From Gemmatimonadota bacterium (GTDB lineage Bacteria; Gemmatimonadota; Gemmatimonadetes; Longimicrobiales; Gaopeijiaceae): 64,000 nt of DNA. Position 1 is the stretch's first letter. The number at the start of each line of letters is the position of its first letter. The notes below the pieces were generated by a model. That model worked only from the letters and a program-made list of their open reading frames with translations. It searched no databases and had not been told where the DNA came from. The stretch is from positions 2,501-66,500 of the forward strand of contig JAUIEJ010000002.1 in NCBI GenBank assembly GCA_030428885.1, given 5' to 3'. Position numbers and translations under genes: made by a program. Positions 1 through 64,000 of the stretch are shown one piece after another.

Positions 1-1030
1 ATTCCTCCTGCCCCCAGGCCACCGACGCGCCGGCCCCGTCGAAGGTGGCGGGCCCCGGCAGGGCCTGCCCCACGACCTGTCGGAGCCACTCGACCCGACC
101 CTCGGGCGGGAGAGCCGCCAGCGCATCGGCGCGGTCGCCGTAGGTCATGGATCCCAGGATCCCTCCCTCGGCCCGCTGATCCGTCGTCTCGTGGAGGATC
201 GATCCCACGGCCGTGTCGGTCACCGCTCCCCCGTCGAGTCCGTGCGCTTCCCAGAACCGGGTTCGAGTGATGCGGTCGTTGCCCCCGGCGACCCGGAAGC
301 CTCCGGTGACCTGGGTGAACGAGGCCATCTCCCGGGCGATCTGGAGCAGGTTGGCCTCGTCGAGCGATCGTCCGTAGGCCGGGAAGTACCGTCGGGACAT
401 GAACTCGATGGCGTCGGGCGACGCGCCCAGGCCACGCCAGTAGTCCCGCATGGACGTGGCGTCCCATTCCCGGGCGTCGTCCCTCGGGTAGTCGGGGTCG
501 TTCAGGCGGCCGAGGCCCTCGAGGGCCGCGACGGGGGCCCGGTAGTACTTGGTCTGGAGTTGGGACACGCTCATCTCGCGTTCGTCGACGGCCAGGTCGC
601 CGGGCAGCGTCCCCGGCGCCCCGGGTCGATGCACGATCCGACGCCCCCGAAGGAAATCGACGGTGCCGACCGAGGCGTCGAACCGGAGGGGGACGAGGTC
701 GAGTCCGAACTCCCGCGCGTACTCCAGGCCCGGGTTGGTGGAGAGCAGGTTCATGGCGCCGGCCTCGGCGTACAACCCGCCGGAGAACGGCTCCCGGAGG
801 GTGTACGTCCGCCCCCCGGGGCGGGCGCGCGCCTCGAACACCCGCACGTCGTGGCCCCCCAGGGTCAGTTCCCACGCGGCGGCGAGCCCCGCGGGCCCGG
901 CTCCCACCACCAGGACCCGGGCGCTCCGCCGGGAACTCCGGAGCCGGGGAAGGACGGTGGCTCCGGGAAGGGCCGAGGCGCCGAGCAGGGCGCCGGCGCG
1001 AAGAAGGAAGTCGCGACGGGAGACGGGCAT
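1..1030 (-). CDS. Tat-exported flavin amine oxidase-like FAD oxidoreductase, 3' end cut by window edge
   Basis: The reverse strand is open from an ATG at 1030 to base 1 (343 codons) and continues outside the window. The first 15 residues carry a twin-arginine motif (SRRDFLL) followed by a hydrophobic Ala/Leu stretch, so export by the Tat system as a folded flavoprotein is likely. At residues 38-50 comes VLVVGAGPAGLAAAWEL, the GxGxxG dinucleotide fold that binds FAD, followed by FEARARPGGRTYT, the second signature of the monoamine oxidase / phytoene desaturase superfamily. The family oxidises amines or amino acids with FAD; the substrate cannot be read here and the C-terminal FAD-binding part is missing. 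A tRNA gene lies upstream, so it probably starts its own transcript. Confidence 0.85.
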   Translation of the reverse strand, partial: MPVSRRDFLLRAGALLGASALPGATVLPRLRSSRRSARVLVVGAGPAGLAAAWELTLGGHDVRVFEARARPGGRTYTLREPFSGGLYAEAGAMNLLSTNPGLEYAREFGLDLVPLRFDASVGTVDFLRGRRIVHRPGAPGTLPGDLAVDEREMSVSQLQTKYYRAPVAALEGLGRLNDPDYPRDDAREWDATSMRDYWRGLGASPDAIEFMSRRYFPAYGRSLDEANLLQIAREMASFTQVTGGFRVAGGNDRITRTRFWEAHGLDGGAVTDTAVGSILHETTDQRAEGGILGSMTYGDRADALAALPPEGRVEWLRQVVGQALPGPATFDGAGASVAWGQEE

Positions 1031-1150
1031 GGCGGTTCACCGGGGCGAGGAGGACCCTGACGTTCACCCGCGGTAGCGACCTGCCCGCGAAGTCGGGCTC
1101 ACACGATTCCGCCCCGGAAGCCCATGGGCCCCCGGGGCGGCGACACCCAA

Positions 1151-1224
1151 CGCGCCTGGCAGGACTCGAACCTGCGACCGTCCGCTTAGAAGGCGGATGC
1201 TCTATCCATCTGAGCTACAGGCGC
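1151..1224 (-). tRNA. tRNA-Arg (anticodon TCT)
   Basis: On the reverse strand a complete cloverleaf is visible: a 7-bp acceptor stem (GCGCCTG with CAGGCGC), a D arm with AGCTCAGATGGATAGAGC, an anticodon stem CCGCC/GGCGG around the loop TTCTAAG (anticodon TCT, arginine), and a T arm with GGTTCGAGTCC. The discriminator is G at 1151 and CCA is not encoded. Confidence 0.95.
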
Positions 1225-1244
1225 ACACCAGGGGGATCGGCCGT

Positions 1245-1697
1245 TCAACGCCGGAACGAGAAGCTCCCCGCACTGCTTCCGGTGCAGTCCGACGCCGAGA
1301 GGCTCCCGTCCAGCACCAGACCGTCGTCGGAACGCAGGCCCGCCAACTCGGCGGTCCCGGGACACTGGAGGTCGTACTCCAGCGTCACGGCCACCTCGCC
1401 CTCGGCCGACACCGATCCGGCACCCTCGGCCCGGAGACCGAAATCCGGCGCCTCGAAGACCACCGACAACTCTCCCCCATCCTGCTCGATCTGGAGCGTA
1501 CCGTCCAATCCCTGCCCTTCGACGGAAAGGTAGCCCGTCCACGCGCCCGAAACATCGGGGAGCGCGACGGGCTCGGGCTCGGCGGCCCCATGGGGAGCGG
1601 GGTCGGTCACGGGCTGCCCCACCCGGGTGCACGCGGTGGCCCCCGCGACGAGGGCCAGCGCCAGGGCGAGCCTTCCCGAGCGGCGGATTGCGAGCAT
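1245..1697 (-). CDS. Small predicted lipoprotein, function unknown
   Basis: This is a 150-residue protein. The ATG at 1697 was chosen because it begins a lipoprotein signal: MLAIRRSGR, a hydrophobic core, then VAGATAC with Cys near residue 23 for lipidation. A longer upstream frame would run into ppx and lacks a signal. The mature part is Gly/Ser/Glu-rich with alternating beta-type segments (VSGAWTGYLSVEGQG, GGELSVVFEAPDFG) and a Cys pair (LQCPG, SDCTG) that could form a disulfide, so a small periplasmic or outer-membrane beta-domain protein is plausible. No family is recognised. It follows ppx by 20 bp in the same direction and may share its transcript, but the fold gives no link to polyphosphate. 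Confidence 0.75.
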   Translation of the reverse strand: MLAIRRSGRLALALALVAGATACTRVGQPVTDPAPHGAAEPEPVALPDVSGAWTGYLSVEGQGLDGTLQIEQDGGELSVVFEAPDFGLRAEGAGSVSAEGEVAVTLEYDLQCPGTAELAGLRSDDGLVLDGSLSASDCTGSSAGSFSFRR

Positions 1698-1717
1698 GGG
1701 GATGATCCTGAAGGGCG

Positions 1718-3280
1718 TCAGATGATCTGGGGTCCCAGGGCGGGCTCCGCTACGGCGAGGCGGACGTCGCGCCCGAAGACGTGGGTGAACATGCGGGCCT
1801 TCTTCCGGAGCGCCCACTGCTCGAGAAGCAGGTCTCCCCTGCCCTCCACCTCCACCACCACCTCGTCGTCGTCCACCAGGGCCCGCACGCTCTCGACCCG
1901 TTGCAGATGCTCCCGATCCAGGGCGTCGGCCACGCGGAGGAGGCTGGCCATCCGGCGCACGCGCAGGCGCTCGGGCTCTCCCAGCGACGTGTACAGGAAG
2001 TGCTCGTCCTTGGGTTCGGCCCGTCGGTGATACCGGGCCACCAGGGCCACGAGTTCCAGTTCGGCCGACGAGACGTTGGGGACTTCGGAGTTGTGGATCA
2101 GGTAGAGGGAGTGCTTGTGATGTTTCCGGTACGAGATGAACTGCCCCACGTCGTGGAGCACGGCGGCCACGAGAAGCACGCGGCGATCAGCCTCTTCCAG
2201 GCCGTGGAGATCCTGCAACTGATCGAAGAGGGAGAGGGCCAGCCGGGCCACGTGACGGGCGTGGGTCTCGTCGAACTGGAAGCGGCGCCCCAGGGCGAGG
2301 GCCCCCACGAAGGCCTGCTGCTCCAGCCGGGAGGCGTGGACCCCGGGCCCCAGGAGATCCTCGGCCACGTCCAGGAGCACCCCTTCCTTCACGCCCACGT
2401 GGGGCACCAGGATCTCGTCCACCCCCGCCAGGATCGCCACCCGTTCGTACAGGAGTCCCGCGGGATGGATGACGTCGGCCCGGTCGTCCCGCAGGCCCCA
2501 GGTGGCGATGCGCTCGGCCACGCTCATGCGTCCCAGTTGCTTCACCAGCTTCCGCAGGGCCTTCAGCGGGAGTCGGCTCACCCCCGAGTCCCCGGGCTCG
2601 GCACCGGCCAGCTTCGCCAGCGCCTCGATGTTTCCGCCGGTGGCCAGGAGTCCCCCGATCTCGTCGCGATCGATCTGATCCTGGAAGCGCAGGGTGTTCA
2701 CGTATTCGGTGACCAGTCCCCGGAACTCGGCGGGATCCCCGTCGGGGCCCCCCAGGTCTTCCAGGAGCCGCACCGTACCCATGGTATGGGACTCCGCCCA
2801 GTGGATCCCCTCGTTGGAGACCAGCGAGACCTCGAGGGATCCGCCTCCCAGATCCACGGTCACCCAGGGACGATCGCCCAGGGGGACGCGGTTGCGCACC
2901 GCGATCCAGACCAGCCGGGCTTCTTCGCTGCCCGTGATGGTCTCGATCTGGATGCCCGTCTCCCGCCGCACGGCGTCGACGAACTCGCCCCCGTTGCGGC
3001 TCTCCCGCACGGCGCTGGTGGCCACGGCCCGATAGCGCGGAACGCCCAGGGTGTCGATGGCCCGGCGGAAGCCGGCCATGGCCCCCACCGCGGCGGACAT
3101 GGCCCGGGCATCGAGGTGCCCGGTGAGGAAGACGTCGTGCCCCAGGCGAATGGGCACGCGCTGCACCTCCAGCTCCATCCAGCTCCCCGGTGCCACGAAC
3201 TCCGCCACCACGAAGCGGATCGCGTTGGACCCGATGTCGATGGCGGCGACACGGAAGGGAAAGCGGGTTTCGGGGGCCAC
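1718..3280 (-). CDS. ppx: Exopolyphosphatase / guanosine pentaphosphate phosphatase (Ppx/GppA)
   Basis: At 520 residues this matches the long Ppx/GppA form. The N-terminal ASKHA ATPase-like domain has the phosphate-1 loop AAIDIGSNAIRFVVAEF (residues 12-28), the motif ATSAVRESRNG and the second loop VDLGGGSLEVSLV. The C-terminal third is an HD-type helical domain (AAVLHDVGQFISYRKHH, then HNSEVP and ARYHRRAEP). The enzyme removes terminal phosphates from polyphosphate and may also act on pppGpp. It lies 31 bp downstream of ppk in the same direction, so synthesis and breakdown of polyphosphate are probably co-transcribed. Confidence 0.95.
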   Translation of the reverse strand: MAPETRFPFRVAAIDIGSNAIRFVVAEFVAPGSWMELEVQRVPIRLGHDVFLTGHLDARAMSAAVGAMAGFRRAIDTLGVPRYRAVATSAVRESRNGGEFVDAVRRETGIQIETITGSEEARLVWIAVRNRVPLGDRPWVTVDLGGGSLEVSLVSNEGIHWAESHTMGTVRLLEDLGGPDGDPAEFRGLVTEYVNTLRFQDQIDRDEIGGLLATGGNIEALAKLAGAEPGDSGVSRLPLKALRKLVKQLGRMSVAERIATWGLRDDRADVIHPAGLLYERVAILAGVDEILVPHVGVKEGVLLDVAEDLLGPGVHASRLEQQAFVGALALGRRFQFDETHARHVARLALSLFDQLQDLHGLEEADRRVLLVAAVLHDVGQFISYRKHHKHSLYLIHNSEVPNVSSAELELVALVARYHRRAEPKDEHFLYTSLGEPERLRVRRMASLLRVADALDREHLQRVESVRALVDDDEVVVEVEGRGDLLLEQWALRKKARMFTHVFGRDVRLAVAEPALGPQII

Positions 3281-3311
3281 GGCGTCGACCGGCTCGCGAG
3301 AAGGAATGGGT

Positions 3312-5669
3312 CTATTCTGGGGTGGCCGAGGTGGGATCGCGAGGGGGCCGGCCCGGCGGCCCCGACAGCAAGCTGCGTCGCCGCTCCAACGCGTCGCGCA
3401 TGAGGGACCGGTGGAAGTCCCGCACGGGACCGCCGTCGGGGGGCCTGCGCAGGGTGTAGTGGCCGTCGGGGTGGAGATCCCAGGCCAGTCGGTTGTCTTC
3501 CAGGGCCAGCGTCAGGATCCGGTGGAGCCGCTCCCGGAGCACCGGGTCGGCGATGCGCACCACCGCCTCGACCCGCTCCTCCAGATTGCGCCGCCGCCAG
3601 TCGGCGCTGCCGATGAGGACGTCAGGGTCGCCGCCGTTGCGGAAGAAGAAGACCCGGTCGTGCTCCAGGAAGCGCCCGATGATGGAGACCACCCGGATGT
3701 TGTCGGAGACTCCGGGGACTCCGGGCCGGAGGCGCGTGTGCCCCCGGATCACCAGGTCGACCTTCACCCCGGCCTGGGACGCCCGGTAGAGGGCCTGGAT
3801 CATCCCGATGTCGTCGATGGCGTTCATCTTCAGGATGATGCGGCCACCCCCCTGGTGCTGATGGAGGGCGATCTCCCGGGCCACCAGTCCCTCGAACACC
3901 CCGCGCATGTCCCGGGGAGCCACCACCAGGGCCCGGTATCGCTGCTCGGGTGCGTGACCCGTGAGGTAGTGGAACAGGCGCACCAGATCGAGCCCCACGT
4001 CGCGGTTGGCCGTGAGGAGTCCCAGATCCGAGTACAGCCGCGCCGTGGTGGCGTGGTAGTTGCCCGTGCCCACGTGGGAATAGAGGCGGATGCCGTCGCC
4101 CTCCTCCCGCACCACCAGGGTCACCTTGGTGTGGGTCTTGAGGCCCACCAGCCCGTAGGTCACGTGGACCCCGGCTCGCTCCAACATCTGGCCCCACTCG
4201 ATGTTGTTGGCCTCGTCGAAGCGGGCCGTGACCTCCACCAGGACCGCCACCTGCTTGCCCGCTTCCGCCGCCCGGACCAGGGCCTGGACGATGGGCGAGT
4301 TCTGGGACGTGCGGTACAGGGTGAGCTTGATGGCCAGCACCCGGGGATCGTCGGCCGCCTCCTCCACGAAGCGTTGGACCGAGGCCCGGAACGACTCGTA
4401 GGGGTGATAGACCAGGAGATCGCGCTCCCGGAGAATCGAGAAGATGCTGGGGCTCTCCTCGTCCAGCGGAGGCGTGAGCTCGCCCGGCACCACGGGCTCC
4501 CACGGGGCGAAGCGGAGCGCCGGCCGATCGAAGTCGGCGATGTGGTTGAGATCGGTGAAGTCGATGAAGCCGTCGACCCGGTAGACGTCTTCGTCGCCCA
4601 GGTTCAGCTCCTCCTTCAGCAGCTCCACCACGGGCCGGGGCGTCTCCCGAGCCACCTCGAGGCGCACCACCGCGGCGAACCGCCGCTCCCGGAGTTCCTC
4701 GGAGATCATGTGGAGGAGGTCGTCGGCCTCTTCCTCGTCGCGCCGCAGATCGGCGTTTCGGGTCACCCGGAAGGGGTGCACCGAGAGGATCTTCGTGCCC
4801 TTGAAGAGCTCGTCCACGTGGCGGGCCACCAGATCTTCCACCGGCAGCAGGTGCCCGGACCGGTCGAGCTCGATCCAGCGGCCCCAGTTCAGGGGCACCT
4901 TCACCCGGGCGAACTGCACACCGTCGCGCTCGGGATGCTGGAGCACGATGGCAAGGGAGAGGCTCTGGTTGGAGATGAACGGGAACGGGTGTCCCGGATC
5001 CACGGCCAGGGGCGTGAGGACGGGGTAGATGTGGTCCAGGAAGTAGCTGCGCAGGCGCTCCTTCTCGGCCCCGTCCAGATCCCGATGGCGCCGGATGACG
5101 ATCCCGTGACCCTCCAGCGCCGGCACCAGGTGATCGGTCCACGTGCGGGACATGGCCTCCTGCATCTCCCGGATGGAGGCCCGGATCAGATCGAGCTGCT
5201 CGGAGGGCGTTCGGCCGTCGGGGGAGAGGGACCGCACCCCGGCCTCGTGCTGACGCTTGAGGCCCCCGACCCGCTTGCGCACGAACTCGTCGAGGTTGGA
5301 TTGGGTGATGGCCAGGAAGCGCACCCGCTCCAGGAGGGGCGTGCGACGGTCCACGGCCTGCTGGAGCACCCGCCAGTTGAAGTCCAGCCAGGAGAGCTCA
5401 CGGTTGAAGTAGAGCTCGGCCGCGTCGAGTTCGGAGGGAGCCCGCGGGAGCGCCCGAGGCCGCACGGCCCGGGGCGGCCGCATGAGGCTCTCGTCGTCGT
5501 CCTGCCACGACTCGCCGACCCGGGGCTCTTCGGGGATGACCGGGGCCCGGGTGCGGGGCTCCTCGTCATGGGTCGACGGGAGAACGGGCCGCTCCAGCCC
5601 CTCTTCGGGGACCGACGGGTCGGATCCGGGCTCGATGCCGGACGGCGCGGAAGGGTCGAACGAACTCAC
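3312..5669 (-). CDS. ppk: Polyphosphate kinase 1
   Basis: This 785-residue protein makes inorganic polyphosphate from ATP. The PPK1 core begins near residue 85 with ELYFNRELSWLDFNWRVL. The phosphorylated histidine is seen as H513 in GLKTHTK, and the second essential histidine as H532 in YSHVGTGNYH; the 19-residue spacing equals that of E. coli His435/His454. The C-terminal His region (FLEHDRVFFFRNGG) and SADWRRRNLEERVE are intact. About 80 acidic, Pro-rich residues precede the core, so a later start such as the Met at residue 63 is possible. It is the first gene of a leftward ppk-ppx operon. Confidence 0.96.
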   Translation of the reverse strand: MSSFDPSAPSGIEPGSDPSVPEEGLERPVLPSTHDEEPRTRAPVIPEEPRVGESWQDDDESLMRPPRAVRPRALPRAPSELDAAELYFNRELSWLDFNWRVLQQAVDRRTPLLERVRFLAITQSNLDEFVRKRVGGLKRQHEAGVRSLSPDGRTPSEQLDLIRASIREMQEAMSRTWTDHLVPALEGHGIVIRRHRDLDGAEKERLRSYFLDHIYPVLTPLAVDPGHPFPFISNQSLSLAIVLQHPERDGVQFARVKVPLNWGRWIELDRSGHLLPVEDLVARHVDELFKGTKILSVHPFRVTRNADLRRDEEEADDLLHMISEELRERRFAAVVRLEVARETPRPVVELLKEELNLGDEDVYRVDGFIDFTDLNHIADFDRPALRFAPWEPVVPGELTPPLDEESPSIFSILRERDLLVYHPYESFRASVQRFVEEAADDPRVLAIKLTLYRTSQNSPIVQALVRAAEAGKQVAVLVEVTARFDEANNIEWGQMLERAGVHVTYGLVGLKTHTKVTLVVREEGDGIRLYSHVGTGNYHATTARLYSDLGLLTANRDVGLDLVRLFHYLTGHAPEQRYRALVVAPRDMRGVFEGLVAREIALHQHQGGGRIILKMNAIDDIGMIQALYRASQAGVKVDLVIRGHTRLRPGVPGVSDNIRVVSIIGRFLEHDRVFFFRNGGDPDVLIGSADWRRRNLEERVEAVVRIADPVLRERLHRILTLALEDNRLAWDLHPDGHYTLRRPPDGGPVRDFHRSLMRDALERRRSLLSGPPGRPPRDPTSATPE

Positions 5670-5750
5670 GCCCTCACAATGGCACGGCGGGGCCCCCCGC
5701 GGCAGGGGGGGCGGTCACGAACGGGTAACGCCACCTCGCCGGGCGGCGTG

Positions 5751-5796
5751 AATCGGGGCGCCGGGATTCGAACCCGGGACCTCCTGCTCCCAAAGC
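5751..5796. repeat. attL-like 46-bp direct repeat: 3' half of tRNA-Pro
   Basis: These 46 bases are identical to 8690-8735, inside the intact tRNA-Pro(TGG). They cover the 3' acceptor strand, T arm and 3' half of the anticodon arm and end in the anticodon loop; the match stops abruptly at AAAGC. A duplicated 3' tRNA end is what tyrosine-integrase insertion into a tRNA gene leaves behind, so this is read as the outer attachment site of an element at about 5.75-8.74 kb. Confidence 0.88.
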
Positions 5797-6022
5797 GTCC
5801 GAAGCATCGCCCACCGCCGCGGATTCGCCCGTTCCATGCGACATTTCGGTTTTCGTGCGGTGACCAGCGATGGCCAGCGGCGGTGGCTGTGGGCACTGTT
5901 TCTGGCACTGGAGGCCACCGGCGGCAGGGTCTGGCGGCGCGGTCGGGGCCTACTACGACTGGATCGGGGCTCCTAGAATGCGGCTAGACCTTCGAACTCG
6001 CCCCGCATCAGGATGACCACCG
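5797..6022. other. Non-coding left end of the integrated element
   Basis: Between the tRNA-Pro fragment and the first element gene no convincing frame is seen; apparent reverse-strand frames are shadows of the tRNA sequence. The stretch probably contains the promoter of the rightward gene pair at 6023-7425, but no clear -35/-10 pair could be chosen. The 81 bases between ppk and the repeat (5670-5750) are also empty. Confidence 0.5.
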
Positions 6023-6433
6023 ATGCCAGACAGCACTTTCGTGTGGGTTGGAGTCACCGTGGTCTCGTCCCTCGTATCCGGCCTGATCGGTGTCCTGGTT
6101 TCCACGCTGGCCTATCGGCGCCTCGAGCGACGCAGAGTCCGTGTGGACACCGTCCGGAAGCTCCTCGCGAACCGCTTCAACATGAAGAGCGTGGCGGTCC
6201 TCCAGGCGCTGAATGAGGCGATCGTGGTCTTCCACGATTGCCCTGATGTCGTCCGCCAGTTGAAGGCCTTCCATCATGTGGTTGTGACCCGCCCCGGGGA
6301 GGAAGCGGCCAACGACGCGTTCGTCAGCCTGCTGAAGGTTCTCTGCCGGCGGTCGGCGATCACCTTGGAGGGTGTGAACGACGGTTACCTCCTCCGGCCC
6401 TTCGGAACCGACACGGCCACATCACTCCGATGA
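6023..6433 (+). CDS. Small single-pass membrane protein, DUF6680-like, partner of the TIR gene
   Basis: This 136-residue protein has one N-terminal membrane helix (WVGVTVVSSLVSGLIGVLVS, about residues 8-27), then a basic stop-transfer stretch RRLERRRVRVD and a cytoplasmic helical domain. The soluble part (VRKLLANRF, AVLQALNEAIVVFHD, then a C-terminal YLLRPFG) resembles my recollection of the DUF6680 family, small membrane-anchored proteins of unknown function; this is an inference, not a search result. Its stop overlaps the start of the TIR gene (ATGA), so the two are translationally coupled. A role as membrane sensor, anchor or pore for the TIR effector is possible but not shown. Confidence 0.75.
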   Translation: MPDSTFVWVGVTVVSSLVSGLIGVLVSTLAYRRLERRRVRVDTVRKLLANRFNMKSVAVLQALNEAIVVFHDCPDVVRQLKAFHHVVVTRPGEEAANDAFVSLLKVLCRRSAITLEGVNDGYLLRPFGTDTATSLR

Positions 6434-7425
6434 CCGACCCTATGCACCGCTCCCAGTTCGACCTCGAAGACAGCTACGACGTCGCGATCTCGCTCCTGAA
6501 CGAGGATGTGGGGGTGGTCGGCCAGTTCTTCGACGAGTTGGCACAACACGTCCGGGGACCGGTGTTCTTCTACGCCCCTATCCAGGACAAGCTCATCGGG
6601 GAGCACGGGCCATCCGTGTTCGCGAACGTCTTCCGGCGCCGGGCCCGGGTCGTGGTGATCTTCCTCCGCCAGGGCTGGGGAGCGCGGGGCTACACCAGGT
6701 TGGAGCACGACGCGATCTGCGACCGATACCTCGAGGGCGGCGACCCGCGTTCGATCATCGTCGTCCGACTTGATGACAGCGAACCCCCAGACTGGTTCAC
6801 CGGAAGCCGGATGATCTGGGCGCAGTTCCCCGAGAGGAGCCTCCGGGATCTCGCGATCATCACGGCTGACCGCGTCGACGAACGCGGCGGGTCCGTCGGC
6901 CGTGAGAGCGTTGTCGAGAAAGCCCGTCGGCACCGAGAGCGCGCTGAGGCAATGGAGAGGAAGGCGTTGGCGCTCCGCACGCACGGGAATCGCCGCTTCG
7001 CTGAGGAACTCCCCCGCGTCGTGGAGGCCCTCGTGCGCAGAGTGAATGAACTGAGGGCCGAGGCGGGGGCGGAACTCAAGTACGGTCAGAACCAGTCTAG
7101 CGACGAGCACGCGGTGATCTATGAGGGCGACTCGATTCAGACGCTCGTGGTCGCCCCCGAACGGCCCCCCTTCGTCAACAACCGTTCGCTCTTCGTGGCC
7201 TACGCGACGGGACGTTACAGCGTCCAAGGGCGAGTCTTCCCACAGCCGGACATCAGCGAGCGGCACGAACTATCGTTCGAACCCGTGGACGACGACTTGT
7301 GGCTTTGGGGAACTGAAGGCGAGCCGCGGTACACTTCCGAGGATCTCGTCGAATGGGCTCTCGAGCGCCTGATCGACCGGGCCTACGGGAAGGACGCCGG
7401 GCGGCCCCCGATTCGATGGTTGTGA
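6430..7425 (+). CDS. TIR-domain protein with unknown C-terminal domain, putative NAD-consuming defence effector
   Basis: This is a 331-residue protein. Residues 15-115 read as a TIR domain: SYDVAISLLNEDVGVV (strand A), FFYAPIQDKLIGE (BB-loop region), RARVVVIFLRQGW (strand D), then YTRLEHDAI, where E92 sits where catalytic TIR proteins carry the NAD-cleaving glutamate. Residues 155-215 are charged helix, probably coiled coil, and 225-331 form a mixed domain not recognised (LFVAYATGRYSVQGRVF, DLVEWALERLID). Bacterial TIR proteins typically degrade NAD on phage infection. It overlaps the upstream membrane gene by 4 bp inside a tRNA-Pro-bounded element. Catalytic activity is inferred from E92 alone. 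Confidence 0.78.
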   Translation: MTDPMHRSQFDLEDSYDVAISLLNEDVGVVGQFFDELAQHVRGPVFFYAPIQDKLIGEHGPSVFANVFRRRARVVVIFLRQGWGARGYTRLEHDAICDRYLEGGDPRSIIVVRLDDSEPPDWFTGSRMIWAQFPERSLRDLAIITADRVDERGGSVGRESVVEKARRHRERAEAMERKALALRTHGNRRFAEELPRVVEALVRRVNELRAEAGAELKYGQNQSSDEHAVIYEGDSIQTLVVAPERPPFVNNRSLFVAYATGRYSVQGRVFPQPDISERHELSFEPVDDDLWLWGTEGEPRYTSEDLVEWALERLIDRAYGKDAGRPPIRWL

Positions 7426-7440
7426 GACGGGCCGCGTTCG

Positions 7441-7736
7441 CTACCGCGCCAACGAGAATCCCTGCTCATGGAGGGCGCGGACGGAGCGGCGGATGAGTCC
7501 GAGCCAACCCCCGGTCGCAAGCGGCGATCCGCGGGTCAGCCGGCCGGGGGAGCCGGCTCACGTCGATGTTGAGATTGAGGATGGGCCGAGAGTCCGCCGG
7601 ATGGCCCCGGAGGCGCCGGGCACGAACAGCTTCGGACCACGCTCGCCCACCAGGTAGGCGCGGCCGGCGGCGACGGGGCCGCCGTAGGCCCGAGCCTAGA
7701 CCGTCTGGCCGATTGAAGTGCCGAACGCCGCGGTAA
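7441..7736 (-). pseudogene. Decayed C-terminus of a phage tail tape-measure protein
   Basis: On the reverse strand, near 7685-7605, one frame reads GGPVAAGRAYLVGERGPKLF followed by VPGASG. This is the motif found near the C-terminus of phage tape-measure proteins. An in-frame TAG precedes it (after IGQTV) and the frame ends soon after. Coding character then passes to another frame ending IRRSVRALHEQGFSLAR at a stop at 7441. The piece therefore carries at least one nonsense codon and frameshifts and is not functional. It shows that a tailed phage once occupied this site. Confidence 0.65.
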
Positions 7737-7780
7737 TCTTCGACTGCGGGAAGGCGAACCCTCGACCGCGGGGCGCCCGT

Positions 7781-7939
7781 CTCGATCACACCGTGGCCCG
7801 GGAGCTCGGCCACCGGTCGACGTCGATGATCGAGGACCGGTACGGCCACCTCCACGACCGAGCGGTGGCAGGAGGGAGCGAGGTGGTGGAGTTTCGAATC
7901 GAGGGGCGAAAGGCCAGTTTGCCCGCCAACGTTCCGTGA
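7781..7939 (+). pseudogene. C-terminal fragment of a tyrosine integrase
   Basis: The forward frame reads ARELGHRSTSMIEDRYGHL, the last conserved box of tyrosine recombinases (LGH..., then the nucleophile Tyr). About 27 more residues follow to a TGA at 7937-7939. The upstream catalytic Arg and HxxR boxes are absent, so this is a remnant. It lies inside the tRNA-Pro repeats and is probably what is left of the enzyme that inserted the element. Confidence 0.7.
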
Positions 7940-7957
7940 CGCAAACAGGAGGTCGAT

Positions 7958-8638
7958 GTGGACTGGACGCAGTTCGGAATAAACTCGGCTTCGATCGCGG
8001 TACTGGCCGGCCTGGTCGCCTTCTTGGGGCGCGCCGTCATCCGCGCCCTCCTCGCCGCCGACCTCCAGGCCCACAAGGCGTCGCTCGACCGCGACCTTGA
8101 GGCCTTCCGATCCGAGCTGCGCTTGGGGGCGGAACGGGAAATCCAACGCCAGAAAGCCGATGACGAACGGCGAAGAGCCGAGCACGACGCCGGCTTCCGG
8201 TGGCTCCTTGGGGTCCGCAACGAGGCCATCCAGGAGCTTTACTCGGAGATGAGGGATGCGGTGGAGGCCACCTACGATGCCGTCCTCGCGGACGAGGCGG
8301 ACGTCGAGGGCCACCAGGCCAAGCACCTGCGGGCGATCAATGCGAAGAACTCGTTGGCTTCAACCGTCGACAGGAACCGCCTGCTCATCTCCGGTCGTGT
8401 CTCGCGGCGGCTGGGGGGTGTCGACCGCGAGATCGGCCGCGTGCTTCATCTGTCCCGCCGCATGGGTCGGGCGATGGAGTTGGGCGACGCGGCCAAGGCC
8501 GGGGAATGGGCTGTCGAGGGCTTCGACCGAATGCCTGAACTCATGACCGCCCAGGAAGCCGCTTTCGAAGCGATGAAGCTGGAGATCATGAGCCCTCTGG
8601 GCACTGTTTCCGACTCTGAACCGCCCGAATCCCCCTGA
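7958..8638 (+). CDS. Membrane-anchored coiled-coil protein, function unknown
   Basis: This 226-residue protein starts at GTG 7958, fixed by a strong AGGAGG five bases upstream; the ATG two bases earlier is out of frame. One membrane helix occupies about residues 11-32 (SIAVLAGLVAFLGRAVIRAL). A long charged helix follows (DLQAHKASLDRDLEAFRSEL, then EIQRQKADDERRRAEHD), very likely coiled coil. A helical domain follows, containing ISGRVSRRLGGVDREIGRVL. No enzyme motif is seen and no family is recognised. Proteins of this layout are common in mobile and defence regions, and its place next to attR makes it a cargo gene. It ends seven bases before a strong hairpin. Confidence 0.7.
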   Translation: MDWTQFGINSASIAVLAGLVAFLGRAVIRALLAADLQAHKASLDRDLEAFRSELRLGAEREIQRQKADDERRRAEHDAGFRWLLGVRNEAIQELYSEMRDAVEATYDAVLADEADVEGHQAKHLRAINAKNSLASTVDRNRLLISGRVSRRLGGVDREIGRVLHLSRRMGRAMELGDAAKAGEWAVEGFDRMPELMTAQEAAFEAMKLEIMSPLGTVSDSEPPESP

Positions 8639-8645
8639 CACACGA

Positions 8646-8677
8646 AGCCCGGCAGGGCCATAACGCCTTGCCGGGCT
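8646..8677 (+). terminator. Hairpin terminator after the element's last gene
   Basis: AGCCCGGCA and TGCCGGGCT form a perfect 9-bp stem, extendable by three pairs (one G-U), around an 8-base loop. It sits just after the stop at 8638 and before the tRNA-Pro 3' end. No long T tract follows, so intrinsic termination is likely but not certain. It would also insulate the convergent tRNA. Confidence 0.65.
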
Positions 8678-8689
8678 ATCGCTTCCTTC

Positions 8690-8735
8690 AATCGGGGCGC
8701 CGGGATTCGAACCCGGGACCTCCTGCTCCCAAAGC
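8690..8735. repeat. attR-like 46-bp direct repeat inside tRNA-Pro
   Basis: This stretch is identical to 5751-5796 and lies within the intact tRNA-Pro(TGG), restoring its 3' half. Together the two copies delimit a 2.94-kb segment consistent with an integrated, now decayed element. Confidence 0.88.
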
Positions 8736-8765
8736 AGGCGCGCTACCGGACTGCGCTACGCCCCG
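8692..8765 (-). tRNA. tRNA-Pro (anticodon TGG)
   Basis: Reverse-strand cloverleaf with acceptor CGGGGCG/CGCCCCG, a D arm, an anticodon stem CCTGC/GCAGG around TTTGGGA (anticodon TGG), a T arm GGGTTCGAATCCC, and discriminator A at 8692. CCA is not encoded. Its 3' half is the duplicated attachment sequence. Confidence 0.96.
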
Positions 8766-8785
8766 TCGTACTACTGCTCAACAAC

Positions 8786-9061
8786 CTACGTCCCCAGACC
8801 CCGCCCGCGTGAACCGAATTGTGCATGTAGCGTGTGCATGTTCACGCCTGTTCCCGCCTGTTCCCGCCACACCCGACGCTCCTGAACGACGATCAACATA
8901 CTCTCCTCGTCGACGTCGTCGTAGACCCGGCGGAGCGTCTCCGCGCTCTTCCCGCCCCCAACCTTCGCCCGGTCCTTGTCCGTCAGGTGCTTCGTCTCGG
9001 TGGCGATCTTCCGCCGATAGCCATGGAAGGCAACGACGAGCGGACCTCGGTCGTCTACGCC
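8786..9061 (-). pseudogene. C-terminal remnant of a second tyrosine integrase
   Basis: The reverse-strand frame ending at the TAG at 8788-8786 reads FHGYRRKIATETKH, then VGGGKSAETLRRVYDDVD and ESMLIVVQERR. This is the C-terminal pattern of phage-type integrases: HxxRR box, helix, nucleophile Tyr, and the tail after it. Upstream of about 9061 the similarity fades, and a small forward frame overlaps. It differs from the fragment at 7781-7939, so at least two integrases have visited. It lies beside the 5' end of tRNA-Pro rather than the 3' end, so it does not belong simply to the 5.75-8.74 kb element. Confidence 0.68.
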
Positions 9062-9208
9062 CTCGAGACCCTGTCCGAGGCCGAGACGGCCCAGGCGGCG
9101 ATCCTCGAACTCGTACGCGCCGGAGGGGAGTTCAGGCTACCGGACGACGGGCTCGGGCCGGTGCCCTTCCATGCTGACACCGTCTGGCGCACCACGATCG
9201 AGGGGTGA
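9023..9208 (+). CDS. Small hypothetical protein
   Basis: This 61-residue frame starts MEGNDERTSVVYALETLSEA and has C- or G-ending codons typical of genes here. It is mostly helical and acidic, with no recognised motif. No ribosome-binding site precedes the ATG, and the first 39 bases overlap the integrase remnant on the other strand. It may be a real small gene, or the tail of a gene whose front was lost. Confidence 0.35.
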   Translation: MEGNDERTSVVYALETLSEAETAQAAILELVRAGGEFRLPDDGLGPVPFHADTVWRTTIEG

Positions 9209-9304
9209 CTGTCGGGGGGGCCATCTCTAGGCCCGCCGGGCTTAGTCCAACAGCTTCCAGCAGGACCCTTCTCCCTCCACACTGACAGGACGTCGGAGGC
9301 CCGA

Positions 9305-10066
9305 GTGAGCGAGTACCATGGCGAGGACCACGCCGTCGCATGCACGACACCGATCTTCCTTCTTCACGACCCCGAAAGGCCTGAGCAGGTGGGGAGCGGG
9401 GTCATACTCAGGCTCTCCGACCGTGTCTTCGTAGCGAGCGCCGCACACGTTCTTGACCAGTTCAAGGTCTGGGATAAGCCGCACGTGGCTCTCGGGACCG
9501 ACCTGGTCCCCTTCTACGGCAGGGTCGCGAAGACCACTTCCCGGCCTTTCGGTCGTCCGGGTGATCCGTAGGCCCTTGCCCTGGCCGAGGTCGACACGGC
9601 TCATCTCGGGCTTGGGTCGTTCCCCGGTCTCGCTCCGAGAGCGGTGAGCTTCTCGGAATCCGGCTACGAAGGCGACATCCTCAAGCTGATCGGGTCACCG
9701 CTTGCGATACAGGACTCGGCGGTGGAGGACGGCCACATGGAGACGCGGCTCCTTCATCTCCATCTCATGGCCTCCCGCCAGCGCGTTGATTCCAGGACGG
9801 GCCGCACGACTCACCTGATTCTGAACTACGACGAGGACGAGGTGTTCATCGACGGCCGGAAGGCACCCGCCACCAACCTACGCGGTATCTCCGGATCGGG
9901 GGTCTGGCGGACGCGTGAGAGCGGCCGGCACGAGCTCGTTGGCATCCTAACCGACCACGATGCTTCGGAGAGGCGTCTTGTTGCCGTACGCCCGTGGCTC
10001 CTCCCGGAAGCCCTTAAGCAGATCGCCCCTGAACTGGTGTACCTGCTTGAACCTGGAGCGTCTTGA
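9305..10066 (+). pseudogene. Trypsin-like serine protease interrupted by one in-frame TAG
   Basis: One forward frame runs 254 codons with a single stop, TAG at 9569-9571. Before it comes VGSGVILRLSDRVFVASAAH, with the catalytic His in SAAHV; after it, LRGISGSGVWR, the GxSGS box with the nucleophile Ser. The sequence directly after the stop (ALALAEVDTAHLG) continues the family pattern, so nothing but that codon is damaged. The region of the catalytic Asp lies close to the TAG and cannot be assigned. Accessory proteases of this kind occur in defence islands. It may be recently inactivated, read through, or a sequencing error. An internal ATG at 9644 would give a fragment lacking the catalytic His. 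Confidence 0.75.
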
Positions 10067-10336
10067 GCACCACCTCCACGATGTAGGCTCGGCAGTACCC
10101 ACCACCCGACCTGGCTCCCTTCTTCTTCGGGGTTCCTCTCCCCGCGCGGAAGCACCTGGGTGGGTGCCGGCCCTTCATTACCTGAGTTGACTCGGGGCCC
10201 GGAGACACCCCACCCAGCGCCGCAGAGGCCGCAATCGGATAGTGGATCTGTCGAGTTGGGCGGCCCACGGGGCGTGTGAATCGGATCCAGATCCGACTTC
10301 GACGCCGACGAGACGAATTGGCCTGACTTCCGAACC
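10067..10336. other. Non-coding stretch with a long imperfect hairpin
   Basis: No convincing gene is seen between the broken protease and the leftward 207-residue gene. CTGGGTGGGTG and CACCCCACCCAG (about 10157-10216) can pair with one bulge, enclosing a second GC-rich pairing. It could terminate the two convergent genes. Short reverse frames here lack start signals and known motifs. Confidence 0.4.
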
Positions 10337-10960
10337 TCAGGTCAGCCACCTGACGAGGGTTGTCACGGACGCCCCGACGAGAGCCACCGCCCCGAGACAC
10401 CCCGAGCCGCCGGCGACCCTGTCCCGCCTCAGGATGGGGTTGCCCTTCATGAACGAGTCGATGTCCAGCCCCCGAGCGAGTGCCTCCAGGATTCTCCGCT
10501 GGTCAGCCTCCCTGCGGGCTGGCGATATGCGAACAGGCCCCGGGACCGGAAAGAAGATCGGCCCAAGCTGCCGATCAACGCCTGTCAGCATGGAAGTGAG
10601 GGCGAGGTACGGATCCTCGGCCCTCATCTCGTCAGCGAGGTACTTCAGCGTCCAGAAGGAATTCGCGAACCGTAGGAACTCCGTACTCGCCTCCGGATAG
10701 TTCGCCGCGATGGTCTGACCACGTTCCGCCTGCACGACTTCCCGAGGAACGAACTCGTGGCCCCTGACCGCGGCGATGAAGAACCCACGGTGCATCATCT
10801 CGCCCAACTCTGCGTAGCGGGGCTTGTCGCTATGCGGGATGTCACTCGCCACCTCGGCACGCCGAGTGAGGAGGGTCCAGTCGCTCTCTGAGAGCCTCTC
10901 ACCCGCGTATTCCGCCAACGCCTCGACAGCCTCCCTCGCCCTCGCCCTCGCGTCCTCCAT
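10337..10960 (-). CDS. Hypothetical helical protein with a C-terminal membrane segment
   Basis: This is a 207-residue protein. The ATG at 10960 follows a GGAGGG about nine bases upstream. The body is helical and charged (ARAREAVEALAEYAGERL, EVVQAERGQTIAANYPEA, EFLRFANSFWTLKYLADEM). The end, GSGCLGAVALVGASVTTLVRW, looks like one membrane helix, so it may be a tail-anchored protein. No family is recognised. It is the last of six leftward, closely spaced genes (hsdR, hsdS, hsdM, PC-TIR, a 121-residue unknown, this one), 38 bp from its neighbour, and so is a candidate component of the defence operon. Confidence 0.72.
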   Translation of the reverse strand: MEDARARAREAVEALAEYAGERLSESDWTLLTRRAEVASDIPHSDKPRYAELGEMMHRGFFIAAVRGHEFVPREVVQAERGQTIAANYPEASTEFLRFANSFWTLKYLADEMRAEDPYLALTSMLTGVDRQLGPIFFPVPGPVRISPARREADQRRILEALARGLDIDSFMKGNPILRRDRVAGGSGCLGAVALVGASVTTLVRWLT

Positions 10961-10998
10961 GATCTTGGCCCTCCAGTTGGGTCACCGCAGCTACCGGG

Positions 10999-11364
10999 TC
11001 ACTCCAGACCCGGGAAGAGATCGCGGTTCTTCTCGGCTACGTCGCGGAATCCCTCGCCCATCGAATCGAAGGCGGTGAGGTAGTGGGGATGAAGTGGATC
11101 GACCTCGGCGGAGAAGATCGCCTTCAGGAGCTTGGCAAAGTCGGCGAGGACATCTTGGCCGAGGTCCTCATCGTCGAGCACTTCGCCAACGTTGGGCGGG
11201 ACGGAATTTCCGACCCTGAGGTACCGGGACTGGACGACAAAGCGAAGGGCGTCAGCATGTGTACGGCCGCGGCGGCGGGCCTTCACGTAGGCGGTGGTGT
11301 TTGAGTAGCCCAGGCCGTAATTCGGATTGCCCATGGCCTTGAGGAAGCCCATCGTTGCCTCCAT
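10999..11364 (-). CDS. Small hypothetical protein in the restriction/TIR operon
   Basis: This 121-residue protein starts at ATG 11364 (MEATMGFLKAMG); the Met four residues later is an alternative. The start 29 bp after the TIR gene's stop makes the longer upstream frame unlikely. Visible features are a Gly/Asn/Tyr-rich N-terminus (NPNYGLGYSNTTAYVKARRR) and an acidic helical C-terminus (VGEVLDDEDLGQDVLADFA). There is no signal peptide, membrane segment or known catalytic motif. Context is the only clue to function. Confidence 0.68.
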   Translation of the reverse strand: MEATMGFLKAMGNPNYGLGYSNTTAYVKARRRGRTHADALRFVVQSRYLRVGNSVPPNVGEVLDDEDLGQDVLADFAKLLKAIFSAEVDPLHPHYLTAFDSMGEGFRDVAEKNRDLFPGLE

Positions 11365-11393
11365 GTAGGGGAAGGGGCGCCGGCTCCGCGACC

Positions 11394-12542
11394 TCACGCG
11401 TCGCGTGTCACAACGGGGAGGCCGGCGGCACGCAGCTCGCGCAGCAACTCCCTCTGCCACTCCATCTGATCATCCAACGGGACATAGACGATGCCGTGGA
11501 AGTCAGATGGCACCTCCAGGCCCACCCCCACCAGGGCACATACATTAGGCTGCCCCAGATGAGAGAGAAAGTAACCCAACTCCAGGATGACGTTCTGGCG
11601 TGCTCGGGGCGTGAGACTCCCCTCATCGAGGCCCCCCACGTCGTCTCCCGTCATCAGGATGACGGCGAACGTAACGAGCTGCGCTTCCGAAAAGAACTTC
11701 GTTAGGAGGGGTCGCCCCTTGTTCGGCTGATCGTGAAGCACGATGGGCGTTAGGCCAACCCCCCGGAGGAACTCAACAACCGATTCCTTCGCCGCAACAT
11801 CCCGTCCATGGACAACGAAGACTCGGTCCGGTTCCCGCCCATTGGCCCCCTCCTCGGAGCCTCTCCCGGGGCGGAGGTGATCTCGCAGGAAGGCCGATAG
11901 GAGCCTGCCCTCGGCGGTCACGGCCCCCGGGTTTTCGAGCACGAACTCAATAATCGTCCGCGCTCGTTCCTCCGGAAATCCGCTCACCTCGTACACGCCG
12001 AGGCCCTTGACACCTGCCATCATCAGCAGGTCATCCTGCTCCTCGACCGATAGAGCTGCGAGGACGGGACGGAGTCGCACCATCTCCCCCCGAGTCGGTG
12101 TCACCGACGCCATGGCCGGACGGTCAACGAGGGAAGGCGGTAGCCCCAGGCCCAGATCCGCCGCCGCAGGCGCGAGATCAATCTCCTTCACCGCCCAGTG
12201 GCTTCGGCTGAACTCCCAATCCGCAATATCGAGGCGACGTCGCATCGACCACAGCTCAGCATTCGCAATCGGGCCCCGTGCCTCCTCGTCAAGCCGGATG
12301 ACCAGATTCTCGGAGGTGGGACGGACCGATTCGATTCTGACGATGTAGGCCTGCTCATCTGCCCGACCCTCCTCCATGAGGATGGTGGGCCACGAGGCAA
12401 GCGCCTTGATGGCTTCACGGGAGACCGTGGAGAGACGATCCCGGATAGCCGGCGACGTGTACTCCAAGAACCGCTGGCGTGGGATCTCGAGCGTCCCCCC
12501 AGAGACGTCCGAAGGAAGCATCCACACGATCAGGTTGTACAT
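11394..12542 (-). CDS. TIR-like (PC-TIR / CAP12-type) nucleotide-binding effector with long N-terminal region
   Basis: This is a 382-residue protein. Residues 240-382 match the predicted nucleotide-binding TIR-like family (the CAP12/PC-TIR group): RVFVVHGRD, then PIVLHDQPNKGRPLLTKF, FAVILMTGDDVG, PRARQNVILELGYF (E321 is the likely NAD-cleaving glutamate), and VPSDFHGIVYVPLDD. Residues 155-225 form a helical stretch that may be an effector-associated adaptor domain. Residues 1-150 are mixed and not recognised. Members of this family deplete NAD in CBASS-type and argonaute-linked immunity. It starts 27 bp after hsdM, suggesting a back-up suicide effector tied to the restriction system. No cyclase or argonaute is in the window. 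Confidence 0.85.
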   Translation of the reverse strand: MYNLIVWMLPSDVSGGTLEIPRQRFLEYTSPAIRDRLSTVSREAIKALASWPTILMEEGRADEQAYIVRIESVRPTSENLVIRLDEEARGPIANAELWSMRRRLDIADWEFSRSHWAVKEIDLAPAAADLGLGLPPSLVDRPAMASVTPTRGEMVRLRPVLAALSVEEQDDLLMMAGVKGLGVYEVSGFPEERARTIIEFVLENPGAVTAEGRLLSAFLRDHLRPGRGSEEGANGREPDRVFVVHGRDVAAKESVVEFLRGVGLTPIVLHDQPNKGRPLLTKFFSEAQLVTFAVILMTGDDVGGLDEGSLTPRARQNVILELGYFLSHLGQPNVCALVGVGLEVPSDFHGIVYVPLDDQMEWQRELLRELRAAGLPVVTRDA

Positions 12543-12569
12543 CGTCCCTCCGCTGTGGCACCCCAGGTT

Positions 12570-14057
12570 CTAGCCCTCCAACTCCGCCTCGATCGCCTCG
12601 AACGCATCCAGGGCCGCCCTGAGGTCCTCGACGATCTCGGCCGCCAGGACTGCCGGCTCCGGGAGGTTCTCCGAGTCTTCGAGCGAGTCGTCGCGCAGCC
12701 AGAAGATGTCGAGGTTCAGCTTATCCCTCTGGGCCAGCTCCTCGTAGTCGTAGGCCCTCCAGCGGCCGCCCTCGTTGTCCTCGCTCCACGTCGCCTCCCG
12801 CTCGTGCCGCTGGCCTGGTCGGAAGCACTCCACGAACTCGTCGAGGCCCCCACGCGTCAGGGGGTTCTGCTTGAGGGTGAAGTGCATGTTGGTCCGGAGG
12901 TCGTAGATCCAGAGCCTCTCGGTCCAGGCCTTCTCCCGCGCCGGCTTCGCGTCGAAGAACAGGACGTTGGCCTTCACGCCCTGGGCGTAGAAGATGCCGG
13001 TGGGCAGGCGGAGGAGCGTGTGGACGTCGAACTGCTGCAGGAGGTTCTTCCGGACCGTCTCCCCTGCCCCGCCCTCGAATAGGACGTTGTCCGGCACGAC
13101 GATGGCGCACCGGCCGTGGATGGTCAGGAGCGTCTTCACGTGCTGGAGGAAGTTGAGCTGTTTGTTCTTCGTGGAGGTCCAGAAGTCCTGCCGCTCGTAG
13201 CTCTGGGTCTCGGACTCGAGTTCGCCCTCCTCGTTCACGATCTGGATGCTGCTCTTCCGCCCGAACGGGGGATTCGTAAGGACCATCGAGTACCGGTCGC
13301 CCGGGTCCGAGGCGAGGCTGTCGACCCCTGAACGGATCGGACAGGGGTCGGCCGACATCCCGTGGAGGTAGAGATTCATGATGCAGAGCCGGGCGGTGGC
13401 AGGGACCAGCTCCCAGCCCTGGGCGAACCGCTCCTTCAGGTGCCGCTTCTCGTCGGGGTCCAGCTCACGCCCGTGCTCCCGAACCACGTAGTCGTGCGCA
13501 GCGAGGAGGAAGCCACCGGTCCCCGCGGCCGGGTCGCAGACCGTGTCGTCCGGCCCGGGCTGCATCACGTCCACCATGGCCTGGATCAGCGGCCGCGGGG
13601 TGAAGTACTGACCGGCACCCTTCGGCGACTCCTGGGCCGACTTTGCGAGGAGCCCCTCGTAGATGTCGCCCTTCACGTCGGCCTGCATCGACATCCAGTC
13701 CTCGGGGTCGATGAGGTCCACGATGAGGCGTTTCAGGGTGGCCGGGTTCTGGATCTCCTGCCGGGCCTTCTTGAATATCTCTCCGAGCATGCCACCCTGC
13801 TTCGGCAGCTCGGCGAGGATGTGGCGGTAGTGGGTCTCCAGCTCCTCCCCGTCGCGCTCGAGGAGACTCGGCCAGTCCAGGCCTTCGGGCACGATGGGGT
13901 CCCGGTTCCACGGCGGCAGGGTCTGCTCGTGGGCCATCTTCAGGAAGAGCAGGAAGGTGATCTGCTCCGTGTAGGCCATGTACGAGAGACCGTCGTCCCG
14001 GAGGACGTGGGCGAAGCTCCAGGCCTTGTTGACGATCTGCGAAGGACCTTCAGGCAT
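12570..14057 (-). CDS. hsdM: Type I restriction-modification DNA adenine methyltransferase subunit
   Basis: This is a 495-residue protein. The ATG at 14057 is chosen because it overlaps the hsdS stop by eight bases and starts MPEGPSQIVNKAWSFAHVLR, the usual HsdM N-terminus; the longer frame adds 40 residues of HsdS shadow. Helical HsdM_N covers about residues 1-135. The N6-adenine methylase fold follows with the SAM-binding motif DPAAGTGGF (175-183) and catalytic NPPF (262-265). The C-terminus is the usual helical HsdS-contacting region. It methylates the host target and forms the core M2S enzyme. Order here is hsdR-hsdS-hsdM, less common than R-M-S. Confidence 0.95.
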   Translation of the reverse strand: MPEGPSQIVNKAWSFAHVLRDDGLSYMAYTEQITFLLFLKMAHEQTLPPWNRDPIVPEGLDWPSLLERDGEELETHYRHILAELPKQGGMLGEIFKKARQEIQNPATLKRLIVDLIDPEDWMSMQADVKGDIYEGLLAKSAQESPKGAGQYFTPRPLIQAMVDVMQPGPDDTVCDPAAGTGGFLLAAHDYVVREHGRELDPDEKRHLKERFAQGWELVPATARLCIMNLYLHGMSADPCPIRSGVDSLASDPGDRYSMVLTNPPFGRKSSIQIVNEEGELESETQSYERQDFWTSTKNKQLNFLQHVKTLLTIHGRCAIVVPDNVLFEGGAGETVRKNLLQQFDVHTLLRLPTGIFYAQGVKANVLFFDAKPAREKAWTERLWIYDLRTNMHFTLKQNPLTRGGLDEFVECFRPGQRHEREATWSEDNEGGRWRAYDYEELAQRDKLNLDIFWLRDDSLEDSENLPEPAVLAAEIVEDLRAALDAFEAIEAELEG

Positions 14058-15516
14058 CTTGCACCGCCGCACTGGAGTGAGAATCCTCACCGCCCGCCAT
14101 TGAGCCGTCGAATGCCTTCGCCAGTATACCGCGCCGCAGAGCCCGGCCACTGGCGAGCCGGACGCCGACTGACTCAAGGACCCGCCCTATCGACGCTTCG
14201 ACCGTGGCAAACGCGCCAACAATTCGGTCCTGCTCCGCGGCTGGCGGCAGGGGAACCGGGGTTGATCGCAGCTGATCGAAACTCAGGTGAGGTCGACCCT
14301 CACCGTACATGAACTCCGCGAACACACCTCGGCCCCAAGGTGAGTTCAAGACAAGGTCGACGAACGCAGAGCTGCCCGGCATGGTCAGCCGGACGAGGGA
14401 CACGCTCTGGCAGACATAGTGCTCGTGCAGTGGCCGTGCCACCCGGCAGACGTCCCCTGTGTTGGCGCCAACGATCGTGACGAGGATATCACCCTCGTTG
14501 ACCTGCGAGCGTCGTCGCGCCGGGTCATCCGCAGGTGGATCGACATGCTGCTTCTCGGCTAGGTCAAGGCGACCGGGCTTCACGTTGCCGGCGAGGATGA
14601 ACACGCCTGTACCTCGCCCGTAGTAGGGCTTCCAATCCCTGGAGCCGCTCGTCAGCCTACTTGTCAGTTGCCCGAGCGCAGCCCAACACCACCCCTCAGG
14701 CAGCTCCGGCAGGTCCTCCGTATCCGCCCCCTTCGGCTCCTCGTACTTCGACCGCCAGTTCTTCGGGGGCTTCTTGCCCTTCGCCTCGTACTTCGAGAGG
14801 TAGTCCTCCGCCCACCGCTTCCTGCGCTCGGCGAGTGTCCGCTGCAGTAGCTCCTCCCCTGTCTCCTCCGGCGGGTTCGTCTTGCGCCACTCCTCGGTCA
14901 GCTTCCCCTCTACCGCGGCCTTCAGGAGCGAGGCCCTGTAGCGCTCGAGGTTGCGTTGGGCCCGCTTGAGTGCGGCCTCGCCGGCGTCGAGTTCTGAGAA
15001 GAGCTGCTCGATCTTGGCGACGATCGCGCGCTGACGAGGCCTGGGCGGGACCGGCAGCTCAACCTGCTTGAACCAGGTCTTCGGAACGCGGAGCTGCCCC
15101 GCAGCCCCTCGCATGTTGTGTTGTGCCTGCCGTCGGAAGTCCCGCCAAGCCAAGTAGCGGGCAACCCACCGGACCTCCACAGAACGAGCATCCGGCCGAA
15201 CAACGAAGAACTCCGTAGACCCGTAGCCATGGGGAGGATCAATGTCGGGTACGATGGCGACCTTACCGTTCTCCATGCACGGAGTGATCTTCGCGAACAA
15301 GACATCGCCGCTCTTGAACTGTGTGTAGCCCGACTTCACCTCACTGAAGCGTCGGCGTTCAGGCGCGGCTACGCCGCCGAATTCCTCCTCGACGGCAGCC
15401 ATCGGTAGGAAGGTGACAGGCTCGTCCTCGGCATATTCCGGCTTCTCCTTGGCTGGGTTCACCGAGGCCAACTCAGAGAGTCGGCAGTACCTCCATCCCT
15501 CAGGCAAGTCCCTCAC
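14050..15516 (-). CDS. hsdS: Type I restriction-modification specificity subunit
   Basis: This 488-residue protein starts at GTG 15516, overlapping the hsdR stop (GTGA). It has two target-recognition domains: the first about residues 1-160 (LPEGWRYCRLSELASVNP to KTWFKQVELPVPPRPRQ), the second about 270-430 (LPELPEGWCWAALGQLTSRL to RSTPVPLPPAAEQDRI). Conserved helices separate and follow them (AIVAKIEQLFSELDAGEAAL). The two domains read the two halves of a bipartite DNA site, and the helices act as ruler and bind HsdM. The target sequence cannot be predicted from this. Confidence 0.95.
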   Translation of the reverse strand: MRDLPEGWRYCRLSELASVNPAKEKPEYAEDEPVTFLPMAAVEEEFGGVAAPERRRFSEVKSGYTQFKSGDVLFAKITPCMENGKVAIVPDIDPPHGYGSTEFFVVRPDARSVEVRWVARYLAWRDFRRQAQHNMRGAAGQLRVPKTWFKQVELPVPPRPRQRAIVAKIEQLFSELDAGEAALKRAQRNLERYRASLLKAAVEGKLTEEWRKTNPPEETGEELLQRTLAERRKRWAEDYLSKYEAKGKKPPKNWRSKYEEPKGADTEDLPELPEGWCWAALGQLTSRLTSGSRDWKPYYGRGTGVFILAGNVKPGRLDLAEKQHVDPPADDPARRRSQVNEGDILVTIVGANTGDVCRVARPLHEHYVCQSVSLVRLTMPGSSAFVDLVLNSPWGRGVFAEFMYGEGRPHLSFDQLRSTPVPLPPAAEQDRIVGAFATVEASIGRVLESVGVRLASGRALRRGILAKAFDGSMAGGEDSHSSAAVQDA

Positions 15517-18314
15517 GCCACTAACCTGCCGTTCAGCTCATTCAGGACCTCGGTCAGCCGATCGCCGAACGCACGGTGAGCCGCCCCGAGCCCGCCCATC
15601 TGGTTGAAGGGGGCGTACTCGAAGTCATCGGGTGCAACCGTCAGGCTCGTCGCGACGTGGTCCCTGATGGCGTCGAGCCAGGCGCGCTGTTCCGGCGCAA
15701 ACGGGCCGTCACTGTGCTCCTTCTCCCGCAACCACTCCTGGTACCGCGCCTCTACCTGGTCCGCCACCGGCACCAACGGCTCATCGGGCTCGATCGCGTG
15801 CCGAACCAAGGCGATGAGGTCGACGAGTTCCTTTCCCCCCTTCCCCCGCACCTTCTCGGGTTCCACGGCTTCGTAGATCGACCAGAGCCGGCCGGCGGGG
15901 TCCTGTAGGGCGACCGGGGGCTTCCGCAGCTCGGCGGCGAGTTCCTTCACCTGGGAGAACCGCAGCCCTGCCCGGTAGGGTCGCGAGTAGAGGATCTGGA
16001 GCGCCTCGATCTCTTCGCGGTTCTCCTCCACGAACTTGCGGAAATCCGCAAGCTTCGAACGAGCGCTCTCCACCGCGGCCTCGTCGAACCCGACATCGAG
16101 GAGGACATCCTTCGTCACCTCGTCGATGATCTGGTGGAGCTGACGGTTGATGTTCAGGATTCCGTCCCGGACGTCCGGGCTCATGAACGGCTTCACGGCG
16201 GCCTTCATCCGGTCATACTCGACCTCAGCGAGTTGCTCCTCCGTCGGCTCCTCGCCCTCGGGCACCTCGAACCGCACCCCCGCCTCCCTGGCCACCTCGT
16301 CCGGGTCGATGCTCTCCAGGAGGGTCGAGGCCAGTGCAGAGGGATCCAGCCCGCCAGTGAGGCCGGCGATCTCGTCTCGCTGCTCATCGTCGAGCTGGCG
16401 GTCGAGACGAGCCATCCGGGAGGCGACCGTCGAGACGATGTCGGCGTCGAGGACCCCCGTGGCCACCGCCTGAAGGAGCTTCTCCAGGGGCACGGACGGC
16501 TTCCGGTCCAGGGGCTTCGAGGCCGTCTTGTCCCTCTCGCAGACCCCGACGGCATCCACGATGACGAACCGGTCCTTCGCCTTCGTGTCGGGCGTCACGG
16601 CCTGCAGGTCGTTCTCGTTGATGATCCGGACCCCGCGGCCCTTCATCTGCTCGAAGTAGGCGGCCGAGTTCACGTTTCTCAGGAAGAGCAGGCACTCGAG
16701 GGCCTTCACGTCGGTCCCGGTGGCGATCATATCGACGGTGACGGCGATCCGCGGGTTGAACGAGTTCCGGAACTGGCTCAGAAGGTCCTCGGGGGAGATC
16801 CCGGTGGTCTTGCTCGTGATCTTCCGGCAGAACTCGTCCCCCTTCCCGAACTCCTCCTTGATCACCTTCACGATGTCGTCGGCGTGGGAGTCCTGCTTGG
16901 CGAAGACGAGGGTCTTAGGGACCTCTGTACGGCCGGGGAAGATCTCGGTCCGGACCTTGTCGCGGAACGTGCGGATGACGAGTCGCAGCTGGTCCATCGC
17001 CACCACGTCCCGGTCGAGCTGGTTCGCGGTGTAGGTCAGGTCGTCGTCCAGCTCCTTCAGCGTCTTCTCCCGGGTTCGGCGGTCCCGGTGGGGCACGAAG
17101 GTGCCGGCCTCAGCCTTCAGGGCCCCTCCCCCCTCGGAGACCTTCGTCCGGATCCGGTAGACGCTGTATCCGACGTTCACCCCGTCGGCCACCGCCTTCT
17201 CGTGGGAGTAGTCCTGGACGACGTTGTTCCGGAAGAACCCGACAGTCTGGGCCGAGGGCGTGGCCGTGAGCCCGATCAGGAAGGCGTCGAAGTAGTCGAG
17301 GACCTGGCGCCAGACGTTGTAGATGGACCGATGGCACTCGTCGATGACGATGAAGTCGAAGGTCCCGATGGGGATCCGCGGGGTGTACTCGACGGGGATC
17401 GCCTCTCGTCGGAGGGGGTTCTCGGCCTCGAAAAGCGAGCCGGCCTCGTTGCCCTCCTCGAACTCGTCCTCGCCCTGCAGCATCGAGTAGAGCCGCTGGA
17501 TCGTCGTGATGACGACCTTGCTGGCCGGATCGATCGTGTTCGCCCTGAGGTGCTGGACGTTGTACTCCTGAGCGAAGCTGTACTGGGACCCCGGGGCCGA
17601 GAACTGCTGGAACTCGTTCAGGGCCTGCTTCCCGAGGTTGTTCCGGTCGACCAGGAACAGGATCCGGTTCGCCTTCGCGTGTTTGATCAGCCGGTAGCAG
17701 AAGGAGCAGGCCGTGAAGGTCTTCCCGGACCCGGTGGCCATCTGGATGAGGGCGCGAGGGCGGTTCTGGGCCAGGGAGGCCTCAAGATTCTGGATCGCCT
17801 CGAACTGGACCGGCCAGAGGCGGCCCTGTTGGAGCGGGGGCATGACCTGGAGGTTGGCTCGCAACTGGGAATCGAGCCCGGCGAGGCGGACGAGTTCCTC
17901 GGGGCGGTGGAAATGGAACACCTCCCGGCTCCGCGGCTCGGGGTCGAGGGCGTTCCGGAACTGGGTGACCTTCCCCGTCGACTCGTAGGCGAACGGGATC
18001 GGCCGTCCGTAGCTCGGGACGTTCTCCGCCACCCCCAACTGGTACTGCTCCGACTGGGTGATGACCCCCTGGAGGGTGTAGCCGACCGGCTTGGCCTCGA
18101 CGACCGCGATGACCTTCCCCTGGGCGTAGAGGAGGTAGTCGGCGAAGCCCTTCTTCTGGCTGCCGCCGGAAGTCCATGCGAGGGGGTACTCCCGCACAGC
18201 GACTCCATCGGCGGCCTGGATGTTCATCGACCCGTAGTCCTGAACGACCCAGCCCGCCTCCTCGAGCATGTCGTCGATTGCCCGTCGGGCGTCGGCTTCC
18301 GGCGATGGGGTCAT
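15513..18314 (-). CDS. hsdR: Type I restriction endonuclease motor/nuclease subunit
   Basis: This is a 933-residue protein. The N-terminal nuclease is of the PD-(D/E)xK type: KGFADYLLYAQGKVIAVVEA gives D59 and the E73-x-K75 pair. Superfamily 2 helicase motifs follow: ALIQMATGSGKTFTA (Walker A, about 189-202), VIDECHRSIYN (DECH, about 325-328), LTATPSAQT, and in the second lobe DMIATGTDVKALECLL and QMKGRGVRIIN (motif VI). The C-terminus is helical. It translocates and cuts unmethylated DNA. It is the first gene of the leftward operon; the promoter should lie in the 167 bp upstream, where I see no clear signal. Confidence 0.96.
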   Translation of the reverse strand: MTPSPEADARRAIDDMLEEAGWVVQDYGSMNIQAADGVAVREYPLAWTSGGSQKKGFADYLLYAQGKVIAVVEAKPVGYTLQGVITQSEQYQLGVAENVPSYGRPIPFAYESTGKVTQFRNALDPEPRSREVFHFHRPEELVRLAGLDSQLRANLQVMPPLQQGRLWPVQFEAIQNLEASLAQNRPRALIQMATGSGKTFTACSFCYRLIKHAKANRILFLVDRNNLGKQALNEFQQFSAPGSQYSFAQEYNVQHLRANTIDPASKVVITTIQRLYSMLQGEDEFEEGNEAGSLFEAENPLRREAIPVEYTPRIPIGTFDFIVIDECHRSIYNVWRQVLDYFDAFLIGLTATPSAQTVGFFRNNVVQDYSHEKAVADGVNVGYSVYRIRTKVSEGGGALKAEAGTFVPHRDRRTREKTLKELDDDLTYTANQLDRDVVAMDQLRLVIRTFRDKVRTEIFPGRTEVPKTLVFAKQDSHADDIVKVIKEEFGKGDEFCRKITSKTTGISPEDLLSQFRNSFNPRIAVTVDMIATGTDVKALECLLFLRNVNSAAYFEQMKGRGVRIINENDLQAVTPDTKAKDRFVIVDAVGVCERDKTASKPLDRKPSVPLEKLLQAVATGVLDADIVSTVASRMARLDRQLDDEQRDEIAGLTGGLDPSALASTLLESIDPDEVAREAGVRFEVPEGEEPTEEQLAEVEYDRMKAAVKPFMSPDVRDGILNINRQLHQIIDEVTKDVLLDVGFDEAAVESARSKLADFRKFVEENREEIEALQILYSRPYRAGLRFSQVKELAAELRKPPVALQDPAGRLWSIYEAVEPEKVRGKGGKELVDLIALVRHAIEPDEPLVPVADQVEARYQEWLREKEHSDGPFAPEQRAWLDAIRDHVATSLTVAPDDFEYAPFNQMGGLGAAHRAFGDRLTEVLNELNGRLVA

Positions 18315-18481
18315 GCCAGGAGGGGCGGGGGTGAAGGGGGAGGCAGCCCTCAGGATACACGCCCCCCGCCTTTGCCGCAGCCCCCAGTCGGCTCCAGAGG
18401 GCGGCGGGGCTCAGGTCCGGCCCCGGGACCAGCAGACCGCCCTCTCCGGCGCTCAGAGCCGCCGTGGGGCCCCTCGAGCGC

Positions 18482-18868
18482 CTACTCGGGAGCGTCGACC
18501 GGTGTCTTCGAGGGGAAGTGGAAGGGACGCCCGTTGACCTCGGTGACCCACTCGCCCTCGGCCTCCTCCAAGGGCTTGAGCCGGGCGAGAAGCTCCTCGT
18601 CAGGCAGTTCCACCGACAGGCTCACATCGGCGTCCCCAACGCTCCAGAGATCCCAGTGATCGAGCGCTGCGTGGACGGACTCCGCCCGCAGCGAGTCCAC
18701 CATGCCAGATGCATCCTCGTGCATGAAGAAGTGCTCTCGGAACGCCCAGACCGAGACCGTGCCAGTCATGGGGCCGCCGCTGTCCCAGGACATGCTGTAC
18801 ACTGGAATTCCCTCTTCCTCGAGCAACTCCATGAGAAAGTCCTTCGGCACCTCGACCGTCGTGATCAC
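18482..18868 (-). CDS. Hypothetical 128-residue protein
   Basis: The start is GTG 18868, because a perfect AGGAGG lies six to seven bases upstream (18875-18880); the longer frame from 18940 has none. The sequence begins with VITTVEVPKDFLMELLEEEG and continues with Trp/His-rich segments (WDSGGPMTGTVSVWAFREHF, HAALDHWDLWSVGDADVSL), with no signal peptide or membrane helix. No family is recognised. It lies 167 bp upstream of hsdR in the same direction and may mark the right edge of the island. Confidence 0.7.
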   Translation of the reverse strand: MITTVEVPKDFLMELLEEEGIPVYSMSWDSGGPMTGTVSVWAFREHFFMHEDASGMVDSLRAESVHAALDHWDLWSVGDADVSLSVELPDEELLARLKPLEEAEGEWVTEVNGRPFHFPSKTPVDAPE

Positions 18869-19074
18869 CGCGCACCTCCTTCGACCGGAGCTGATCCCGA
18901 CCCGCCGGCTCAAGATGCCGTCCGAGCGGAGTAGATGCACGCCGGCCGCATCTCACCCTCCCGGTCGGCTCCAAGCCTCGTTGCACCCCTGCCCTACCCG
19001 AGACCCGACCCAATCCCTCCTCGGAGCCAGGAGCCGCCTCGGGGGCCCTCCTAAGGTCAGCCCTCTCGGCGAGC

Positions 19075-19836
19075 CTACTCGTAGGTCGGCTTCACCGGCC
19101 CGTTCACGGTGTCGCTCAGGTAGTCCACGCGGTGGTCCGGCTCGGTCTCGAGCACCTCGAGTTCCCCGTCGTTCAACAGCCCCTCGATCACCTCGTGGGA
19201 TCCTCCCACGTAGCTCCAGCACAGATCGGTGTCCTTCAGCACACAGAACGACCGGTCGTCGGGCCACCACACTCCGGGCATGGGCCCCGAGCGAGACAGG
19301 AACGGATCGTCCACGGCCTCGGGCGTGGTCCGGAACAGCAGGTAGCCCCGGATTCCGCGGCGAAGCAACGGGGCGTTGAAGGCCTCCTCCACCCCGGCAC
19401 ATCCGCGCCAGATCGCGCTCCAGCAAGCCTTCGGTGGTGAGCCGCCGAAGAGGACGCGGACGAGGGACTCCGTGACGAGCCCGTGGGTGTGGCTGTGCCA
19501 GGGGCTGACCAGGTCGCCGGGTGCGGCCCCGAGGGGGCCCGAGCGCAGAGGCTCCCACTGGACCTCGGGGTGGATCACCCGCCCCGTGGCTTCCGCCACC
19601 TGCCGCCACGGCACGAGGACTCCGAGTCGGTCCTTCGCCGGGTGCAGCACCCGGGCGTACCGATCGAACACGGGAGGGAGCAGGCTCGATACGCGGAACC
19701 CACCCCCTACCCGCATGGCCGTCGGGATCTCGAGCCAGAGCCCGGGTTCGGCGTCGGGCGCCACGCGGCATCCCGGCTTCAGTTCCAGCCGGATCGGCGT
19801 GCCGCCGTCGCGTCCGAGCCACCCTATGGACGACAT
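19075..19836 (-). CDS. Hypothetical 253-residue cytoplasmic protein
   Basis: The start is placed at ATG 19836 (MSSIGWLGRDGG); the frame is open further upstream but that part is low-complexity. Segments such as LPPVFDRYARVLHPAKDR, GRVIHPEVQWEPL and KACWSAIWRGCAGVEEAF recall uncharacterised actinobacterial proteins of similar size, without a known domain. It is Trp- and Pro-rich, with no signal peptide. No ribosome-binding site is obvious, so the start is uncertain. Confidence 0.65.
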   Translation of the reverse strand: MSSIGWLGRDGGTPIRLELKPGCRVAPDAEPGLWLEIPTAMRVGGGFRVSSLLPPVFDRYARVLHPAKDRLGVLVPWRQVAEATGRVIHPEVQWEPLRSGPLGAAPGDLVSPWHSHTHGLVTESLVRVLFGGSPPKACWSAIWRGCAGVEEAFNAPLLRRGIRGYLLFRTTPEAVDDPFLSRSGPMPGVWWPDDRSFCVLKDTDLCWSYVGGSHEVIEGLLNDGELEVLETEPDHRVDYLSDTVNGPVKPTYE

Positions 19837-19945
19837 GGCGCGGTCGGCTGCACGCGGGGCGGCGGAGGCTGGGTCGCCGCGGCCGACTGGTGCACCATCC
19901 GGAGTCCCCCACACCGTCCGGCCATCTCCCAACGCCCGTCCTTCT

Positions 19946-20110
19946 TCAGGAATCGGCACAGGGTGTGGATCGAGTGCCCATCGCGAAGCGTGGATGGGCT
20001 GCCGCGAGTCGGACGACGGCGACCGAGTCCTCGACGGATTGGGCCATGGCCGACCCAGGTGCCAGCAGCAATTCGAGGGCCACCGCTACCCGCCTGGGCA
20101 TCGAGGTCAT
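19946..20110 (-). CDS. Short secreted protein, possibly truncated by a frameshift
   Basis: This 54-residue frame starts at ATG 20110, overlapping the upstream lipoprotein stop (ATGA). It begins MTSMPRRVAVALELLLAPGS, then AMAQS, a signal peptide with a plausible cleavage site after AMA. Only about 30 mature residues follow before a TGA. Directly after, another frame reads CRFLKKDGRWEMAG, which looks like the continuation of a secreted protein, so this may be the N-terminus of a broken longer gene. Confidence 0.4.
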   Translation of the reverse strand: MTSMPRRVAVALELLLAPGSAMAQSVEDSVAVVRLAAAHPRFAMGTRSTPCADS

Positions 20111-20610
20111 CGGGGTCCCGCCGGCTCCGGCGGCCAACCGGGATGGAAGTCCAGGGGGCGATCGAAGACCTGCCCGTCGCCGCTGACCACCCGCACCGTG
20201 GCCTCCAGGGCCGTGGCGAACTCGATCTCCAGGGTGTCGGTGAAGGTCGTACGAGGCGGGCCCTCGCGGTCGGCCGTAGATGAGCCGACGCAGCGCGTCG
20301 AGCGAACTTCGTACGGCAGAATGAAGACGAGGCCTGGATTCTCCACCGAACCGTCGGCGACCCTCACGTCCCAGTCGGGCCGCACGACGTCGCACAGGCC
20401 CTCGGTCGTGATGGCGATTCGGATGCGGCGCCCCTCGACGATCCAGGCACCCGGGTTCGTCTCGATCCCGGGGAACTGCAGCCCTCCCGCGGGCGTGGCG
20501 ACGAGCCCGAGCACCCGCATTTCGGTCGGCTCCGTAGGGGACTCCTCACAGGCGGAAGCCGCGAGCAGCGTCACAGCCGATACGATGCCGACGAGTCGCG
20601 TGATCCTCAT
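20107..20610 (-). CDS. Predicted lipoprotein, function unknown
   Basis: This is a 167-residue protein. The ATG at 20610 gives a lipoprotein signal (MRITRLVGIVSAVTLLAASA followed by Cys 21). The mature part alternates beta-strand segments (MRVLGLVATPAGGLQFPG, GRRIRIAITTEGLCDVVRP, TFTDTLEIEFATALEATVRV), suggesting one immunoglobulin-like or small beta domain on the periplasmic side of a membrane. No family is recognised. It may be co-translated with the 54-residue secreted frame downstream. Confidence 0.7.
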   Translation of the reverse strand: MRITRLVGIVSAVTLLAASACEESPTEPTEMRVLGLVATPAGGLQFPGIETNPGAWIVEGRRIRIAITTEGLCDVVRPDWDVRVADGSVENPGLVFILPYEVRSTRCVGSSTADREGPPRTTFTDTLEIEFATALEATVRVVSGDGQVFDRPLDFHPGWPPEPAGPR

Positions 20611-20807
20611 GACTGCCCCACACCGTTGATGTCGCGTTCTCCGTGGCCGCACCGCCCCCCATATGCGCTACGATCGCGGCTTCCCCGCATTTCCGAAAGC
20701 CGGTCCTGGCGTGCGCGGCACATGCACGTGGCGCCCGGGGCAAAGACGGGTCCCCCGCTTCGATCGAGTTTTCGGCACGTTCTCCTCACCCCTGCCCGGA
20801 GCCCGAC

Positions 20808-21218
20808 ATGAGCGCTGCATCCCCCCAGGCCGTCGTCCGACGTCTGATCGAGGAGGTCATCAACGGCCAGGACTACGGCCTGCTGCCCGAACTGCTCCAC
20901 GAGGAGTACGTCTTTCGCACTCCCGGCGAAGAGCTGAGCGGCGCCGCCGCCCTCAGGGCGCTCTTCAGCAGCTACCGGGAGGCATTCCCCGACCTGGCCG
21001 TGGGCATCGACGACATGTTCGGCTCCCACGACCGGGTGGCGACGACCTTCACCCTCACCGGAACCCACACGGGACCCTTCATGGGCCTGCCCGCCACGGG
21101 GCAGGCGGTGGCCGTGGACGGCATCGTTCTCAGCCGGGTGCTGGAGGGGCGCATCGTCGACGAATGGGAGCTCATCGACGTGGCGGGCCTCGTGGAGCAG
21201 TTGGGAGTCGGGGGCTGA
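20808..21218 (+). CDS. SnoaL-like / ester cyclase family protein (NTF2 fold)
   Basis: This 136-residue protein has the SnoaL-like pattern: QAVVRRLIEEVINGQDYGLL, then LLHEEYVFRTPGE, LFSSYREAFPDLAVGIDDMF, and VATTFTLTGTHTGPFMGLPA before VDGIVLSRVLEGRIVDEWEL. The NTF2-like cone binds small hydrophobic molecules; members include polyketide cyclases and many uncharacterised proteins. No specific substrate can be named. It is a single rightward gene between two leftward ones; the ATG at 20808 begins the conserved fold. Confidence 0.85.
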   Translation: MSAASPQAVVRRLIEEVINGQDYGLLPELLHEEYVFRTPGEELSGAAALRALFSSYREAFPDLAVGIDDMFGSHDRVATTFTLTGTHTGPFMGLPATGQAVAVDGIVLSRVLEGRIVDEWELIDVAGLVEQLGVGG

Positions 21219-21224
21219 CGCGCC

Positions 21225-22706
21225 TCAGTTGCCCATGAGCGCCGCCCGGTCGACGAGACGCCCCCGTGCGATGACGGACCGGATGCGGCGGGAGTTCCGG
21301 ATGTCGGCGAGGGGATCGGCGTCGAGGATCAGCAGGTCGGCCCGCTTCCCCACCTCGATGGTCCCGAACTCCTCGGTGTCCTCGACCATGCGGGCGGCGT
21401 TGATGGTGGCGGCCTGGATCGCCTCCAGCGGGGTCAGTCCCCCTTTCACGAGGTGGGCCAGTTCCTCGTGAGCGGAGTAGCCCGCGAAGACCATGGGGTT
21501 GCCCACGTCGGTGCCCAGCACGATGGGCACGCCGAGGCGGTGGAGGTCGGCCACCTCCCCCATGACCGCATCGGTCTCGGCGCGCCAGAACGGAAGCGAG
21601 TCGGCCTCGGCGCCCGCATCCAGCATGCCCGCCTGCGCGAATGCCTCGATCTCCTCGTCGGTGACGGTCTCGCGCAGGAACGGATCATCGAGCCTGCTGG
21701 GGTCCTCCACGTAGCGAATGAAGGCGTCGTAGAGCGACAGGGTCGCCACGGTGTGGAAGTCCCGGTCCGCCAGATCGGCGCCCACCGTCGTGCTCGGAAA
21801 CGGGCGCTCGGAAACGGCGTGCACCACCCCCGCCACCCCGCCCGCCATGGCGGCCTCGAGTTCGTGGGGCGACGAGACGTGGGCGAAGACCCGCAAGTCG
21901 TGGGCCGCCGCCTCGTCGACGATGGCCTGGATCATCTCCACCGGCATCAGGGGGTGATCGTCGCCGAATTCCGACGGGCCCGTCTCCACCGTGATCTTGA
22001 TCGCGTGCATCCCGCCGGCGGCCCGTTCCTGTACCGCTCGCCGAGCCGCCGCGGCGGTCCGGACCAGTGAGATCCCGAGCCCGAGGGGGTAGAGGTTCGC
22101 CGGCTCGTCTTCGGGGGTGGCGTCAACGATGGCCTGGGCGGCCTCCCGCCGCGGGGGCGGGAAGATCGTCCAGACGGGGTGGGTGCCGGGGAGGGTCAGG
22201 TGCCCTCCGGTCCCGTACACCGTGGGCCCCTGCACCTCCCCGCGCTCCATCCTCGCCCACAGGTCCCGGATGGACTCGGTGCTCCCGTCCGTCGCTCCGA
22301 GATTCAGCATCGAGGTCACGCCGTAGTACAGCAGACGCCGAAGCACCTGCTCGGTCTGGTCGTCCGGCCCCGGACCGGGCAGGCCGAGGCTGAAATGCAC
22401 GTGCATGTCGGAGAGCCCGGGCATGACGAAGGCTCCTGCGGCATCCACGATCGTCGCGTCCGCGGGAGGCTCGGCCTCACCGGTCGGAAGGATCGCGGTG
22501 ATCCGCCCGTCGCGGACGAAGACGTCGGTGTCGGCCCGTGGAGGACTCCCGGTGGCATCGATGACCGTCGCGCCACGGACCACGAGGTCGGCCTCGGGCA
22601 TCGGGGGACTGGAGCAGGCGCCCAGGACGGTCGGGAGCAGCAGCGACCCGGACAGCACGACGGCGCGGGTGCTCGCCCTGCACGCCTCTCTCCAGACCGT
22701 CGTCAT
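21225..22706 (-). CDS. Lipoprotein amidohydrolase (imidazolonepropionase-like)
   Basis: This is a 493-residue protein. The ATG at 22706 is preceded by a G-rich ribosome-binding site and opens a lipoprotein signal ending LGACSS. The amidohydrolase fold follows: VVRGATVIDATGSPPRADTD, the metal motif DMHVHFS, a Lys in AIKITVETGP, FAHVSSPHEL, VVHAVSER, and the late Asp in IVLGTDVGNP. The C-terminal subdomain is typical (TINAARMVEDTEEFGTIEVG). The family hydrolyses C-N bonds in cyclic amides or dipeptides; exported members are often prolidase-like. The substrate is unknown. It is divergent from the DGPF/sigma operon. Confidence 0.88.
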   Translation of the reverse strand: MTTVWREACRASTRAVVLSGSLLLPTVLGACSSPPMPEADLVVRGATVIDATGSPPRADTDVFVRDGRITAILPTGEAEPPADATIVDAAGAFVMPGLSDMHVHFSLGLPGPGPDDQTEQVLRRLLYYGVTSMLNLGATDGSTESIRDLWARMERGEVQGPTVYGTGGHLTLPGTHPVWTIFPPPRREAAQAIVDATPEDEPANLYPLGLGISLVRTAAAARRAVQERAAGGMHAIKITVETGPSEFGDDHPLMPVEMIQAIVDEAAAHDLRVFAHVSSPHELEAAMAGGVAGVVHAVSERPFPSTTVGADLADRDFHTVATLSLYDAFIRYVEDPSRLDDPFLRETVTDEEIEAFAQAGMLDAGAEADSLPFWRAETDAVMGEVADLHRLGVPIVLGTDVGNPMVFAGYSAHEELAHLVKGGLTPLEAIQAATINAARMVEDTEEFGTIEVGKRADLLILDADPLADIRNSRRIRSVIARGRLVDRAALMGN

Positions 22707-22830
22707 GCAGCCCCCTGTGCCTGGGTGGACCGAGGCCCTCGACTCCGGCCCGGTGGGGAGGCATGCTACCCCCGCCGTGCCCCTCGGGCCAGCCTCGATC
22801 CGACCTCCGGCGCCCGATCTCCCGCCCCGT

Positions 22831-22856
22831 GTCGAACACGGAGTCCCCCGTTCGAC
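22831..22856. promoter_or_regulatory. Dyad upstream of the DGPF / ECF42 operon
   Basis: GTCGAAC and GTTCGAC form a perfect 7-bp inverted repeat 12 bases apart, 40 bases before the first start at 22897. It could be an operator or a hairpin in the leader. The 190-bp divergent region holds no gene. Function is inferred from position only. Confidence 0.4.
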
Positions 22857-22896
22857 GAGAGGGTGAAGGAGCCATGAACCCACGCCAGGAGCCCCG

Positions 22897-23322
22897 ATGC
22901 GATTCATGATGTTGGTGATCCCCAAGGGATACGAACACGCCGCCCCCGGAACGGTGCCCGACGACCCGGCCGCCGTCGAAAAGATGATGAAGTACAACGA
23001 GTCCCTTCAGAAGGCAGGGGTGCTGCTCGCGCTCGACGGCCTGCATCCGCCGTCCATGGGCTTCCGCGTCTCGTACTCGGGCGGCACGCCGAGCGTCGTG
23101 GACGGTCCGTTCGCCGAGGCGAAGGAGGTCGTCGGCGGGTACTGGATGATCGAGGTCGCCTCGCGAGAGGAGGCGGTGGAGTGGGCCCGAAAGGCGCCCA
23201 TGGGCGACGACGAGATCATCGAAGTGCGCCAGGTGCAGTCCTTCGACGATTTCCCCGAAGACGTCCAGGAGAAGATCGGCGACTTCGAGATGGGCGATCG
23301 TCGCGGGGAGGACGGGCGATGA
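22897..23322 (+). CDS. DGPF/YCII-domain protein
   Basis: This 141-residue protein is of the YCII/DGPF family: MRFMMLVIPKGYE at the N-terminus and VVDGPFAEAKEVVGGYWMIE carrying the DGPF signature. The dimeric ferredoxin-like fold resembles YciI, but a catalytic role is not established for DGPF proteins. AGGAG lies about seven bases before the ATG. Its stop overlaps the next start (ATGA). DGPF proteins are the known genomic partners of ECF42 sigma factors, and one is encoded at the end of this operon. Confidence 0.92.
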   Translation: MRFMMLVIPKGYEHAAPGTVPDDPAAVEKMMKYNESLQKAGVLLALDGLHPPSMGFRVSYSGGTPSVVDGPFAEAKEVVGGYWMIEVASREEAVEWARKAPMGDDEIIEVRQVQSFDDFPEDVQEKIGDFEMGDRRGEDGR

Positions 23323-23720
23323 AGTTCCTCTGCCTGGGCTACTACGCCCCCGAGGTCTACGAGGCCATGTCCGACGCCGAGCGGAAGGCTCTGGGCGAAC
23401 GCTGCCGGCCCCACGACGAGAAGTTTTTCGGCACGGCCAAGGTGCTCGACGTCGCGTCGCTGAAGCACCCCTTCGGCGCCCACATCCGCCCCGGCCCGAA
23501 CGGTCAGACCGTGACGGACGGCCCGTTCGCCGAGGCGAAGGAGGTCGTGGGTTCGTACTTCATGATCGAGGCCGACGATCTCGACCACGCCGTGGAGATC
23601 GCCCGCCTGCACCCCGCCGCCCAGATCGGCTGGGAGGTGGGCTTCTCCATGGAGGTGCGGCCCGTGGACATCGTGTGGGTGAAGGACGGCGAATACGTGG
23701 GCCCCAAGCGGGAGTCCTGA
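23319..23720 (+). CDS. Second DGPF/YCII-domain protein
   Basis: This 133-residue paralogue of the gene before it carries VTDGPFAEAKEVVGSYFMIE, nearly the same signature block, after MKFLCLGYYAPEVYEAMSD. The start at 23319 overlaps the upstream stop by 4 bp and the stop lies one base before the next ATG, so the operon is tightly coupled. The internal duplication suggests a heterodimer or tandem paralogues, as seen in other ECF42 operons. Confidence 0.92.
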   Translation: MKFLCLGYYAPEVYEAMSDAERKALGERCRPHDEKFFGTAKVLDVASLKHPFGAHIRPGPNGQTVTDGPFAEAKEVVGSYFMIEADDLDHAVEIARLHPAAQIGWEVGFSMEVRPVDIVWVKDGEYVGPKRES

Positions 23721-23721
23721 C

Positions 23722-24291
23722 ATGCCTCGTCGCCTCCTGCTCTGGGACGTCGTCACCCTGGACGGCTACTTCGAGGGCCGTGAGAAGTGGGACCTCGCCT
23801 TCCACGAGACGGCCTGGGGGCCGGAACTCGAGGCCTTCTCGCTCGAGCAGGCCGAGGAGGTCCGGGTGCTCCTCTTCGGGCGCGTCACCTACGAGGGCAT
23901 GGCCGCCTACTGGGCCAACGCCGAGGGGCCCATCGCCGACTTCATGAACGGCGTGCCGAAGGTGGTCTTCTCCCGTACGCTGGCCGAAGCGGACTGGGCG
24001 AACACTCGCCTGGTCCGGTCCGAGGCCGTCGACGAGGTGCGGCGGCTGAAGGCGATCGAGGGCGAGGGCGACCTCTTCGTGTTCGGAAGCGCCGATCTCT
24101 GCGACTCGCTCCTTGGCGCGGGGCTGGTCGACGAGGTGCGGCTGGGCCTCGTGCCCGTGGTCCTGGGCCATGGGACTCCGTTCTTCAAACCGAGACCCAC
24201 GCCGGTCACGCTCGAACACCTCGGCACCCGTCAACTAGGACCGGGCTGCACCCTGCTCCGGTACCGGCCGGTCGCGGCCGACCCGGTGTGA
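23722..24291 (+). CDS. Dihydrofolate reductase-like (RibD C-terminal fold) protein
   Basis: This 189-residue protein starts MPRRLLLWDVVTLDGYFEGR, the usual N-terminus of the DHFR/RibD_C family. It continues with VLLFGRVTYEGMAAYW, NGVPKVVFSRTL, LFVFGSADLCDSLLGAGLVD and EVRLGLVPVVLGHGTPFF, the NADPH-binding fold. Such stand-alone proteins are not the folate enzyme and their substrates are mostly unknown. The stop overlaps the GTG start of the sigma gene by 4 bp. Confidence 0.9.
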   Translation: MPRRLLLWDVVTLDGYFEGREKWDLAFHETAWGPELEAFSLEQAEEVRVLLFGRVTYEGMAAYWANAEGPIADFMNGVPKVVFSRTLAEADWANTRLVRSEAVDEVRRLKAIEGEGDLFVFGSADLCDSLLGAGLVDEVRLGLVPVVLGHGTPFFKPRPTPVTLEHLGTRQLGPGCTLLRYRPVAADPV

Positions 24292-25535
24292 GCCGACCCG
24301 ACGTCCGGAACACGGTCGAGGCCGTCTGGCGCATGGAGTCCGCGCGGATCATCGCCGGGCTCACGCGCCTGATCGGCGACGTCGGTCGGGCCGAGGACTT
24401 CGCCCAGGACGCGCTTCTGGCCGCGCTGGAGCAGTGGTCGGAGTCGGGCATCCCGGACAATCCGGGCGCCTGGCTCACGACCGTGGCCCGCCGAAAGGCC
24501 ATCGACCAGGTACGGCGCCGCGAACTCGCCGGCCGCAAGCACGACGAGCTGGCGGTGGAGCTCGAGGTGAGCGGCTCGGTGGAGGCCCCCGACGAACACC
24601 TCGGCGAGCCCATCGATGACGAGGTGCTGCGCCTGATCTTCATCTGCTGCCACCCCGTCCTGTCGGTCGAAGCACGGATGGCCCTCACGCTGCGGCTGGT
24701 GGGGGGCCTCTCGACCGACGAGGTGGCCCGGGCGTTCCTGGTCCCGACGGCCACCCTGGCGCAGCGGATCGTGCGGGCGAAGCGCACGCTCCGCGAGGCG
24801 AACGTGCCCTTCGAACTCCCGCCGGAGCGGGAGCTGCCGGAGCGTCTCGCCTCGGTGCTCGGGGTCGTCTACCTCATCTTCAACGAGGGGTACGCCGCAA
24901 CGGCGGGTCGCGACTGGATCCGGCCCGAGCTCTGCCTGGACGCGCTGCGGCTGGGGCGGGTGCTGGCGGGGCTGGCCCCGGACGAGCCCGAGGTGCACGG
25001 CCTGGTGGCGCTCATGGAGCTCCAGGCCTCCCGCTTCGCCGCGCGGGTCGGGGCCCACGGCGAAGCCATCCTACTCATGGCGCAGGACCGGTCCCGCTGG
25101 GACCACCTCCATATCCAGCGCGGCCTGGCCGCCCTCGACCTCGCCCAGCGACAGGGCGGCGCCCTCGGCCCCTACGCCCTCCAGGCCGCCATCGCGGCCC
25201 GCCACGCCCGAGCCGCCACCCCGGACGACACCGACTGGCCCGCCATCGCCGCCCTCTACGACGCCCTCGCCCAACTCATGCCGTCGCCCGTGGTGGAGCT
25301 CAACCGGGCGGTGGCGGTGGGTCGAGCCTTCGGCGCGGAGGCGGGACTCGAGCTGGTCGACGCCCTGGCCGGCGAGAAGGCCCTGGAGGGCTACCACCTG
25401 CTCCCGGCCGTGCGCGGCGACCTGCTGGAGCGGCTGGGCCGAACCCAGGAGGCCCGGCGCGAATTCGCCCGGGCGGCCTCCATGACCGACAACGAGCGGG
25501 AGCGGGAGACGCTGGTGAAGCGGGCGGGGGGCTGA
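24288..25535 (+). CDS. ECF42-type RNA polymerase sigma factor with C-terminal extension
   Basis: This is a 415-residue protein. The GTG at 24288 overlaps the previous stop (GTGA). Sigma region 2 runs about residues 10-75 (GLTRLIGDVGRAEDFAQDAL, WLTTVARRKAIDQVRRREL) and region 4 about 120-170 (ARMALTLRLVGGLSTDEVAR, LAQRIVRAKRTLREANV). A 230-residue helical C-terminal domain follows (VYLIFNEGYAATAGRDWIRP, ALYDALAQLMPSPVVELNRA), the DUF6596 part that defines this group. It probably directs transcription of its own DGPF operon. No anti-sigma gene is nearby, as is usual for ECF42. Confidence 0.93.
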   Translation: MSRPDVRNTVEAVWRMESARIIAGLTRLIGDVGRAEDFAQDALLAALEQWSESGIPDNPGAWLTTVARRKAIDQVRRRELAGRKHDELAVELEVSGSVEAPDEHLGEPIDDEVLRLIFICCHPVLSVEARMALTLRLVGGLSTDEVARAFLVPTATLAQRIVRAKRTLREANVPFELPPERELPERLASVLGVVYLIFNEGYAATAGRDWIRPELCLDALRLGRVLAGLAPDEPEVHGLVALMELQASRFAARVGAHGEAILLMAQDRSRWDHLHIQRGLAALDLAQRQGGALGPYALQAAIAARHARAATPDDTDWPAIAALYDALAQLMPSPVVELNRAVAVGRAFGAEAGLELVDALAGEKALEGYHLLPAVRGDLLERLGRTQEARREFARAASMTDNERERETLVKRAGG

Positions 25536-25550
25536 CGCCGCTCAGGCACC

Positions 25551-25728
25551 GGTCCCCAAGTTCCCCGAACTGCCCGCGCCCTCCGGAAGATGTCGGTTTG
25601 GGGGCGCCGGAGCGCCCCCAATCATCCACTCCACACCGTGGCCTGGACCGTTCGGTCAACTTGAGGCGGCCCGGTCGCACCAACCCACCCGAGGTCTCGG
25701 TCCCCGAGCACTTGGGGTGGGTTGAGGG
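25551..25728 (-). repeat. Dispersed ~180-bp hairpin repeat, reverse-oriented copy
   Basis: Read on the reverse strand, this intergenic piece aligns along its length with the tandem units at 41.6-41.9 kb. It has CCCTCAACC..., GGGTGG..., CTCAAGTTGACCG, a GTGGATGA lead-in, the core palindrome TTGGGGGCGC-TCCG-GCGCCCCCAA (25598-25621), CCGACATCTTCC and TTCGGGGAACTTGG. It sits between the sigma gene stop and the convergent hydrolase stop. The ends are set by where similarity stops. Confidence 0.85.
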
Positions 25729-25740
25729 CGTCGCTCGGCG

Positions 25741-26847
25741 TCAGTCCGACGGCGGAGGCGGCGCGGCCTGCTCATCGAGGGCCGCGTCGCCGTCTGCGGG
25801 GTGGAGTCGGGAGACGTCGCGCCACCAGGCCTCCTGGGGCTCCCGGGCTGCGGCCGGTTCCATCGGCTGCCCCAGGCGGGGCGTCCGCACGTCGGCGCCC
25901 CCCTCCTGCCCCCGGGCGACGAGCGTCTCGATGGGTTGGTCCCAGCGATGGGTCGCCAGGTCGAAGGTTCCCCAGTGGATGGGCAGCAACGGGCCGCCCC
26001 CCAGGGCCGCGAGAGCCGAGAGGGCGTTCACGGGTCCCAGGTGGACGTTGGCCCAGGCCGGGTGATAGGCGCCGATCTCCAGCAGCACGAGATCGAACCC
26101 GGGAAACTCCCGCCCGATGTCGGCGAATCCCGTCATCAGCCCCGAGTCCCCTCCGAAGTAGATCCGGCCCGAGTCCCCCGCGATGACGAACGACGACCAG
26201 AGGGTCTGATTCCGGGTCGTCGGGGAACGCCCCGAGAAATGCTGCGCCGGCGTCGCCGTGATCTCGATGTCGTCGCCGCACACGGCGGCCGTCTCCCACC
26301 AGTCCAACTCGGTGATGCGGTCGTGAGCCACACCCCACGCCTCGAGGTGGGCACCGACGCCGAGGGACGTGACGAACGGGACCGGCGTTTCGGCCAGCGT
26401 CCGGATCGTCGGGTAGTCCAGGTGGTCGTAGTGGTCGTGGGACACCACCACGAGGTCGATGGGGGGGAGGTCGGCGAGGGGGATCGGCACCGGCTGGAAC
26501 CGCTTCGGACCGATCCGGCCGCTGGGCGACGCCCGGGGCCCCCACACCGGGTCGGTGAGAATCCGACGTCCGCCGATCTCCAGGAGCGTGGTGGAGTGAC
26601 CGAGCCAGGTAGCGCGAAGGCCGCTCTCGGGGGGCCGCGCCCAGGTGGGCCCGGGGTTCGCCGAGGGGAGCGGCGCCAGGGGGGACCGGCGCTGACTCGG
26701 ACACAGGAACTCGGCCAGGGGCATGGATTCCCGTGGATGATCCAGGGAGCGGATGGACCGGTTCGCGAACGACCCGCCGTCCCACTGGGGAGATTGGCGC
26801 ATCCGCTCCAGGCGTTCCCCCTTCGCTCGACGACCGAGGGCTTTCAC
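25741..26847 (-). CDS. Metallo-beta-lactamase-fold hydrolase, NAPE-PLD-like
   Basis: This is a 368-residue protein. The motif VVVSHDHYDHLDYPTIRTL carries the HxHxDH zinc box. Upstream ATWLGHSTTLLEIGGRRILT and downstream TPAQHFSGRS, FGGDSGLM and LPIHWGTFDLA are as in NAPE-phospholipase D / UlaG-like hydrolases. It probably hydrolyses a phosphodiester or lactone; the substrate is not readable. There is no signal peptide, though a Pro-rich N-terminus of 70 residues precedes the fold. It overlaps the upstream propeller gene by 4 bp (ATGA). Confidence 0.9.
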   Translation of the reverse strand: MKALGRRAKGERLERMRQSPQWDGGSFANRSIRSLDHPRESMPLAEFLCPSQRRSPLAPLPSANPGPTWARPPESGLRATWLGHSTTLLEIGGRRILTDPVWGPRASPSGRIGPKRFQPVPIPLADLPPIDLVVVSHDHYDHLDYPTIRTLAETPVPFVTSLGVGAHLEAWGVAHDRITELDWWETAAVCGDDIEITATPAQHFSGRSPTTRNQTLWSSFVIAGDSGRIYFGGDSGLMTGFADIGREFPGFDLVLLEIGAYHPAWANVHLGPVNALSALAALGGGPLLPIHWGTFDLATHRWDQPIETLVARGQEGGADVRTPRLGQPMEPAAAREPQEAWWRDVSRLHPADGDAALDEQAAPPPPSD

Positions 26848-28112
26848 CGGGCCGTCCGTGGTCGGGCCGCGCCCTCGGGCGGGACCAGACCGTACTTCAC
26901 CACGTACCGCACATCGAGGTCGTCCCGCTCCACGGTATACAACGCATCACCGGTGAACTGCTCCGGATCGACCCGGGGTCCCAGGACGATGCGACCCTCG
27001 ATCCGACCCTCCGCATCGAGCACGTCCCAGGTGGTGGAATCGGCGCGGGCGCGCATGAACGGATCGGGATCGAGGTCCCGGCGCTCCAGCAGAATCGACC
27101 CGTTTGCGGCAACGAGCAGCCGCCCTGGAATCGGCCGGGCCGGGGCCGGACCCAGCGCCCCCGCCGATTGAATCACGCCGTCGCGGAGCGGTCGGAACTG
27201 GGCTCCGGCGCTGTCGTAGTACGCCGTCATCCGGTCCACCGCCTCGTCCGTCGCTTCGGGTCCGAGCGGCGGGGGCGTGACGCCGCCCCGGACCCGTCGC
27301 GCCAAGGTGCCGTCGGGGGAGTGGATCGCCACGTCGTACGTGAGCCCGTCGGTGACGAAGATCTCGCCGTTCTCCCGCACCGCCGCCCTGGGTTCGGGGG
27401 CGAGGTACTGGGGCCAGGAGCGGAACAGGTCGTCGAAGTACCAGCGCCGCCCCGCCGGAATCTCGATGAGGGGCGCCCCCGGCGCGCCCGTCTCCACGTT
27501 CACGGGCCGGACCCGGAACGTGTCCTGCCGGATCCGGTCCGTCTCCCCGCTCGGCCGAGTCGACTCCGAGCGCCCCACGACCCAGCCGTCCGCGCCGGGC
27601 CCCAGGGTCGGAACGATCTCGTTGCCCGCGGCCTTCTGCTCGGTAGTGTGGAGGTGCCGCCGGTCGGTGGTGAAGAGATGGAGCCTGAATCGGTCGAGGA
27701 GCAGGATCGTGTCCCGCCCCGTGGCCATCCGCAGGATTTCGTTCGGGAATTCGCCGGGGCCGTCCCCAGGCCGTCCGAACCGTCCGAGCCACACTCCGCC
27801 GGCATCGAAGACGTGCACGGTGCGAGCCGCCAGGTCGGCGACGAACACAGTGCCCTCCCCATCCACTCCCACGTCGAGCATCCCGACGAACGCCTCCTCC
27901 AGCGGGCCGTCCACCGTCCCGATGCGAACGTCCTCCCGGAGCACACGTCGGGGTGCGTCTCGGATCGCGTCGGCGGAGTTCGAGGCGATGGGTACGCCGC
28001 CCGAGTCGACGAGGGCGAACGCGGGCGTCCCCTCCCGGTTCGTATCGGCACACCCCGCCCCACACAGGCAAACCAGAAGCATCGCCAGGGGGGGTCTCAT
28101 CATCGCCTTCAT
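26844..28112 (-). CDS. Secreted lipoprotein, six-bladed beta-propeller type
   Basis: This 422-residue protein has a lipoprotein signal with LCGAGCAD near residue 20 (alternative start one or two codons downstream, MMRPP). The mature part repeats propeller-like strands: GVDGEGTVFVADLAARTVHV with FDAGGVWLGRFGRPGDGPGE is the NHL/6-bladed hallmark, and ENGEIFVTDGLTYDVAIHSP is another blade. Proteins of this form are abundant in the group and of unknown ligand. It sits in an overlapping leftward cluster with a membrane protein, a peptidase and a hydrolase. Confidence 0.82.
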   Translation of the reverse strand: MKAMMRPPLAMLLVCLCGAGCADTNREGTPAFALVDSGGVPIASNSADAIRDAPRRVLREDVRIGTVDGPLEEAFVGMLDVGVDGEGTVFVADLAARTVHVFDAGGVWLGRFGRPGDGPGEFPNEILRMATGRDTILLLDRFRLHLFTTDRRHLHTTEQKAAGNEIVPTLGPGADGWVVGRSESTRPSGETDRIRQDTFRVRPVNVETGAPGAPLIEIPAGRRWYFDDLFRSWPQYLAPEPRAAVRENGEIFVTDGLTYDVAIHSPDGTLARRVRGGVTPPPLGPEATDEAVDRMTAYYDSAGAQFRPLRDGVIQSAGALGPAPARPIPGRLLVAANGSILLERRDLDPDPFMRARADSTTWDVLDAEGRIEGRIVLGPRVDPEQFTGDALYTVERDDLDVRYVVKYGLVPPEGAARPRTAR

Positions 28113-28741
28113 CGCACCGACTCCGCCTCGATCATGGCGATGATCTCGTCGATGGGCTCGATCAGCGCCTCGAGCTGATCATTCTGACCGGCGACCGATT
28201 CGACGTAGACCCGCACCGCCATCGCCTGCCCCGGGGTGAGGGCGCCGTCCGCCGGTAGGTCGAGCAGGTAGGATAGGAGAGCGTTTCGCTGAGCATCGTA
28301 CGCCCGTGCCGTCAGGCTCGCCTCAGCGACCCGGTCTTCCCACCCCGCGAGGGCCCGACGGAGCTCCAGGTTCTCGATCAGGGTGAGCTGACCCCCGTCC
28401 ACCAGACTCCGGAGCGCACCGGTGCGGGGGTCGTACCGGGCGTCCAACTGGGCGGTGACCAGCAAGGCCATGGCCGAGTCCGGTGATGCGGTCGTTGCGC
28501 CCCGCATGACGTCGCCCCAGGCACGACCGCTGCGCTGGGCCGCCCGGTTCGTCTCGATGTCGGCGAGCAGTGTGGCGCGGTTCTCCCGGAACTCCTCCAG
28601 CAGATCGACCAACGCTTCCCGCTCCCGGATCCGGTCCTGTCGCTGCGCCCACGCGGCATCGGCGGCCAGTGCCACGAGGACGCCCACGACGATGACCACG
28701 AAACCGGCAGCCGCCTCTCGGAGCTTCTTGCCGTCGACCAC
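28109..28741 (-). CDS. Single-pass membrane protein, DUF6090-like
   Basis: This is a 210-residue protein. The start is GTG 28741, just after the upstream stop at 28744-28746; the longer frame is shadow. After KKLREAAAGF comes one membrane helix (VVIVVGVLVALAADAAWAQ), then RQDRIREREALVDLLEEFRE and helical repeats, the arrangement of DUF6090 proteins. No catalytic residues are seen. The 4-bp overlap with the next gene suggests a shared membrane-associated task, but none is known. Confidence 0.78.
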   Translation of the reverse strand: MVDGKKLREAAAGFVVIVVGVLVALAADAAWAQRQDRIREREALVDLLEEFRENRATLLADIETNRAAQRSGRAWGDVMRGATTASPDSAMALLVTAQLDARYDPRTGALRSLVDGGQLTLIENLELRRALAGWEDRVAEASLTARAYDAQRNALLSYLLDLPADGALTPGQAMAVRVYVESVAGQNDQLEALIEPIDEIIAMIEAESVR

Positions 28742-28743
28742 GC

Positions 28744-29514
28744 TCAGTGCCCCCCCGGCTCGGTCGCCGGGATCCGGCCCATGGCCGCCAGGTCGAAGCG
28801 GATCTGAAGGGGCACGGCGTCGTCGGAGAACAACGCTCCGCGGAACGCTCCGATGTGGACGTGGGGATTGTACGAACTGCCGTTGTTGCCGATGCGCGCC
28901 ACCATCTGGCCCGCCTCCACCGCGTCTCCCTCCGCCACCTCGACCTCGCGCACGTGGATCAGGGCCACCTGAACGGGATCGGGGTCGGCGTCGTCGCCGC
29001 ACCGGAAGAGGATCGCACTGGAGCGGCCGGGACCGAACTCGCCCGGCGGGGTCGTCTCCGGGTTGATGCTCACGATCGTGACCCGTCCATCGCAGGGAGC
29101 GAGCAACGGCTCCCGCCACCCGTGCCAGTCCTCGTTCCGGCTCCCGTCGCCGGAGTAGAGGGAGTTCAGGTTCCCCGCCGGCCCACCGGTCCGCCGCACC
29201 ACCACGCAGTCGGCCCCCAGCGCATCGGGCACGTGGTCTTCGGCGCCGAGGGCGTGCTCGGAGCACTGGAACCGTGCCGCCACCGGCGGATGCACGAGGG
29301 CCGCTTCGATCTCACTCGACTGGGCCGAACCGGGTCCGGCGCCGAGGAGGAGTCCCAGGAACAGCAGCGCCGACTCGGTGAGCCGCCGCGACGAGACCGA
29401 GCCCGGCGGCGCGATCTCCCGCCGATGCGCCCCCTTCGCCAGAGACGTCATGGCGGCCCACGAAATACCCGTCCCCACGATTCCCCTGAGGCGCCTGAAC
29501 AGGTTGTTGAACAC
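28744..29514 (-). CDS. Secreted M23-type (LytM) peptidase-like protein
   Basis: About 256 residues from the GTG at 29514, which follows GGAGAGAACC; an ATG at 29451 is equally possible. A hydrophobic segment ending GPGSAQS looks like a signal peptide. The catalytic part has EDWHGWREPLLAPCDGRVTI, VEVAEGDAVEAGQMVARIGN and NPHVHIGAFRG, the HxH zinc box of M23 peptidases. The usual first zinc ligand motif (HxG.D) is not clear, so it may bind without cutting peptidoglycan. It is first in a four-gene leftward cluster. Confidence 0.75.
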   Translation of the reverse strand: MFNNLFRRLRGIVGTGISWAAMTSLAKGAHRREIAPPGSVSSRRLTESALLFLGLLLGAGPGSAQSSEIEAALVHPPVAARFQCSEHALGAEDHVPDALGADCVVVRRTGGPAGNLNSLYSGDGSRNEDWHGWREPLLAPCDGRVTIVSINPETTPPGEFGPGRSSAILFRCGDDADPDPVQVALIHVREVEVAEGDAVEAGQMVARIGNNGSSYNPHVHIGAFRGALFSDDAVPLQIRFDLAAMGRIPATEPGGH

Positions 29515-29753
29515 GGTTCTCTCCGGGTCCGGGAAGGCTCGAAGCATGGTACCGGCCACGACCGGTCAACCGCCAGTAGCTCCGAATCCTACCCCGACGC
29601 GCCGGGTGTCCACGCGCTCACCGCGTCAACCACGCCGGGTCGGTGCCGGACTGATTCGGTCCGTTCCCGTTCGTGATCCGAAACCGGACCACGTACTCGC
29701 CTGCATGGTCTCTCCCGTCGGTGGTCGTTGCGATGCCTACGGACGCCCTGGGT

Positions 29754-31115
29754 TCATCCCGCGCCGGGGCCGGCCCGGAGGACCGCCTGGAAGAAGTCGC
29801 CGTTCCAGCACCACACGTTGCCGGCGTCGGTGACGGCGCATCCGCCCAGGCCGAACGAGGCCACGTCCATGGGAGTCTCGCCGGCGAAGGTCAGGAGGGG
29901 CAGCGGGAACGCCCAGGCGTTGGAGCAGTCGTATCCGCCGGCCACGGAACGGCAGTGGAAGCCCCCCTGGAAGAAGACGTCGTCCAGGGCCGTGGTGGAG
30001 TACATGCGAAGCCCCATCTGGGCCGTGGGTTGGAGCACGTCCAGCACCTCCTGGGGCACGTTGCCCGTGAGGTCGGGCCAGCAGAAGACCTGGGACTCCA
30101 ACTGGGCGCAGGCCGCCGTGGCGACCCGGGCGGGGCCCGGGAGAGGCACCTCCATCGGCGTAGCTCCCGAATAGGCCAGCCAACTATCGCCGTCGTCGGG
30201 GCTCGCTCCCCACACGAAGACCCGACCGTCGTCCGTGCGGCCCGCCACCGCCTGACTGCCGGCCCAGTGGTCCTTGATTTCGAGGTGGGCGAACCGGGCC
30301 TCGGTATCCACGGGCACGGGGACGGCCGACGAGCCCGAGCGCTCTCCGTTGCCCAACTGGCCCCGGAACGCCGATCCCCAGCACCACGCCCGGCCCGAAC
30401 CCGCCTCGATGCCGCAGGAGAAGCTGGTCCCGGCGGTGATGCGACTGAAGCGCAGCCCACCGGCTACCGGGGTGGGGAGGGCCAGGAACGGCGCCTCGGT
30501 GCTGGACAGTCCGGCGCCGAGGCGGCCCCCGGCGTTCAGGCCCCAGCAGTACCCCACCCCCGACTCGCCCACGCCGCACATGTGGAGGGAGCCCGCCGCC
30601 AGGTCCACCAGGGGCTCGGGGGCCCGGGCCCGGATGGGGGTCGCCGTGCGGCCCGTGGAGCCCGTGCCCAGTTCGCCTGCCTCGCCGAGCCCCCAGCAAT
30701 ACGGGTTGCCGTTGTCGTTGAGGGCGCAGATGACCGCATTACCCACGGCCACTCGGCTGAAGCGGCCCGGATCGAACCGCCCCACCACCACCACCGTGTC
30801 GGCGGCGTCGGGGCGCACCTCCACCAGCACCGGGGGGCCGTCGAATCGGGCGTCGGCGTCGGTGTCCACCACGTGCACCGAGTAGAGGCCGGGGACGAGG
30901 CGGGTCGCCCTGGCTCCGCCGTCGGCGTCGGCCACCACGGTGAGGGTCCCCGACGGCCCCACGGCCTGGAACACCGTTCCGGGCACGGCCCACCCGTCGA
31001 GGTCGGTGCGGGCCACCAGGGTGCCGCTGTCCACGACTCCAGTGGGCTCCACGTCCCGACCACAGGCCCCCAGAGACAGCAGCAGGACCGTCATCACCGA
31101 CGCAACACGTGTCAT
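29754..31115 (-). CDS. Lipoprotein with RCC1-type beta-propeller repeats
   Basis: This is a 453-residue protein. The ATG at 31115 has GGAGGG four bases upstream, overlaps the DUF971 stop (ATGA) and starts a lipoprotein signal (MTRVASVMTVLLLSLGACG). An N-terminal beta domain (residues 25-120) precedes RCC1-like repeats with the recurring pattern C(A/G)...G.YCWG...GLG.G: VICALNDNGNPYCWGLGEAG, MCGVGESGVGYCWGLNAGGR, CGIEAGSGRAWCWGSAFRGQ. Paired Cys may form disulfides within blades. It is outer-surface or periplasmic; the binding partner is unknown. The 197 bases between this gene and the ATG at 29559 hold no clear gene. Confidence 0.85.
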   Translation of the reverse strand: MTRVASVMTVLLLSLGACGRDVEPTGVVDSGTLVARTDLDGWAVPGTVFQAVGPSGTLTVVADADGGARATRLVPGLYSVHVVDTDADARFDGPPVLVEVRPDAADTVVVVGRFDPGRFSRVAVGNAVICALNDNGNPYCWGLGEAGELGTGSTGRTATPIRARAPEPLVDLAAGSLHMCGVGESGVGYCWGLNAGGRLGAGLSSTEAPFLALPTPVAGGLRFSRITAGTSFSCGIEAGSGRAWCWGSAFRGQLGNGERSGSSAVPVPVDTEARFAHLEIKDHWAGSQAVAGRTDDGRVFVWGASPDDGDSWLAYSGATPMEVPLPGPARVATAACAQLESQVFCWPDLTGNVPQEVLDVLQPTAQMGLRMYSTTALDDVFFQGGFHCRSVAGGYDCSNAWAFPLPLLTFAGETPMDVASFGLGGCAVTDAGNVWCWNGDFFQAVLRAGPGAG

Positions 31116-31429
31116 TCCGCCCTCCCGGAGTCCCATAGCTCACGGAGAAAGTCGAAGGGATAGATGCCGGTGCCGTGCCCGTCGCTCCACTCGAAGCGCA
31201 GCGCGTAGCGGCCCACGTACTCGATGGCCCGGGGGTAGACGCCGTCCGGAACCCGGCCGGGATCCAGGAGGGGCCGGCCCGTCATTTCATCGACGCACCC
31301 GGCGCAGGGGCAGGCGAGGCGCAAGGCCCTCGGAGCGTACGTGGAAACGGTGCCGTCGCGCCACTCGATGGCCAGGCGGGTGCCGTCGTCCGTGGGCCGG
31401 ACGTCGGCGGGACGAAGCCCCGGGGTCAC
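31112..31429 (-). CDS. DUF971 domain protein (GBBH-like)
   Basis: This 105-residue protein starts at GTG 31429, overlapping the rdgB stop (GTGA). It has the DUF971 pattern: GTRLAIEWRDGTVSTYAPRA, LRLACPCAGCVDEMTGRPLL with the CxCxxC cysteines, VGRYALRFEWSDGHGTGIYP and FDFLRELW at the end. The domain also forms the N-terminus of gamma-butyrobetaine hydroxylase and is linked to Fe-S/Mrp proteins. Its stand-alone role is not established. It overlaps the RCC1-type gene by 4 bp. Confidence 0.9.
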   Translation of the reverse strand: MTPGLRPADVRPTDDGTRLAIEWRDGTVSTYAPRALRLACPCAGCVDEMTGRPLLDPGRVPDGVYPRAIEYVGRYALRFEWSDGHGTGIYPFDFLRELWDSGRAE

Positions 31430-32049
31430 GCTCCGGCCCGGGACCGGAGGTGATGGGCCAGGGCCCGGAAGGCCCGCCCCCGGTGGCTGCGAGCGTGCTT
31501 CTCCCGCGCCGGGACCTGGGCGAAGGTGTGCCCGAGGTCGGGAATGAAGAAGAGGGGATCGTAGCCGAAGCCTCCCCCGCCCCGCTCCTGGTCGAGGATG
31601 CGACCCTCGCACTCCCCCCGGACGAGATGGGCCGGGCCGGGGCCGTCCACCAGGGCCACGGCGCAGACGTACCGGGCGGTGCGGCGGGGTTCGGGAACCC
31701 CCGAGAGCAGCTCCACCAGGTGCCGGTTGTTGGCCCGGTCCCGCGCCAGACCCTCCAGGTCGCCCGGGGCGAACCGCTTGGACCGCACGCCGGGGCGACC
31801 GTCCAGGGCGTCCACCGCCAGACCCGAATCGTCGGACACCGTGGGCAGGCCGGTGCGCTCGTGGAAGTAGCGGGCCTTGGACTCGGCGTTGGCCTCGAAG
31901 GTGTCGTAGGGCTCCAGATCGTCTTCCTCGGGCGAGGCGGCCACCCCCACGTCGTCGAGGCCCACCAGCTCCAGGTCGGGCACGTCGGAGAGAATCGCCC
32001 GGATCTCCTCGAGCTTGTGGGCGCTCCGGGTGGCCACGAGGAGCCGCAT
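31426..32049 (-). CDS. rdgB: Non-canonical purine NTP pyrophosphatase (RdgB/HAM1)
   Basis: This is a 207-residue protein. The ATG at 32049 shares one base with the rph stop (TGATG). It starts [20 protein letters not shown], with the nucleotide-binding TxNxxK motif varied to TRSAHK. PTVSDDSGLAVDALDGRPGV, GECEGRIL, GGGGFGYDPLFFIPDLGHTF and REKHARSHRGRAFRAL complete the family. It cleaves ITP, XTP and dITP to monophosphates to keep them out of nucleic acids. It is co-transcribed with rph, a common pairing. Confidence 0.95.
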   Translation of the reverse strand: MRLLVATRSAHKLEEIRAILSDVPDLELVGLDDVGVAASPEEDDLEPYDTFEANAESKARYFHERTGLPTVSDDSGLAVDALDGRPGVRSKRFAPGDLEGLARDRANNRHLVELLSGVPEPRRTARYVCAVALVDGPGPAHLVRGECEGRILDQERGGGGFGYDPLFFIPDLGHTFAQVPAREKHARSHRGRAFRALAHHLRSRAGA

Positions 32050-32759
32050 CAGATGCGTTCCAGCACCAACCGCTGGACCTCGAGGAGGCGATGGATCCCC
32101 TCCAGGGCCAGATCCAGGAGGCCGTCGTGCTCCTGGCGGGTGAAGGGATGCCCCTCGGCGGTGCCCTGGACCTCCACGAGCCGCCCCGAGGAGGTGGCCA
32201 CCACGTTCATGTCGACCTGGGCGTCCCGGTCCAGGGGATAATCGAGGTCGAGGCGGAGCCCACCGTCGACGATCCCCACGCTCACTGCCGCCACCCCCTC
32301 CCGCACCGGCGTGTCGTCCAGGAGTCCCCGGGACACCAGGGTGCGGCAGGCGAGTTCCAGGGCCACGTAGGCGCCGGTGATGGACGCCGTGCGGGTGCCG
32401 CCGTCGGCCTGGAGTACGTCGCAGTCCAGGGTGATGGTGCGAGGGCCCAGCGCCGCCAGATCGGTCACCGATCGGAGCGAGCGCCCGATGAGGCGCTGGA
32501 TCTCCTGGGTCCGCCCGCCGGCACCGTTCCGCTCCCGGCCGCGACGGCTGTGGGTCGAGCGGGGCAGCATGCCGTACTCGGCCGTGACCCATCCCTTTCC
32601 CGAACCCTCCCGCCAGGCCGGCACCGACTCGTCGATGGAGGCGGTGCAGAGCACCCGGGTGTTGCCCGTGGCGATGAGGCACGACCCCTCGGCGTAGGGC
32701 GCCCACCCCGGCTCCAGGGTGAGGGGGCGCAGGACGTCGGGAGAGCGGTCTTCGGTCAC
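32049..32759 (-). CDS. rph: Ribonuclease PH
   Basis: This 236-residue protein starts at GTG 32759, overlapping the rfaE2 stop. Signatures: [73 protein letters not shown] and [20 protein letters not shown]. It is a phosphorolytic 3'-5' exoribonuclease that trims tRNA 3' ends. Active-site arginines and the DxxxxDGG block are present, so the enzyme should be active. It is in operon with rdgB. Confidence 0.96.
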
Positions 32760-33235
32760 GAGGCCTCCGGGAGGGACTGGATTCGGCGCACGAGGTCGGA
32801 GGTGGAATACCCGGGAAGGAACGGAATGACCCGCACCCGCCCCCCGTCGGCTTCTACCGTGTCGCGCCCCACGATGCGGTCGGGCGTGTAGTCGCCGCCC
32901 TTCGCCAGGACGTCGGGGCGCAGGGCCGCGATGAGTTCGGCGGGGGTGTCTTCATCGAACAGCGTGACGGCGTCCACGGCCCCCAGGCCCGCCAGGACCC
33001 GGGCCCGATCGAGCTCGGGCACCAGGGGTCGGGTGGGCCCCTTGAGGCGCCGCACCGAGGCGTCGGTGTTGACGCCCACCACCAGGGCGTCGCCCAGGCT
33101 GCGGGCTTCCTCGAGGTAGGCCACGTGGCCGGGGTGGAGGAGGTCGAAGCAGCCGTTGGTGAACACGACCGTCCCCTCCCGGGGCCGCCCGTAGCGCGCC
33201 ACGAGCTGGTCCCGGGAGAGGAGCTTGGGGGTCAT
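32756..33235 (-). CDS. rfaE2: D-glycero-beta-D-manno-heptose 1-phosphate adenylyltransferase
   Basis: This is a 159-residue protein. The ATG at 33235 overlaps the antiporter stop (ATGA). It is the stand-alone cytidylyltransferase-fold half of Hld[21 protein letters not shown] with Hx[42 protein letters not shown] and [11 protein letters not shown]. It makes ADP-heptose for the LPS inner core. A separate kinase that could supply the other HldE half is at 51800-52816, so the pathway is split here. Confidence 0.93.
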
Positions 33236-34728
33236 CCGTGGCCGTGCCCCGTGGCCGGCTGGGGCGCGTGCCGGTCCTCGTCGGTGGGCTTGAAGACGAC
33301 TTTGAGGAGCGGCGGGGCGATGAAGGTGGTGACGATGACCATGATGAGGATCGCCGAGAAGGTCTCCGACGACAGGATGCCGGCCCGGCGCCCGATGTCG
33401 GCGAAGATCAGGCCCACCTCCCCCCGGGGCACCATGCCCACACCGATGGCCATGTGGTTGAGCTTCTGCCGGCCCCACCCCACGACGAACCCGGCGGCGA
33501 GCTTGCCGATGAAGGCGATCACCACCAGGAGGGCCCCCACGATGATGACGGCCGAGTTGAAGTCGGCGTGCCCGGGAATGAAGAGCCCCACGTTCACCGC
33601 AGCCCCCACCGACACGAAGAAGATGGGGGTGAAGACGTCGGCCACGGGTTCGATGCGCTCCACGATGAGGTCGAACTGGTTCACCGAGCTCAGGACGATG
33701 CCCGCGGCGAAGGCCCCGATGATCATGGCCGAGCCGGCCTTGGCGGCCAGGGCGGCGAAGAGGAGGGCGAAGCAGAAGGCGCTCACCAGGAGCACGCCCC
33801 GCACCCGCATGCGATCGATGAGGCCGAAGAGCCGGGGGGCCAGCAGGTTGCCCAGGATCACCGCCACCACCAGGAAGCCCACGGCGATGATGAAGGTGCG
33901 GGCGATGCCCAGGACCGAGAGTGCGGCGCCTCCCGCCAGGCCGCTCACCACGGCCAGGATCACCAGCCCCAGGACGTCGTCGATGACGGCGGCGCCGATG
34001 ATGATCTTCGACTCGGCCCGGTGCATGAGCTTCAGGTCCGTGAGCACCCGGGCCGTGATCCCCACCGAGGTGGCGGTGAGGGTGGCCCCGACGAAGACCG
34101 AGACCATGCCGTGAGTGACGCCGGCGGGGTGGGCGCCGATGGACGGATCGGCCCACAGCCAGTACGCGAAGCCCAGGGCGAAGGGCAGCGCCACGCCCAC
34201 GATGGCCACCAGGGCCGAAGACGTGCCGACCTGGAACATCTCCTTGAGGTCGGTCTCGAGGCCGATCTCGAAGAGGAGGATCGCCACACCGACCTCGGCC
34301 AACAGATGGATGACCTCGGCAATGGGTCCGGCGGCGGGGACCACCCCCAGCACGCTGGCGCCCAGCACGAGTCCCGCCACCAGTTCACCCAGCACGGCGG
34401 GCTGCCCCACCCGCTCGGCGAGTTCACCGAAGACCTTGGCGAAGACGAGGATCCCGATGATGACGAGGAAGAACGTCGCCGGATCGGCGCCGTGGCCGTC
34501 TTCTTCGGCGTGCTCCTCGTCGGCGGCATGCTCCTCGTCGGCCGCGGCGGCGGCCTCCTGGGGGATCTCTGCCGCCTCCTGGACGGCGGTCGCCGGCACC
34601 GGGACGGATGCGGCTTCGGCCCGGGCGTCCGGGCCTCCGATCCAGAGCATGCCGGCGAGGAACACCAGGGCGGCGAGCTTCATGGGGTAGCTCAGGCCGA
34701 GAAAGCCCCGTGTCGTCTTCGTGGGCAT
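33232..34728 (-). CDS. CPA2-type Na+/K+:proton antiporter
   Basis: This 498-residue protein has about 12 membrane helices. An N-terminal hydrophobic segment and a His/Glu/Asp-rich linker (residues 60-80) precede the transport domain: VFGELAERVGQPAVLGELVA, LFEIGLETDLKEMFQVG, ITARVLTDLKLMHRAESKII and IGAAVIDDVLGLVILAVVSG, the last with the paired Asp of the ion site. It has no C-terminal RCK/TrkA domain, only a His-rich tail. It exchanges Na+ or K+ for H+ at the inner membrane. It is in operon with rfaE2 and downstream of lptE. Confidence 0.92.
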   Translation of the reverse strand: MPTKTTRGFLGLSYPMKLAALVFLAGMLWIGGPDARAEAASVPVPATAVQEAAEIPQEAAAAADEEHAADEEHAEEDGHGADPATFFLVIIGILVFAKVFGELAERVGQPAVLGELVAGLVLGASVLGVVPAAGPIAEVIHLLAEVGVAILLFEIGLETDLKEMFQVGTSSALVAIVGVALPFALGFAYWLWADPSIGAHPAGVTHGMVSVFVGATLTATSVGITARVLTDLKLMHRAESKIIIGAAVIDDVLGLVILAVVSGLAGGAALSVLGIARTFIIAVGFLVVAVILGNLLAPRLFGLIDRMRVRGVLLVSAFCFALLFAALAAKAGSAMIIGAFAAGIVLSSVNQFDLIVERIEPVADVFTPIFFVSVGAAVNVGLFIPGHADFNSAVIIVGALLVVIAFIGKLAAGFVVGWGRQKLNHMAIGVGMVPRGEVGLIFADIGRRAGILSSETFSAILIMVIVTTFIAPPLLKVVFKPTDEDRHAPQPATGHGHG

Positions 34729-34801
34729 GGCGGTGTGTCCTCCTCTCGTGCGGCGGGGGGTCGGTGCGGAGTGGGGGGTGGAGCGTCGGCGCCCCGGAGG
34801 G

Positions 34802-35311
34802 TCACCAGTTGGATTGTGCGCCGTCGACGATCTGCTGGATGAGGGTTTCCAGGGCCTCGGCCTTACCGGTGTCTTCGGTTTCCGTCGCTTCCAGATACTC
34901 GCCCTGCGCCCGGAGGGCGTTGCTCTGCCAGAGCACGGTGCGGTCCCGCATGTTCAGGATCTCCACACCCACGGTGAGTACCACCTGGCGCTGGAGCACC
35001 TCCGCGGCCTGACCCTGCTGGCCCGGGCGGTAGTTCGGCGCCACGAGATCGTACGACGTGATCCGCCCTCGCACCACCACGTCGGCCTGATCCTCGCCGG
35101 CGAGACGGAGTCCCAGGGACCCGGGAAGCTCCCGCAGGAGGATGTCCTGCACGTCCTGGGTCAGTTCAAGACGGGTCGTGGTGTTGTCGAACGGGAGGAT
35201 GGCGATGGTCTCGACCCCCGTGAGCCCCGTGCCGGCCTGGAAGCTGTAGCACCCGGCCAGACCGGCGGCCAGCACCACGGCCCCCGCCCACCTCCGCAGC
35301 CCCACGATCAC
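34802..35311 (-). CDS. lptE: LptE-like LPS assembly lipoprotein
   Basis: This 169-residue protein starts at GTG 35311, overlapping the upstream stop (GTGA). The lipoprotein signal ends VLAAGLAGCYSF (Cys 21). The mature part has TGVETIAILPFDNTTTRLEL, ILLRELPGSLGLRLAGEDQA, DVVVRGRITSYDLVAPNYRP and VEILNMRDRTVLWQSNALRA, the LptE-type pattern of outer-membrane plug proteins. It would assist LptD in placing LPS in the outer leaflet. No lptD is in the window. Confidence 0.82.
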   Translation of the reverse strand: MIVGLRRWAGAVVLAAGLAGCYSFQAGTGLTGVETIAILPFDNTTTRLELTQDVQDILLRELPGSLGLRLAGEDQADVVVRGRITSYDLVAPNYRPGQQGQAAEVLQRQVVLTVGVEILNMRDRTVLWQSNALRAQGEYLEATETEDTGKAEALETLIQQIVDGAQSNW

Positions 35312-36018
35312 GGCCTCCAGATGTCCGTCGGGAACGGCTCGGTCTGGGACACCGTCTCCCGCACGAGGCGGAGTTCCCGGACCTCGACCAGATCCCGGTA
35401 CACCGCCTCCACGGGAATCTGGAGCGCGTCGCGCTCCACGGTGAGGCGCTGCACCACCGAGCCGTCGCGCATCACCTCGATGCGAACGATGCGTCCGTTG
35501 TCGACACGGTAGATGGCCTCCTGATCTCCCGGGAGCCCGTACCGCACATGAACGGCCCCGTCCACCCGCTCCGCGCCCAGGAGCACCGTGCCCAGGCCGG
35601 GCCGGAAGACGCCCAGGGCGCTCCACAACAGGTTCGCCGGGGGAAGCACCTGGGGCGGCAGCTCCGCCGGAATGCGCAGCTCGTCGTCCACCACCGCCGC
35701 GCGCCCTGCGGCCTCGTTGTTGCCCAGGAAGAGATCGAGGCGCCCCTTGAAGGGCGGCTCGAGGCGGGCGAGCCCCCGACCGTCGACCCGCACCCCCTGC
35801 TCGCTCATCTCCCAATCGAAGATCACCCGGAGGGGGGCCGTGAGGCGCTCGTTGGCCTCGAGGCGGGAGACGACTTCCTGGGCGTTCACCGGAGGCTCCA
35901 GCACCACGACCCGGCCCGGTCCGCAGGCGGTGGCCAGGACGGCCAGGCCGACGGCGGCCCCCGGTACGAAGCGGGAACGACGGACCCGGCGGCGGCGGAG
36001 GGGGAGGAGGACGTTCAC
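35308..36018 (-). CDS. Outer-membrane lipoprotein, DUF4292 / LolB-like
   Basis: This is a 236-residue protein. The lipoprotein signal is long and basic at first (NVLLPLRRRRVRRSRF) and ends VLATACGPG. The body has the flat beta-barrel pattern of LolA/LolB-type lipid carriers: LRVIFDWEMSEQGVRVDGRG, LARLEPPFKGRLDLFLGNNE, VHVRYGLPGDQEAIYRVDNG and RIVRIEVMRDGSVVQRLTVE. DUF4292 is the likely assignment; the lipid-carrier role is inferred. It is first of a long leftward envelope operon and overlaps lptE. Confidence 0.75.
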   Translation of the reverse strand: MNVLLPLRRRRVRRSRFVPGAAVGLAVLATACGPGRVVVLEPPVNAQEVVSRLEANERLTAPLRVIFDWEMSEQGVRVDGRGLARLEPPFKGRLDLFLGNNEAAGRAAVVDDELRIPAELPPQVLPPANLLWSALGVFRPGLGTVLLGAERVDGAVHVRYGLPGDQEAIYRVDNGRIVRIEVMRDGSVVQRLTVERDALQIPVEAVYRDLVEVRELRLVRETVSQTEPFPTDIWRP

Positions 36019-36194
36019 GGATGACCTCGCGAGACTCGTCGTCGATGGGCGGCCGGGGGCCCCGGAACGTCCCGGGGCCAGGCTGCGCAGAAGTTGAAAA
36101 GTAGTGGGGCCGGGTCGGCCCGCGAAGTGGACCCCGTGGCATTCCCGGCGTGACCCGCCATACTTCTTCGACCCCCTTCTCGTTCCCCGACGCC

Positions 36195-36965
36195 ATGCCG
36201 CCGTCCACCGTCCTCATCGCCAGCGACATCCACCTGGGCGCCGTCTCGCCGGAGCGGGCGGCGGCCTTCCGGGCCTGGCTCGAAGAGGCCGGGAGCCGGG
36301 CGTCCACCGTCGTGCTCAACGGCGACCTCTTCGACTTCTGGTTCGAGTACCGCCACGTGGTGCCCCGGGGCCACACGCGCACCCTCGCCGTCCTGGCCGA
36401 TCTCGTGGACGCCGGCGTGGACGTGCACCTCACCGGCGGCAACCACGACTGGTGGGGCGGCTCCTTCCTGGAAGACGAGATCGGCCTGCGCTTCCACCGC
36501 GAGCCGGTGGAACTCGACCTGGCGGGACACCGCACCCTGGTGGCCCACGGCGACGGCCTCGGCCCGGGGGATACGGGCTACAAGGTGTTGAAGCGGGTGA
36601 TCCGAAGTCCCCTCTTCGTCTGGTCGTTCCGATGGCTCCACCCCGACTGGGGCGCCCGGGTGGCGGGCCACGCGTCGTACACCGAGGGACGGGCGGCGGG
36701 CCCCACGCCCACGGACGTGGAACGGTCGGCGGTGCTGGAGGCGTGGGCCTGCGCGGAGCTCGCCGAGCGCGAGGACCTGGACCTCCTGACCCTGGGCCAC
36801 ACCCATCTGCCCCGTCGGGTGGAGGCGGCACCGGGACGGTGGTACGTCAACACCGGCGATTGGGTGCACCACTGCTCGTACGCCGAACTGGTCCCGGGGG
36901 AGCCGCCCCGGCTGCTCCGGTGGCCCGACGGCGCCCCCCTGGGCGACGCCCCTCCCGGAGGCTGA
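36195..36965 (+). CDS. LpxH-like UDP-2,3-diacylglucosamine diphosphatase
   Basis: About 256 residues from ATG 36195, chosen because the metallophosphatase fold starts right after it; a GTG at 36150 would add 15 low-complexity residues, and neither has a clear ribosome-binding site. Motifs: VLIASDIHLG, VVLNGDLFDFWFEYRH, GGNHDWWGG, VAHGDGLGPGD and LTLGHTHLPRR, the two-manganese centre of calcineurin-like phosphatases, with the WF/GDLFDFW environment typical of LpxH. It would cleave UDP-diacylglucosamine to lipid X in lipid A synthesis. LpxG/LpxI alternatives are excluded by fold. Confidence 0.85.
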   Translation: MPPSTVLIASDIHLGAVSPERAAAFRAWLEEAGSRASTVVLNGDLFDFWFEYRHVVPRGHTRTLAVLADLVDAGVDVHLTGGNHDWWGGSFLEDEIGLRFHREPVELDLAGHRTLVAHGDGLGPGDTGYKVLKRVIRSPLFVWSFRWLHPDWGARVAGHASYTEGRAAGPTPTDVERSAVLEAWACAELAEREDLDLLTLGHTHLPRRVEAAPGRWYVNTGDWVHHCSYAELVPGEPPRLLRWPDGAPLGDAPPGG

Positions 36966-36970
36966 CGGGT

Positions 36971-37582
36971 TCAGCCCCCCACGGGGACGGTGACCCGCAC
37001 CTCCATGCGCCCCTCGTCGCCCACCGGCACGGCAGACACGTCGGGAAAGTCCTGGAGGTGGGCCGAGACCAGGGCGTCGGCGCCGCTGAGCAGGACCGTG
37101 AAGATGCCCAGGGCGAGCCAGTCCTCGAACTGCTGCTGCCGGGCGCCCGTGAGGCGATCGGCGCCGGCCCACCCGTCGTCGGCCTCCAGGGCCGCGGTCA
37201 CCAGGGTCTCGTCGGTGACGCCCTCCGCCGCCAGGTCGGCCCGGATCTGGGCCTCCCGCACGGCCCGGAGTTCCCGGGCGTCGTTCAGGCGGGATCGGGT
37301 GCGCACGAGCATGTAGCCCGTGACGGCCTGGGTGGTGACGTAGAAGCCGCCGCGCCCGTGGGTGCCCACGGCGGCGTGGCCCCACCCCGGGACCGCGATG
37401 GCCCGGAGGAACGCGCCCAGGGGGCTCACCGGTCCATCGACCTCCAGAGTGTCCACCGACGCCTGGAGCAGCTCGGGCCCTTCGTCGTTCCCCGGGGGGA
37501 GGACGTCGACCTGACCGGCCGCACCGGACGCCGTGACGGCGCCCCAGAGCAGGGGCAGGACCAGGGGGCGCAGGGCTCGCAC
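36971..37582 (-). CDS. DUF5683-like membrane protein
   Basis: This 203-residue protein starts at GTG 37582. It has a signal peptide ending TASGAAGQ, then a mature region with PLGAFLRAIAVPGWGHAAVG (the pattern shared by DUF5683 proteins) and GGFYVTTQAVTGYMLVRTRS, a membrane helix. A second hydrophobic segment is LALGIFTVLLSGADALVSAH. Function is unknown; it probably sits in the inner or outer membrane. It converges with the LpxH-like gene, the stops being six bases apart. Confidence 0.72.
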   Translation of the reverse strand: MRALRPLVLPLLWGAVTASGAAGQVDVLPPGNDEGPELLQASVDTLEVDGPVSPLGAFLRAIAVPGWGHAAVGTHGRGGFYVTTQAVTGYMLVRTRSRLNDARELRAVREAQIRADLAAEGVTDETLVTAALEADDGWAGADRLTGARQQQFEDWLALGIFTVLLSGADALVSAHLQDFPDVSAVPVGDEGRMEVRVTVPVGG

Positions 37583-37696
37583 GAGTGGGGCACTCCGGGC
37601 GGAGGACGACGGACCGCGGAAGATACCGGCGACCCGCCCCCCCGGTGAAGGGGCCGGGCCGGCGGGGCGCGAGGCCCCACCGACCCGGTGCACGTG

Positions 37697-37793
37697 TGGC
37701 GGGAGCGTGTGGGAATCGAACCCACCAACCCGGGGGTTGGCCGGGCCAGCCGGTTTTGAAGACCGGTGGGGCCACCAGGCCCCCTCCGCCCCC
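37697..37793 (-). tRNA. selC: tRNA-Sec (anticodon TCA)
   Basis: Reverse strand, 97 nt including an encoded CCA (37697-37699). The D stem is the long 6-bp GGGGCC/GGCCCC with loop TGGT, diagnostic of selenocysteine tRNA. The anticodon stem CCGGT/ACCGG encloses CTTCAAA, anticodon TCA. A long variable arm (CCAACC/GGTTGG) and a T arm with GGTTCGATTCC follow. The acceptor is 8 bp with one G-U and a terminal mismatch. The organism therefore reads UGA as selenocysteine; selA, selB and selD must lie outside this window. Confidence 0.9.
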
Positions 37794-37902
37794 TCGTCGC
37801 GTCGCCCGGCGACGCGCTCCAACATCGGCGGCGACGCCTCGCGGCTCAAGGGGCCCCACACTACCTTTTTCCCACCGCCTTCCCGGCCCTCCGGAGTGTG
37901 AG

Positions 37903-38922
37903 ATGGTCCAGACCCGCACCGCCCCCGAAGCCCCTCCCGGACCCCGGTCCTCCGGGCACCCGCCCCACGCCGAGCCCCCGCGGAATCCCGGGATGCCCCT
38001 GGAACTGGACTGGGTGGAGCAGGTCCGGGTCAACCGGAGCGCCGTGGAGCGCCGAGCCGCGACCCTGGGCACGCGACGTTCGGTGAAGAAGGCGTGGCAG
38101 GCGGGATGGCTGCTCCGAGCCATTTCGCTCATGGACCTCACGACGCTGGCCGGCGACGACACCGAGGGACGGGTGCGGCGCCTCTGCGCCAAGGCCCGCC
38201 GCCCCGTGCGACCCGATCTGCTGGAGGCGCTGGGCATGGCCGACGCGGGGCTCACGGTGGCGGCCGTGTGCGTCTACCACCGCTTCGTGGAGGCGGCCGT
38301 GGATGCCCTCACGGGGAGCGGGATTCCCGTGGCCGCCGTCTCCACCGCCTTCCCCCACGGCCTCGCGCCCATGGAGACCCGCCTGGCCGAGATCCGGGCG
38401 TCGGTGGCCGCCGGCGCGCGGGAGATCGATGTGGTGGTGACCCGGTCCCACGTCCTCACCGGCCAGTGGACCGCCCTCTACGACGAAGTTCGCGCCTTCC
38501 GCGACGCCTGCGGCGACGCCCACCTGAAGACCATTCTCGCCACCGGCGAGCTGGGCACGCTCCGCAACGTCTATCGGGCGTCCCTCGTCGCCATGATGGC
38601 CGGCGCCGATTTCATCAAGACCAGCACCGGCAAGGAGGGCGTCAACGCCACCCTTCCCGTGGGGCTCACCATGGTGCGGGCGCTCCGGGAATACGGCGAG
38701 CACACCGGCGCCCGGGTGGGCTTCAAACCCGCCGGCGGCATCCGCACGGCCAAGGACGCGCTGCTCTGGCTCATCCTCATGAAGGAGGAGGCCGGCGATC
38801 CCTGGCTGTCGCCCCACCTCTTCCGGTTCGGAGCCAGTTCGCTCCTCGCCGACATCGAGCGGCAACTCGAGCACCACGTCACCGGCCGGTACTCGGCCTT
38901 CCATCGCCATCCTCTCGCGTAG
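37903..38922 (+). CDS. deoC: Deoxyribose-phosphate aldolase
   Basis: This is a 339-residue protein. The ATG at 37903 begins a Pro-rich 30-residue leader before the fold. The DeoC class I aldolase is clear: LTVAAVCVYHRFVEAAVDAL, REIDVVVTRSHVLTGQW, DAHLKTILATGELGTLRNVY with the Schiff-base-neighbour Lys, ADFIKTSTGKEGVNATLPVG with the Schiff-base Lys, and VGFKPAGGIRTAKDALLWL. It cleaves deoxyribose 5-phosphate to glyceraldehyde 3-phosphate and acetaldehyde. The aldehyde dehydrogenase ten bases downstream would oxidise the acetaldehyde. Confidence 0.94.
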   Translation: MVQTRTAPEAPPGPRSSGHPPHAEPPRNPGMPLELDWVEQVRVNRSAVERRAATLGTRRSVKKAWQAGWLLRAISLMDLTTLAGDDTEGRVRRLCAKARRPVRPDLLEALGMADAGLTVAAVCVYHRFVEAAVDALTGSGIPVAAVSTAFPHGLAPMETRLAEIRASVAAGAREIDVVVTRSHVLTGQWTALYDEVRAFRDACGDAHLKTILATGELGTLRNVYRASLVAMMAGADFIKTSTGKEGVNATLPVGLTMVRALREYGEHTGARVGFKPAGGIRTAKDALLWLILMKEEAGDPWLSPHLFRFGASSLLADIERQLEHHVTGRYSAFHRHPLA

Positions 38923-38931
38923 TCCGCTGCC

Positions 38932-41337
38932 ATGACCGAGGTGTCCCAGATCTTCGAGACCATGGAGTACGGCCCGGCCCCCGAGGCCACGGGCCCCGCC
39001 AACGATTGGATCGACGCCCACGACGGCACCTTCGGTCTGTGGATCGACGGGGCCTGGGTCGAGGGATCCGACGGCGAGACGCTGGAGACCCGGCGCCCCT
39101 CCGACGGCACCCTCCTGGCGACGGTGACCCAGGGGTCGGCCGCCGACGTGGACCGCGCCGTGGCGGCGGCCCGCGCAGCCCTTCCCGCGTGGAGGGATCT
39201 GGGACCCCATGGCCGGGCCCGTCACCTCTACGCCCTGGGGCGGGCGCTCCAACGCAAGGCGCGGCTCTTCGCGGTGCTGGAGTCCATGGACAACGGAAAG
39301 CCCATCCGGGAGTCCCGGGACCTGGACATTCCCCTGGTGGCCCGGCACTTCATCCACCACGCCGGGTGGGCCCAGCTCATGGACGCCGAGCCCGAACTCG
39401 CCGGCACCGAGGGCGTGGGGGTGGTGGGGCAGATCATCCCGTGGAACTTCCCCCTCCTCATGCTGGCGTGGAAGGTGGCCCCGGCCCTGGCCACGGGGTG
39501 CACGGTGGTGTTGAAGCCCGCCGAATACACGCCCCTCACGGCCCTCTGTTTCGCCGAACTCGCCCGGGACGCGGGACTCCCGGCCGGTGTGCTCAACGTG
39601 GTGACGGGAGACGGTCGCACCGGCGCGGCGCTGGTGGATCACGCCGGCGTCGACAAGATCGCTTTCACGGGCTCCACCGAGGTGGGGCGCATCATCCGGA
39701 AGGCCACGGCCGGTTCGGGGAAGCGCCTGTCGCTGGAGCTGGGAGGCAAGAGCCCCTTCATCGTCTTCGACGACGCCGATCTGGATTCGGTGGTGGAGGG
39801 CGTGGTCGACGCCATCTGGTTCAACCAGGGCCAGGTGTGCTGCGCGGGGTCCCGGATCCTGGCCCACGAAGGCATCGCCCCCCGGCTCGTGGAGAAGCTC
39901 CGAGCCCGCATGGAACGCCTTCGCATGGGTGATCCCCTGGACAAGAGCGTGGACATGGGGGCCATCGTGGCGCCGGTCCAGCTCGAGCGGATCCGGGAGC
40001 TGGTGGCCCGGGGCGAGGACGAAGGCGCCACGGTGTGGCAGCCGTCGTGGGCCGCCCCTCGGGAGGGATGGTTCTACCCCCCGACTCTCTGCACCGAGGT
40101 GGCGCCGGCCTCGACCCTGGCCCAGGTGGAGGTGTTCGGTCCCGTGGTGGCCCTCATGACCTTCCGCACGCCCGACGAGGCCGTGGAACTGGCCAACGAC
40201 ACCCGCTACGGCCTGGCCGCCAGCATCTGGACCGAAAACGTGAACCTGGCCCTGGACGTGGCCCCCGCCGTCAAGGCCGGCACCGTGTGGGTGAACTGCA
40301 GCAACCTCTTCGACGCCGCCGCCGGGTTCGGCGGGGTCCGGGAGAGCGGGTACGGTCGCGAAGGGGGAATCGAGGGACTCCGGGAATACCTGCGCCCCTC
40401 GGACCAGGGCGACGCTCCCGTACGGGACGCGGCGGCCGAGGCCGCGTTGATGGCCGCGCCGGAGGCGGCGGACGCCGGGGAGGCTTCGGGCGCCGTGGAC
40501 CGCACCCCCAAGCACTACATCGGGGGACGCCAGGTCCGGCCCGACGCCGAATACGTGCTCCCGGTGCGGGACCGGAAGGGCCGGCTCCTGGCCGAGGTCC
40601 CCCGGGGCAACCGGAAGGACGTGCGCAACGCCGTGGAGGCCGCTCGGAAGGCCCAGGGGGCCTGGGCGAAGCGCACCGCCCACAACCGGGCCCAGGTGCT
40701 CTACTTCCTGGCCGAGAACCTGGAGCTCCGGGCCGACGAGTTCGCTCGGCGCCTGGAAGGGTGGCACGGCGCGTCCGACGCGGCACGGGCCGAGGTGGAT
40801 GCGGCGGTGCGCCGCCTCTTCACCTACGCGGCCTGGGCCGACAAGTGGGACGGGCGGGTGCACCACACCCCGTTCCGCAACGTCACCCTGGCCATGCCTG
40901 AACCCGTGGGCATCATGGGCCTGGTGGCCCCGGCCGAGGCCCCTCTCCTGGGACTCCTGTCGGGCCTGGCCCCCCTGGTGGCCATGGGCAACGCCGTGGT
41001 GGCCCTCCCCTCCCCCGGCTTCCCCCTGGCGGCCGTGGACCTCTACCAGGTGCTGGAAACCAGCGACGTGCCCGCGGGGGTGATCAACCTCGTGACCGGC
41101 ACCCGGGACGAGGTGGTCCCCACTCTGGCGGCCCACGACGGCGTCGACGGCCTGTGGGCCTTCGCCGACCGTGAGCTGTGCGCCCAGGTCGAGGCCCTCT
41201 CCGTGGGCAACATGAAGCGGCTGTGGTGCAGCCAGGGCCGGGTGCGACGGTGGACCGACGCCCGCCAGGGCGAGGGGCCGGAGTTCCTGCGGCAGGCGGT
41301 GCAGATCAAGAACGTCTGGGTGCCGTACGGCGAGTAA
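38932..41337 (+). CDS. Tandem (ALDH16-like) aldehyde dehydrogenase
   Basis: This is an 801-residue protein. The first domain (about 30-495) is a complete NAD-dependent aldehyde dehydrogenase: IIPWNFPLLMLAWKVAPALA, FTGSTEVG, LSLELGGKSP with E269, FNQGQVCCAGSR with nucleophile C303. The second (about 520-801) repeats the N-terminal two-thirds of the fold (KHYIGGRQVRPDAEYVLPVR, PEPVGIMGLVAPAEAPLLG) but has no catalytic Cys or Glu box and is shorter. This matches ALDH16, where the second domain is non-catalytic and structural. With deoC it forms a deoxynucleoside catabolic pair that turns acetaldehyde into acetate. Confidence 0.92.
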   Translation: MTEVSQIFETMEYGPAPEATGPANDWIDAHDGTFGLWIDGAWVEGSDGETLETRRPSDGTLLATVTQGSAADVDRAVAAARAALPAWRDLGPHGRARHLYALGRALQRKARLFAVLESMDNGKPIRESRDLDIPLVARHFIHHAGWAQLMDAEPELAGTEGVGVVGQIIPWNFPLLMLAWKVAPALATGCTVVLKPAEYTPLTALCFAELARDAGLPAGVLNVVTGDGRTGAALVDHAGVDKIAFTGSTEVGRIIRKATAGSGKRLSLELGGKSPFIVFDDADLDSVVEGVVDAIWFNQGQVCCAGSRILAHEGIAPRLVEKLRARMERLRMGDPLDKSVDMGAIVAPVQLERIRELVARGEDEGATVWQPSWAAPREGWFYPPTLCTEVAPASTLAQVEVFGPVVALMTFRTPDEAVELANDTRYGLAASIWTENVNLALDVAPAVKAGTVWVNCSNLFDAAAGFGGVRESGYGREGGIEGLREYLRPSDQGDAPVRDAAAEAALMAAPEAADAGEASGAVDRTPKHYIGGRQVRPDAEYVLPVRDRKGRLLAEVPRGNRKDVRNAVEAARKAQGAWAKRTAHNRAQVLYFLAENLELRADEFARRLEGWHGASDAARAEVDAAVRRLFTYAAWADKWDGRVHHTPFRNVTLAMPEPVGIMGLVAPAEAPLLGLLSGLAPLVAMGNAVVALPSPGFPLAAVDLYQVLETSDVPAGVINLVTGTRDEVVPTLAAHDGVDGLWAFADRELCAQVEALSVGNMKRLWCSQGRVRRWTDARQGEGPEFLRQAVQIKNVWVPYGE

Positions 41338-41350
41338 CCTCTGAGCAACG

Positions 41351-41437
41351 CGGGGGGAGGGTCGGGGATCCTCCGGAGCCGCGCTGCGCTTCCACGCTGC
41401 GCGTGGGCCGTCTCCGGAGGATCCATCCCTCCCCCCG
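41351..41437 (+). terminator. Large 3'-end hairpin with a conserved core, after the aldehyde dehydrogenase
   Basis: Fourteen bases after the stop, CGGGGGGAGGG (41351-41361) pairs with CCCTCCCCCCG (41427-41437). Inside, GGATCCTCCGGAG (41366-41378) pairs perfectly with CTCCGGAGGATCC (41412-41424). The loop core (CCGCGCTGCGCTTCCAC ... GGCCGT) recurs in the hairpin at 42172-42252 when both are read in gene sense. It probably ends transcription or stabilises the 3' end; no T tract is present. Confidence 0.7.
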
Positions 41438-41584
41438 CTCCAGCCGGGTCCTGCCGTGGTGGGGCGGGGGCCAGCCCACCCCCTCCCGGGGGCGCAATCC
41501 GCGTCCCGCCCCTATCCGGGGGGCCGGGTTTCCAATGGTCGGGGGCTGGTGCGACCGCCTCGCCGATCCCGCCGGAGTGCGCGG

Positions 41585-41763
41585 CCCTCAACCAACCCCA
41601 ACTCCGGCCCGGCCGGGGCTTCGGGTGGATTCGGGCGGCCTGGGCGCCTGAAGTTGACCGGACTCGCGGGGCCGCCGGTGCTTGTGGACGATTGGGGGCG
41701 CTCCGGCGCCCCCAAATCGACATTTCCCTCGGGGGGCCGGCGGTTCGGGGAACTTGGAGACCG
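41585..41763 (+). repeat. 180-bp hairpin repeat, tandem copy 1
   Basis: A 179-base unit from CCCTCAACCAACCCC to AACTTGGAGACCG, followed directly by a second copy with few changes. It contains the palindrome TTGGGGGCGC-TCCG-GCGCCCCCAA at 41692-41715: a perfect 10-bp stem closed by a UCCG (UNCG-class) tetraloop on a C-G pair, an exceptionally stable RNA hairpin. It is homologous to 25551-25728. Confidence 0.9.
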
Positions 41764-41906
41764 CCCTCAACCAACCCCAACTCCGGCCCGGCCGGGGCTT
41801 CGGGTGGATTCGTGCGGCCTGGGCGCCTGAAGCTGACCGGACTCGCGGGGCCGCCGGTGCTTGTGGACGATTGGGGGCGCTCCGGCGCCCCCAAATCGAC
41901 ATTTCC
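41764..41906 (+). repeat. 180-bp hairpin repeat, tandem copy 2 (3' part missing)
   Basis: This copy begins exactly 179 bases after copy 1 and matches it base for base except a few substitutions, through the palindrome at 41871-41894 and ATCGACATTTCC. It then diverges. The near identity points to recent duplication. Confidence 0.88.
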
Positions 41907-41999
41907 TTCCGGTATGGCGGCGTTGTGGAGGGTTGGGGGCGCGGGGCCGGATCCCGCGCCTTTCCGAACGCCTCCAAGTCTCCACGAGGCCCGAGAGTC

Positions 42000-42148
42000 G
42001 GACCCCTGTGGAGGATTGGGGGCGCCTGGCCGCACCAAGTGACCCCAACCGGCTCGGCCGCCGCGTGGTGCGGAAGATTGGGGGCGCTCCGGCGCCCCCA
42101 AATCGACATTTCCCTCGGGGGGCCGGCGGTTCGGGGAACTTGGAGACC
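42000..42148 (+). repeat. 180-bp hairpin repeat, degenerate/partial copy 3
   Basis: From the perfect palindrome at 42078-42101 to CTTGGAGACC at 42148 this copy equals copy 1. The part before it is only loosely similar (GGATTGGGGGCGCCTGG, CACCAAGTGACC). Together the copies look like a mosaic formed by unequal exchange. Confidence 0.75.
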
Positions 42149-42171
42149 CCGGGTCGGGGGTGAACGGAGCC

Positions 42172-42252
42172 GGGGCCCGCGAGGGTCCCCTGGAGACGGC
42201 CGACGCAACGTGTGGAAGCGCAGCGCGGCTCCAGGGGGCCCCCACGGGCCCC
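42172..42252 (-). terminator. Large 3'-end hairpin with the same core, after the sortilin-like gene
   Basis: Just downstream of the leftward gene that stops at 42280. GGGGCCCG (42172-42179) pairs with CGGGCCCC (42245-42252), and CCCCTGGAG (42187-42195) with CTCCAGGGG (42229-42237). In gene sense the loop reads CCGCGCTGCGCTTCCAC ... GGCCGT, the same core as at 41351-41437, while the stems differ with paired changes. Confidence 0.7.
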
Positions 42253-42279
42253 GGTGACGATCCCGGCCGGAAGCAGGGG

Positions 42280-45200
42280 TCAGGTGATCAGGTTCTCCGT
42301 CTGGATGGGATCCAGCCCGAGCTCGCGGAGCAGTTCGTTGAGCTGGGCCACGTCCTGCTGGATGATGATGGTGAGCAGCTCGAGCTGGGTGTCGAGCTCC
42401 CCGGTGAGCTTCTGGTACACGTCCATGGACTGGTCCGTGGGACGCGACTCGGCGCCTTCAACCACCCCGAGGAGGGCGGCGATCTTGTTGTTGAGCTTGA
42501 TGGGGAAGTTCAGGGGGTCCTGGTTCGACTGGTTCCGGACCTGGTACACCTCCTGCTCCACCGCCCCCAGCTTGGTCTCCACCTGGTCGCCCAGGCTCTG
42601 GAGTTCGGCGTTGCCCGACTCCTCCTGCCGGGCGTCGATCTGCTCCTTGATGCGCCGGATGCGGATGACGGCCTCGTTGGCCGCGCTCACCTGGTCCCGG
42701 ATCTGCATGGCGAAATCGAAGCGGGCCTGGAGGTCGGCCATGGTGACCCCTTCGGAGGCGGCCCGGGGGTTCATGCGGACCTCGAAGTCCTGCTCGTAGG
42801 CGGTGCCGTCCACCGTCATGCGCACCGTGTAGGTGCCCGGCAAAGCCGCCGGGCCCTGATTGCCCGCCGCCCAGAAGATCCGCCCCTCGAAGTCGGTGTA
42901 CCCCGGGTAGCGCATGTTCCAGGAGAAGCGGTTCGATCCGGCGCTGGTCGACGGGCGTCCGCCCCCGAATCCACCGAAGCCTCCGAAGCCGCCGCCACCC
43001 TGGCCGGCCTGATCTTCATCGCCGGCGGGGCGGCTCTCGAAGGTCTGGATCACGTCGCCGCCCGGACCCACGAACTCGAAGGTCACCTGATCGGCGTCGT
43101 CGGCCAGGTAGTAGAACATCTGGACGCTGTTGTCGAAGCCGCGGATCGGATCCACCGGGTCGAACAGCACGGCGTCGGCCTGGGCCATGTCCGGCGTGAT
43201 CTGGCGGAGCGGCAGCATGTCCTCCAGCACCCAGAACGACCGGCCGTGGGTGGACACCACCACGTCGTGGTCCTCCACCACCAGGTCCGAGATCTGGGCG
43301 TTGGGGAGGTTCAGCGTCAGGGGCTGCCAGTGGGCGCCGTCGTCCCAGGAGACGTACACCGTCTCCTCGGTGGCGGCGTAGAGCAGGCCGGGCCGCATGG
43401 GGTCTTCCCGGACGGCCCGGACGAAGTGATCGGACTCGATGCCCGTGACGATCTTGGTCCAGCTCTGCCCGTAGTTTTCGGTCTTCCAGATGTAGGGCGC
43501 CCGGTCGTCGTCCACGAGATACCGGATCCCCGAGACGTAGGCCTTGCCCGGGGTGGTGGGCGACGCCTCGATGGTGTTGATCCGAACGAAGTCCGGCGCA
43601 TCGGGCGGTGTGACGTTGGTCCAGGAGGGCTCACCGGCCGACGCGTTGCGGGTGACGTGGACGTATCCGTCGTCGGACCCGGCCCAGATCACCTCGGCGT
43701 CGTGGGGCGAGGGGGCGATGGCGAAGACGGTGGCGTAGGTCTCCACCCCCGTCTGGTCTCGGGTGATGGGTCCACCGCTGGGGCCCACCGTCATGGCATC
43801 GGCCCGGGTGAGGTCGGGGCTGATCTGCTCCCACGACTGACCCTCGTTGCGGGTCCGCCAGACCTTCTGGGTCCCGGTGAAGAGCAGGTTCGGGTCGTGG
43901 GGCGAGAAGACGATGGGGAACGTCCACTGGACCCGTTCCACCAGGTCCTCGGCCGATTGCCCCATGGGGTTCTCGGGCCAGACGTTGATGGCCCGGGTCA
44001 TCCCCGTCCCGTGGTCGTACCGGCTCAGGCTTCCGCCGTAGCAGCCCGCGTAGAAGATGTCGGTGTCCACCGGATGGGGGGCGATGTAGCCCGACTCACA
44101 CCCGCCCACCGAGTAGAGGAAGTCGGGACCGCCGGCATTCTGGGAGAGGTGGTTCCAGCCCCCCGAAGGAACGCAGGCCGTGGAGTTGTCCTGCTGGGCT
44201 CCACAGATGTGGTAGGGTTCGTGCGCCGTGGTGATCACCCGGTAGAACTGGGCGGTGCTGAAGTCCTGATCGGTCCAGGAATCCCCGCCGTTGACCGAGA
44301 CGTTGGCTCCGCCGTCGTTGGAGTTGATCATCCGGGAGTTGTCGCTGGGGGCGAGCCAGAGGTCGTGGTTGTCGCCGTGGGGCACCCGGTAGGACCGGGG
44401 GAACGACTCGCCACCGTCCCGGGACTGGTAGAACCCGGTGTTGAGCACGTACACCACGTCCCGCTCCTGGGGATCGGCGTAGATGCGGGTGTAGTAGAAG
44501 GCCCGCTGCCGAAGGCGCCGTTCGTCGTTGGTCTGCTCCCAGGTGTCGCCGCCGTCGTCGGACCGGAAGACCCCGCCCTCGTCGTGCTCCACGATGGCGT
44601 AGACCCGCTGGGCGTCCACCGGCGAGACGGCGATGCCGACCTTGCCGATCAAGCCGTCCTGGGGGAGTCCCGGGTTCCGTGTGATCTCGGACCAGGTCTC
44701 GCCTCCGTCGGTGGAGCGGAACAGCCCCGAGCCGGGGCCTCCGGAGCTCATGCCCCACGACTTCCGCCACGCCTCCCAGAGGCCGGCGTAGACGATGTCG
44801 GGATTGCCGGGGTGCACCGAGAGATCGACCCCACCGGTGCGGGCATCCCGGTACAGGACCTTGCGCCAGGTTTGTCCGCCGTCGGTGGTCTTGAAGATCC
44901 CCCGCTCTTCGTTCTCGGCGGAGTGTTTCCCGAAGCCGGCGGCCCACGCCGTGTTGCAGTCCGTGGGATGAACCCGGATCCGGGCGATGTTCTGGGTCTC
45001 GGCCAGGCCGATGTGTTCCCAGCTCTCACCGCCGTCGTCGCTGCGGTAGGCCCCGTCGCCTTGCATGATGTTGCCTCGGAGCTGGGTCTCCCCCGTTCCG
45101 ATGTACACCACGTCGGGATCGGCTTCGCACACCCCCACGGCACCCACCGACGCGCTGCCGATGAACCCGTCGGTGACGTTCTCCCAGTTCAGGCCCCCGT

Positions 45201-45438
45201 CGTCGGTCTTCCAGAGCCCTCCCCCAGCCGCTCCGAAGTAGTACTCGAAGGGGCGGGCATCGGACCCGGCCACCCCGGTGGAGCGGCCGCCCCGGGCCGG
45301 ACCCGGGTTGGACCAGCGAAGGGCGTCGTAGAGGGCTTCGTCGACCTGTTGCGCGGATGCGGAGGGCGGAGCGCCGACCGCGGCCAGGCCCAGGAAGGCC
45401 AGAACGGCGGTCCCGCGCCGCGTGGACCGTTGACTCAT
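42280..45438 (-). CDS. Secreted sortilin/BNR-type beta-propeller protein
   Basis: This is a 1052-residue protein. The ATG at 45438 (preceded by CAGGTGACATC) begins a signal peptide ending PPSASAQQ. The N-terminal two-thirds form BNR/VPS10-like propeller blades with many Asp-box variants: GLWKTDDGGLNWENV, GAYRSDDGGESWEHI, GIFKTTDGGQTWRKV, GLFRSTDGGETWSEI, GVFRSDDGGDTWEQT. The C-terminal 250 residues hold a beta domain and a helical coiled stretch (LQARFDFAMQIRDQVSAANE). It resembles the large secreted glycosyl-hydrolase-like proteins common in Gemmatimonadota; no sialidase active-site set could be assigned. Location is periplasm or surface. Confidence 0.85.
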   Translation of the reverse strand: MSQRSTRRGTAVLAFLGLAAVGAPPSASAQQVDEALYDALRWSNPGPARGGRSTGVAGSDARPFEYYFGAAGGGLWKTDDGGLNWENVTDGFIGSASVGAVGVCEADPDVVYIGTGETQLRGNIMQGDGAYRSDDGGESWEHIGLAETQNIARIRVHPTDCNTAWAAGFGKHSAENEERGIFKTTDGGQTWRKVLYRDARTGGVDLSVHPGNPDIVYAGLWEAWRKSWGMSSGGPGSGLFRSTDGGETWSEITRNPGLPQDGLIGKVGIAVSPVDAQRVYAIVEHDEGGVFRSDDGGDTWEQTNDERRLRQRAFYYTRIYADPQERDVVYVLNTGFYQSRDGGESFPRSYRVPHGDNHDLWLAPSDNSRMINSNDGGANVSVNGGDSWTDQDFSTAQFYRVITTAHEPYHICGAQQDNSTACVPSGGWNHLSQNAGGPDFLYSVGGCESGYIAPHPVDTDIFYAGCYGGSLSRYDHGTGMTRAINVWPENPMGQSAEDLVERVQWTFPIVFSPHDPNLLFTGTQKVWRTRNEGQSWEQISPDLTRADAMTVGPSGGPITRDQTGVETYATVFAIAPSPHDAEVIWAGSDDGYVHVTRNASAGEPSWTNVTPPDAPDFVRINTIEASPTTPGKAYVSGIRYLVDDDRAPYIWKTENYGQSWTKIVTGIESDHFVRAVREDPMRPGLLYAATEETVYVSWDDGAHWQPLTLNLPNAQISDLVVEDHDVVVSTHGRSFWVLEDMLPLRQITPDMAQADAVLFDPVDPIRGFDNSVQMFYYLADDADQVTFEFVGPGGDVIQTFESRPAGDEDQAGQGGGGFGGFGGFGGGRPSTSAGSNRFSWNMRYPGYTDFEGRIFWAAGNQGPAALPGTYTVRMTVDGTAYEQDFEVRMNPRAASEGVTMADLQARFDFAMQIRDQVSAANEAVIRIRRIKEQIDARQEESGNAELQSLGDQVETKLGAVEQEVYQVRNQSNQDPLNFPIKLNNKIAALLGVVEGAESRPTDQSMDVYQKLTGELDTQLELLTIIIQQDVAQLNELLRELGLDPIQTENLIT

Positions 45439-45512
45439 GATGTCACCTGTGATGGGGTGGTTCGGTGTGGTGGGGCGAGGGTACGAAGCCGCCGGGGAGG
45501 GCGCAACCGGGG

Positions 45513-46016
45513 TCAGCGCCCTCCCAGGGGCAGTCGGATCCGGAAGACGTCGGTGCCGGGACCGACCCGCTGGGCCGGGTCTCCGCCGTCGCCGGGCCCG
45601 TCTCCGTCGTTGCCCCCCACCACCGAGGTGATGCCGAAGGCCACCAGGGCGGTGCCCGCGATGATTCCGGCGGTGAGGAGGGCGGTCCGGCTCGGCGAGA
45701 AGGCCCGCTCGTCGAGGGCGATGAGGTCGTCGTAGGCGATGCGGACCGTGTCCACCAGGAGCATCTCCTGCATGAACCCGGCTTGCTGACGGTTCCGGGT
45801 CTCGATCCGGACCGAGTCTCCGGACGACAGCACCACCGTCCCCTCCAGGACCGCGCTGCCCTCCGGGCCCCGCCCCTGGGCCGCCGACCGTACCGGAATC
45901 ACGGCCCGCACCACCGAGCCGCGCACGGGCTCGCGGATGGGCGTATAGGAATAGCAGGCCGCCGTGGACAGGAGGCACGCGAGGGCCACCCACCGACCGA
46001 AGAGAGAGCGGCGCAT
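45513..46016 (-). CDS. Predicted lipoprotein with C-terminal membrane segment
   Basis: This is a 167-residue protein. The ATG at 46016 shares one base with the previous stop (TGATG). The lipoprotein signal ends LLSTAACYSY. A beta-rich middle (SAVLEGTVVLSSGDSVRIET) and one hydrophobic helix (ALLTAGIIAGTALVAFGITS) follow, then a Gly/Asp-rich linker and a short beta tail. No family is recognised. It is co-transcribed with the lipoprotein upstream and probably with susCD. Confidence 0.7.
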   Translation of the reverse strand: MRRSLFGRWVALACLLSTAACYSYTPIREPVRGSVVRAVIPVRSAAQGRGPEGSAVLEGTVVLSSGDSVRIETRNRQQAGFMQEMLLVDTVRIAYDDLIALDERAFSPSRTALLTAGIIAGTALVAFGITSVVGGNDGDGPGDGGDPAQRVGPGTDVFRIRLPLGGR

Positions 46017-46450
46017 CAGATCACCTCGATGACCCGGGTGGTGGGCTCGTTGAACAGGTAGATGTAGCGGAAGGGGCTGGCGGCGAAGACGTCGCCCTCC
46101 TCGTTGAAGATTCCCCGGTCGTCGATGTCGACGCGGATCCGGACCATGGCCTGGGCCGCGCCCTGGGGAGCGAGCTCGAAGAAGAGGCGGCGGGACACCT
46201 CGATGTCCACCACCGTGTCGATGGGCAGGGTCCGGGTGATGGTGTCGCTCTCGAAGATGCTGACCTGGGTGACGCCGGCTTCCGTGACACCGGCCACGAA
46301 CTGCGACGAAAAGATCACCGTGGCTTCCTGACCCGCGGTCCCGGTGATCCGCACCCGGGCCTGGCGGGGCGTCTTGTCTTCGAAGGCATCGCACGCCGCC
46401 AGTCCGAGGAAGGCGGCCAGAAGAAGAGGGGCGAACGAACGTGGGGTCAT
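46016..46450 (-). CDS. Predicted lipoprotein, function unknown
   Basis: This 144-residue protein has a lipoprotein signal MTPRSFAPLLLAAFLGLAAC. The mature domain is beta-rich (RVRITGTAGQEATVIFSSQF, TITRTLPIDTVVDIEVSRRL, MVRIRVDIDDRGIFNEEGD), like a small immunoglobulin-type domain. It lies 90 bp downstream of susD behind a strong hairpin, so it may have reduced read-through expression or its own promoter. Confidence 0.72.
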   Translation of the reverse strand: MTPRSFAPLLLAAFLGLAACDAFEDKTPRQARVRITGTAGQEATVIFSSQFVAGVTEAGVTQVSIFESDTITRTLPIDTVVDIEVSRRLFFELAPQGAAQAMVRIRVDIDDRGIFNEEGDVFAASPFRYIYLFNEPTTRVIEVI

Positions 46451-46481
46451 TGCGGATTCCTGTGCCGGGGCCCGGAACGGC

Positions 46482-46515
46482 GGCGCACCCGCACCTGGGG
46501 TGGTGCGGGTGCGCC
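46482..46515 (-). terminator. Strong hairpin downstream of susD
   Basis: GGCGCACCCGCACC and GGTGCGGGTGCGCC form a perfect 14-bp stem around a 6-base loop, 26 bases after the susD stop. No T tract follows, so it may end or attenuate the susCD transcript. Confidence 0.65.
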
Positions 46516-46540
46516 GGGTTCCGTCATCGGACCGCGTGGA

Positions 46541-47884
46541 TCAGCCCGAGCAGCTGCCGTTCAGATAGCAGTTCGCCCGGATCTCGATGATGGTGATGGG
46601 CAGGAGCGTACCCGGCGACGACACGATGTCGGAGCCTCCCTGCCACAATCCGTCGGTGAGGCCGAACCGGTACATGTCCATCAGCCGGAGCCCCATGAGG
46701 AAGGTGTTCACACGCCGGGTGTGCATGAGCATGTCCATGTTCGAGATCTGACCACTGAAGTCGGTCAGTCCGTCCATGGCCCGGATGTGGTTGATGTGGG
46801 TGGTGAAGCCACCCGTATCGCCACCCGCCAGCGCATCCTCCGCGAGGATCAGGTGCATCATGCGGGCGTCCACCAGGCTCAGCGGAGCGAATCCGTTGCC
46901 CGTGTTGGTGAACTCACCACCCTTGAACTCGTTCAGCTTGGTGGTGATCACGGGATCCGGCACGCCGTCGACGGGATCCATCAACGCCACGCCGACGATG
47001 TCGAAGGGCCGGTCGGACGACGCGGCCTCGGCGACGGACGGATCGAAGGCGTTCTCCTGCCGCGAATTCACGTTGCCCGCGAACCCGTTGCTGATGGTGG
47101 CCGAGGAGTACTCCAGATCCCAGCTCCAGTCCACCGTGGTGCCCACCCGGGACACCACCGAGGCGGCATCGGCCGCAGCACCCGACGCCGAAACCAGCGG
47201 AGCCGAGGTGTTGGGCGAGGGCTTGATCTTGCCCCAGAGCGCCTTGGAGAACTTCGCCCGAGCCCGAATGGCCAGCGCACGGGTCTCGAGCTCGCTGTTG
47301 CCCACGGACGCGGCGATGGAGACGGCCTCGTCCAGTCGGCTGATGGCCTCGTCGAAGACCATGCTCATGTTCGTCGGGCCCACCGGCGGCGCTTCGGTGG
47401 TCTTGTCGGAGAACGCGAAGTCCTCCTGGACCTCACCGATGATCATGTAGATCACGCCGGCGTAGAGGTTGGCCCGGGCGAGATCGGTCCGCATGTCGTT
47501 GGACGGATCGTTCGCCACGTGGTTCTCCAGGATGCCGATGGATCGGTCGGCCATCCAGCGGGCCTCTCCCAGGCTCGGGAAGGCCGCATCGGTGAACTCG
47601 TTGAATTCGTTCCCGATGAAGCCCTGATCCAGTTCGTACCAGGCATCCCGGGAACCGATCCAGTACAACTCGTCGGTCGCGACGAGGTACGGCTCCCACA
47701 TGCTGGAGATGGCACCGGACACCAGGGACAGGGTCCCGTTCACCACGGCCGAGGCCGCGGCGGGGTTTTCGATGCTCTCTTCCACCAGATTGTTCGGGTT
47801 CTCCACGTCCAGGATGTCGCACGCCCCGAGGACGGCGATTCCGGCGACGGCGACGGAGGCCCGAGCGAGTGCACGAATACGCAT
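46541..47884 (-). CDS. SusD/RagB-family nutrient-binding outer-membrane lipoprotein
   Basis: This is a 447-residue protein. The ATG at 47884 has GAGGAGG six bases upstream; the longer frame is shadow. The lipoprotein signal ends AVLGACDILDVENPNNLVEE, the N-terminus usual for SusD. TPR-like helices follow (LARANLYAGVIYMIIGEVQE, ETRALAIRARAKFSKALWGK), and conserved pieces ARMMHLILAEDALAGGD and RRVNTFLMGLRLMDMYRFGL. It caps the SusC barrel and catches glycans or peptides; the ligand is not predictable. It lies 11 bp after susC. Confidence 0.93.
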   Translation of the reverse strand: MRIRALARASVAVAGIAVLGACDILDVENPNNLVEESIENPAAASAVVNGTLSLVSGAISSMWEPYLVATDELYWIGSRDAWYELDQGFIGNEFNEFTDAAFPSLGEARWMADRSIGILENHVANDPSNDMRTDLARANLYAGVIYMIIGEVQEDFAFSDKTTEAPPVGPTNMSMVFDEAISRLDEAVSIAASVGNSELETRALAIRARAKFSKALWGKIKPSPNTSAPLVSASGAAADAASVVSRVGTTVDWSWDLEYSSATISNGFAGNVNSRQENAFDPSVAEAASSDRPFDIVGVALMDPVDGVPDPVITTKLNEFKGGEFTNTGNGFAPLSLVDARMMHLILAEDALAGGDTGGFTTHINHIRAMDGLTDFSGQISNMDMLMHTRRVNTFLMGLRLMDMYRFGLTDGLWQGGSDIVSSPGTLLPITIIEIRANCYLNGSCSG

Positions 47885-47895
47885 CGTCGTCCTCC

Positions 47896-50800
47896 TCAGA
47901 ACGTCACGCGGGTGGAGAAGGTGATCCGCCGGGGAATGGGCACACCCCATCCCTCGGTGGAGTCGAGGAAGTTGCAGTCCAGACCGCCGTTGCAGCGTCC
48001 GAGGACGTTGCCTTCGGGGTCCATGCCCGGATAGGCGCCGTTGACCCAGGTGGCGAGGTTCCGCGCACCCAGGGTCAGGGTGGCCGTGCCCAGGCCCCAC
48101 TGCTCCACGAAGCTGCTGGGCACCCGGTAGCTGAGGGAGATCTCCCGCAGCTTCACGAAGTCGGCCGGGTTCACGCCGTTCAGGCCCGACATGGGCGACA
48201 GGCCCTCCACGGTCCGGGCCCACTCCACGGCGGCATCGAGACGCTGCTCGGCCGTCGAGGCGGGGTTCTGCATGATGGCGTTGAGACGGGCGGCATCGGG
48301 CGTGTTGCGCCCGATGAGGGGGTGGGCCCGACGGAACATGCCCGACAGGTCCTGCACGTAGTAGTTGCCCGCCTTGTACTCGAAGAGGGTGTTGAGCGTC
48401 CAGGCCGCGCCGATGTTGGCGTCGAAGCCGAACGATCCCTGGAAGTCAGGAGCCGGCTTTCCGAGGTTGGTCAGGAGCAGACCCTCACCACAGTTGTTCG
48501 ACGACAGGGCCCCGTTGGGCGTCCCGAAGTCGCTGTTGCCGATGGCCAGCGGCTTGAAGGAGCTCGGGTCCCGCGGCTCGCTGAAGTACGCCAGGGCGGC
48601 GTCGCGGGTCGGCTCCACGCACGAACCGTCGAGGTTCAGCGGAATGTCGACGTCGGCCACTTCGGCCCCGAAGAAGGCGCCGGGGGCGTACCCTTCCACG
48701 AGGTAGTTGGTGTAGCGGGGGTAGGATCCACCGGTCTTCAGGGGCGGCGCGCCGCCCAGGTCGGTGATCTCCTCCTTCAGGTACGCCGTGTTGGCGAAGA
48801 CGTTGAGGGAGAAGTTGGAGCTCTGGATCGCCGAACCCCGGATGGCCACCTCGACACCGCTGGCCACCATCTCACCGATGTTGTCGAGCTGGGTGGAGGT
48901 GAAGCCGCCGGTGACCGGGAACTGCCGGGCCACCAGGGCGTCGGCCACCGTCCGATCCCAGTAGGTCACTTCGACGCTGGCCCGGTCGTTGAACAGACCG
49001 AGCTCGGCCCCGATCTCCCACTCGGTGGAGACCTCGGGCTTCAGGGCGTCGTTGCCCAGGTTGGAGGGCTGGACCCCGGGACCCTCGGACGAGGGGAGGG
49101 GCGAATAGGTGGTGAACTTGTCGAAGGCGCCGGGCTGAAGGCCCGACTGCCCCAGGGCGGCCCGGACCCGGAAGGTGGAGAACGTCTCGTTCTCCCAGCC
49201 GAGGCCCTGGCTCGGCACCAGCGAGATGGAGGCCTTCGGGTAGGACGCCGTCTCGAAGTCTTCACCGAAGGCGGAGTTGGCGTCCCACCGGTTGCCCACG
49301 GTGAAGAACACCCAGTCCCGCCACCCCAACTGGCTCTGGAGGTACCCACCGATCTGGGCGTTCCGGAGCCACGACTCGAAGGCGTACTGGTTGTCGATGG
49401 CGCTGACCACCTCGAGGCCCGGCCCCGGGAAGTCCTGACCGCCACCACCCGCCGACTCGGACTGACGGACGAAGCCCTGTCCGCCGAAGAGCAGCACGTT
49501 CTCGAACTCGCCGAAGCGGCTCGTCCAGGTACCCTTCAGGTCGGCGGTGAGGTCGCGGGAGCGACGCTCGGTGGCCTGCCGGTTTCCGTCGGGCGTGGAG
49601 CCCGAGTAGTCGTCGACGTTCCAGCGGTAGGGCCGGAAGTTGACCACGTCGTCGGAGGTGAAGTCGAAGCCGAACGTCCCGTCGAGGCGGAAGTCGTCGG
49701 TGGGCGTGAAGCCCGCCGTGACGCTACCGGCCACGTGGGTCGAATTGGCCTGATTGATCTGGTACATGTTCTCGCGCAGGGTCGCGAAGGCCGGCTGACC
49801 GAAATAGTTGCCGTCTTCGGCCAGGCGAAGCTGCGACATGAGCGCCGAGGAGAACACGCCGTAGATGTTGTTGGAGTTGTCCGGCGTTTCCTGGTTCGTC
49901 TGCGCGTAGAGGGCGCTGACGCCGATCCGGAACTTCCCGCTGGGAATCAGCGTGAAGTTGGTCGTGGCCTGGAACCGCTCGTTGATGTCGTTGGAGGGAT
50001 CGAGCCCCGGCGCCGCGTCGAAGTTCTTCGGCGCATCGTAGGGTCCATCCTCGTTCTGGTAGCGGCCGGACACGAAGTACTGGAAGCCTTCCGAGCCTCC
50101 CTGGACCGACGCCGAGTAGGACTGGGCGAAGCCCGTGCTGAACAGCGTGGGCAGGAGATCCTGCTCGAACGGCTCGTAGGGCTGAACGCTCACGCCGAAG
50201 CGCTGCTGGATCTGAGCCACGTCGTCGGCGTCCCGGGCGAAGTCGGCCAGGGGATCCATGCGGCCCGAGGGCACGGTGACCCCGGTGAACTCGGTCTGGA
50301 CCGAGAACCGCGGCGCGCCGGCCCTACCCTTCTTGGTGAAGATCTGGATCACGCCGTTGGATGCCTCGGTGCCGTACAGGGTGGCCGCGGCGGCGCCCTT
50401 CAGGATCTCCACCCGCTCGATGGCGTCGGGGGGAATGTCGTCGAGACGGGAGGGATTGCCCTGACCGCCTGCGCCCACGCCCACGGCGGACCGGTCCACC
50501 CGGATCCCGTCGACGTAGATGATGGGCTCGTTGAGCTGCGAGAGGCTCGACGATCCGCGGATGCGGATCCGGGCCCCTTCGCCGGTGGCCCCGGACGACG
50601 GCAACGCCACCACGCCCGGCTCACGACCCGCCAGGAGCTGGGAGAAGTCGTTGACCGGAGCGTTCTCAAGCGACGTGGGGTCGATGGTGGCGATGGAGTT
50701 GCCGAGCTTCCGGCGCTCCGTGGCCACGCCCGCCCCGGTGACCACGATCTGGTCCAGGGCGATGGCGGTCTGCTCCAGGGTGAAGTCGGCGACCACCGCT

Positions 50801-51114
50801 TCACCCTCGGTGACCGTGACGGTCTGGGTGGACGAGCGGCGACCCACGAGCTCGGCGACGAGCGTGATCTCGCCCACGGGCACGTTCAGGAGAACGTAAC
50901 GGCCGTTGGCCTGCGTGAGTGTACCTACGCCGGTTCCGGCGACGTAGACCTGCGCGGCCTCCAGCGGCTGCAGCGATCCGGCATCTCGGACCGTTCCCAC
51001 GACCTGTCCTGTCTGGGCCGAAACGGGAAGCGCCGCCAGGACCGTGACGAGACCGACCCCGAACACCCGGGTCGCACATCTCGCCAGGAACGAGGGAGTA
51101 GATGAACGCATCAT
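47896..51114 (-). CDS. SusC/RagA-family TonB-dependent transporter
   Basis: This is a 1072-residue protein. The ATG at 51114 follows GAGGAAGGGT. A signal peptide ends LPVSAQT; a carboxypeptidase-regulatory-like domain follows (GTVRDAGSLQPLEAAQVYVA), then a TonB-box-like LDQIVVTGAG, the plug (NDFSQLLAGREPGVVALPSS; IRIRGSSSLSQLNEPIIYVD) and a 22-stranded barrel to LTLGARNLATWVNG and a C-terminal RRITFSTRVTF. It imports oligomeric nutrients with TonB energy, as a pair with the SusD lipoprotein. Confidence 0.95.
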   Translation of the reverse strand: MMRSSTPSFLARCATRVFGVGLVTVLAALPVSAQTGQVVGTVRDAGSLQPLEAAQVYVAGTGVGTLTQANGRYVLLNVPVGEITLVAELVGRRSSTQTVTVTEGEAVVADFTLEQTAIALDQIVVTGAGVATERRKLGNSIATIDPTSLENAPVNDFSQLLAGREPGVVALPSSGATGEGARIRIRGSSSLSQLNEPIIYVDGIRVDRSAVGVGAGGQGNPSRLDDIPPDAIERVEILKGAAAATLYGTEASNGVIQIFTKKGRAGAPRFSVQTEFTGVTVPSGRMDPLADFARDADDVAQIQQRFGVSVQPYEPFEQDLLPTLFSTGFAQSYSASVQGGSEGFQYFVSGRYQNEDGPYDAPKNFDAAPGLDPSNDINERFQATTNFTLIPSGKFRIGVSALYAQTNQETPDNSNNIYGVFSSALMSQLRLAEDGNYFGQPAFATLRENMYQINQANSTHVAGSVTAGFTPTDDFRLDGTFGFDFTSDDVVNFRPYRWNVDDYSGSTPDGNRQATERRSRDLTADLKGTWTSRFGEFENVLLFGGQGFVRQSESAGGGGQDFPGPGLEVVSAIDNQYAFESWLRNAQIGGYLQSQLGWRDWVFFTVGNRWDANSAFGEDFETASYPKASISLVPSQGLGWENETFSTFRVRAALGQSGLQPGAFDKFTTYSPLPSSEGPGVQPSNLGNDALKPEVSTEWEIGAELGLFNDRASVEVTYWDRTVADALVARQFPVTGGFTSTQLDNIGEMVASGVEVAIRGSAIQSSNFSLNVFANTAYLKEEITDLGGAPPLKTGGSYPRYTNYLVEGYAPGAFFGAEVADVDIPLNLDGSCVEPTRDAALAYFSEPRDPSSFKPLAIGNSDFGTPNGALSSNNCGEGLLLTNLGKPAPDFQGSFGFDANIGAAWTLNTLFEYKAGNYYVQDLSGMFRRAHPLIGRNTPDAARLNAIMQNPASTAEQRLDAAVEWARTVEGLSPMSGLNGVNPADFVKLREISLSYRVPSSFVEQWGLGTATLTLGARNLATWVNGAYPGMDPEGNVLGRCNGGLDCNFLDSTEGWGVPIPRRITFSTRVTF

Positions 51115-51331
51115 ACCCTTCCTCTGGCTTTGGGGGGTTGGTGAATGGCCCCTCTCCGGGGCCCCGATCAGGAGCCCTCCGGCTCCCTAAAACCCGTTGT
51201 TCCCGCTCCACCCGACCGCCCCGCACATCACCCAACCCCAAATGGCCCCGTGAGGGGCGAGGGAGGGTCGCCCGGATTTCGGGGGACCCGATCACCGTGA
51301 CCGAATCGTTCCCGAATTCCGGGGTGGGGCG

Positions 51332-51360
51332 ACCTTACATCCCCCTTACAGCACTGTCAA
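51332..51360 (-). promoter_or_regulatory. Putative sigma-70-type promoter for susC/susD
   Basis: On the reverse strand a perfect TTGACA (51360-51355) is followed 17 bases later by TAAGGT (51337-51332), a weak -10. It would give a leader of about 200 bases before the susC ATG. The rest of the 305-base intergenic stretch 51115-51419 is GC-rich, with no other clear signal or gene. Confidence 0.5.
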
Positions 51361-51419
51361 GCAACACGTTCTGGCCCGTCATTACGCACCGTACGGTGCT
51401 TGTGGGAGTGGACGTCCCG

Positions 51420-51803
51420 TCACCCCACGCGTGCCACGCACTCGATCTCCACCGCCACGCTCTTCGGCAACTCCCGGACCGCCACCGTGGCCCGGGCCGG
51501 GCGGTGGTCGCCGAAGTGGCGGCCGTAGACGGCGTTCACCGCGGCGAAATCGCCCATGTCGGCGAGGAAGATCGTGGTCTTGACCACCGTGTCGAGGCGG
51601 GCACCGGCGGCCTCGAGAACCACGCGCAGGTTGGTCATCACCTGCTCGGTCTGGGCCGACACGTCGCCGTCCACCAGTTCCATGCTGACGGGGTCCAGGG
51701 GGATCTGACCGGAACAGAACACCCACCCGTCGGCCACCATGGCCTGGCTGTAGGGTCCGATGGCGGCGGGAGCGTCGTCGGTGTGTACTCGATGAAGGGT
51801 CAT
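51420..51803 (-). CDS. ridA: RidA-family enamine/imine deaminase
   Basis: This is a 127-residue protein. The ATG at 51803 overlaps the kinase stop (ATGA). Motifs: AAIGPYSQAMVADGWVFCSG, QIPLDPVSMELVDGDVSAQT, TTIFLADMGDFAAVNAVYGR, PARATVAVRELPKSVAVEIE with the conserved Arg and Glu. It hydrolyses reactive enamines such as 2-aminoacrylate that PLP enzymes release. It is the last gene of an operon that contains a PLP-fold racemase-like enzyme, which would be a sensible source. Confidence 0.93.
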   Translation of the reverse strand: MTLHRVHTDDAPAAIGPYSQAMVADGWVFCSGQIPLDPVSMELVDGDVSAQTEQVMTNLRVVLEAAGARLDTVVKTTIFLADMGDFAAVNAVYGRHFGDHRPARATVAVRELPKSVAVEIECVARVG

Positions 51804-52816
51804 GGACTGCCTTTCTCGTGATAGGTTCGCGTCTGGGCGAGGATCTCCCGGGGCGACACCGTGGCCACCCCGGCCTTCTGGACTTCGATGGCGGCGGCGT
51901 GATTGGCCAGGATGGCCGCTTCCACCTCGTCGGCCCCCGCCGCCAGGGCCACGGCGGCCACCGCCACCACCGTGTCGCCGGCCCCGGACACGTCGTAGAC
52001 CGACCGGGCCACGGCGGGAATCCGGAGGAAGCGGCCGTCGGCGGTGGCCAGGGCCACGCCCCGCTCCCCCAGCGTCAGGAGGAGCGTGTCGCACCCCAGG
52101 CGTCGACGGGTTTCGGCCATCCACCCGGCGTCGTCGGGGGCCAGGTGTTCACCCAGGGCGTCGGCCAGTTCCTTGGCGTTGGGCTTGAAGACCGTCACGC
52201 CCCGATAGTCGAAGAACCGGAGCCGCTTCGGGTCCACCACGGTGGGAATCCCCAGGGTGCGGCCGGCCTCCAGCACGGCGGCGATGACCGGGGACGTGAG
52301 GACCCCCTTGTTGTAGTCCTCCATGACCAGGACCTGACATCCGGGCGCCTCCCGGCGTATGGCAGCCACCAGGGCGTCGGCCAGCTCGGAGTCCACGTCG
52401 TCGGCGGTCTCCCGATCGAAGCGCACGACCTGCTGGCTGCGGGCCAGGACCCGGGTCTTCACCGTGGTGGGTCGCCGGCGGGTGGCCACCACCCCTCCCA
52501 CCCGAGCCCCCACGGCCTGGAGGGCCTCGGTGAGACGGGCGCCCCCCGCGTCGTCGCCCACCACGCCCACCACGTCGCAGGTGGCGCCCAGAGCGGCCAC
52601 GTTGGCCGCGACGTTGGCCGCGCCCCCCACGGCCCAGGACTCCTCCTCCACCCGCACCACGGGCACCGGGGCCTCGGGCGAGATGCGGTCCACCGAGCCC
52701 CGGACGTACTCGTCCAGCATGAGGTCGCCCACCACCAGGGCCCGCACCCCGGCCATGGCACTCAGGATGGACTCCGCCCGCTCCGGCCCCAGGCCCGCCA
52801 TGCCCCGAGACGTCAC
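51800..52816 (-). CDS. PfkB-family kinase, likely heptose 7-phosphate kinase (HldE N-terminal half)
   Basis: This 338-residue protein starts at GTG 52816, overlapping the previous stop. PfkB/ribokinase fold: ALVVGDLMLDEYVRGSVDRI, SPEAPVPVVRVEEESWAVGG, AANVAANVAALGATCDVVGV, VVDPKRLRFFDYRGVTVFKP and the catalytic VYDVSGAGDTVVAVAAVALA. DLMLDEYVxGxVxRISPEAPVPV is the RfaE1/HldE kinase signature, so it probably makes heptose 1,7-bisphosphate. The adenylyltransferase half is at 32756-33235. Confidence 0.88.
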   Translation of the reverse strand: MTSRGMAGLGPERAESILSAMAGVRALVVGDLMLDEYVRGSVDRISPEAPVPVVRVEEESWAVGGAANVAANVAALGATCDVVGVVGDDAGGARLTEALQAVGARVGGVVATRRRPTTVKTRVLARSQQVVRFDRETADDVDSELADALVAAIRREAPGCQVLVMEDYNKGVLTSPVIAAVLEAGRTLGIPTVVDPKRLRFFDYRGVTVFKPNAKELADALGEHLAPDDAGWMAETRRRLGCDTLLLTLGERGVALATADGRFLRIPAVARSVYDVSGAGDTVVAVAAVALAAGADEVEAAILANHAAAIEVQKAGVATVSPREILAQTRTYHEKGSP

Positions 52817-53910
52817 GTGGGCCGCCCCAGACGTCCCCGCCCCTCCAGGGGCCAGGCCTCGAGACCGTCCGGGCCCTCCACCAGGAGGCGGTCCTGGAGA
52901 TTCACCGACACGCACACGTGGTTGGGCACGATGCGCACCCGGGTCCCCACGGCGGGCCGCCAAGCCGTGGCGCCCAGGTCGAGCATGCCGTGTTCCTCCG
53001 ACAGGGCCACCACTTCCACCTCGGGTCGATCCAGGAGCACGCCGAAGGTGCCGTCGCCGCCCCGGGCTTCCTTGGCCAGTGCCTTGGAACCGGCGTCCAC
53101 CGCCACCCGGCCGTCCACCGCCGTGCTCACCACCGTGGCCAGGACCGAGTACGCCAGATCACCGGGGTCGGCGGCCCCGACCCGGAGGGCGTCCCGGTCG
53201 TTGAAGATGCAGGTCCCGGCCCGCACTTCGGTGAGGCCTTCGATCTCGTGGCTGCGCCAGAGGGTGGGGGTCGTGCCCCCGCTCACGACCTCGGGGTCGC
53301 AGCCGGCGGCCGACAGCGCCTCCCGGAGTCCCCCGAGTTGTCGGGAGAGCGCCGCCAGGCCGGCGTCGCTCTCGGGACCCGGCGTCCGAATGTGCCCGGC
53401 GTAGAAGAGCACGCCCCGGTACTCCACCCCCTCCTCGTCCTGGACGGCCCGGGCGAGGCGCACCGCCGCCTCCGTGCCCTGGACTCCGACTCGGCGGAGT
53501 CCCACGTCGACCTCCACGAGCACCCCCACCGTCCGGCCGGCCTCCCGGGCCGCCGCCGCCAGGGGCCGGAGCACGTCCAGGGAATCCAGCGCCACCGTCA
53601 GGCGCACCGACCGGGGCAGCCCCACGATCCGGGCTAGCTTGGCCTCGCCCACCGGGGGATACGCCAGGAGGAGATCGTCGCACACCGCCGCCATCACCTC
53701 GGCCTCGTGGGGCGTGGCCACCGTGAGGCCCCGGGCCCCGGCCTGGAGTTGGATCCGGGCCACCCGCGTCGACTTGTGGGTCTTCACGTGGGGGCGCCAG
53801 GAGAGTCCGTGGCGGGCGCAGTAGTCGGCGACCCGTCGGGCGTTGGACTCCATGCGGGCCCGATCCACCACGGCCGCCGGGGTTTCGACGGTGGAGGGGT
53901 CGAGGCTCAC
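52813..53910 (-). CDS. Alanine-racemase-fold PLP enzyme, D-threonine aldolase / D-serine dehydratase type
   Basis: This 365-residue protein starts at GTG 53910, overlapping the TlpA stop. The N-terminal alanine-racemase-fold barrel has SWRPHVKTHKSTRVARIQLQ, with the PLP Lys of the fold type III family (HxKxHK). Then LTVATPHEAEVMAAVCDDLL, VLVEVDVGLRRVGVQGTEAA, VVSGGTTPTLWRSHEIEGLT and a C-terminal metal-binding pattern SEEHGMLDL ... VPNHVCVSVNL (His and Cys ligands), typical of D-threonine aldolase and eukaryotic-type D-serine dehydratase. It cleaves or dehydrates a beta-hydroxy D-amino acid; the exact substrate is open. Confidence 0.9.
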   Translation of the reverse strand: MSLDPSTVETPAAVVDRARMESNARRVADYCARHGLSWRPHVKTHKSTRVARIQLQAGARGLTVATPHEAEVMAAVCDDLLLAYPPVGEAKLARIVGLPRSVRLTVALDSLDVLRPLAAAAREAGRTVGVLVEVDVGLRRVGVQGTEAAVRLARAVQDEEGVEYRGVLFYAGHIRTPGPESDAGLAALSRQLGGLREALSAAGCDPEVVSGGTTPTLWRSHEIEGLTEVRAGTCIFNDRDALRVGAADPGDLAYSVLATVVSTAVDGRVAVDAGSKALAKEARGGDGTFGVLLDRPEVEVVALSEEHGMLDLGATAWRPAVGTRVRIVPNHVCVSVNLQDRLLVEGPDGLEAWPLEGRGRLGRPT

Positions 53911-54437
53911 GCCCCCGCCTCCGACGCCGTCAGGGCCTCGATGGTCTCCAGAAACGAGCGGTCGCTCTCCGACACCGGCCCCGCGCGCACGAGGGCCACC
54001 CGCCCCTCGGCATCCAGGAGATAGGTCGCCGGGAGTCCCAGGAGGCGGAAGGCGTCCATGGTGGTGCCCCGGGGATCCAGGGCGTTCTCGTAGGTCACCC
54101 CGGCCTCGGCCAGGAAGTCCTGGACCTGATCCAGCGCACCGGCGTTGTCGGCGCTGATGCCCACCACCCGGAGTCCCCGGGCCTCGTACTCCTCGTGAAT
54201 GGACTGGAGAAAGGGGATCTCGGCGCGGCACGGCGGGCACCAGGTGGCCCAGACGTTGACCAGGGTCGGTCGGCCGTCCAGGTCGCCCAGGGAAATCGAA
54301 TCTCCCTCGAGGGTGGCGAAGGCCAGGTCCGGCAGAGGCTCGCCCACCTGGGGCGCCCGGGGGATGTCGTCCACCGCGCCGCAGGCCGCGACCGCGCCCA
54401 CCAGGAGGAGGACGGCCAGGGAGCGTGGGGCGGTCAT
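53907..54437 (-). CDS. TlpA-like thiol-disulfide lipoprotein
   Basis: This is a 176-residue protein. The ATG at 54437 overlaps the BNR lipoprotein stop (ATGA). The lipoprotein signal ends VGAVAACG. Thioredoxin fold: LVNVWATWCPPCRAEIPFLQ with the CPPC active site, GLRVVGISADNAGALDQVQD, RLLGLPATYLLDAEGRVALV with the cis-Pro loop. It reduces disulfides in the periplasm, often for cytochrome c maturation. Its four neighbours show no redox pathway, so its substrate is not clear. Confidence 0.92.
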   Translation of the reverse strand: MTAPRSLAVLLLVGAVAACGAVDDIPRAPQVGEPLPDLAFATLEGDSISLGDLDGRPTLVNVWATWCPPCRAEIPFLQSIHEEYEARGLRVVGISADNAGALDQVQDFLAEAGVTYENALDPRGTTMDAFRLLGLPATYLLDAEGRVALVRAGPVSESDRSFLETIEALTASEAGA

Positions 54438-55696
54438 GGTGCCTCCGAAGGCAGGCGCATCATGCGGATCCGGGTTTCGGGGCCGCCGGCGTCGGTCCAG
54501 GCGAAGATCAGGTCGCCATCGTGGCGGAGCATGCGGGGGAATCCCGAGGCGCGGGCGCCCGAGAGCCCCGCCACCCGGCGAGGGGTCTCGAGGGCGCGGT
54601 CCCACCCCACTCGGCGCACGCGCAGTTCGGCATCGTCGCCCACACTCTCGATCCAGCTCACCAGCGCCCCGTCGCCGTCCATGACCACGTCGACCCGACC
54701 CACCGGGTCCCCGTCGTCGATCCGCACGGGCTCGGTGAAGGTCAGCCCCTGGTCGTCGCTGAAGGCCAGCGAGACCCGGGGCACTTCTCCGGCGCCGGTG
54801 AACCACGCCACCGCCACCCGGGAGCCGTCGGCGTCCACGGCGGGGCCGTTCACCGGACACGACTCGATGTGCCACCCGTCCCGATGAACCGGACGGCCTT
54901 CCGTCCAGGCCCCGTCCACGAAGCGGGCGGCGTAGATGTCCCGGATCTCGTCGGTGGAGCGGTCCCGCCAGACCGCCACCCACCCGTCGGCGGTGCGCAC
55001 GGCGCCGGTCTGACAGCAATCGCAGACCCGATCGTCGACCAGCACCTCCGATCCCATCGACCCCGGGCCGTGGGCCGTGCGGTGGCGGAGGGTCATCTCC
55101 TCGGTGGCGGCGCCGTCGGGACCGTCGGCGTACCGGCGCCCGTCCAACCACAACACTCCCACCGACCCGTCGGCGGCGGGCATGAGCGAGACGAAGCCGT
55201 GCTCGGTGGGCGTCCCGTCGTCGTGGGGCGTCCAGGGCTCGGACCAGGTGACGCCCCCGTCGTCGGACCACGCCACCCGCACCCCGTAGTCGTAGGTGGC
55301 GTCGCCTCCGCGCTGGAGCCAGTGGGCCGCGAGGCGGCCGTCGGAGAGGGGCGCCACCGACGGGAAGTCGGCCCAGTTCACGAAGAAGTCGTCGCGCTCC
55401 ACCACCGTGACCGGGGCGCCCACCTCGTCGCCCACCTCGGCGAGACGCAGGGCCCAGGCCTCGCCGGCGGGCTCGAGCCAACTGAGCCACACCTTGTCCC
55501 CGTCGGAGGACAGGAACGGCTCACCGCTGCCCTCGACGGCGGGCACATGGAGTTCCACGGAAGCGCCGAGCACGTCGGGGGCATCCCCGTCGGCCGGAGC
55601 CTCGCCGCCGCCGCAGGCCGCCAGGGCCAGGGCCGGAATCAGGGCGCCGGAAAGCCCCAGGGGGCCGCGACGTAGGGAGACTCGAAGGCGTTGCAT
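54434..55696 (-). CDS. Exo-alpha-sialidase-like BNR lipoprotein
   Basis: This is a 420-residue protein. The ATG at 55696 begins a lipoprotein signal ending LALAACGGGE. A six-bladed propeller with Asp-box-like pieces follows: VRVAWSDDGGVTWSEPWTP, SLAFSDDQGLTFTEPVRI. An unusual cysteine cluster, DDRVCDCCQTGAVRTADGWV, is a motif seen in secreted propeller proteins of this type. It lacks a clear sialidase catalytic triad, so a binding or structural role is likely. It is the first gene of a five-gene overlapping operon. Confidence 0.85.
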   Translation of the reverse strand: MQRLRVSLRRGPLGLSGALIPALALAACGGGEAPADGDAPDVLGASVELHVPAVEGSGEPFLSSDGDKVWLSWLEPAGEAWALRLAEVGDEVGAPVTVVERDDFFVNWADFPSVAPLSDGRLAAHWLQRGGDATYDYGVRVAWSDDGGVTWSEPWTPHDDGTPTEHGFVSLMPAADGSVGVLWLDGRRYADGPDGAATEEMTLRHRTAHGPGSMGSEVLVDDRVCDCCQTGAVRTADGWVAVWRDRSTDEIRDIYAARFVDGAWTEGRPVHRDGWHIESCPVNGPAVDADGSRVAVAWFTGAGEVPRVSLAFSDDQGLTFTEPVRIDDGDPVGRVDVVMDGDGALVSWIESVGDDAELRVRRVGWDRALETPRRVAGLSGARASGFPRMLRHDGDLIFAWTDAGGPETRIRMMRLPSEAP

Positions 55697-55957
55697 GTCG
55701 GGCCTCGCACGGGATCGGGACGGAACGGACCGCTGTCGGCAGGGTTCTTGCGTGAAGCGTCGCAAAGCATGGCGGGCGACGCGGCCTCTAAGGTATGGAG
55801 GGTCGCACCGCACGCAATCGGACCGCGACTCCGGGGGAAGGCCCGGGAACCCACCGAGGTTCCCGAGGTGTTGATCGATCGGCGTTCGATCGTTTCCCGG
55901 TGGCCGATCCGGGAGCGCCGCTCCGCCGGGGTTTTCCTTTTCACGACCAAGGTCATC
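55697..55957. other. Divergent intergenic region
   Basis: 261 bases between the leftward BNR operon and the rightward peptidase-propeller-barrel gene must hold both promoters. Two CGATCG copies flank a short spacer at 55876-55892, near a TTGATC, and may be an operator. No confident -35/-10 pair was found. Confidence 0.4.
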
Positions 55958-58900
55958 ATGAACGCGTCCCGCCCCCACCTCCGACGTCCAGGCCTCCTCC
56001 TGGTCGCAGCCGCCGTGGTCGCTCCGCTGCTCTTGCCCATGACGGCGGAGGCCCAGTCGTACTTCGGCCGCAACAAGGTCCAGTACGACGACTTCGACTG
56101 GCAGGTGCTCGGGACGGACCACTTCGACCTCCACTACTACTCGGCCATGTCGGGCGTCGTGGAAGACCTGGCCCGCCAGTCCGAGCGGTGGTACGAGCGC
56201 CTCGCCCGGACCTTCCAGCACGAGTTCGAAGAGCCCAAGCCGCTGATCTTCTACGCCGACCACCCCGACTTCCAGCAGACCAACACGCTGTCGGGTGCCA
56301 TCGGCGAGGGCACGGGAGGTGTAACGGAGTCCCTGAAGAACCGGGTGATCATGCCCGTCACCGGTTCGTACGCCGATACGGACCACGTCCTCGGGCACGA
56401 GCTGGTCCACGCCTTCCAGTACAACGTGGCCCAGTCGCGGCAGGGTGGAGGACTCCAGGGTCTCTACGCCAACCCCCTCTGGCTCATCGAGGGCATGGCC
56501 GAATACCTCTCCGTGGGCCGGGACGACCCCCTGACGGCCATGTGGCTTCGGGACGCGATCCTCCGGGACGACTTCCCCACCATTCGTCAGATGACCCGGG
56601 AGCAGCGCTTCTTCCCGTACCGCTTCGGGCAGGCGCTGTGGGCGTACATCGGCGGCGTCTACGGCGACGACGCCGTGATCCAGACCTTCCGCCGCTCCCT
56701 GCGCATCGGATTCCAGCCCGCCATCCAGCAGGTGCTGGGCGTATCCACCGACACCCTCTCGGTGCAGTGGCGCCGGGCGGTGGCGGACGCGTACGGGCCC
56801 CTCATGGAAGGGCGGACCCATCCCGACAGCGTGGGGCGGATTCTCCTGGACGAGGACAACGCCGGAAGCCAGAACATCGCGCCGAGCCTGAGCCCCGACG
56901 GCCGCTACGTGGCGTTCCTTTCCGAGAAGGACCTCTTCTCGGTGGATCTCTTCCTGGCCGACGCCCAGACCGGAGAGGTGATCCGGAAGCTCACCAGCGC
57001 CGATTCCGATCCCCACGCCGACGCCCTGCGCTACATCGACTCGTCAGGGACGTGGTCGCCCGACGGCGGTCAGTTCGCCTACGTGGTGTTCGCCGGCGGC
57101 GACAACGAGATCAACATCGTCGACACTTCCGACGGCGACCTGGATCGCAGGATCCGGCCCGAGGGGATCGGGTCCATCTCCAACCCGGCCTGGTCGCCCG
57201 ACGGCCGCTACATCGCCTTCACCGGAATGAAGGGCGGCATCGCCGACCTGTTCCTCTGGGATCTGGAGAGCGGGGAGCTGGAGCAGCTCACCAACGATCG
57301 CCACGCCGACTTCCACGCCGCGTGGTCGCCCGACGGTCAGACCCTGGCCTTCACGTCGGATCGGGGACCGGAGACCAACTTCGAGACCCTGACGTACTCG
57401 TCGTTCCGGATCTCCCTCCTGGATCTCTCCACCCGGGGCGTGCGGACGCTGCCGCTCCTGGGCGACGTTCGCCACTCCAACCCCCAGTTCGCCCCCGACG
57501 GGACCCTGTACTTCCTGAGCGACGCCGACGGCTTCGCCGACATCTATCGGACGAACGTCTCCACGGGTTCGGTGGAGCGGATCACCCGCCTCTCCACCGC
57601 GGTGAGCGGCATCGTGGCCATGTCGCCGGCCATGTCGGTGTCGTCGGGCACCGGGGAGCTGGCCTTCTCGGTCTTCGAGGAGTTCGGGTTCAAGATCCAC
57701 CGCCTGCCGGCCAATCCCCCGGGGACCGCCCTGGTGCGGGTGGCCGAGCGCGATCCGTCGTCCGACGGTCTGGGGCGCAACCTGCCCCCCCTGAATCCCG
57801 ACCGGTTCAGCCGGGTTGCCGAGTATCTGGCCGACGCCGAGACCGGGCTGGAGCCCGAGGGCCTGTTCGCCCGGACCGACGCCACGGAGTACGACCCGTC
57901 CCTGGCCCTGGACTACCTGGGGCAGCCCTCCATCGGCGTGGCCGCCGACCAGTTCGGCACCTACCTGGGAGGCGGGGCCTCGGCATTCTTCAGCGACATG
58001 CTGGGCAACAAGCTCCTGGGAGTCGCGGTCCAGGCCAACGGGACCTTCAAGGACGTGGGCGGGCAGGTGCAGTACGCCGACATCGGAGACCGCTGGAACT
58101 GGGGCGTCCAGGCCGGACGGATCCCATATCAGTTGCTCTACCAGCAGTACAACTTCGGGGACTCCATCACGGCGCCGTCGGTGTCCCAGATCCGACAGCG
58201 GATCTTCGAGACCTCGGCTTCGGGAGCCCTGGCGTATCCGTTCTCCACGACCCGCCGCATCGAGGGGAGCCTGGGCATCCGGCGCTACTCCTACGACTTC
58301 GAGGAGGACCGGTTCTACCTCGACCAGTTCGGCCGCATCTTCGCCCGGGAGCGCATCGATCGCCCCGACCTGGAGAGCCGGTACGAGACCCTGAATCTGG
58401 GGTCGGCGGGGCTGGCCTACGTGGGCGACAACTCCAACTTCGGCTTCACCTCGCCGATCCGGGGCGGACGGTTCCGCTTCGGGGTCGAGGCCACCGTGGG
58501 TACGGAGAACTACTTCACGGCCATCGCCGACTGGAGACGGTACTTCGCGCCGCACCGCAATCTCACCGTGGCCTTCCGGGGGCAGCACATCGGGCGGTAC
58601 GGGGGCATCGAGCAGGGCAACGTGATCCAGCCCTTCTTCCTGGGGTGGGAAACCAACATTCGCGGCTACGCCTACGAGAGCTTCGACGCCTCGGAGTGCT
58701 CGAGCCCCGAGGACTCGGTGGGCAACAGTTGCCCGGTCTTCGACCGGCTGTTCGGCAACCAGATCGCCGTGGCCAACCTGGAGATGCGGATTCCGCTCCT
58801 GGGGGTCGAGCAGTACGGGCTCATCGCCTTCCCGTTCCTGCCCACCGAGCTCACGGCCTTCGTGGACGCCGGCGTGGCGTGGTACGACCAGGACCCGGCC

Positions 58901-59116
58901 GACAACGCCACCTTCGGCGTCTCCGACGACCTGGACAACTCCCCCACCTTCAAGTGGAGCACCACGTCGCTGGAGCGGATTCCCGTGGTGAGCGCCGGCT
59001 TCTCGGCCCGGACCAACATCCTGGGCTTCCTGGTCCTGGAGACCTACTTCGCCTACCCCTTCCAGCGCCCGGACAAGGGCTGGCACTGGGGCTTCAACCT
59101 GGCGCCGGGGTGGTGA
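55958..59116 (+). CDS. Fused metallopeptidase-like / PD40 beta-propeller / BamA-type barrel protein
   Basis: This is a 1052-residue protein. The ATG at 55958 gives a signal peptide ending MTAEAQS. Residues 35-270 resemble peptidase MA gluzincins: DHVLGHELVHAFQYN (HExxH at 147-151) and LWLIEGMAEYLS (third ligand Glu near 178). Residues 290-640 carry TolB-like PD40 blades (SPDGRYVAFLSEKDLFSVDL, NPAWSPDGRYIAFTGMKGGI, HAAWSPDGQTLAFTSDRGPE). The last 350 residues are an outer-membrane beta-barrel of the bacterial surface-antigen (Omp85) type (NFGFTSPIRGGRFRFGVEAT, FLGWETNIRGYAYESFDASE). It would place a peptidase/propeller in the periplasm on a membrane barrel; the substrate is unknown. Confidence 0.88.
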   Translation: MNASRPHLRRPGLLLVAAAVVAPLLLPMTAEAQSYFGRNKVQYDDFDWQVLGTDHFDLHYYSAMSGVVEDLARQSERWYERLARTFQHEFEEPKPLIFYADHPDFQQTNTLSGAIGEGTGGVTESLKNRVIMPVTGSYADTDHVLGHELVHAFQYNVAQSRQGGGLQGLYANPLWLIEGMAEYLSVGRDDPLTAMWLRDAILRDDFPTIRQMTREQRFFPYRFGQALWAYIGGVYGDDAVIQTFRRSLRIGFQPAIQQVLGVSTDTLSVQWRRAVADAYGPLMEGRTHPDSVGRILLDEDNAGSQNIAPSLSPDGRYVAFLSEKDLFSVDLFLADAQTGEVIRKLTSADSDPHADALRYIDSSGTWSPDGGQFAYVVFAGGDNEINIVDTSDGDLDRRIRPEGIGSISNPAWSPDGRYIAFTGMKGGIADLFLWDLESGELEQLTNDRHADFHAAWSPDGQTLAFTSDRGPETNFETLTYSSFRISLLDLSTRGVRTLPLLGDVRHSNPQFAPDGTLYFLSDADGFADIYRTNVSTGSVERITRLSTAVSGIVAMSPAMSVSSGTGELAFSVFEEFGFKIHRLPANPPGTALVRVAERDPSSDGLGRNLPPLNPDRFSRVAEYLADAETGLEPEGLFARTDATEYDPSLALDYLGQPSIGVAADQFGTYLGGGASAFFSDMLGNKLLGVAVQANGTFKDVGGQVQYADIGDRWNWGVQAGRIPYQLLYQQYNFGDSITAPSVSQIRQRIFETSASGALAYPFSTTRRIEGSLGIRRYSYDFEEDRFYLDQFGRIFARERIDRPDLESRYETLNLGSAGLAYVGDNSNFGFTSPIRGGRFRFGVEATVGTENYFTAIADWRRYFAPHRNLTVAFRGQHIGRYGGIEQGNVIQPFFLGWETNIRGYAYESFDASECSSPEDSVGNSCPVFDRLFGNQIAVANLEMRIPLLGVEQYGLIAFPFLPTELTAFVDAGVAWYDQDPADNATFGVSDDLDNSPTFKWSTTSLERIPVVSAGFSARTNILGFLVLETYFAYPFQRPDKGWHWGFNLAPGW

Positions 59117-59145
59117 TCCCGGCCCCTCCGGTCTGAACGAAACGA

Positions 59146-59181
59146 CGAAGGCCCGATCCCCCGGCGGGGATCGGGCCTTCG
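59146..59181. terminator. Bidirectional hairpin terminator
   Basis: CGAAGGCCCGATCCCC and its exact complement form a 16-bp stem with a CGGC loop, between the stops of two convergent genes (59116 and 59201). It serves both strands; the forward side lacks a strong T tract. Confidence 0.88.
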
Positions 59182-59200
59182 CACGTGGAGGAGTCCCGGA

Positions 59201-60145
59201 TCAGAAGATCTCGATCTTCACGTACCGCCCCGGGTTTTCCTTGATGTCCACCAGGAGGTCGTTCAGGCTCACCAACGCCATGTTGGTGTTGTCCCACAGG
59301 GCTTCGTCCTGGGAGAGGCGTCCCAGAGTGCCCTCGCCCCGAGCCATGCGTCCCAGCACGGTGTCCAGCGACCCCAGGACCTCGTCCAGGCGGGCGGTGG
59401 TGGCCTCCATGCGCAGGAGGAGCGAGTCGGCGCGGGCCGCCGCGCTGGCCAGATCCGGCCCGGCGTCGCCGGCCGTGGCCTCGAGCCCTTCGGCGGCCCG
59501 GGCCAGGGACGACGTCATGCGGGCGAGCTCGTCGCGCTGGTCAGCCACCACCGAGCGGAGATCCCGGGCCAGGGACTCGACGGCCTGGGTCGATCCCTGC
59601 ACCGAGCGCACCGTGGAGGTGTCGAAGAGCATCTCCAGCCGCTGGAGCACCACCTCGGCCTCGGTCCCCACCCGACCCACGGTCTCGAAGATCCCGCCGC
59701 CTCCGTCGTCGCCGGGAATGGTGTCCATGGGCTGGAGCACGCCCGGTCCGTTGCCCGGGACCACTTCCACCGTCCGGCCGCCGAACACCCCGGCCTCGGC
59801 CAGGGTCGCCGACGACCCCAGGGGAATCTGCCAGCGGTCGTAGAGCTCCAGGGTGATGGCCACCCGCTCCGACTCGGTCATCTGGAAGTTGGTCACCCGG
59901 CCGATGATGACCCCCCGCATCTGCACCGGGTCGCCGGCCCGGACGCCGCCGGCGTCCACCAGCTCGGTGACCAGGTTGTACCGTCCCCGGAACCCGGCGG
60001 GATCGGTCATGAGGAAGAGCACGGTCAGAAACGACACGAGCCCGAGAATGACGAAGATCCCGATGCGCACGTGACGATTGCCCGTGCCCCGGGGCACCGC
60101 CGTCTGGAGTTCGCGTTCGGACGGTCCGGAAGATCGGTCGTTCAT
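59201..60145 (-). CDS. mlaD: MlaD/MCE-family lipid transport substrate-binding protein
   Basis: This 314-residue protein has one N-terminal membrane helix (IGIFVILGLVSFLTVLFL), then the MCE domain (YNLVTELVDAGGVRAGDPVQ, MRGVIIGRVTNFQMTESERV) and a long helical C-terminal part (VVADQRDELARMTSSLARAA, TTARLDEVLGSLDTVLGRMA) that could form a tube or coiled coil spanning the periplasm. It is the third gene of a leftward mlaE-mlaF-mlaD operon for phospholipid movement between membranes. MlaB and MlaC are not seen nearby. Confidence 0.92.
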   Translation of the reverse strand: MNDRSSGPSERELQTAVPRGTGNRHVRIGIFVILGLVSFLTVLFLMTDPAGFRGRYNLVTELVDAGGVRAGDPVQMRGVIIGRVTNFQMTESERVAITLELYDRWQIPLGSSATLAEAGVFGGRTVEVVPGNGPGVLQPMDTIPGDDGGGGIFETVGRVGTEAEVVLQRLEMLFDTSTVRSVQGSTQAVESLARDLRSVVADQRDELARMTSSLARAAEGLEATAGDAGPDLASAAARADSLLLRMEATTARLDEVLGSLDTVLGRMARGEGTLGRLSQDEALWDNTNMALVSLNDLLVDIKENPGRYVKIEIF

Positions 60146-60171
60146 GGAGATTCACCGGGAAGGGTATGCAT

Positions 60172-60936
60172 TCAACGCTCTTCCATGTCGAGGGCCCGCT
60201 CGGCCGCGGCCCGATCCTGGAAGGCCTGGACCACCGGGTCGTCGCTGCGCCGGAATTCGTCGGGGGTCCCGCAGAAGCGAAGGGACCCCTGATCCAGCAT
60301 GGCGACCCGGTCGCAGATGAGGAGTCCCCCTTCGATGTCGTGGGTCACGACGAGGGACGTCACGTCGAGGTTGTCGGAGAGGCGCACGATGAGGCGCTCC
60401 ACCGCAGCGGTGTTGATGGGATCGAGGCCCGTGGTGGGCTCGTCCCAGAGCAGGATCTTGGGCCGCCCCACGATGGCCCGGGCGATGCCGACCCGCTTCT
60501 TCATGCCCCCGGACAGCTCCGAGGGGATCTTCGACAGCACCTCCCCCGGCTCCAGGTTCACCAGCTCCAGGGCCTCCCACACCTTCTTCGCCAACTCGGG
60601 CCGGGGCATGCGCTCCAGGACGTCTTCCGGGATGCCCATGGCGACGTTGTCGAACACGTTGAACGAGTCGAAGAGGGCGGCGTGCTGGAAGACGTAGCCC
60701 ACCTTGCGGCGGGCCCGGTCCAGGGCGCCGTCGGGGCCGAAGTACACCGACTCCCCCTCGATCCTCACGTCACCCCGATCGGGGGTGATGAGCGCGATGG
60801 TGGTCTTGAGAAGCACGCTCTTACCCGTACCCGACGGCCCGAAGAGGGCGAACATCTCACCCGACTCCACCCGGAGGTCGACCCCGGCCAGGACCGGGTG
60901 GTCGAACTGCTTGTACACCTGACGGTACTCGATCAC
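60172..60936 (-). CDS. mlaF: MlaF-type ABC transporter ATPase
   Basis: This 254-residue protein has all ATPase motifs: Walker A LFGPSGTGKSVLLKTTIALI, Q-loop VFQHAALFDS, signature ELSGGMKKRVGIARAI, Walker B ILLWDEPTTGLDP, and the switch VVTHDIEGG. The signature LSGGMKKR(V/A) and IDGEdv-like spacing fit MlaF/Ttg2A. It powers MlaE; the gap to mlaE is seven bases and to mlaD 26. Confidence 0.95.
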   Translation of the reverse strand: MIEYRQVYKQFDHPVLAGVDLRVESGEMFALFGPSGTGKSVLLKTTIALITPDRGDVRIEGESVYFGPDGALDRARRKVGYVFQHAALFDSFNVFDNVAMGIPEDVLERMPRPELAKKVWEALELVNLEPGEVLSKIPSELSGGMKKRVGIARAIVGRPKILLWDEPTTGLDPINTAAVERLIVRLSDNLDVTSLVVTHDIEGGLLICDRVAMLDQGSLRFCGTPDEFRRSDDPVVQAFQDRAAAERALDMEER

Positions 60937-60943
60937 CGGGCCC

Positions 60944-61756
60944 TCAGTTGAGCAGGAGGGGCGGGAACATGGCGTCGAGGATCAGGATCGTCAGGGTCAT
61001 GAACATGACGGCGTCGGTGGTGGTGCGTCCCACCCCCTCGGCGCCACCCCGGGTCCGGAATCCCATGTGCACCGAGATCAGGGGAATGGCTCCCCCGAAC
61101 ACCAGCGCCTTGGCGAATGAATAGAAGAGGTCCCACGAGTGCCAGAAGAGGCGGGCGCCGTAGAGGAACGACTCGAAGCCCAACCCCGAATCGATGCGGG
61201 CCGCCACCATCCCGGCCAGGATCCCCACCATGTCGGCGAAGCCCACCAGGGCCGGCATCACGATCAGGCCCGCCAGGATCCGGGGGGCCCCCAGGAGAAT
61301 CACCGGATCCCGGCCCAGGGAGTGGTAGGCGTCGATCTGCTCCGACACCTTCATGGTCCCGAGTTCGGCGGTGATGCGGGCGCCGACCCGGCCCACCAGG
61401 ACGATGGCCGTGAGCACCGGGCCCATCTCCAGCACCACCGTCTGGGCCACCAGGCTTCCCAGGACGTAGGGCGGGATGGCCCCCGTCATCTGGTAGCCGC
61501 CCTGCTGGCTGGTGACGATGCCCGCCAGCGCCCCGGTGACGAACACGATGGGCAAGCTCTCGATGCCCATGACGTAGATCTGTCGCAGGAACTCCTTCCG
61601 GGGCACCCGGAGGCGGAACAGCGACATGATCACGGTCCACGCCAACACCCCCAGGGAGCCCGCGTGGTCGAAGACGAGTTCCGTTCCACGGCCGACCCCC
61701 CCGAACCAGCGGCGGACGGCCCCGATCTCGGAAGGGCTTCGGGCGGATGTACTCAC
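60944..61756 (-). CDS. mlaE: MlaE-type ABC transporter permease
   Basis: This 270-residue membrane protein of the MlaE/YrbE family has VIMSLFRLRVPRKEFLRQIY, VTGALAGIVTSQQGGYQMTG, ITAELGTMKVSEQIDAYHSL (the strongly conserved ELGTM box), RILAGLIVMPALVGFADMVG and GGAEGVGRTTTDAVMFMTLT. It forms the membrane channel for phospholipids with MlaF and MlaD. It is divergent from the M20 peptidase gene, whose start lies 95 bases away. Confidence 0.95.
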   Translation of the reverse strand: MSTSARSPSEIGAVRRWFGGVGRGTELVFDHAGSLGVLAWTVIMSLFRLRVPRKEFLRQIYVMGIESLPIVFVTGALAGIVTSQQGGYQMTGAIPPYVLGSLVAQTVVLEMGPVLTAIVLVGRVGARITAELGTMKVSEQIDAYHSLGRDPVILLGAPRILAGLIVMPALVGFADMVGILAGMVAARIDSGLGFESFLYGARLFWHSWDLFYSFAKALVFGGAIPLISVHMGFRTRGGAEGVGRTTTDAVMFMTLTILILDAMFPPLLLN

Positions 61757-61851
61757 GCGATGATGCGGTACGAGAAGGGGGTTGCACGGCGGCAGGACAG
61801 CCTCCTAGGATCGACCTTCCGCCGGCCGAAATCAACCAACCCCCGGTCCCC

Positions 61852-63150
61852 ATGCTCCGTTCCCGCCTCAGTCTCGTCGCCGTGGTCCTCTCCCTGGCGA
61901 GTCCGTCCCTCCTGTCGGCCCAGGATCCCGATGCCGCGTACGTCGACGAGATCCGACGTCTGCAGGCCGACGGCCGGGTCCAGGAGGCCCTCCGCCTCCT
62001 GGAGGTCGACGACGCCCTCACCATGGCCGACCTCCGGGAGCTCACCGAGATTCCCGCACCCCCGTTCATGGAGACGGAGCGGGGCCTCCGCTTTCTCGAG
62101 ATGCTCCGCGAGCTCGGAGTCGACTCGGCCTGGGTCGACACCGAGGGCAACGTCCTGGGCCTCCGCCGGGGCACGGGCGACGGACCGGTGGTGGCCCTCA
62201 CCGGCCATCTCGACACCGTCTTTCCCGAAGGCACCGACGTCTCCATCCGGGAGGCGGGCGACACCCTCTACGCCCCGGGCGTGGCCGACGACACCCGGGG
62301 CCTCGCCACGGTGCTCGCCGTGCTCCGGGTCATGAACGAGGCCGACGTCCGCACCGGCGGCGACGTGCTCTTCGTGGGCACGGTGGGCGAAGAGGGCCTG
62401 GGGGATCTGCGCGGGGTGAAGCACCTCTTCCGCGACGGGGGACCCCGGATCGACGCCTTCCTCTCGGTGGACGGAACGTCCGACACCCGGGTGACTCATC
62501 AGGCCCTGGGATCGTACCGCTACCGGGTGACCTTCCAGGGCCCCGGCGGCCACTCGTGGGGGGCCTTCGGCCTGGCCAACCCCGCCCACGCCATGGGGCG
62601 GGCGATCCGCGCCTTCGACGAGGCGGCCGCGCCCTTCACCGCCGCCGAGGAGGCCCGCACGAGCTACAACGTGGGGGTGATCGGCGGCGGCACGTCGGTG
62701 AACTCGGTGCCCTTCGAAGCGTGGATGGAGATCGACATGCGCTCGGAGAGCCCGGCGTCGCTGGACCGGATCGACGCCATTCTCATGGACGCCATCGAGA
62801 CCGGCCTGGACGAGGAGAACGAGGCCCGGGTGCGGGGCGAGGCCCTCACGGTGGTCGTGGACCGCATCGGCACGCGCCCCTCGGGGGAGATCCCCGCCGA
62901 AGACGCCCTGGTGCAGCGGGCCGTGGCGGCGACCCTCTCCCTGGGACTGGACCCGTCGCTGGGGCGGTCGTCCACCGACTCCAACATCCCCATCTCCCTG
63001 GGGATTCCCGCCGTGACCCTGGGCGGTGGAGGGGTGGCGGGCAGCTCCCACAGCCTCGATGAGTGGTTCCTCAATCACGAGGGGCCCCGGGGCATCCAGC
63101 GCGTGCTCCTCATCGTCCTCGCCCAGGCCGGACTGGCGCCGGTGGGCTGA
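61852..63150 (+). CDS. Secreted M20-family metallopeptidase
   Basis: This is a 432-residue protein. The ATG at 61852 gives a signal peptide MLRSRLSLVAVVLSLASPSL ending LLSAQD; the frame upstream is open but lacks a signal. Di-zinc M20 motifs: VVALTGHLDTVFPEG, APGVADDTRGLATVLAVL, FVGTVGEEGLGDLRG, LSVDGTSD, and the last ligand in GSSHSLDEWF. The dimerisation domain has FQGPGGHSWGAFGLANPAHA. It hydrolyses peptides or N-acyl amino acids in the periplasm. Confidence 0.92.
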   Translation: MLRSRLSLVAVVLSLASPSLLSAQDPDAAYVDEIRRLQADGRVQEALRLLEVDDALTMADLRELTEIPAPPFMETERGLRFLEMLRELGVDSAWVDTEGNVLGLRRGTGDGPVVALTGHLDTVFPEGTDVSIREAGDTLYAPGVADDTRGLATVLAVLRVMNEADVRTGGDVLFVGTVGEEGLGDLRGVKHLFRDGGPRIDAFLSVDGTSDTRVTHQALGSYRYRVTFQGPGGHSWGAFGLANPAHAMGRAIRAFDEAAAPFTAAEEARTSYNVGVIGGGTSVNSVPFEAWMEIDMRSESPASLDRIDAILMDAIETGLDEENEARVRGEALTVVVDRIGTRPSGEIPAEDALVQRAVAATLSLGLDPSLGRSSTDSNIPISLGIPAVTLGGGGVAGSSHSLDEWFLNHEGPRGIQRVLLIVLAQAGLAPVG

Positions 63151-63187
63151 CCCCGTCCCTCCCCCTCGCAATTCCACGGAGCCTTCC

Positions 63188-64000
63188 ATGCGTTCGCCCC
63201 TCCGCGCCACCCGATTCGCCCTCCCCTTCCTCGTGCTGGCCGCCTGCGGCGGTGAGCCCGAGGAGTCCGACACCGCCATGGACGAGGCCGACGACGCCCC
63301 GGCACCCGTGGCCGCCGAGGAGACCTCGATTCCCCTCGACCCCACCGGGGCCGACGAACTGCCCCCGGCCATTCTCGGCGCCGAACGCGACATGCGCGGC
63401 ATGAGCGTCCAGTACGTCCCGGGCGACGACGCCACCGAGGGCTACCTGGCCGTGCCCGCCGGCGAAGGCCCCTTCCCCGCCCTGGTCATCGTCCACGAGT
63501 GGAACGGACTCGTGGACCGGGTCCGTCGCATGGCCGACGACCTGGCGGCCGAAGGCTACGTGGTCCTGGCCGCCGACCTCTACGCCGGCCAGACCGGCGC
63601 CAACCGCGACGAGAACATGGCCCTGGTGCAATCGGTCCTGGCCGACGAGCCCACCATGATCGCCAACCTCGATGCGGCGGTGGCGTTTCTCCGGGCCCGT
63701 CCCGACGTCACCGGCCGAGTGGGGTCCATGGGGTGGTGCTTCGGCGGCGGCATCGTCCTCACCTACGGCCTGGGGGGCGTGAACCACGACGCCACGGCCA
63801 TCTTCTACGGCCAGCTCCTGGACGACCCGGCGGCCCTGGAGGGCATGGACCACGAGGTCTACGGCACCTTCGCGGCCGAGGACAGCGGCCCGGCCCCCGC
63901 CGACGTGGAGCGCTTCGAGGCGGCTCTGGACGCCGCCGGCGTGGAGCACGACCTCCACATCTACGACGACGTAGACCACGGCTTCTGGCTCCGGGTGGAT
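63188..64000 (+). CDS. Dienelactone hydrolase-family lipoprotein, 3' end cut by window edge
   Basis: From ATG 63188 the frame is open to the window end (271 codons). The lipoprotein signal MRSPLRATRFALPFLVLAAC is followed by an acidic linker. The alpha/beta hydrolase part has PFPALVIVHEWNGLVDRVRR, VVLAADLYAGQTG, GSMGWCFGGGIVLTYGLG with the nucleophile Cys of dienelactone hydrolases, and HIYDDVDHGFW with the His. The substrate could be a lactone or ester; the C-terminal end is missing. Confidence 0.9.
   Translation, partial: MRSPLRATRFALPFLVLAACGGEPEESDTAMDEADDAPAPVAAEETSIPLDPTGADELPPAILGAERDMRGMSVQYVPGDDATEGYLAVPAGEGPFPALVIVHEWNGLVDRVRRMADDLAAEGYVVLAADLYAGQTGANRDENMALVQSVLADEPTMIANLDAAVAFLRARPDVTGRVGSMGWCFGGGIVLTYGLGGVNHDATAIFYGQLLDDPAALEGMDHEVYGTFAAEDSGPAPADVERFEAALDAAGVEHDLHIYDDVDHGFWLRVD

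Follow-up and report, generated by a model that had tools for sequence, protein, structure and literature searches.

Headed hairpins at gene ends: a palindrome family within one family of Gemmatimonadota

Two hairpins at the ends of convergent genes

The window, i.e., the whole stretch of 64 kb analysed here (G000:C8:2501-66500), belongs to a genome of 5.39 Mb in 23 contigs. It holds an aldehyde dehydrogenase (ALDH) gene of 801 aa (38932-41337, plus strand) and, convergent to it, a sortilin-like gene of the VPS10/BNR type (42280-45438, minus strand), and the 3' end of each carries a long hairpin. Hairpin 1 (own1, 41350-41438) begins 12 nt downstream of the ALDH stop at 41337, and 25 nt lie between the end of hairpin 2 (own2, 42170-42254) and the sortilin-like stop at 42280. 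Both belong to a family of gene-end DNA palindromes that had not been listed before.

Hairpin 1 was delimited by its fold, by repeats and by a match to our covariance model R1 (41361-41428, minus strand, 70 bits). Its outer helix pairs GCGGGGGGAGGG (41350-41361) with CCCTCCCCCCGC (41427-41438), and its inner helix pairs GGATCCTCCGGAG (41366-41378) with CTCCGGAGGATCC (41412-41424). These helices enclose a conserved head at 41379-41411, defined by sequence, alignment A2 and pair counts, which is read on the minus strand, antisense to the ALDH gene, in the order A, CGG, arm A (41391-41407, GCA loop), mini-hairpin GCGCAGC (41383-41389) and GCGG. Hairpin 2, delimited by its fold and an R1 match (42179-42246, plus strand, 69.7 bits), pairs 42170-42195 with 42229-42254. 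Its head (42196-42228; sequence and alignment A2) is read on the plus strand, again antisense to the gene, as A, CGG, arm A (42200-42215), mini-hairpin GCGCAGC (42218-42224) and GCGG. Folding z-scores are -6.3 and -5.7, respectively, and none of 200 shuffles was equally stable.

The first-pass annotation had described one apical core common to both hairpins, and GGAGCCGCGCTGCGCTTCCA ... GGCCGTCTCC is indeed present in each. Also the differing stems with preserved pairing, CCTCCGGAG/CTCCGGAGG versus CCCCTGGAG/CTCCAGGGG, were found as quoted. The outer stems are unrelated in sequence, while the core itself is a three-way junction. An exact search of the 5.39 Mb genome found its 20-nt sequence at precisely two places.

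Between the two hairpins (41584-42119) lie three copies of a repeat of approximately 150 nt, spaced by 179 and 207 nt, which contains the palindrome TTGGGGGCGCTCCGGCGCCCCCAA; it has 33 matches in the genome, many of them in tandem arrays on contigs C1, C8, C11, C13 and C23. The window also carries a tRNA-Sec gene (37701-37793, minus strand; Rfam RF01852, 74.5 bits). At the gathering score, Rfam reported nothing in the window except tRNAs, and for eight loci of the family it gave only sub-threshold matches to microRNA precursors, which stem from the stem shape. Our literature search found no paper on this gene-end palindrome.

Copies, distribution and position

Model R1 was built from seven copies (14 of 26 pairs changed on both sides), and a second model, R2, from eleven copies of the other head subtype (19 of 26 pairs). 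Their combined matches amount to 53 copies in 12 to 14 genomes, restricted to one family of Gemmatimonadota. There are nine copies in the window genome, at least eight in the same-genus relative G003, three in G001, and 1 to 12 each in G004, G008, G010, G041, G043, G045, G102, G113, G114 and G379, where counts from large genome sets are lower bounds and the single copies of G041, G113 and G379 have the weakest support. BLAST and exact patterns alone recovered two of the nine window-genome copies that the covariance models detect. The first copies in G003 came from a DNA search of relatives; one of them sits at the orthologous ALDH 3' end with an entirely different stem.

Outside the carrier family, the covariance models detected no further copies in approximately 395 Gemmatimonadota genomes. 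A weak match in G082, a member of another family (E = 0.002), was set aside as the head is absent. Plasmids and phages gave no blastn match to the element. Pattern matches in IMG/VR were rejected as incompatible with the covariance models, those in Xanthobacter, Herbiconiux and a deltaproteobacterium are chance hits without such a stem, and one-mismatch matches in other genomes were mostly sequence without the hairpin.

The covariance search of the genome and its relatives bears out what the first-pass annotation expected of a genuine element: further copies preserve stem pairing and lie near stop codons, the median distance between stop codon and stem being 20 nt. Orientation was counted for copies facing a single gene 3' end no more than 100 nt away: in 31 the head strand runs antisense to the adjoining gene, and in 2 it is the gene's own strand. 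The count excludes five copies that are ambiguous or have two gene ends next to them, as well as 15 that are not judgeable, many of them at contig ends. For the window genome, where genes are our own codon-usage calls and not an annotation, the head is antisense in all nine copies. With a single exception, no copy has more than three consecutive T in the 12 nt after the hairpin.

Copies are retained at orthologous genes, whose names were assigned by eye from the sequences: ompA (own5/G001b), marR (own8/G001c), dcd (own9/G001a), ALDH (own1/G003) and the sortilin-like gene (own2/G003/G004). The secA 3' end carries copies in two genera, g4 and g6; in other genera generally weak hairpins only were found there, by a survey that under-called the copies of G043 and G010 because a short helix within the head won. 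In G001, the ALDH/sortilin-like pair is approximately 107 bp apart with a plain 12-bp hairpin in between, and thus the headed form can be gained or lost.

Head structure and strand signatures

Each copy consists of a locus-specific, near-perfect stem, mostly of 20-35 bp, and the conserved three-way-junction head. On the head strand, the head comprises an A.G mismatch, a helix of 2-3 bp, the variable arm A and the mini-hairpin GCGNAGC. The stem tip is usually GGAG/CTCC in the window genus, and the short head helix occurs, depending on the copy, as CGG/-CG, CGG/UCG, CGA/UCG, CGG/CCG or CAG/CUG. Arm A has 5-9 bp and in most copies a GNA-type triloop. In own6 the mini-hairpin is longer, yet its pairing and GAA loop are retained.

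Alignment A7, our largest, has 36 distinct rows; both partners change in 21 of its 26 pairs, and 196 cells are compensated. Its covariation score of 0.581 compares with 0.165 for shuffles and at most 0.122 for slid controls (0 of 500 shuffles reached it); A7 was fitted to the covariance model and leans towards structure, while the MAFFT alignments A2 and A6 agree with it. Both pairs of GCGNAGC are unchanged in all 36 rows; in the 53-copy table this motif served as pattern anchor, so that its invariance there is partly by construction. We also ran a model-free hairpin scan over 864 kb of the window genome, namely all of contig C2, the window and three further stretches, two of which were chosen for holding copies. 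It yielded 24 hairpins scoring at least 14, and all five above 18 carry the head; no plain hairpin exceeds 18. At gene ends in the window, plain hairpins combine stems of 15-16 bp with loops of 4-6 nt and lack a T-run. One plain palindrome of 16 bp with a 4-nt loop (59146-59181) is common to two convergent genes, likewise without a T-run.

Read on the head strand, the non-Watson-Crick cells of A7 comprise 55 A.G, no C.T, 49 G.T and 18 A.C, numbers that stand for perhaps ten independent strand events and not dozens, since many copies share ancestry and the covariance models were built on that strand. The intermediates at those two pairs of arm A that vary most are T.G or G.T, never C.A, and the tips of arm A are GAA, GCA or GTA in approximately 37 of 53 copies. 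On the transcribed strand, these features become C.U and A.C mismatches and UNC loops. The wobbles, A.G mismatches and GNA loops fit the head strand and not the transcript, which we regard as good but not conclusive evidence. The stems alone show little strand bias, as would be expected if they are kept perfect at the DNA level.

In DNA, mini-hairpins with a GNA loop and closing G-C pairs are extraordinarily stable; GCGAAGC has a Tm of 78 C, and d(GCGNAGC) is known from isolated oligonucleotides and as an aptamer cap (PMC4686876). The second arm of the head is exactly this motif, and arm A usually ends in a C-GNA-G tip; unlike here, the motif is not known as part of a gene-end family.

Known systems and possible function

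Inverted repeats of E. coli cluster approximately 25 bp after stop codons and are mostly terminators (PMC6060812). The gene-end position alone is therefore ordinary, whereas a conserved, strand-specific head is not. Like intrinsic (Rho-independent) terminators, the headed hairpins are GC-rich and follow shortly after the stop codon; unlike them, they lack the immediate T run, have stems of up to approximately 35 bp and carry a conserved, structured tip that folds best on the strand absent from the transcript.

REP elements, BIMEs and REPINs are likewise palindromic and dispersed, mostly downstream of genes and often in inverted pairs, and REP elements also have their recognition features on one strand. 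REPs measure 20-40 bp; their stems, of 5-13 bp, have a family-conserved sequence, their GTAG/CGTC tags are unpaired, and the GTAG type has RAYT enzymes (PMC3733652). In contrast, the headed hairpins span approximately 60-110 bp, are few, and combine long stems of free, locus-specific sequence with a conserved three-way head. A constant tag at the stem base was not found, GTAG occurring upstream in some copies of the window genome and G001 only. An association with RAYT was rejected, as Y1_Tnp (PF01797) is absent from the five carrier genomes examined (G000, G001, G003, G004 and G008).

A likeness also exists to the attC sites of integrons. There, the antisense strand is folded just after the stop codon, structure outweighs stem sequence, the stem base and extrahelical bases are conserved, and the site serves gene cassettes. 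The headed hairpins share the folded antisense strand behind the stop and the primacy of structure over stem sequence, but what they conserve is the tip, and they adjoin ordinary chromosomal genes. A primosome site was considered for the AAGCGG motif and dropped, as the exact motif is absent.

Hairpins at gene ends are usually viewed either as terminators whose sequence is free or as short, sequence-constrained repeats. In the present family the stem can vary, whereas the tip is constant and belongs to one particular strand, and this implies that folded nucleic acid is read at gene ends; the combination of a free stem with a conserved three-armed tip suggests that something in the cell recognises the tip. 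We tentatively favour, at somewhat below an even chance, a reading in which the stem acts as a terminator or insulator of transcription and the head, folded as template-strand DNA, serves as a binding site, because the wobbles, A.G mismatches and GNA loops suit the head strand and not the transcript. The stem would be the transcription-ending and insulating hairpin of its gene; the plain 3' hairpins of this genome also do without T-runs. The template-strand head, with its two GNA mini-hairpins as caps, may fold as DNA when the palindrome extrudes or becomes single-stranded, and a putative structure-specific protein would bind it, so that structure would mark the gene end as a polar site. Stem sequence could then drift freely, with pairing restored by arm-to-arm template switching or by selection. 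Against this DNA-level reading count that we found no protein partner for the head, that there are only 1-12 copies per genome, that the stems have little strand bias, and that the gene-end position fits any terminator (PMC6060812). The wider notion of a cis-acting DNA-structure element, a near-perfect palindrome of free sequence that displays a three-armed, GNA-capped template-strand head to a dedicated protein at gene ends and gives transcription a polar end or insulation, we consider doubtful.

The first-pass annotation had left the choice between a structured RNA element at 3' ends and a hairpin-specific mobile DNA. The structured 3'-end element stands, as further copies keep their stem pairing and sit near stop codons; its RNA nature is not established, because the conserved mismatches, wobbles and tip loops suit the strand opposite to the transcript. 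A transcribed 3' hairpin that ends transcription or protects the mRNA 3' end, with a protein binding the sense-RNA head, would agree with the fixed orientation near stop codons, with the terminator role typical of gene-end hairpins (PMC6060812) and with the plain 12-bp hairpin between the same two genes in G001. We nevertheless rate it as rather unlikely: a T-run is absent, the C.U mismatches, A.C wobbles and UNC loops of the sense strand are all unfavourable, and plain hairpins here, scoring 18 or less, do without a head. If instead the head strand were transcribed, as a small antisense RNA running towards the gene end with the three-way junction as functional RNA, every strand signature would fall into place. 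At own6, the tightest case, the start of such a transcript would have to fit into the 76 nt before the next gene, which is read in the opposite direction; the flank there is very GC-rich, with no promoter visible by eye. Together with the 2-bp GNA mini-hairpin, a motif known for stabilising DNA, this leaves the idea very improbable.

Mobile DNA is possible in the form of a REP-like non-autonomous palindrome, its head being the single-strand site of a putative transposase and its insertion or survival being favoured at gene ends. Copies are dispersed and form inverted pairs, the element is absent from the same locus in G001, and its strand-specific structure recalls that used by ssDNA transposases. 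Moreover, genus g4 has near-identical hairpin copies of approximately 90 bp in non-homologous intergenic regions (L142, L148, L138 and L132), which look as if they had recently spread. With no associated enzyme, copies kept at orthologous genes, and stems in the window genus that are unrelated between copies despite lying inside the element, we hold this origin to be rather unlikely. That the hairpins are chance GC-rich structures or assembly artefacts is hardly credible. Several copies of G003 and g4 do lie at contig ends, but a genome of 23 contigs has nine copies and one that consists of a single contig has three, and the covariation and orientation statistics already contradict this explanation.

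A natural test of how long palindromes remain perfect during sequence turnover is offered by own7 and own8, which are separated by 267 bp and adjoin the ends of an ispH-like gene and marR, respectively (L195:2955-3342). Their heads match, as do 8-9 nt on the downstream side and an upstream flank (19 of 21 nt) that in part copies the end of marR; the stems, in contrast, are mutually unrelated and each nearly perfect. In g4, compensation is visible as a gradual process, which does not easily account for the wholesale exchange of both arms in own7/own8. Template switching at quasipalindromes is a known route to perfect palindromes (PMC7202029). The outer helix of own1 resembles the terminator of G001; insertion of a fixed element into the loop of an older terminator was rejected, as most copies have no such two-part build. 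At the ompA hairpin of G001, part of the head and arm is repeated approximately 25 nt beyond (L136, downstream of 1581 or upstream of 1487).
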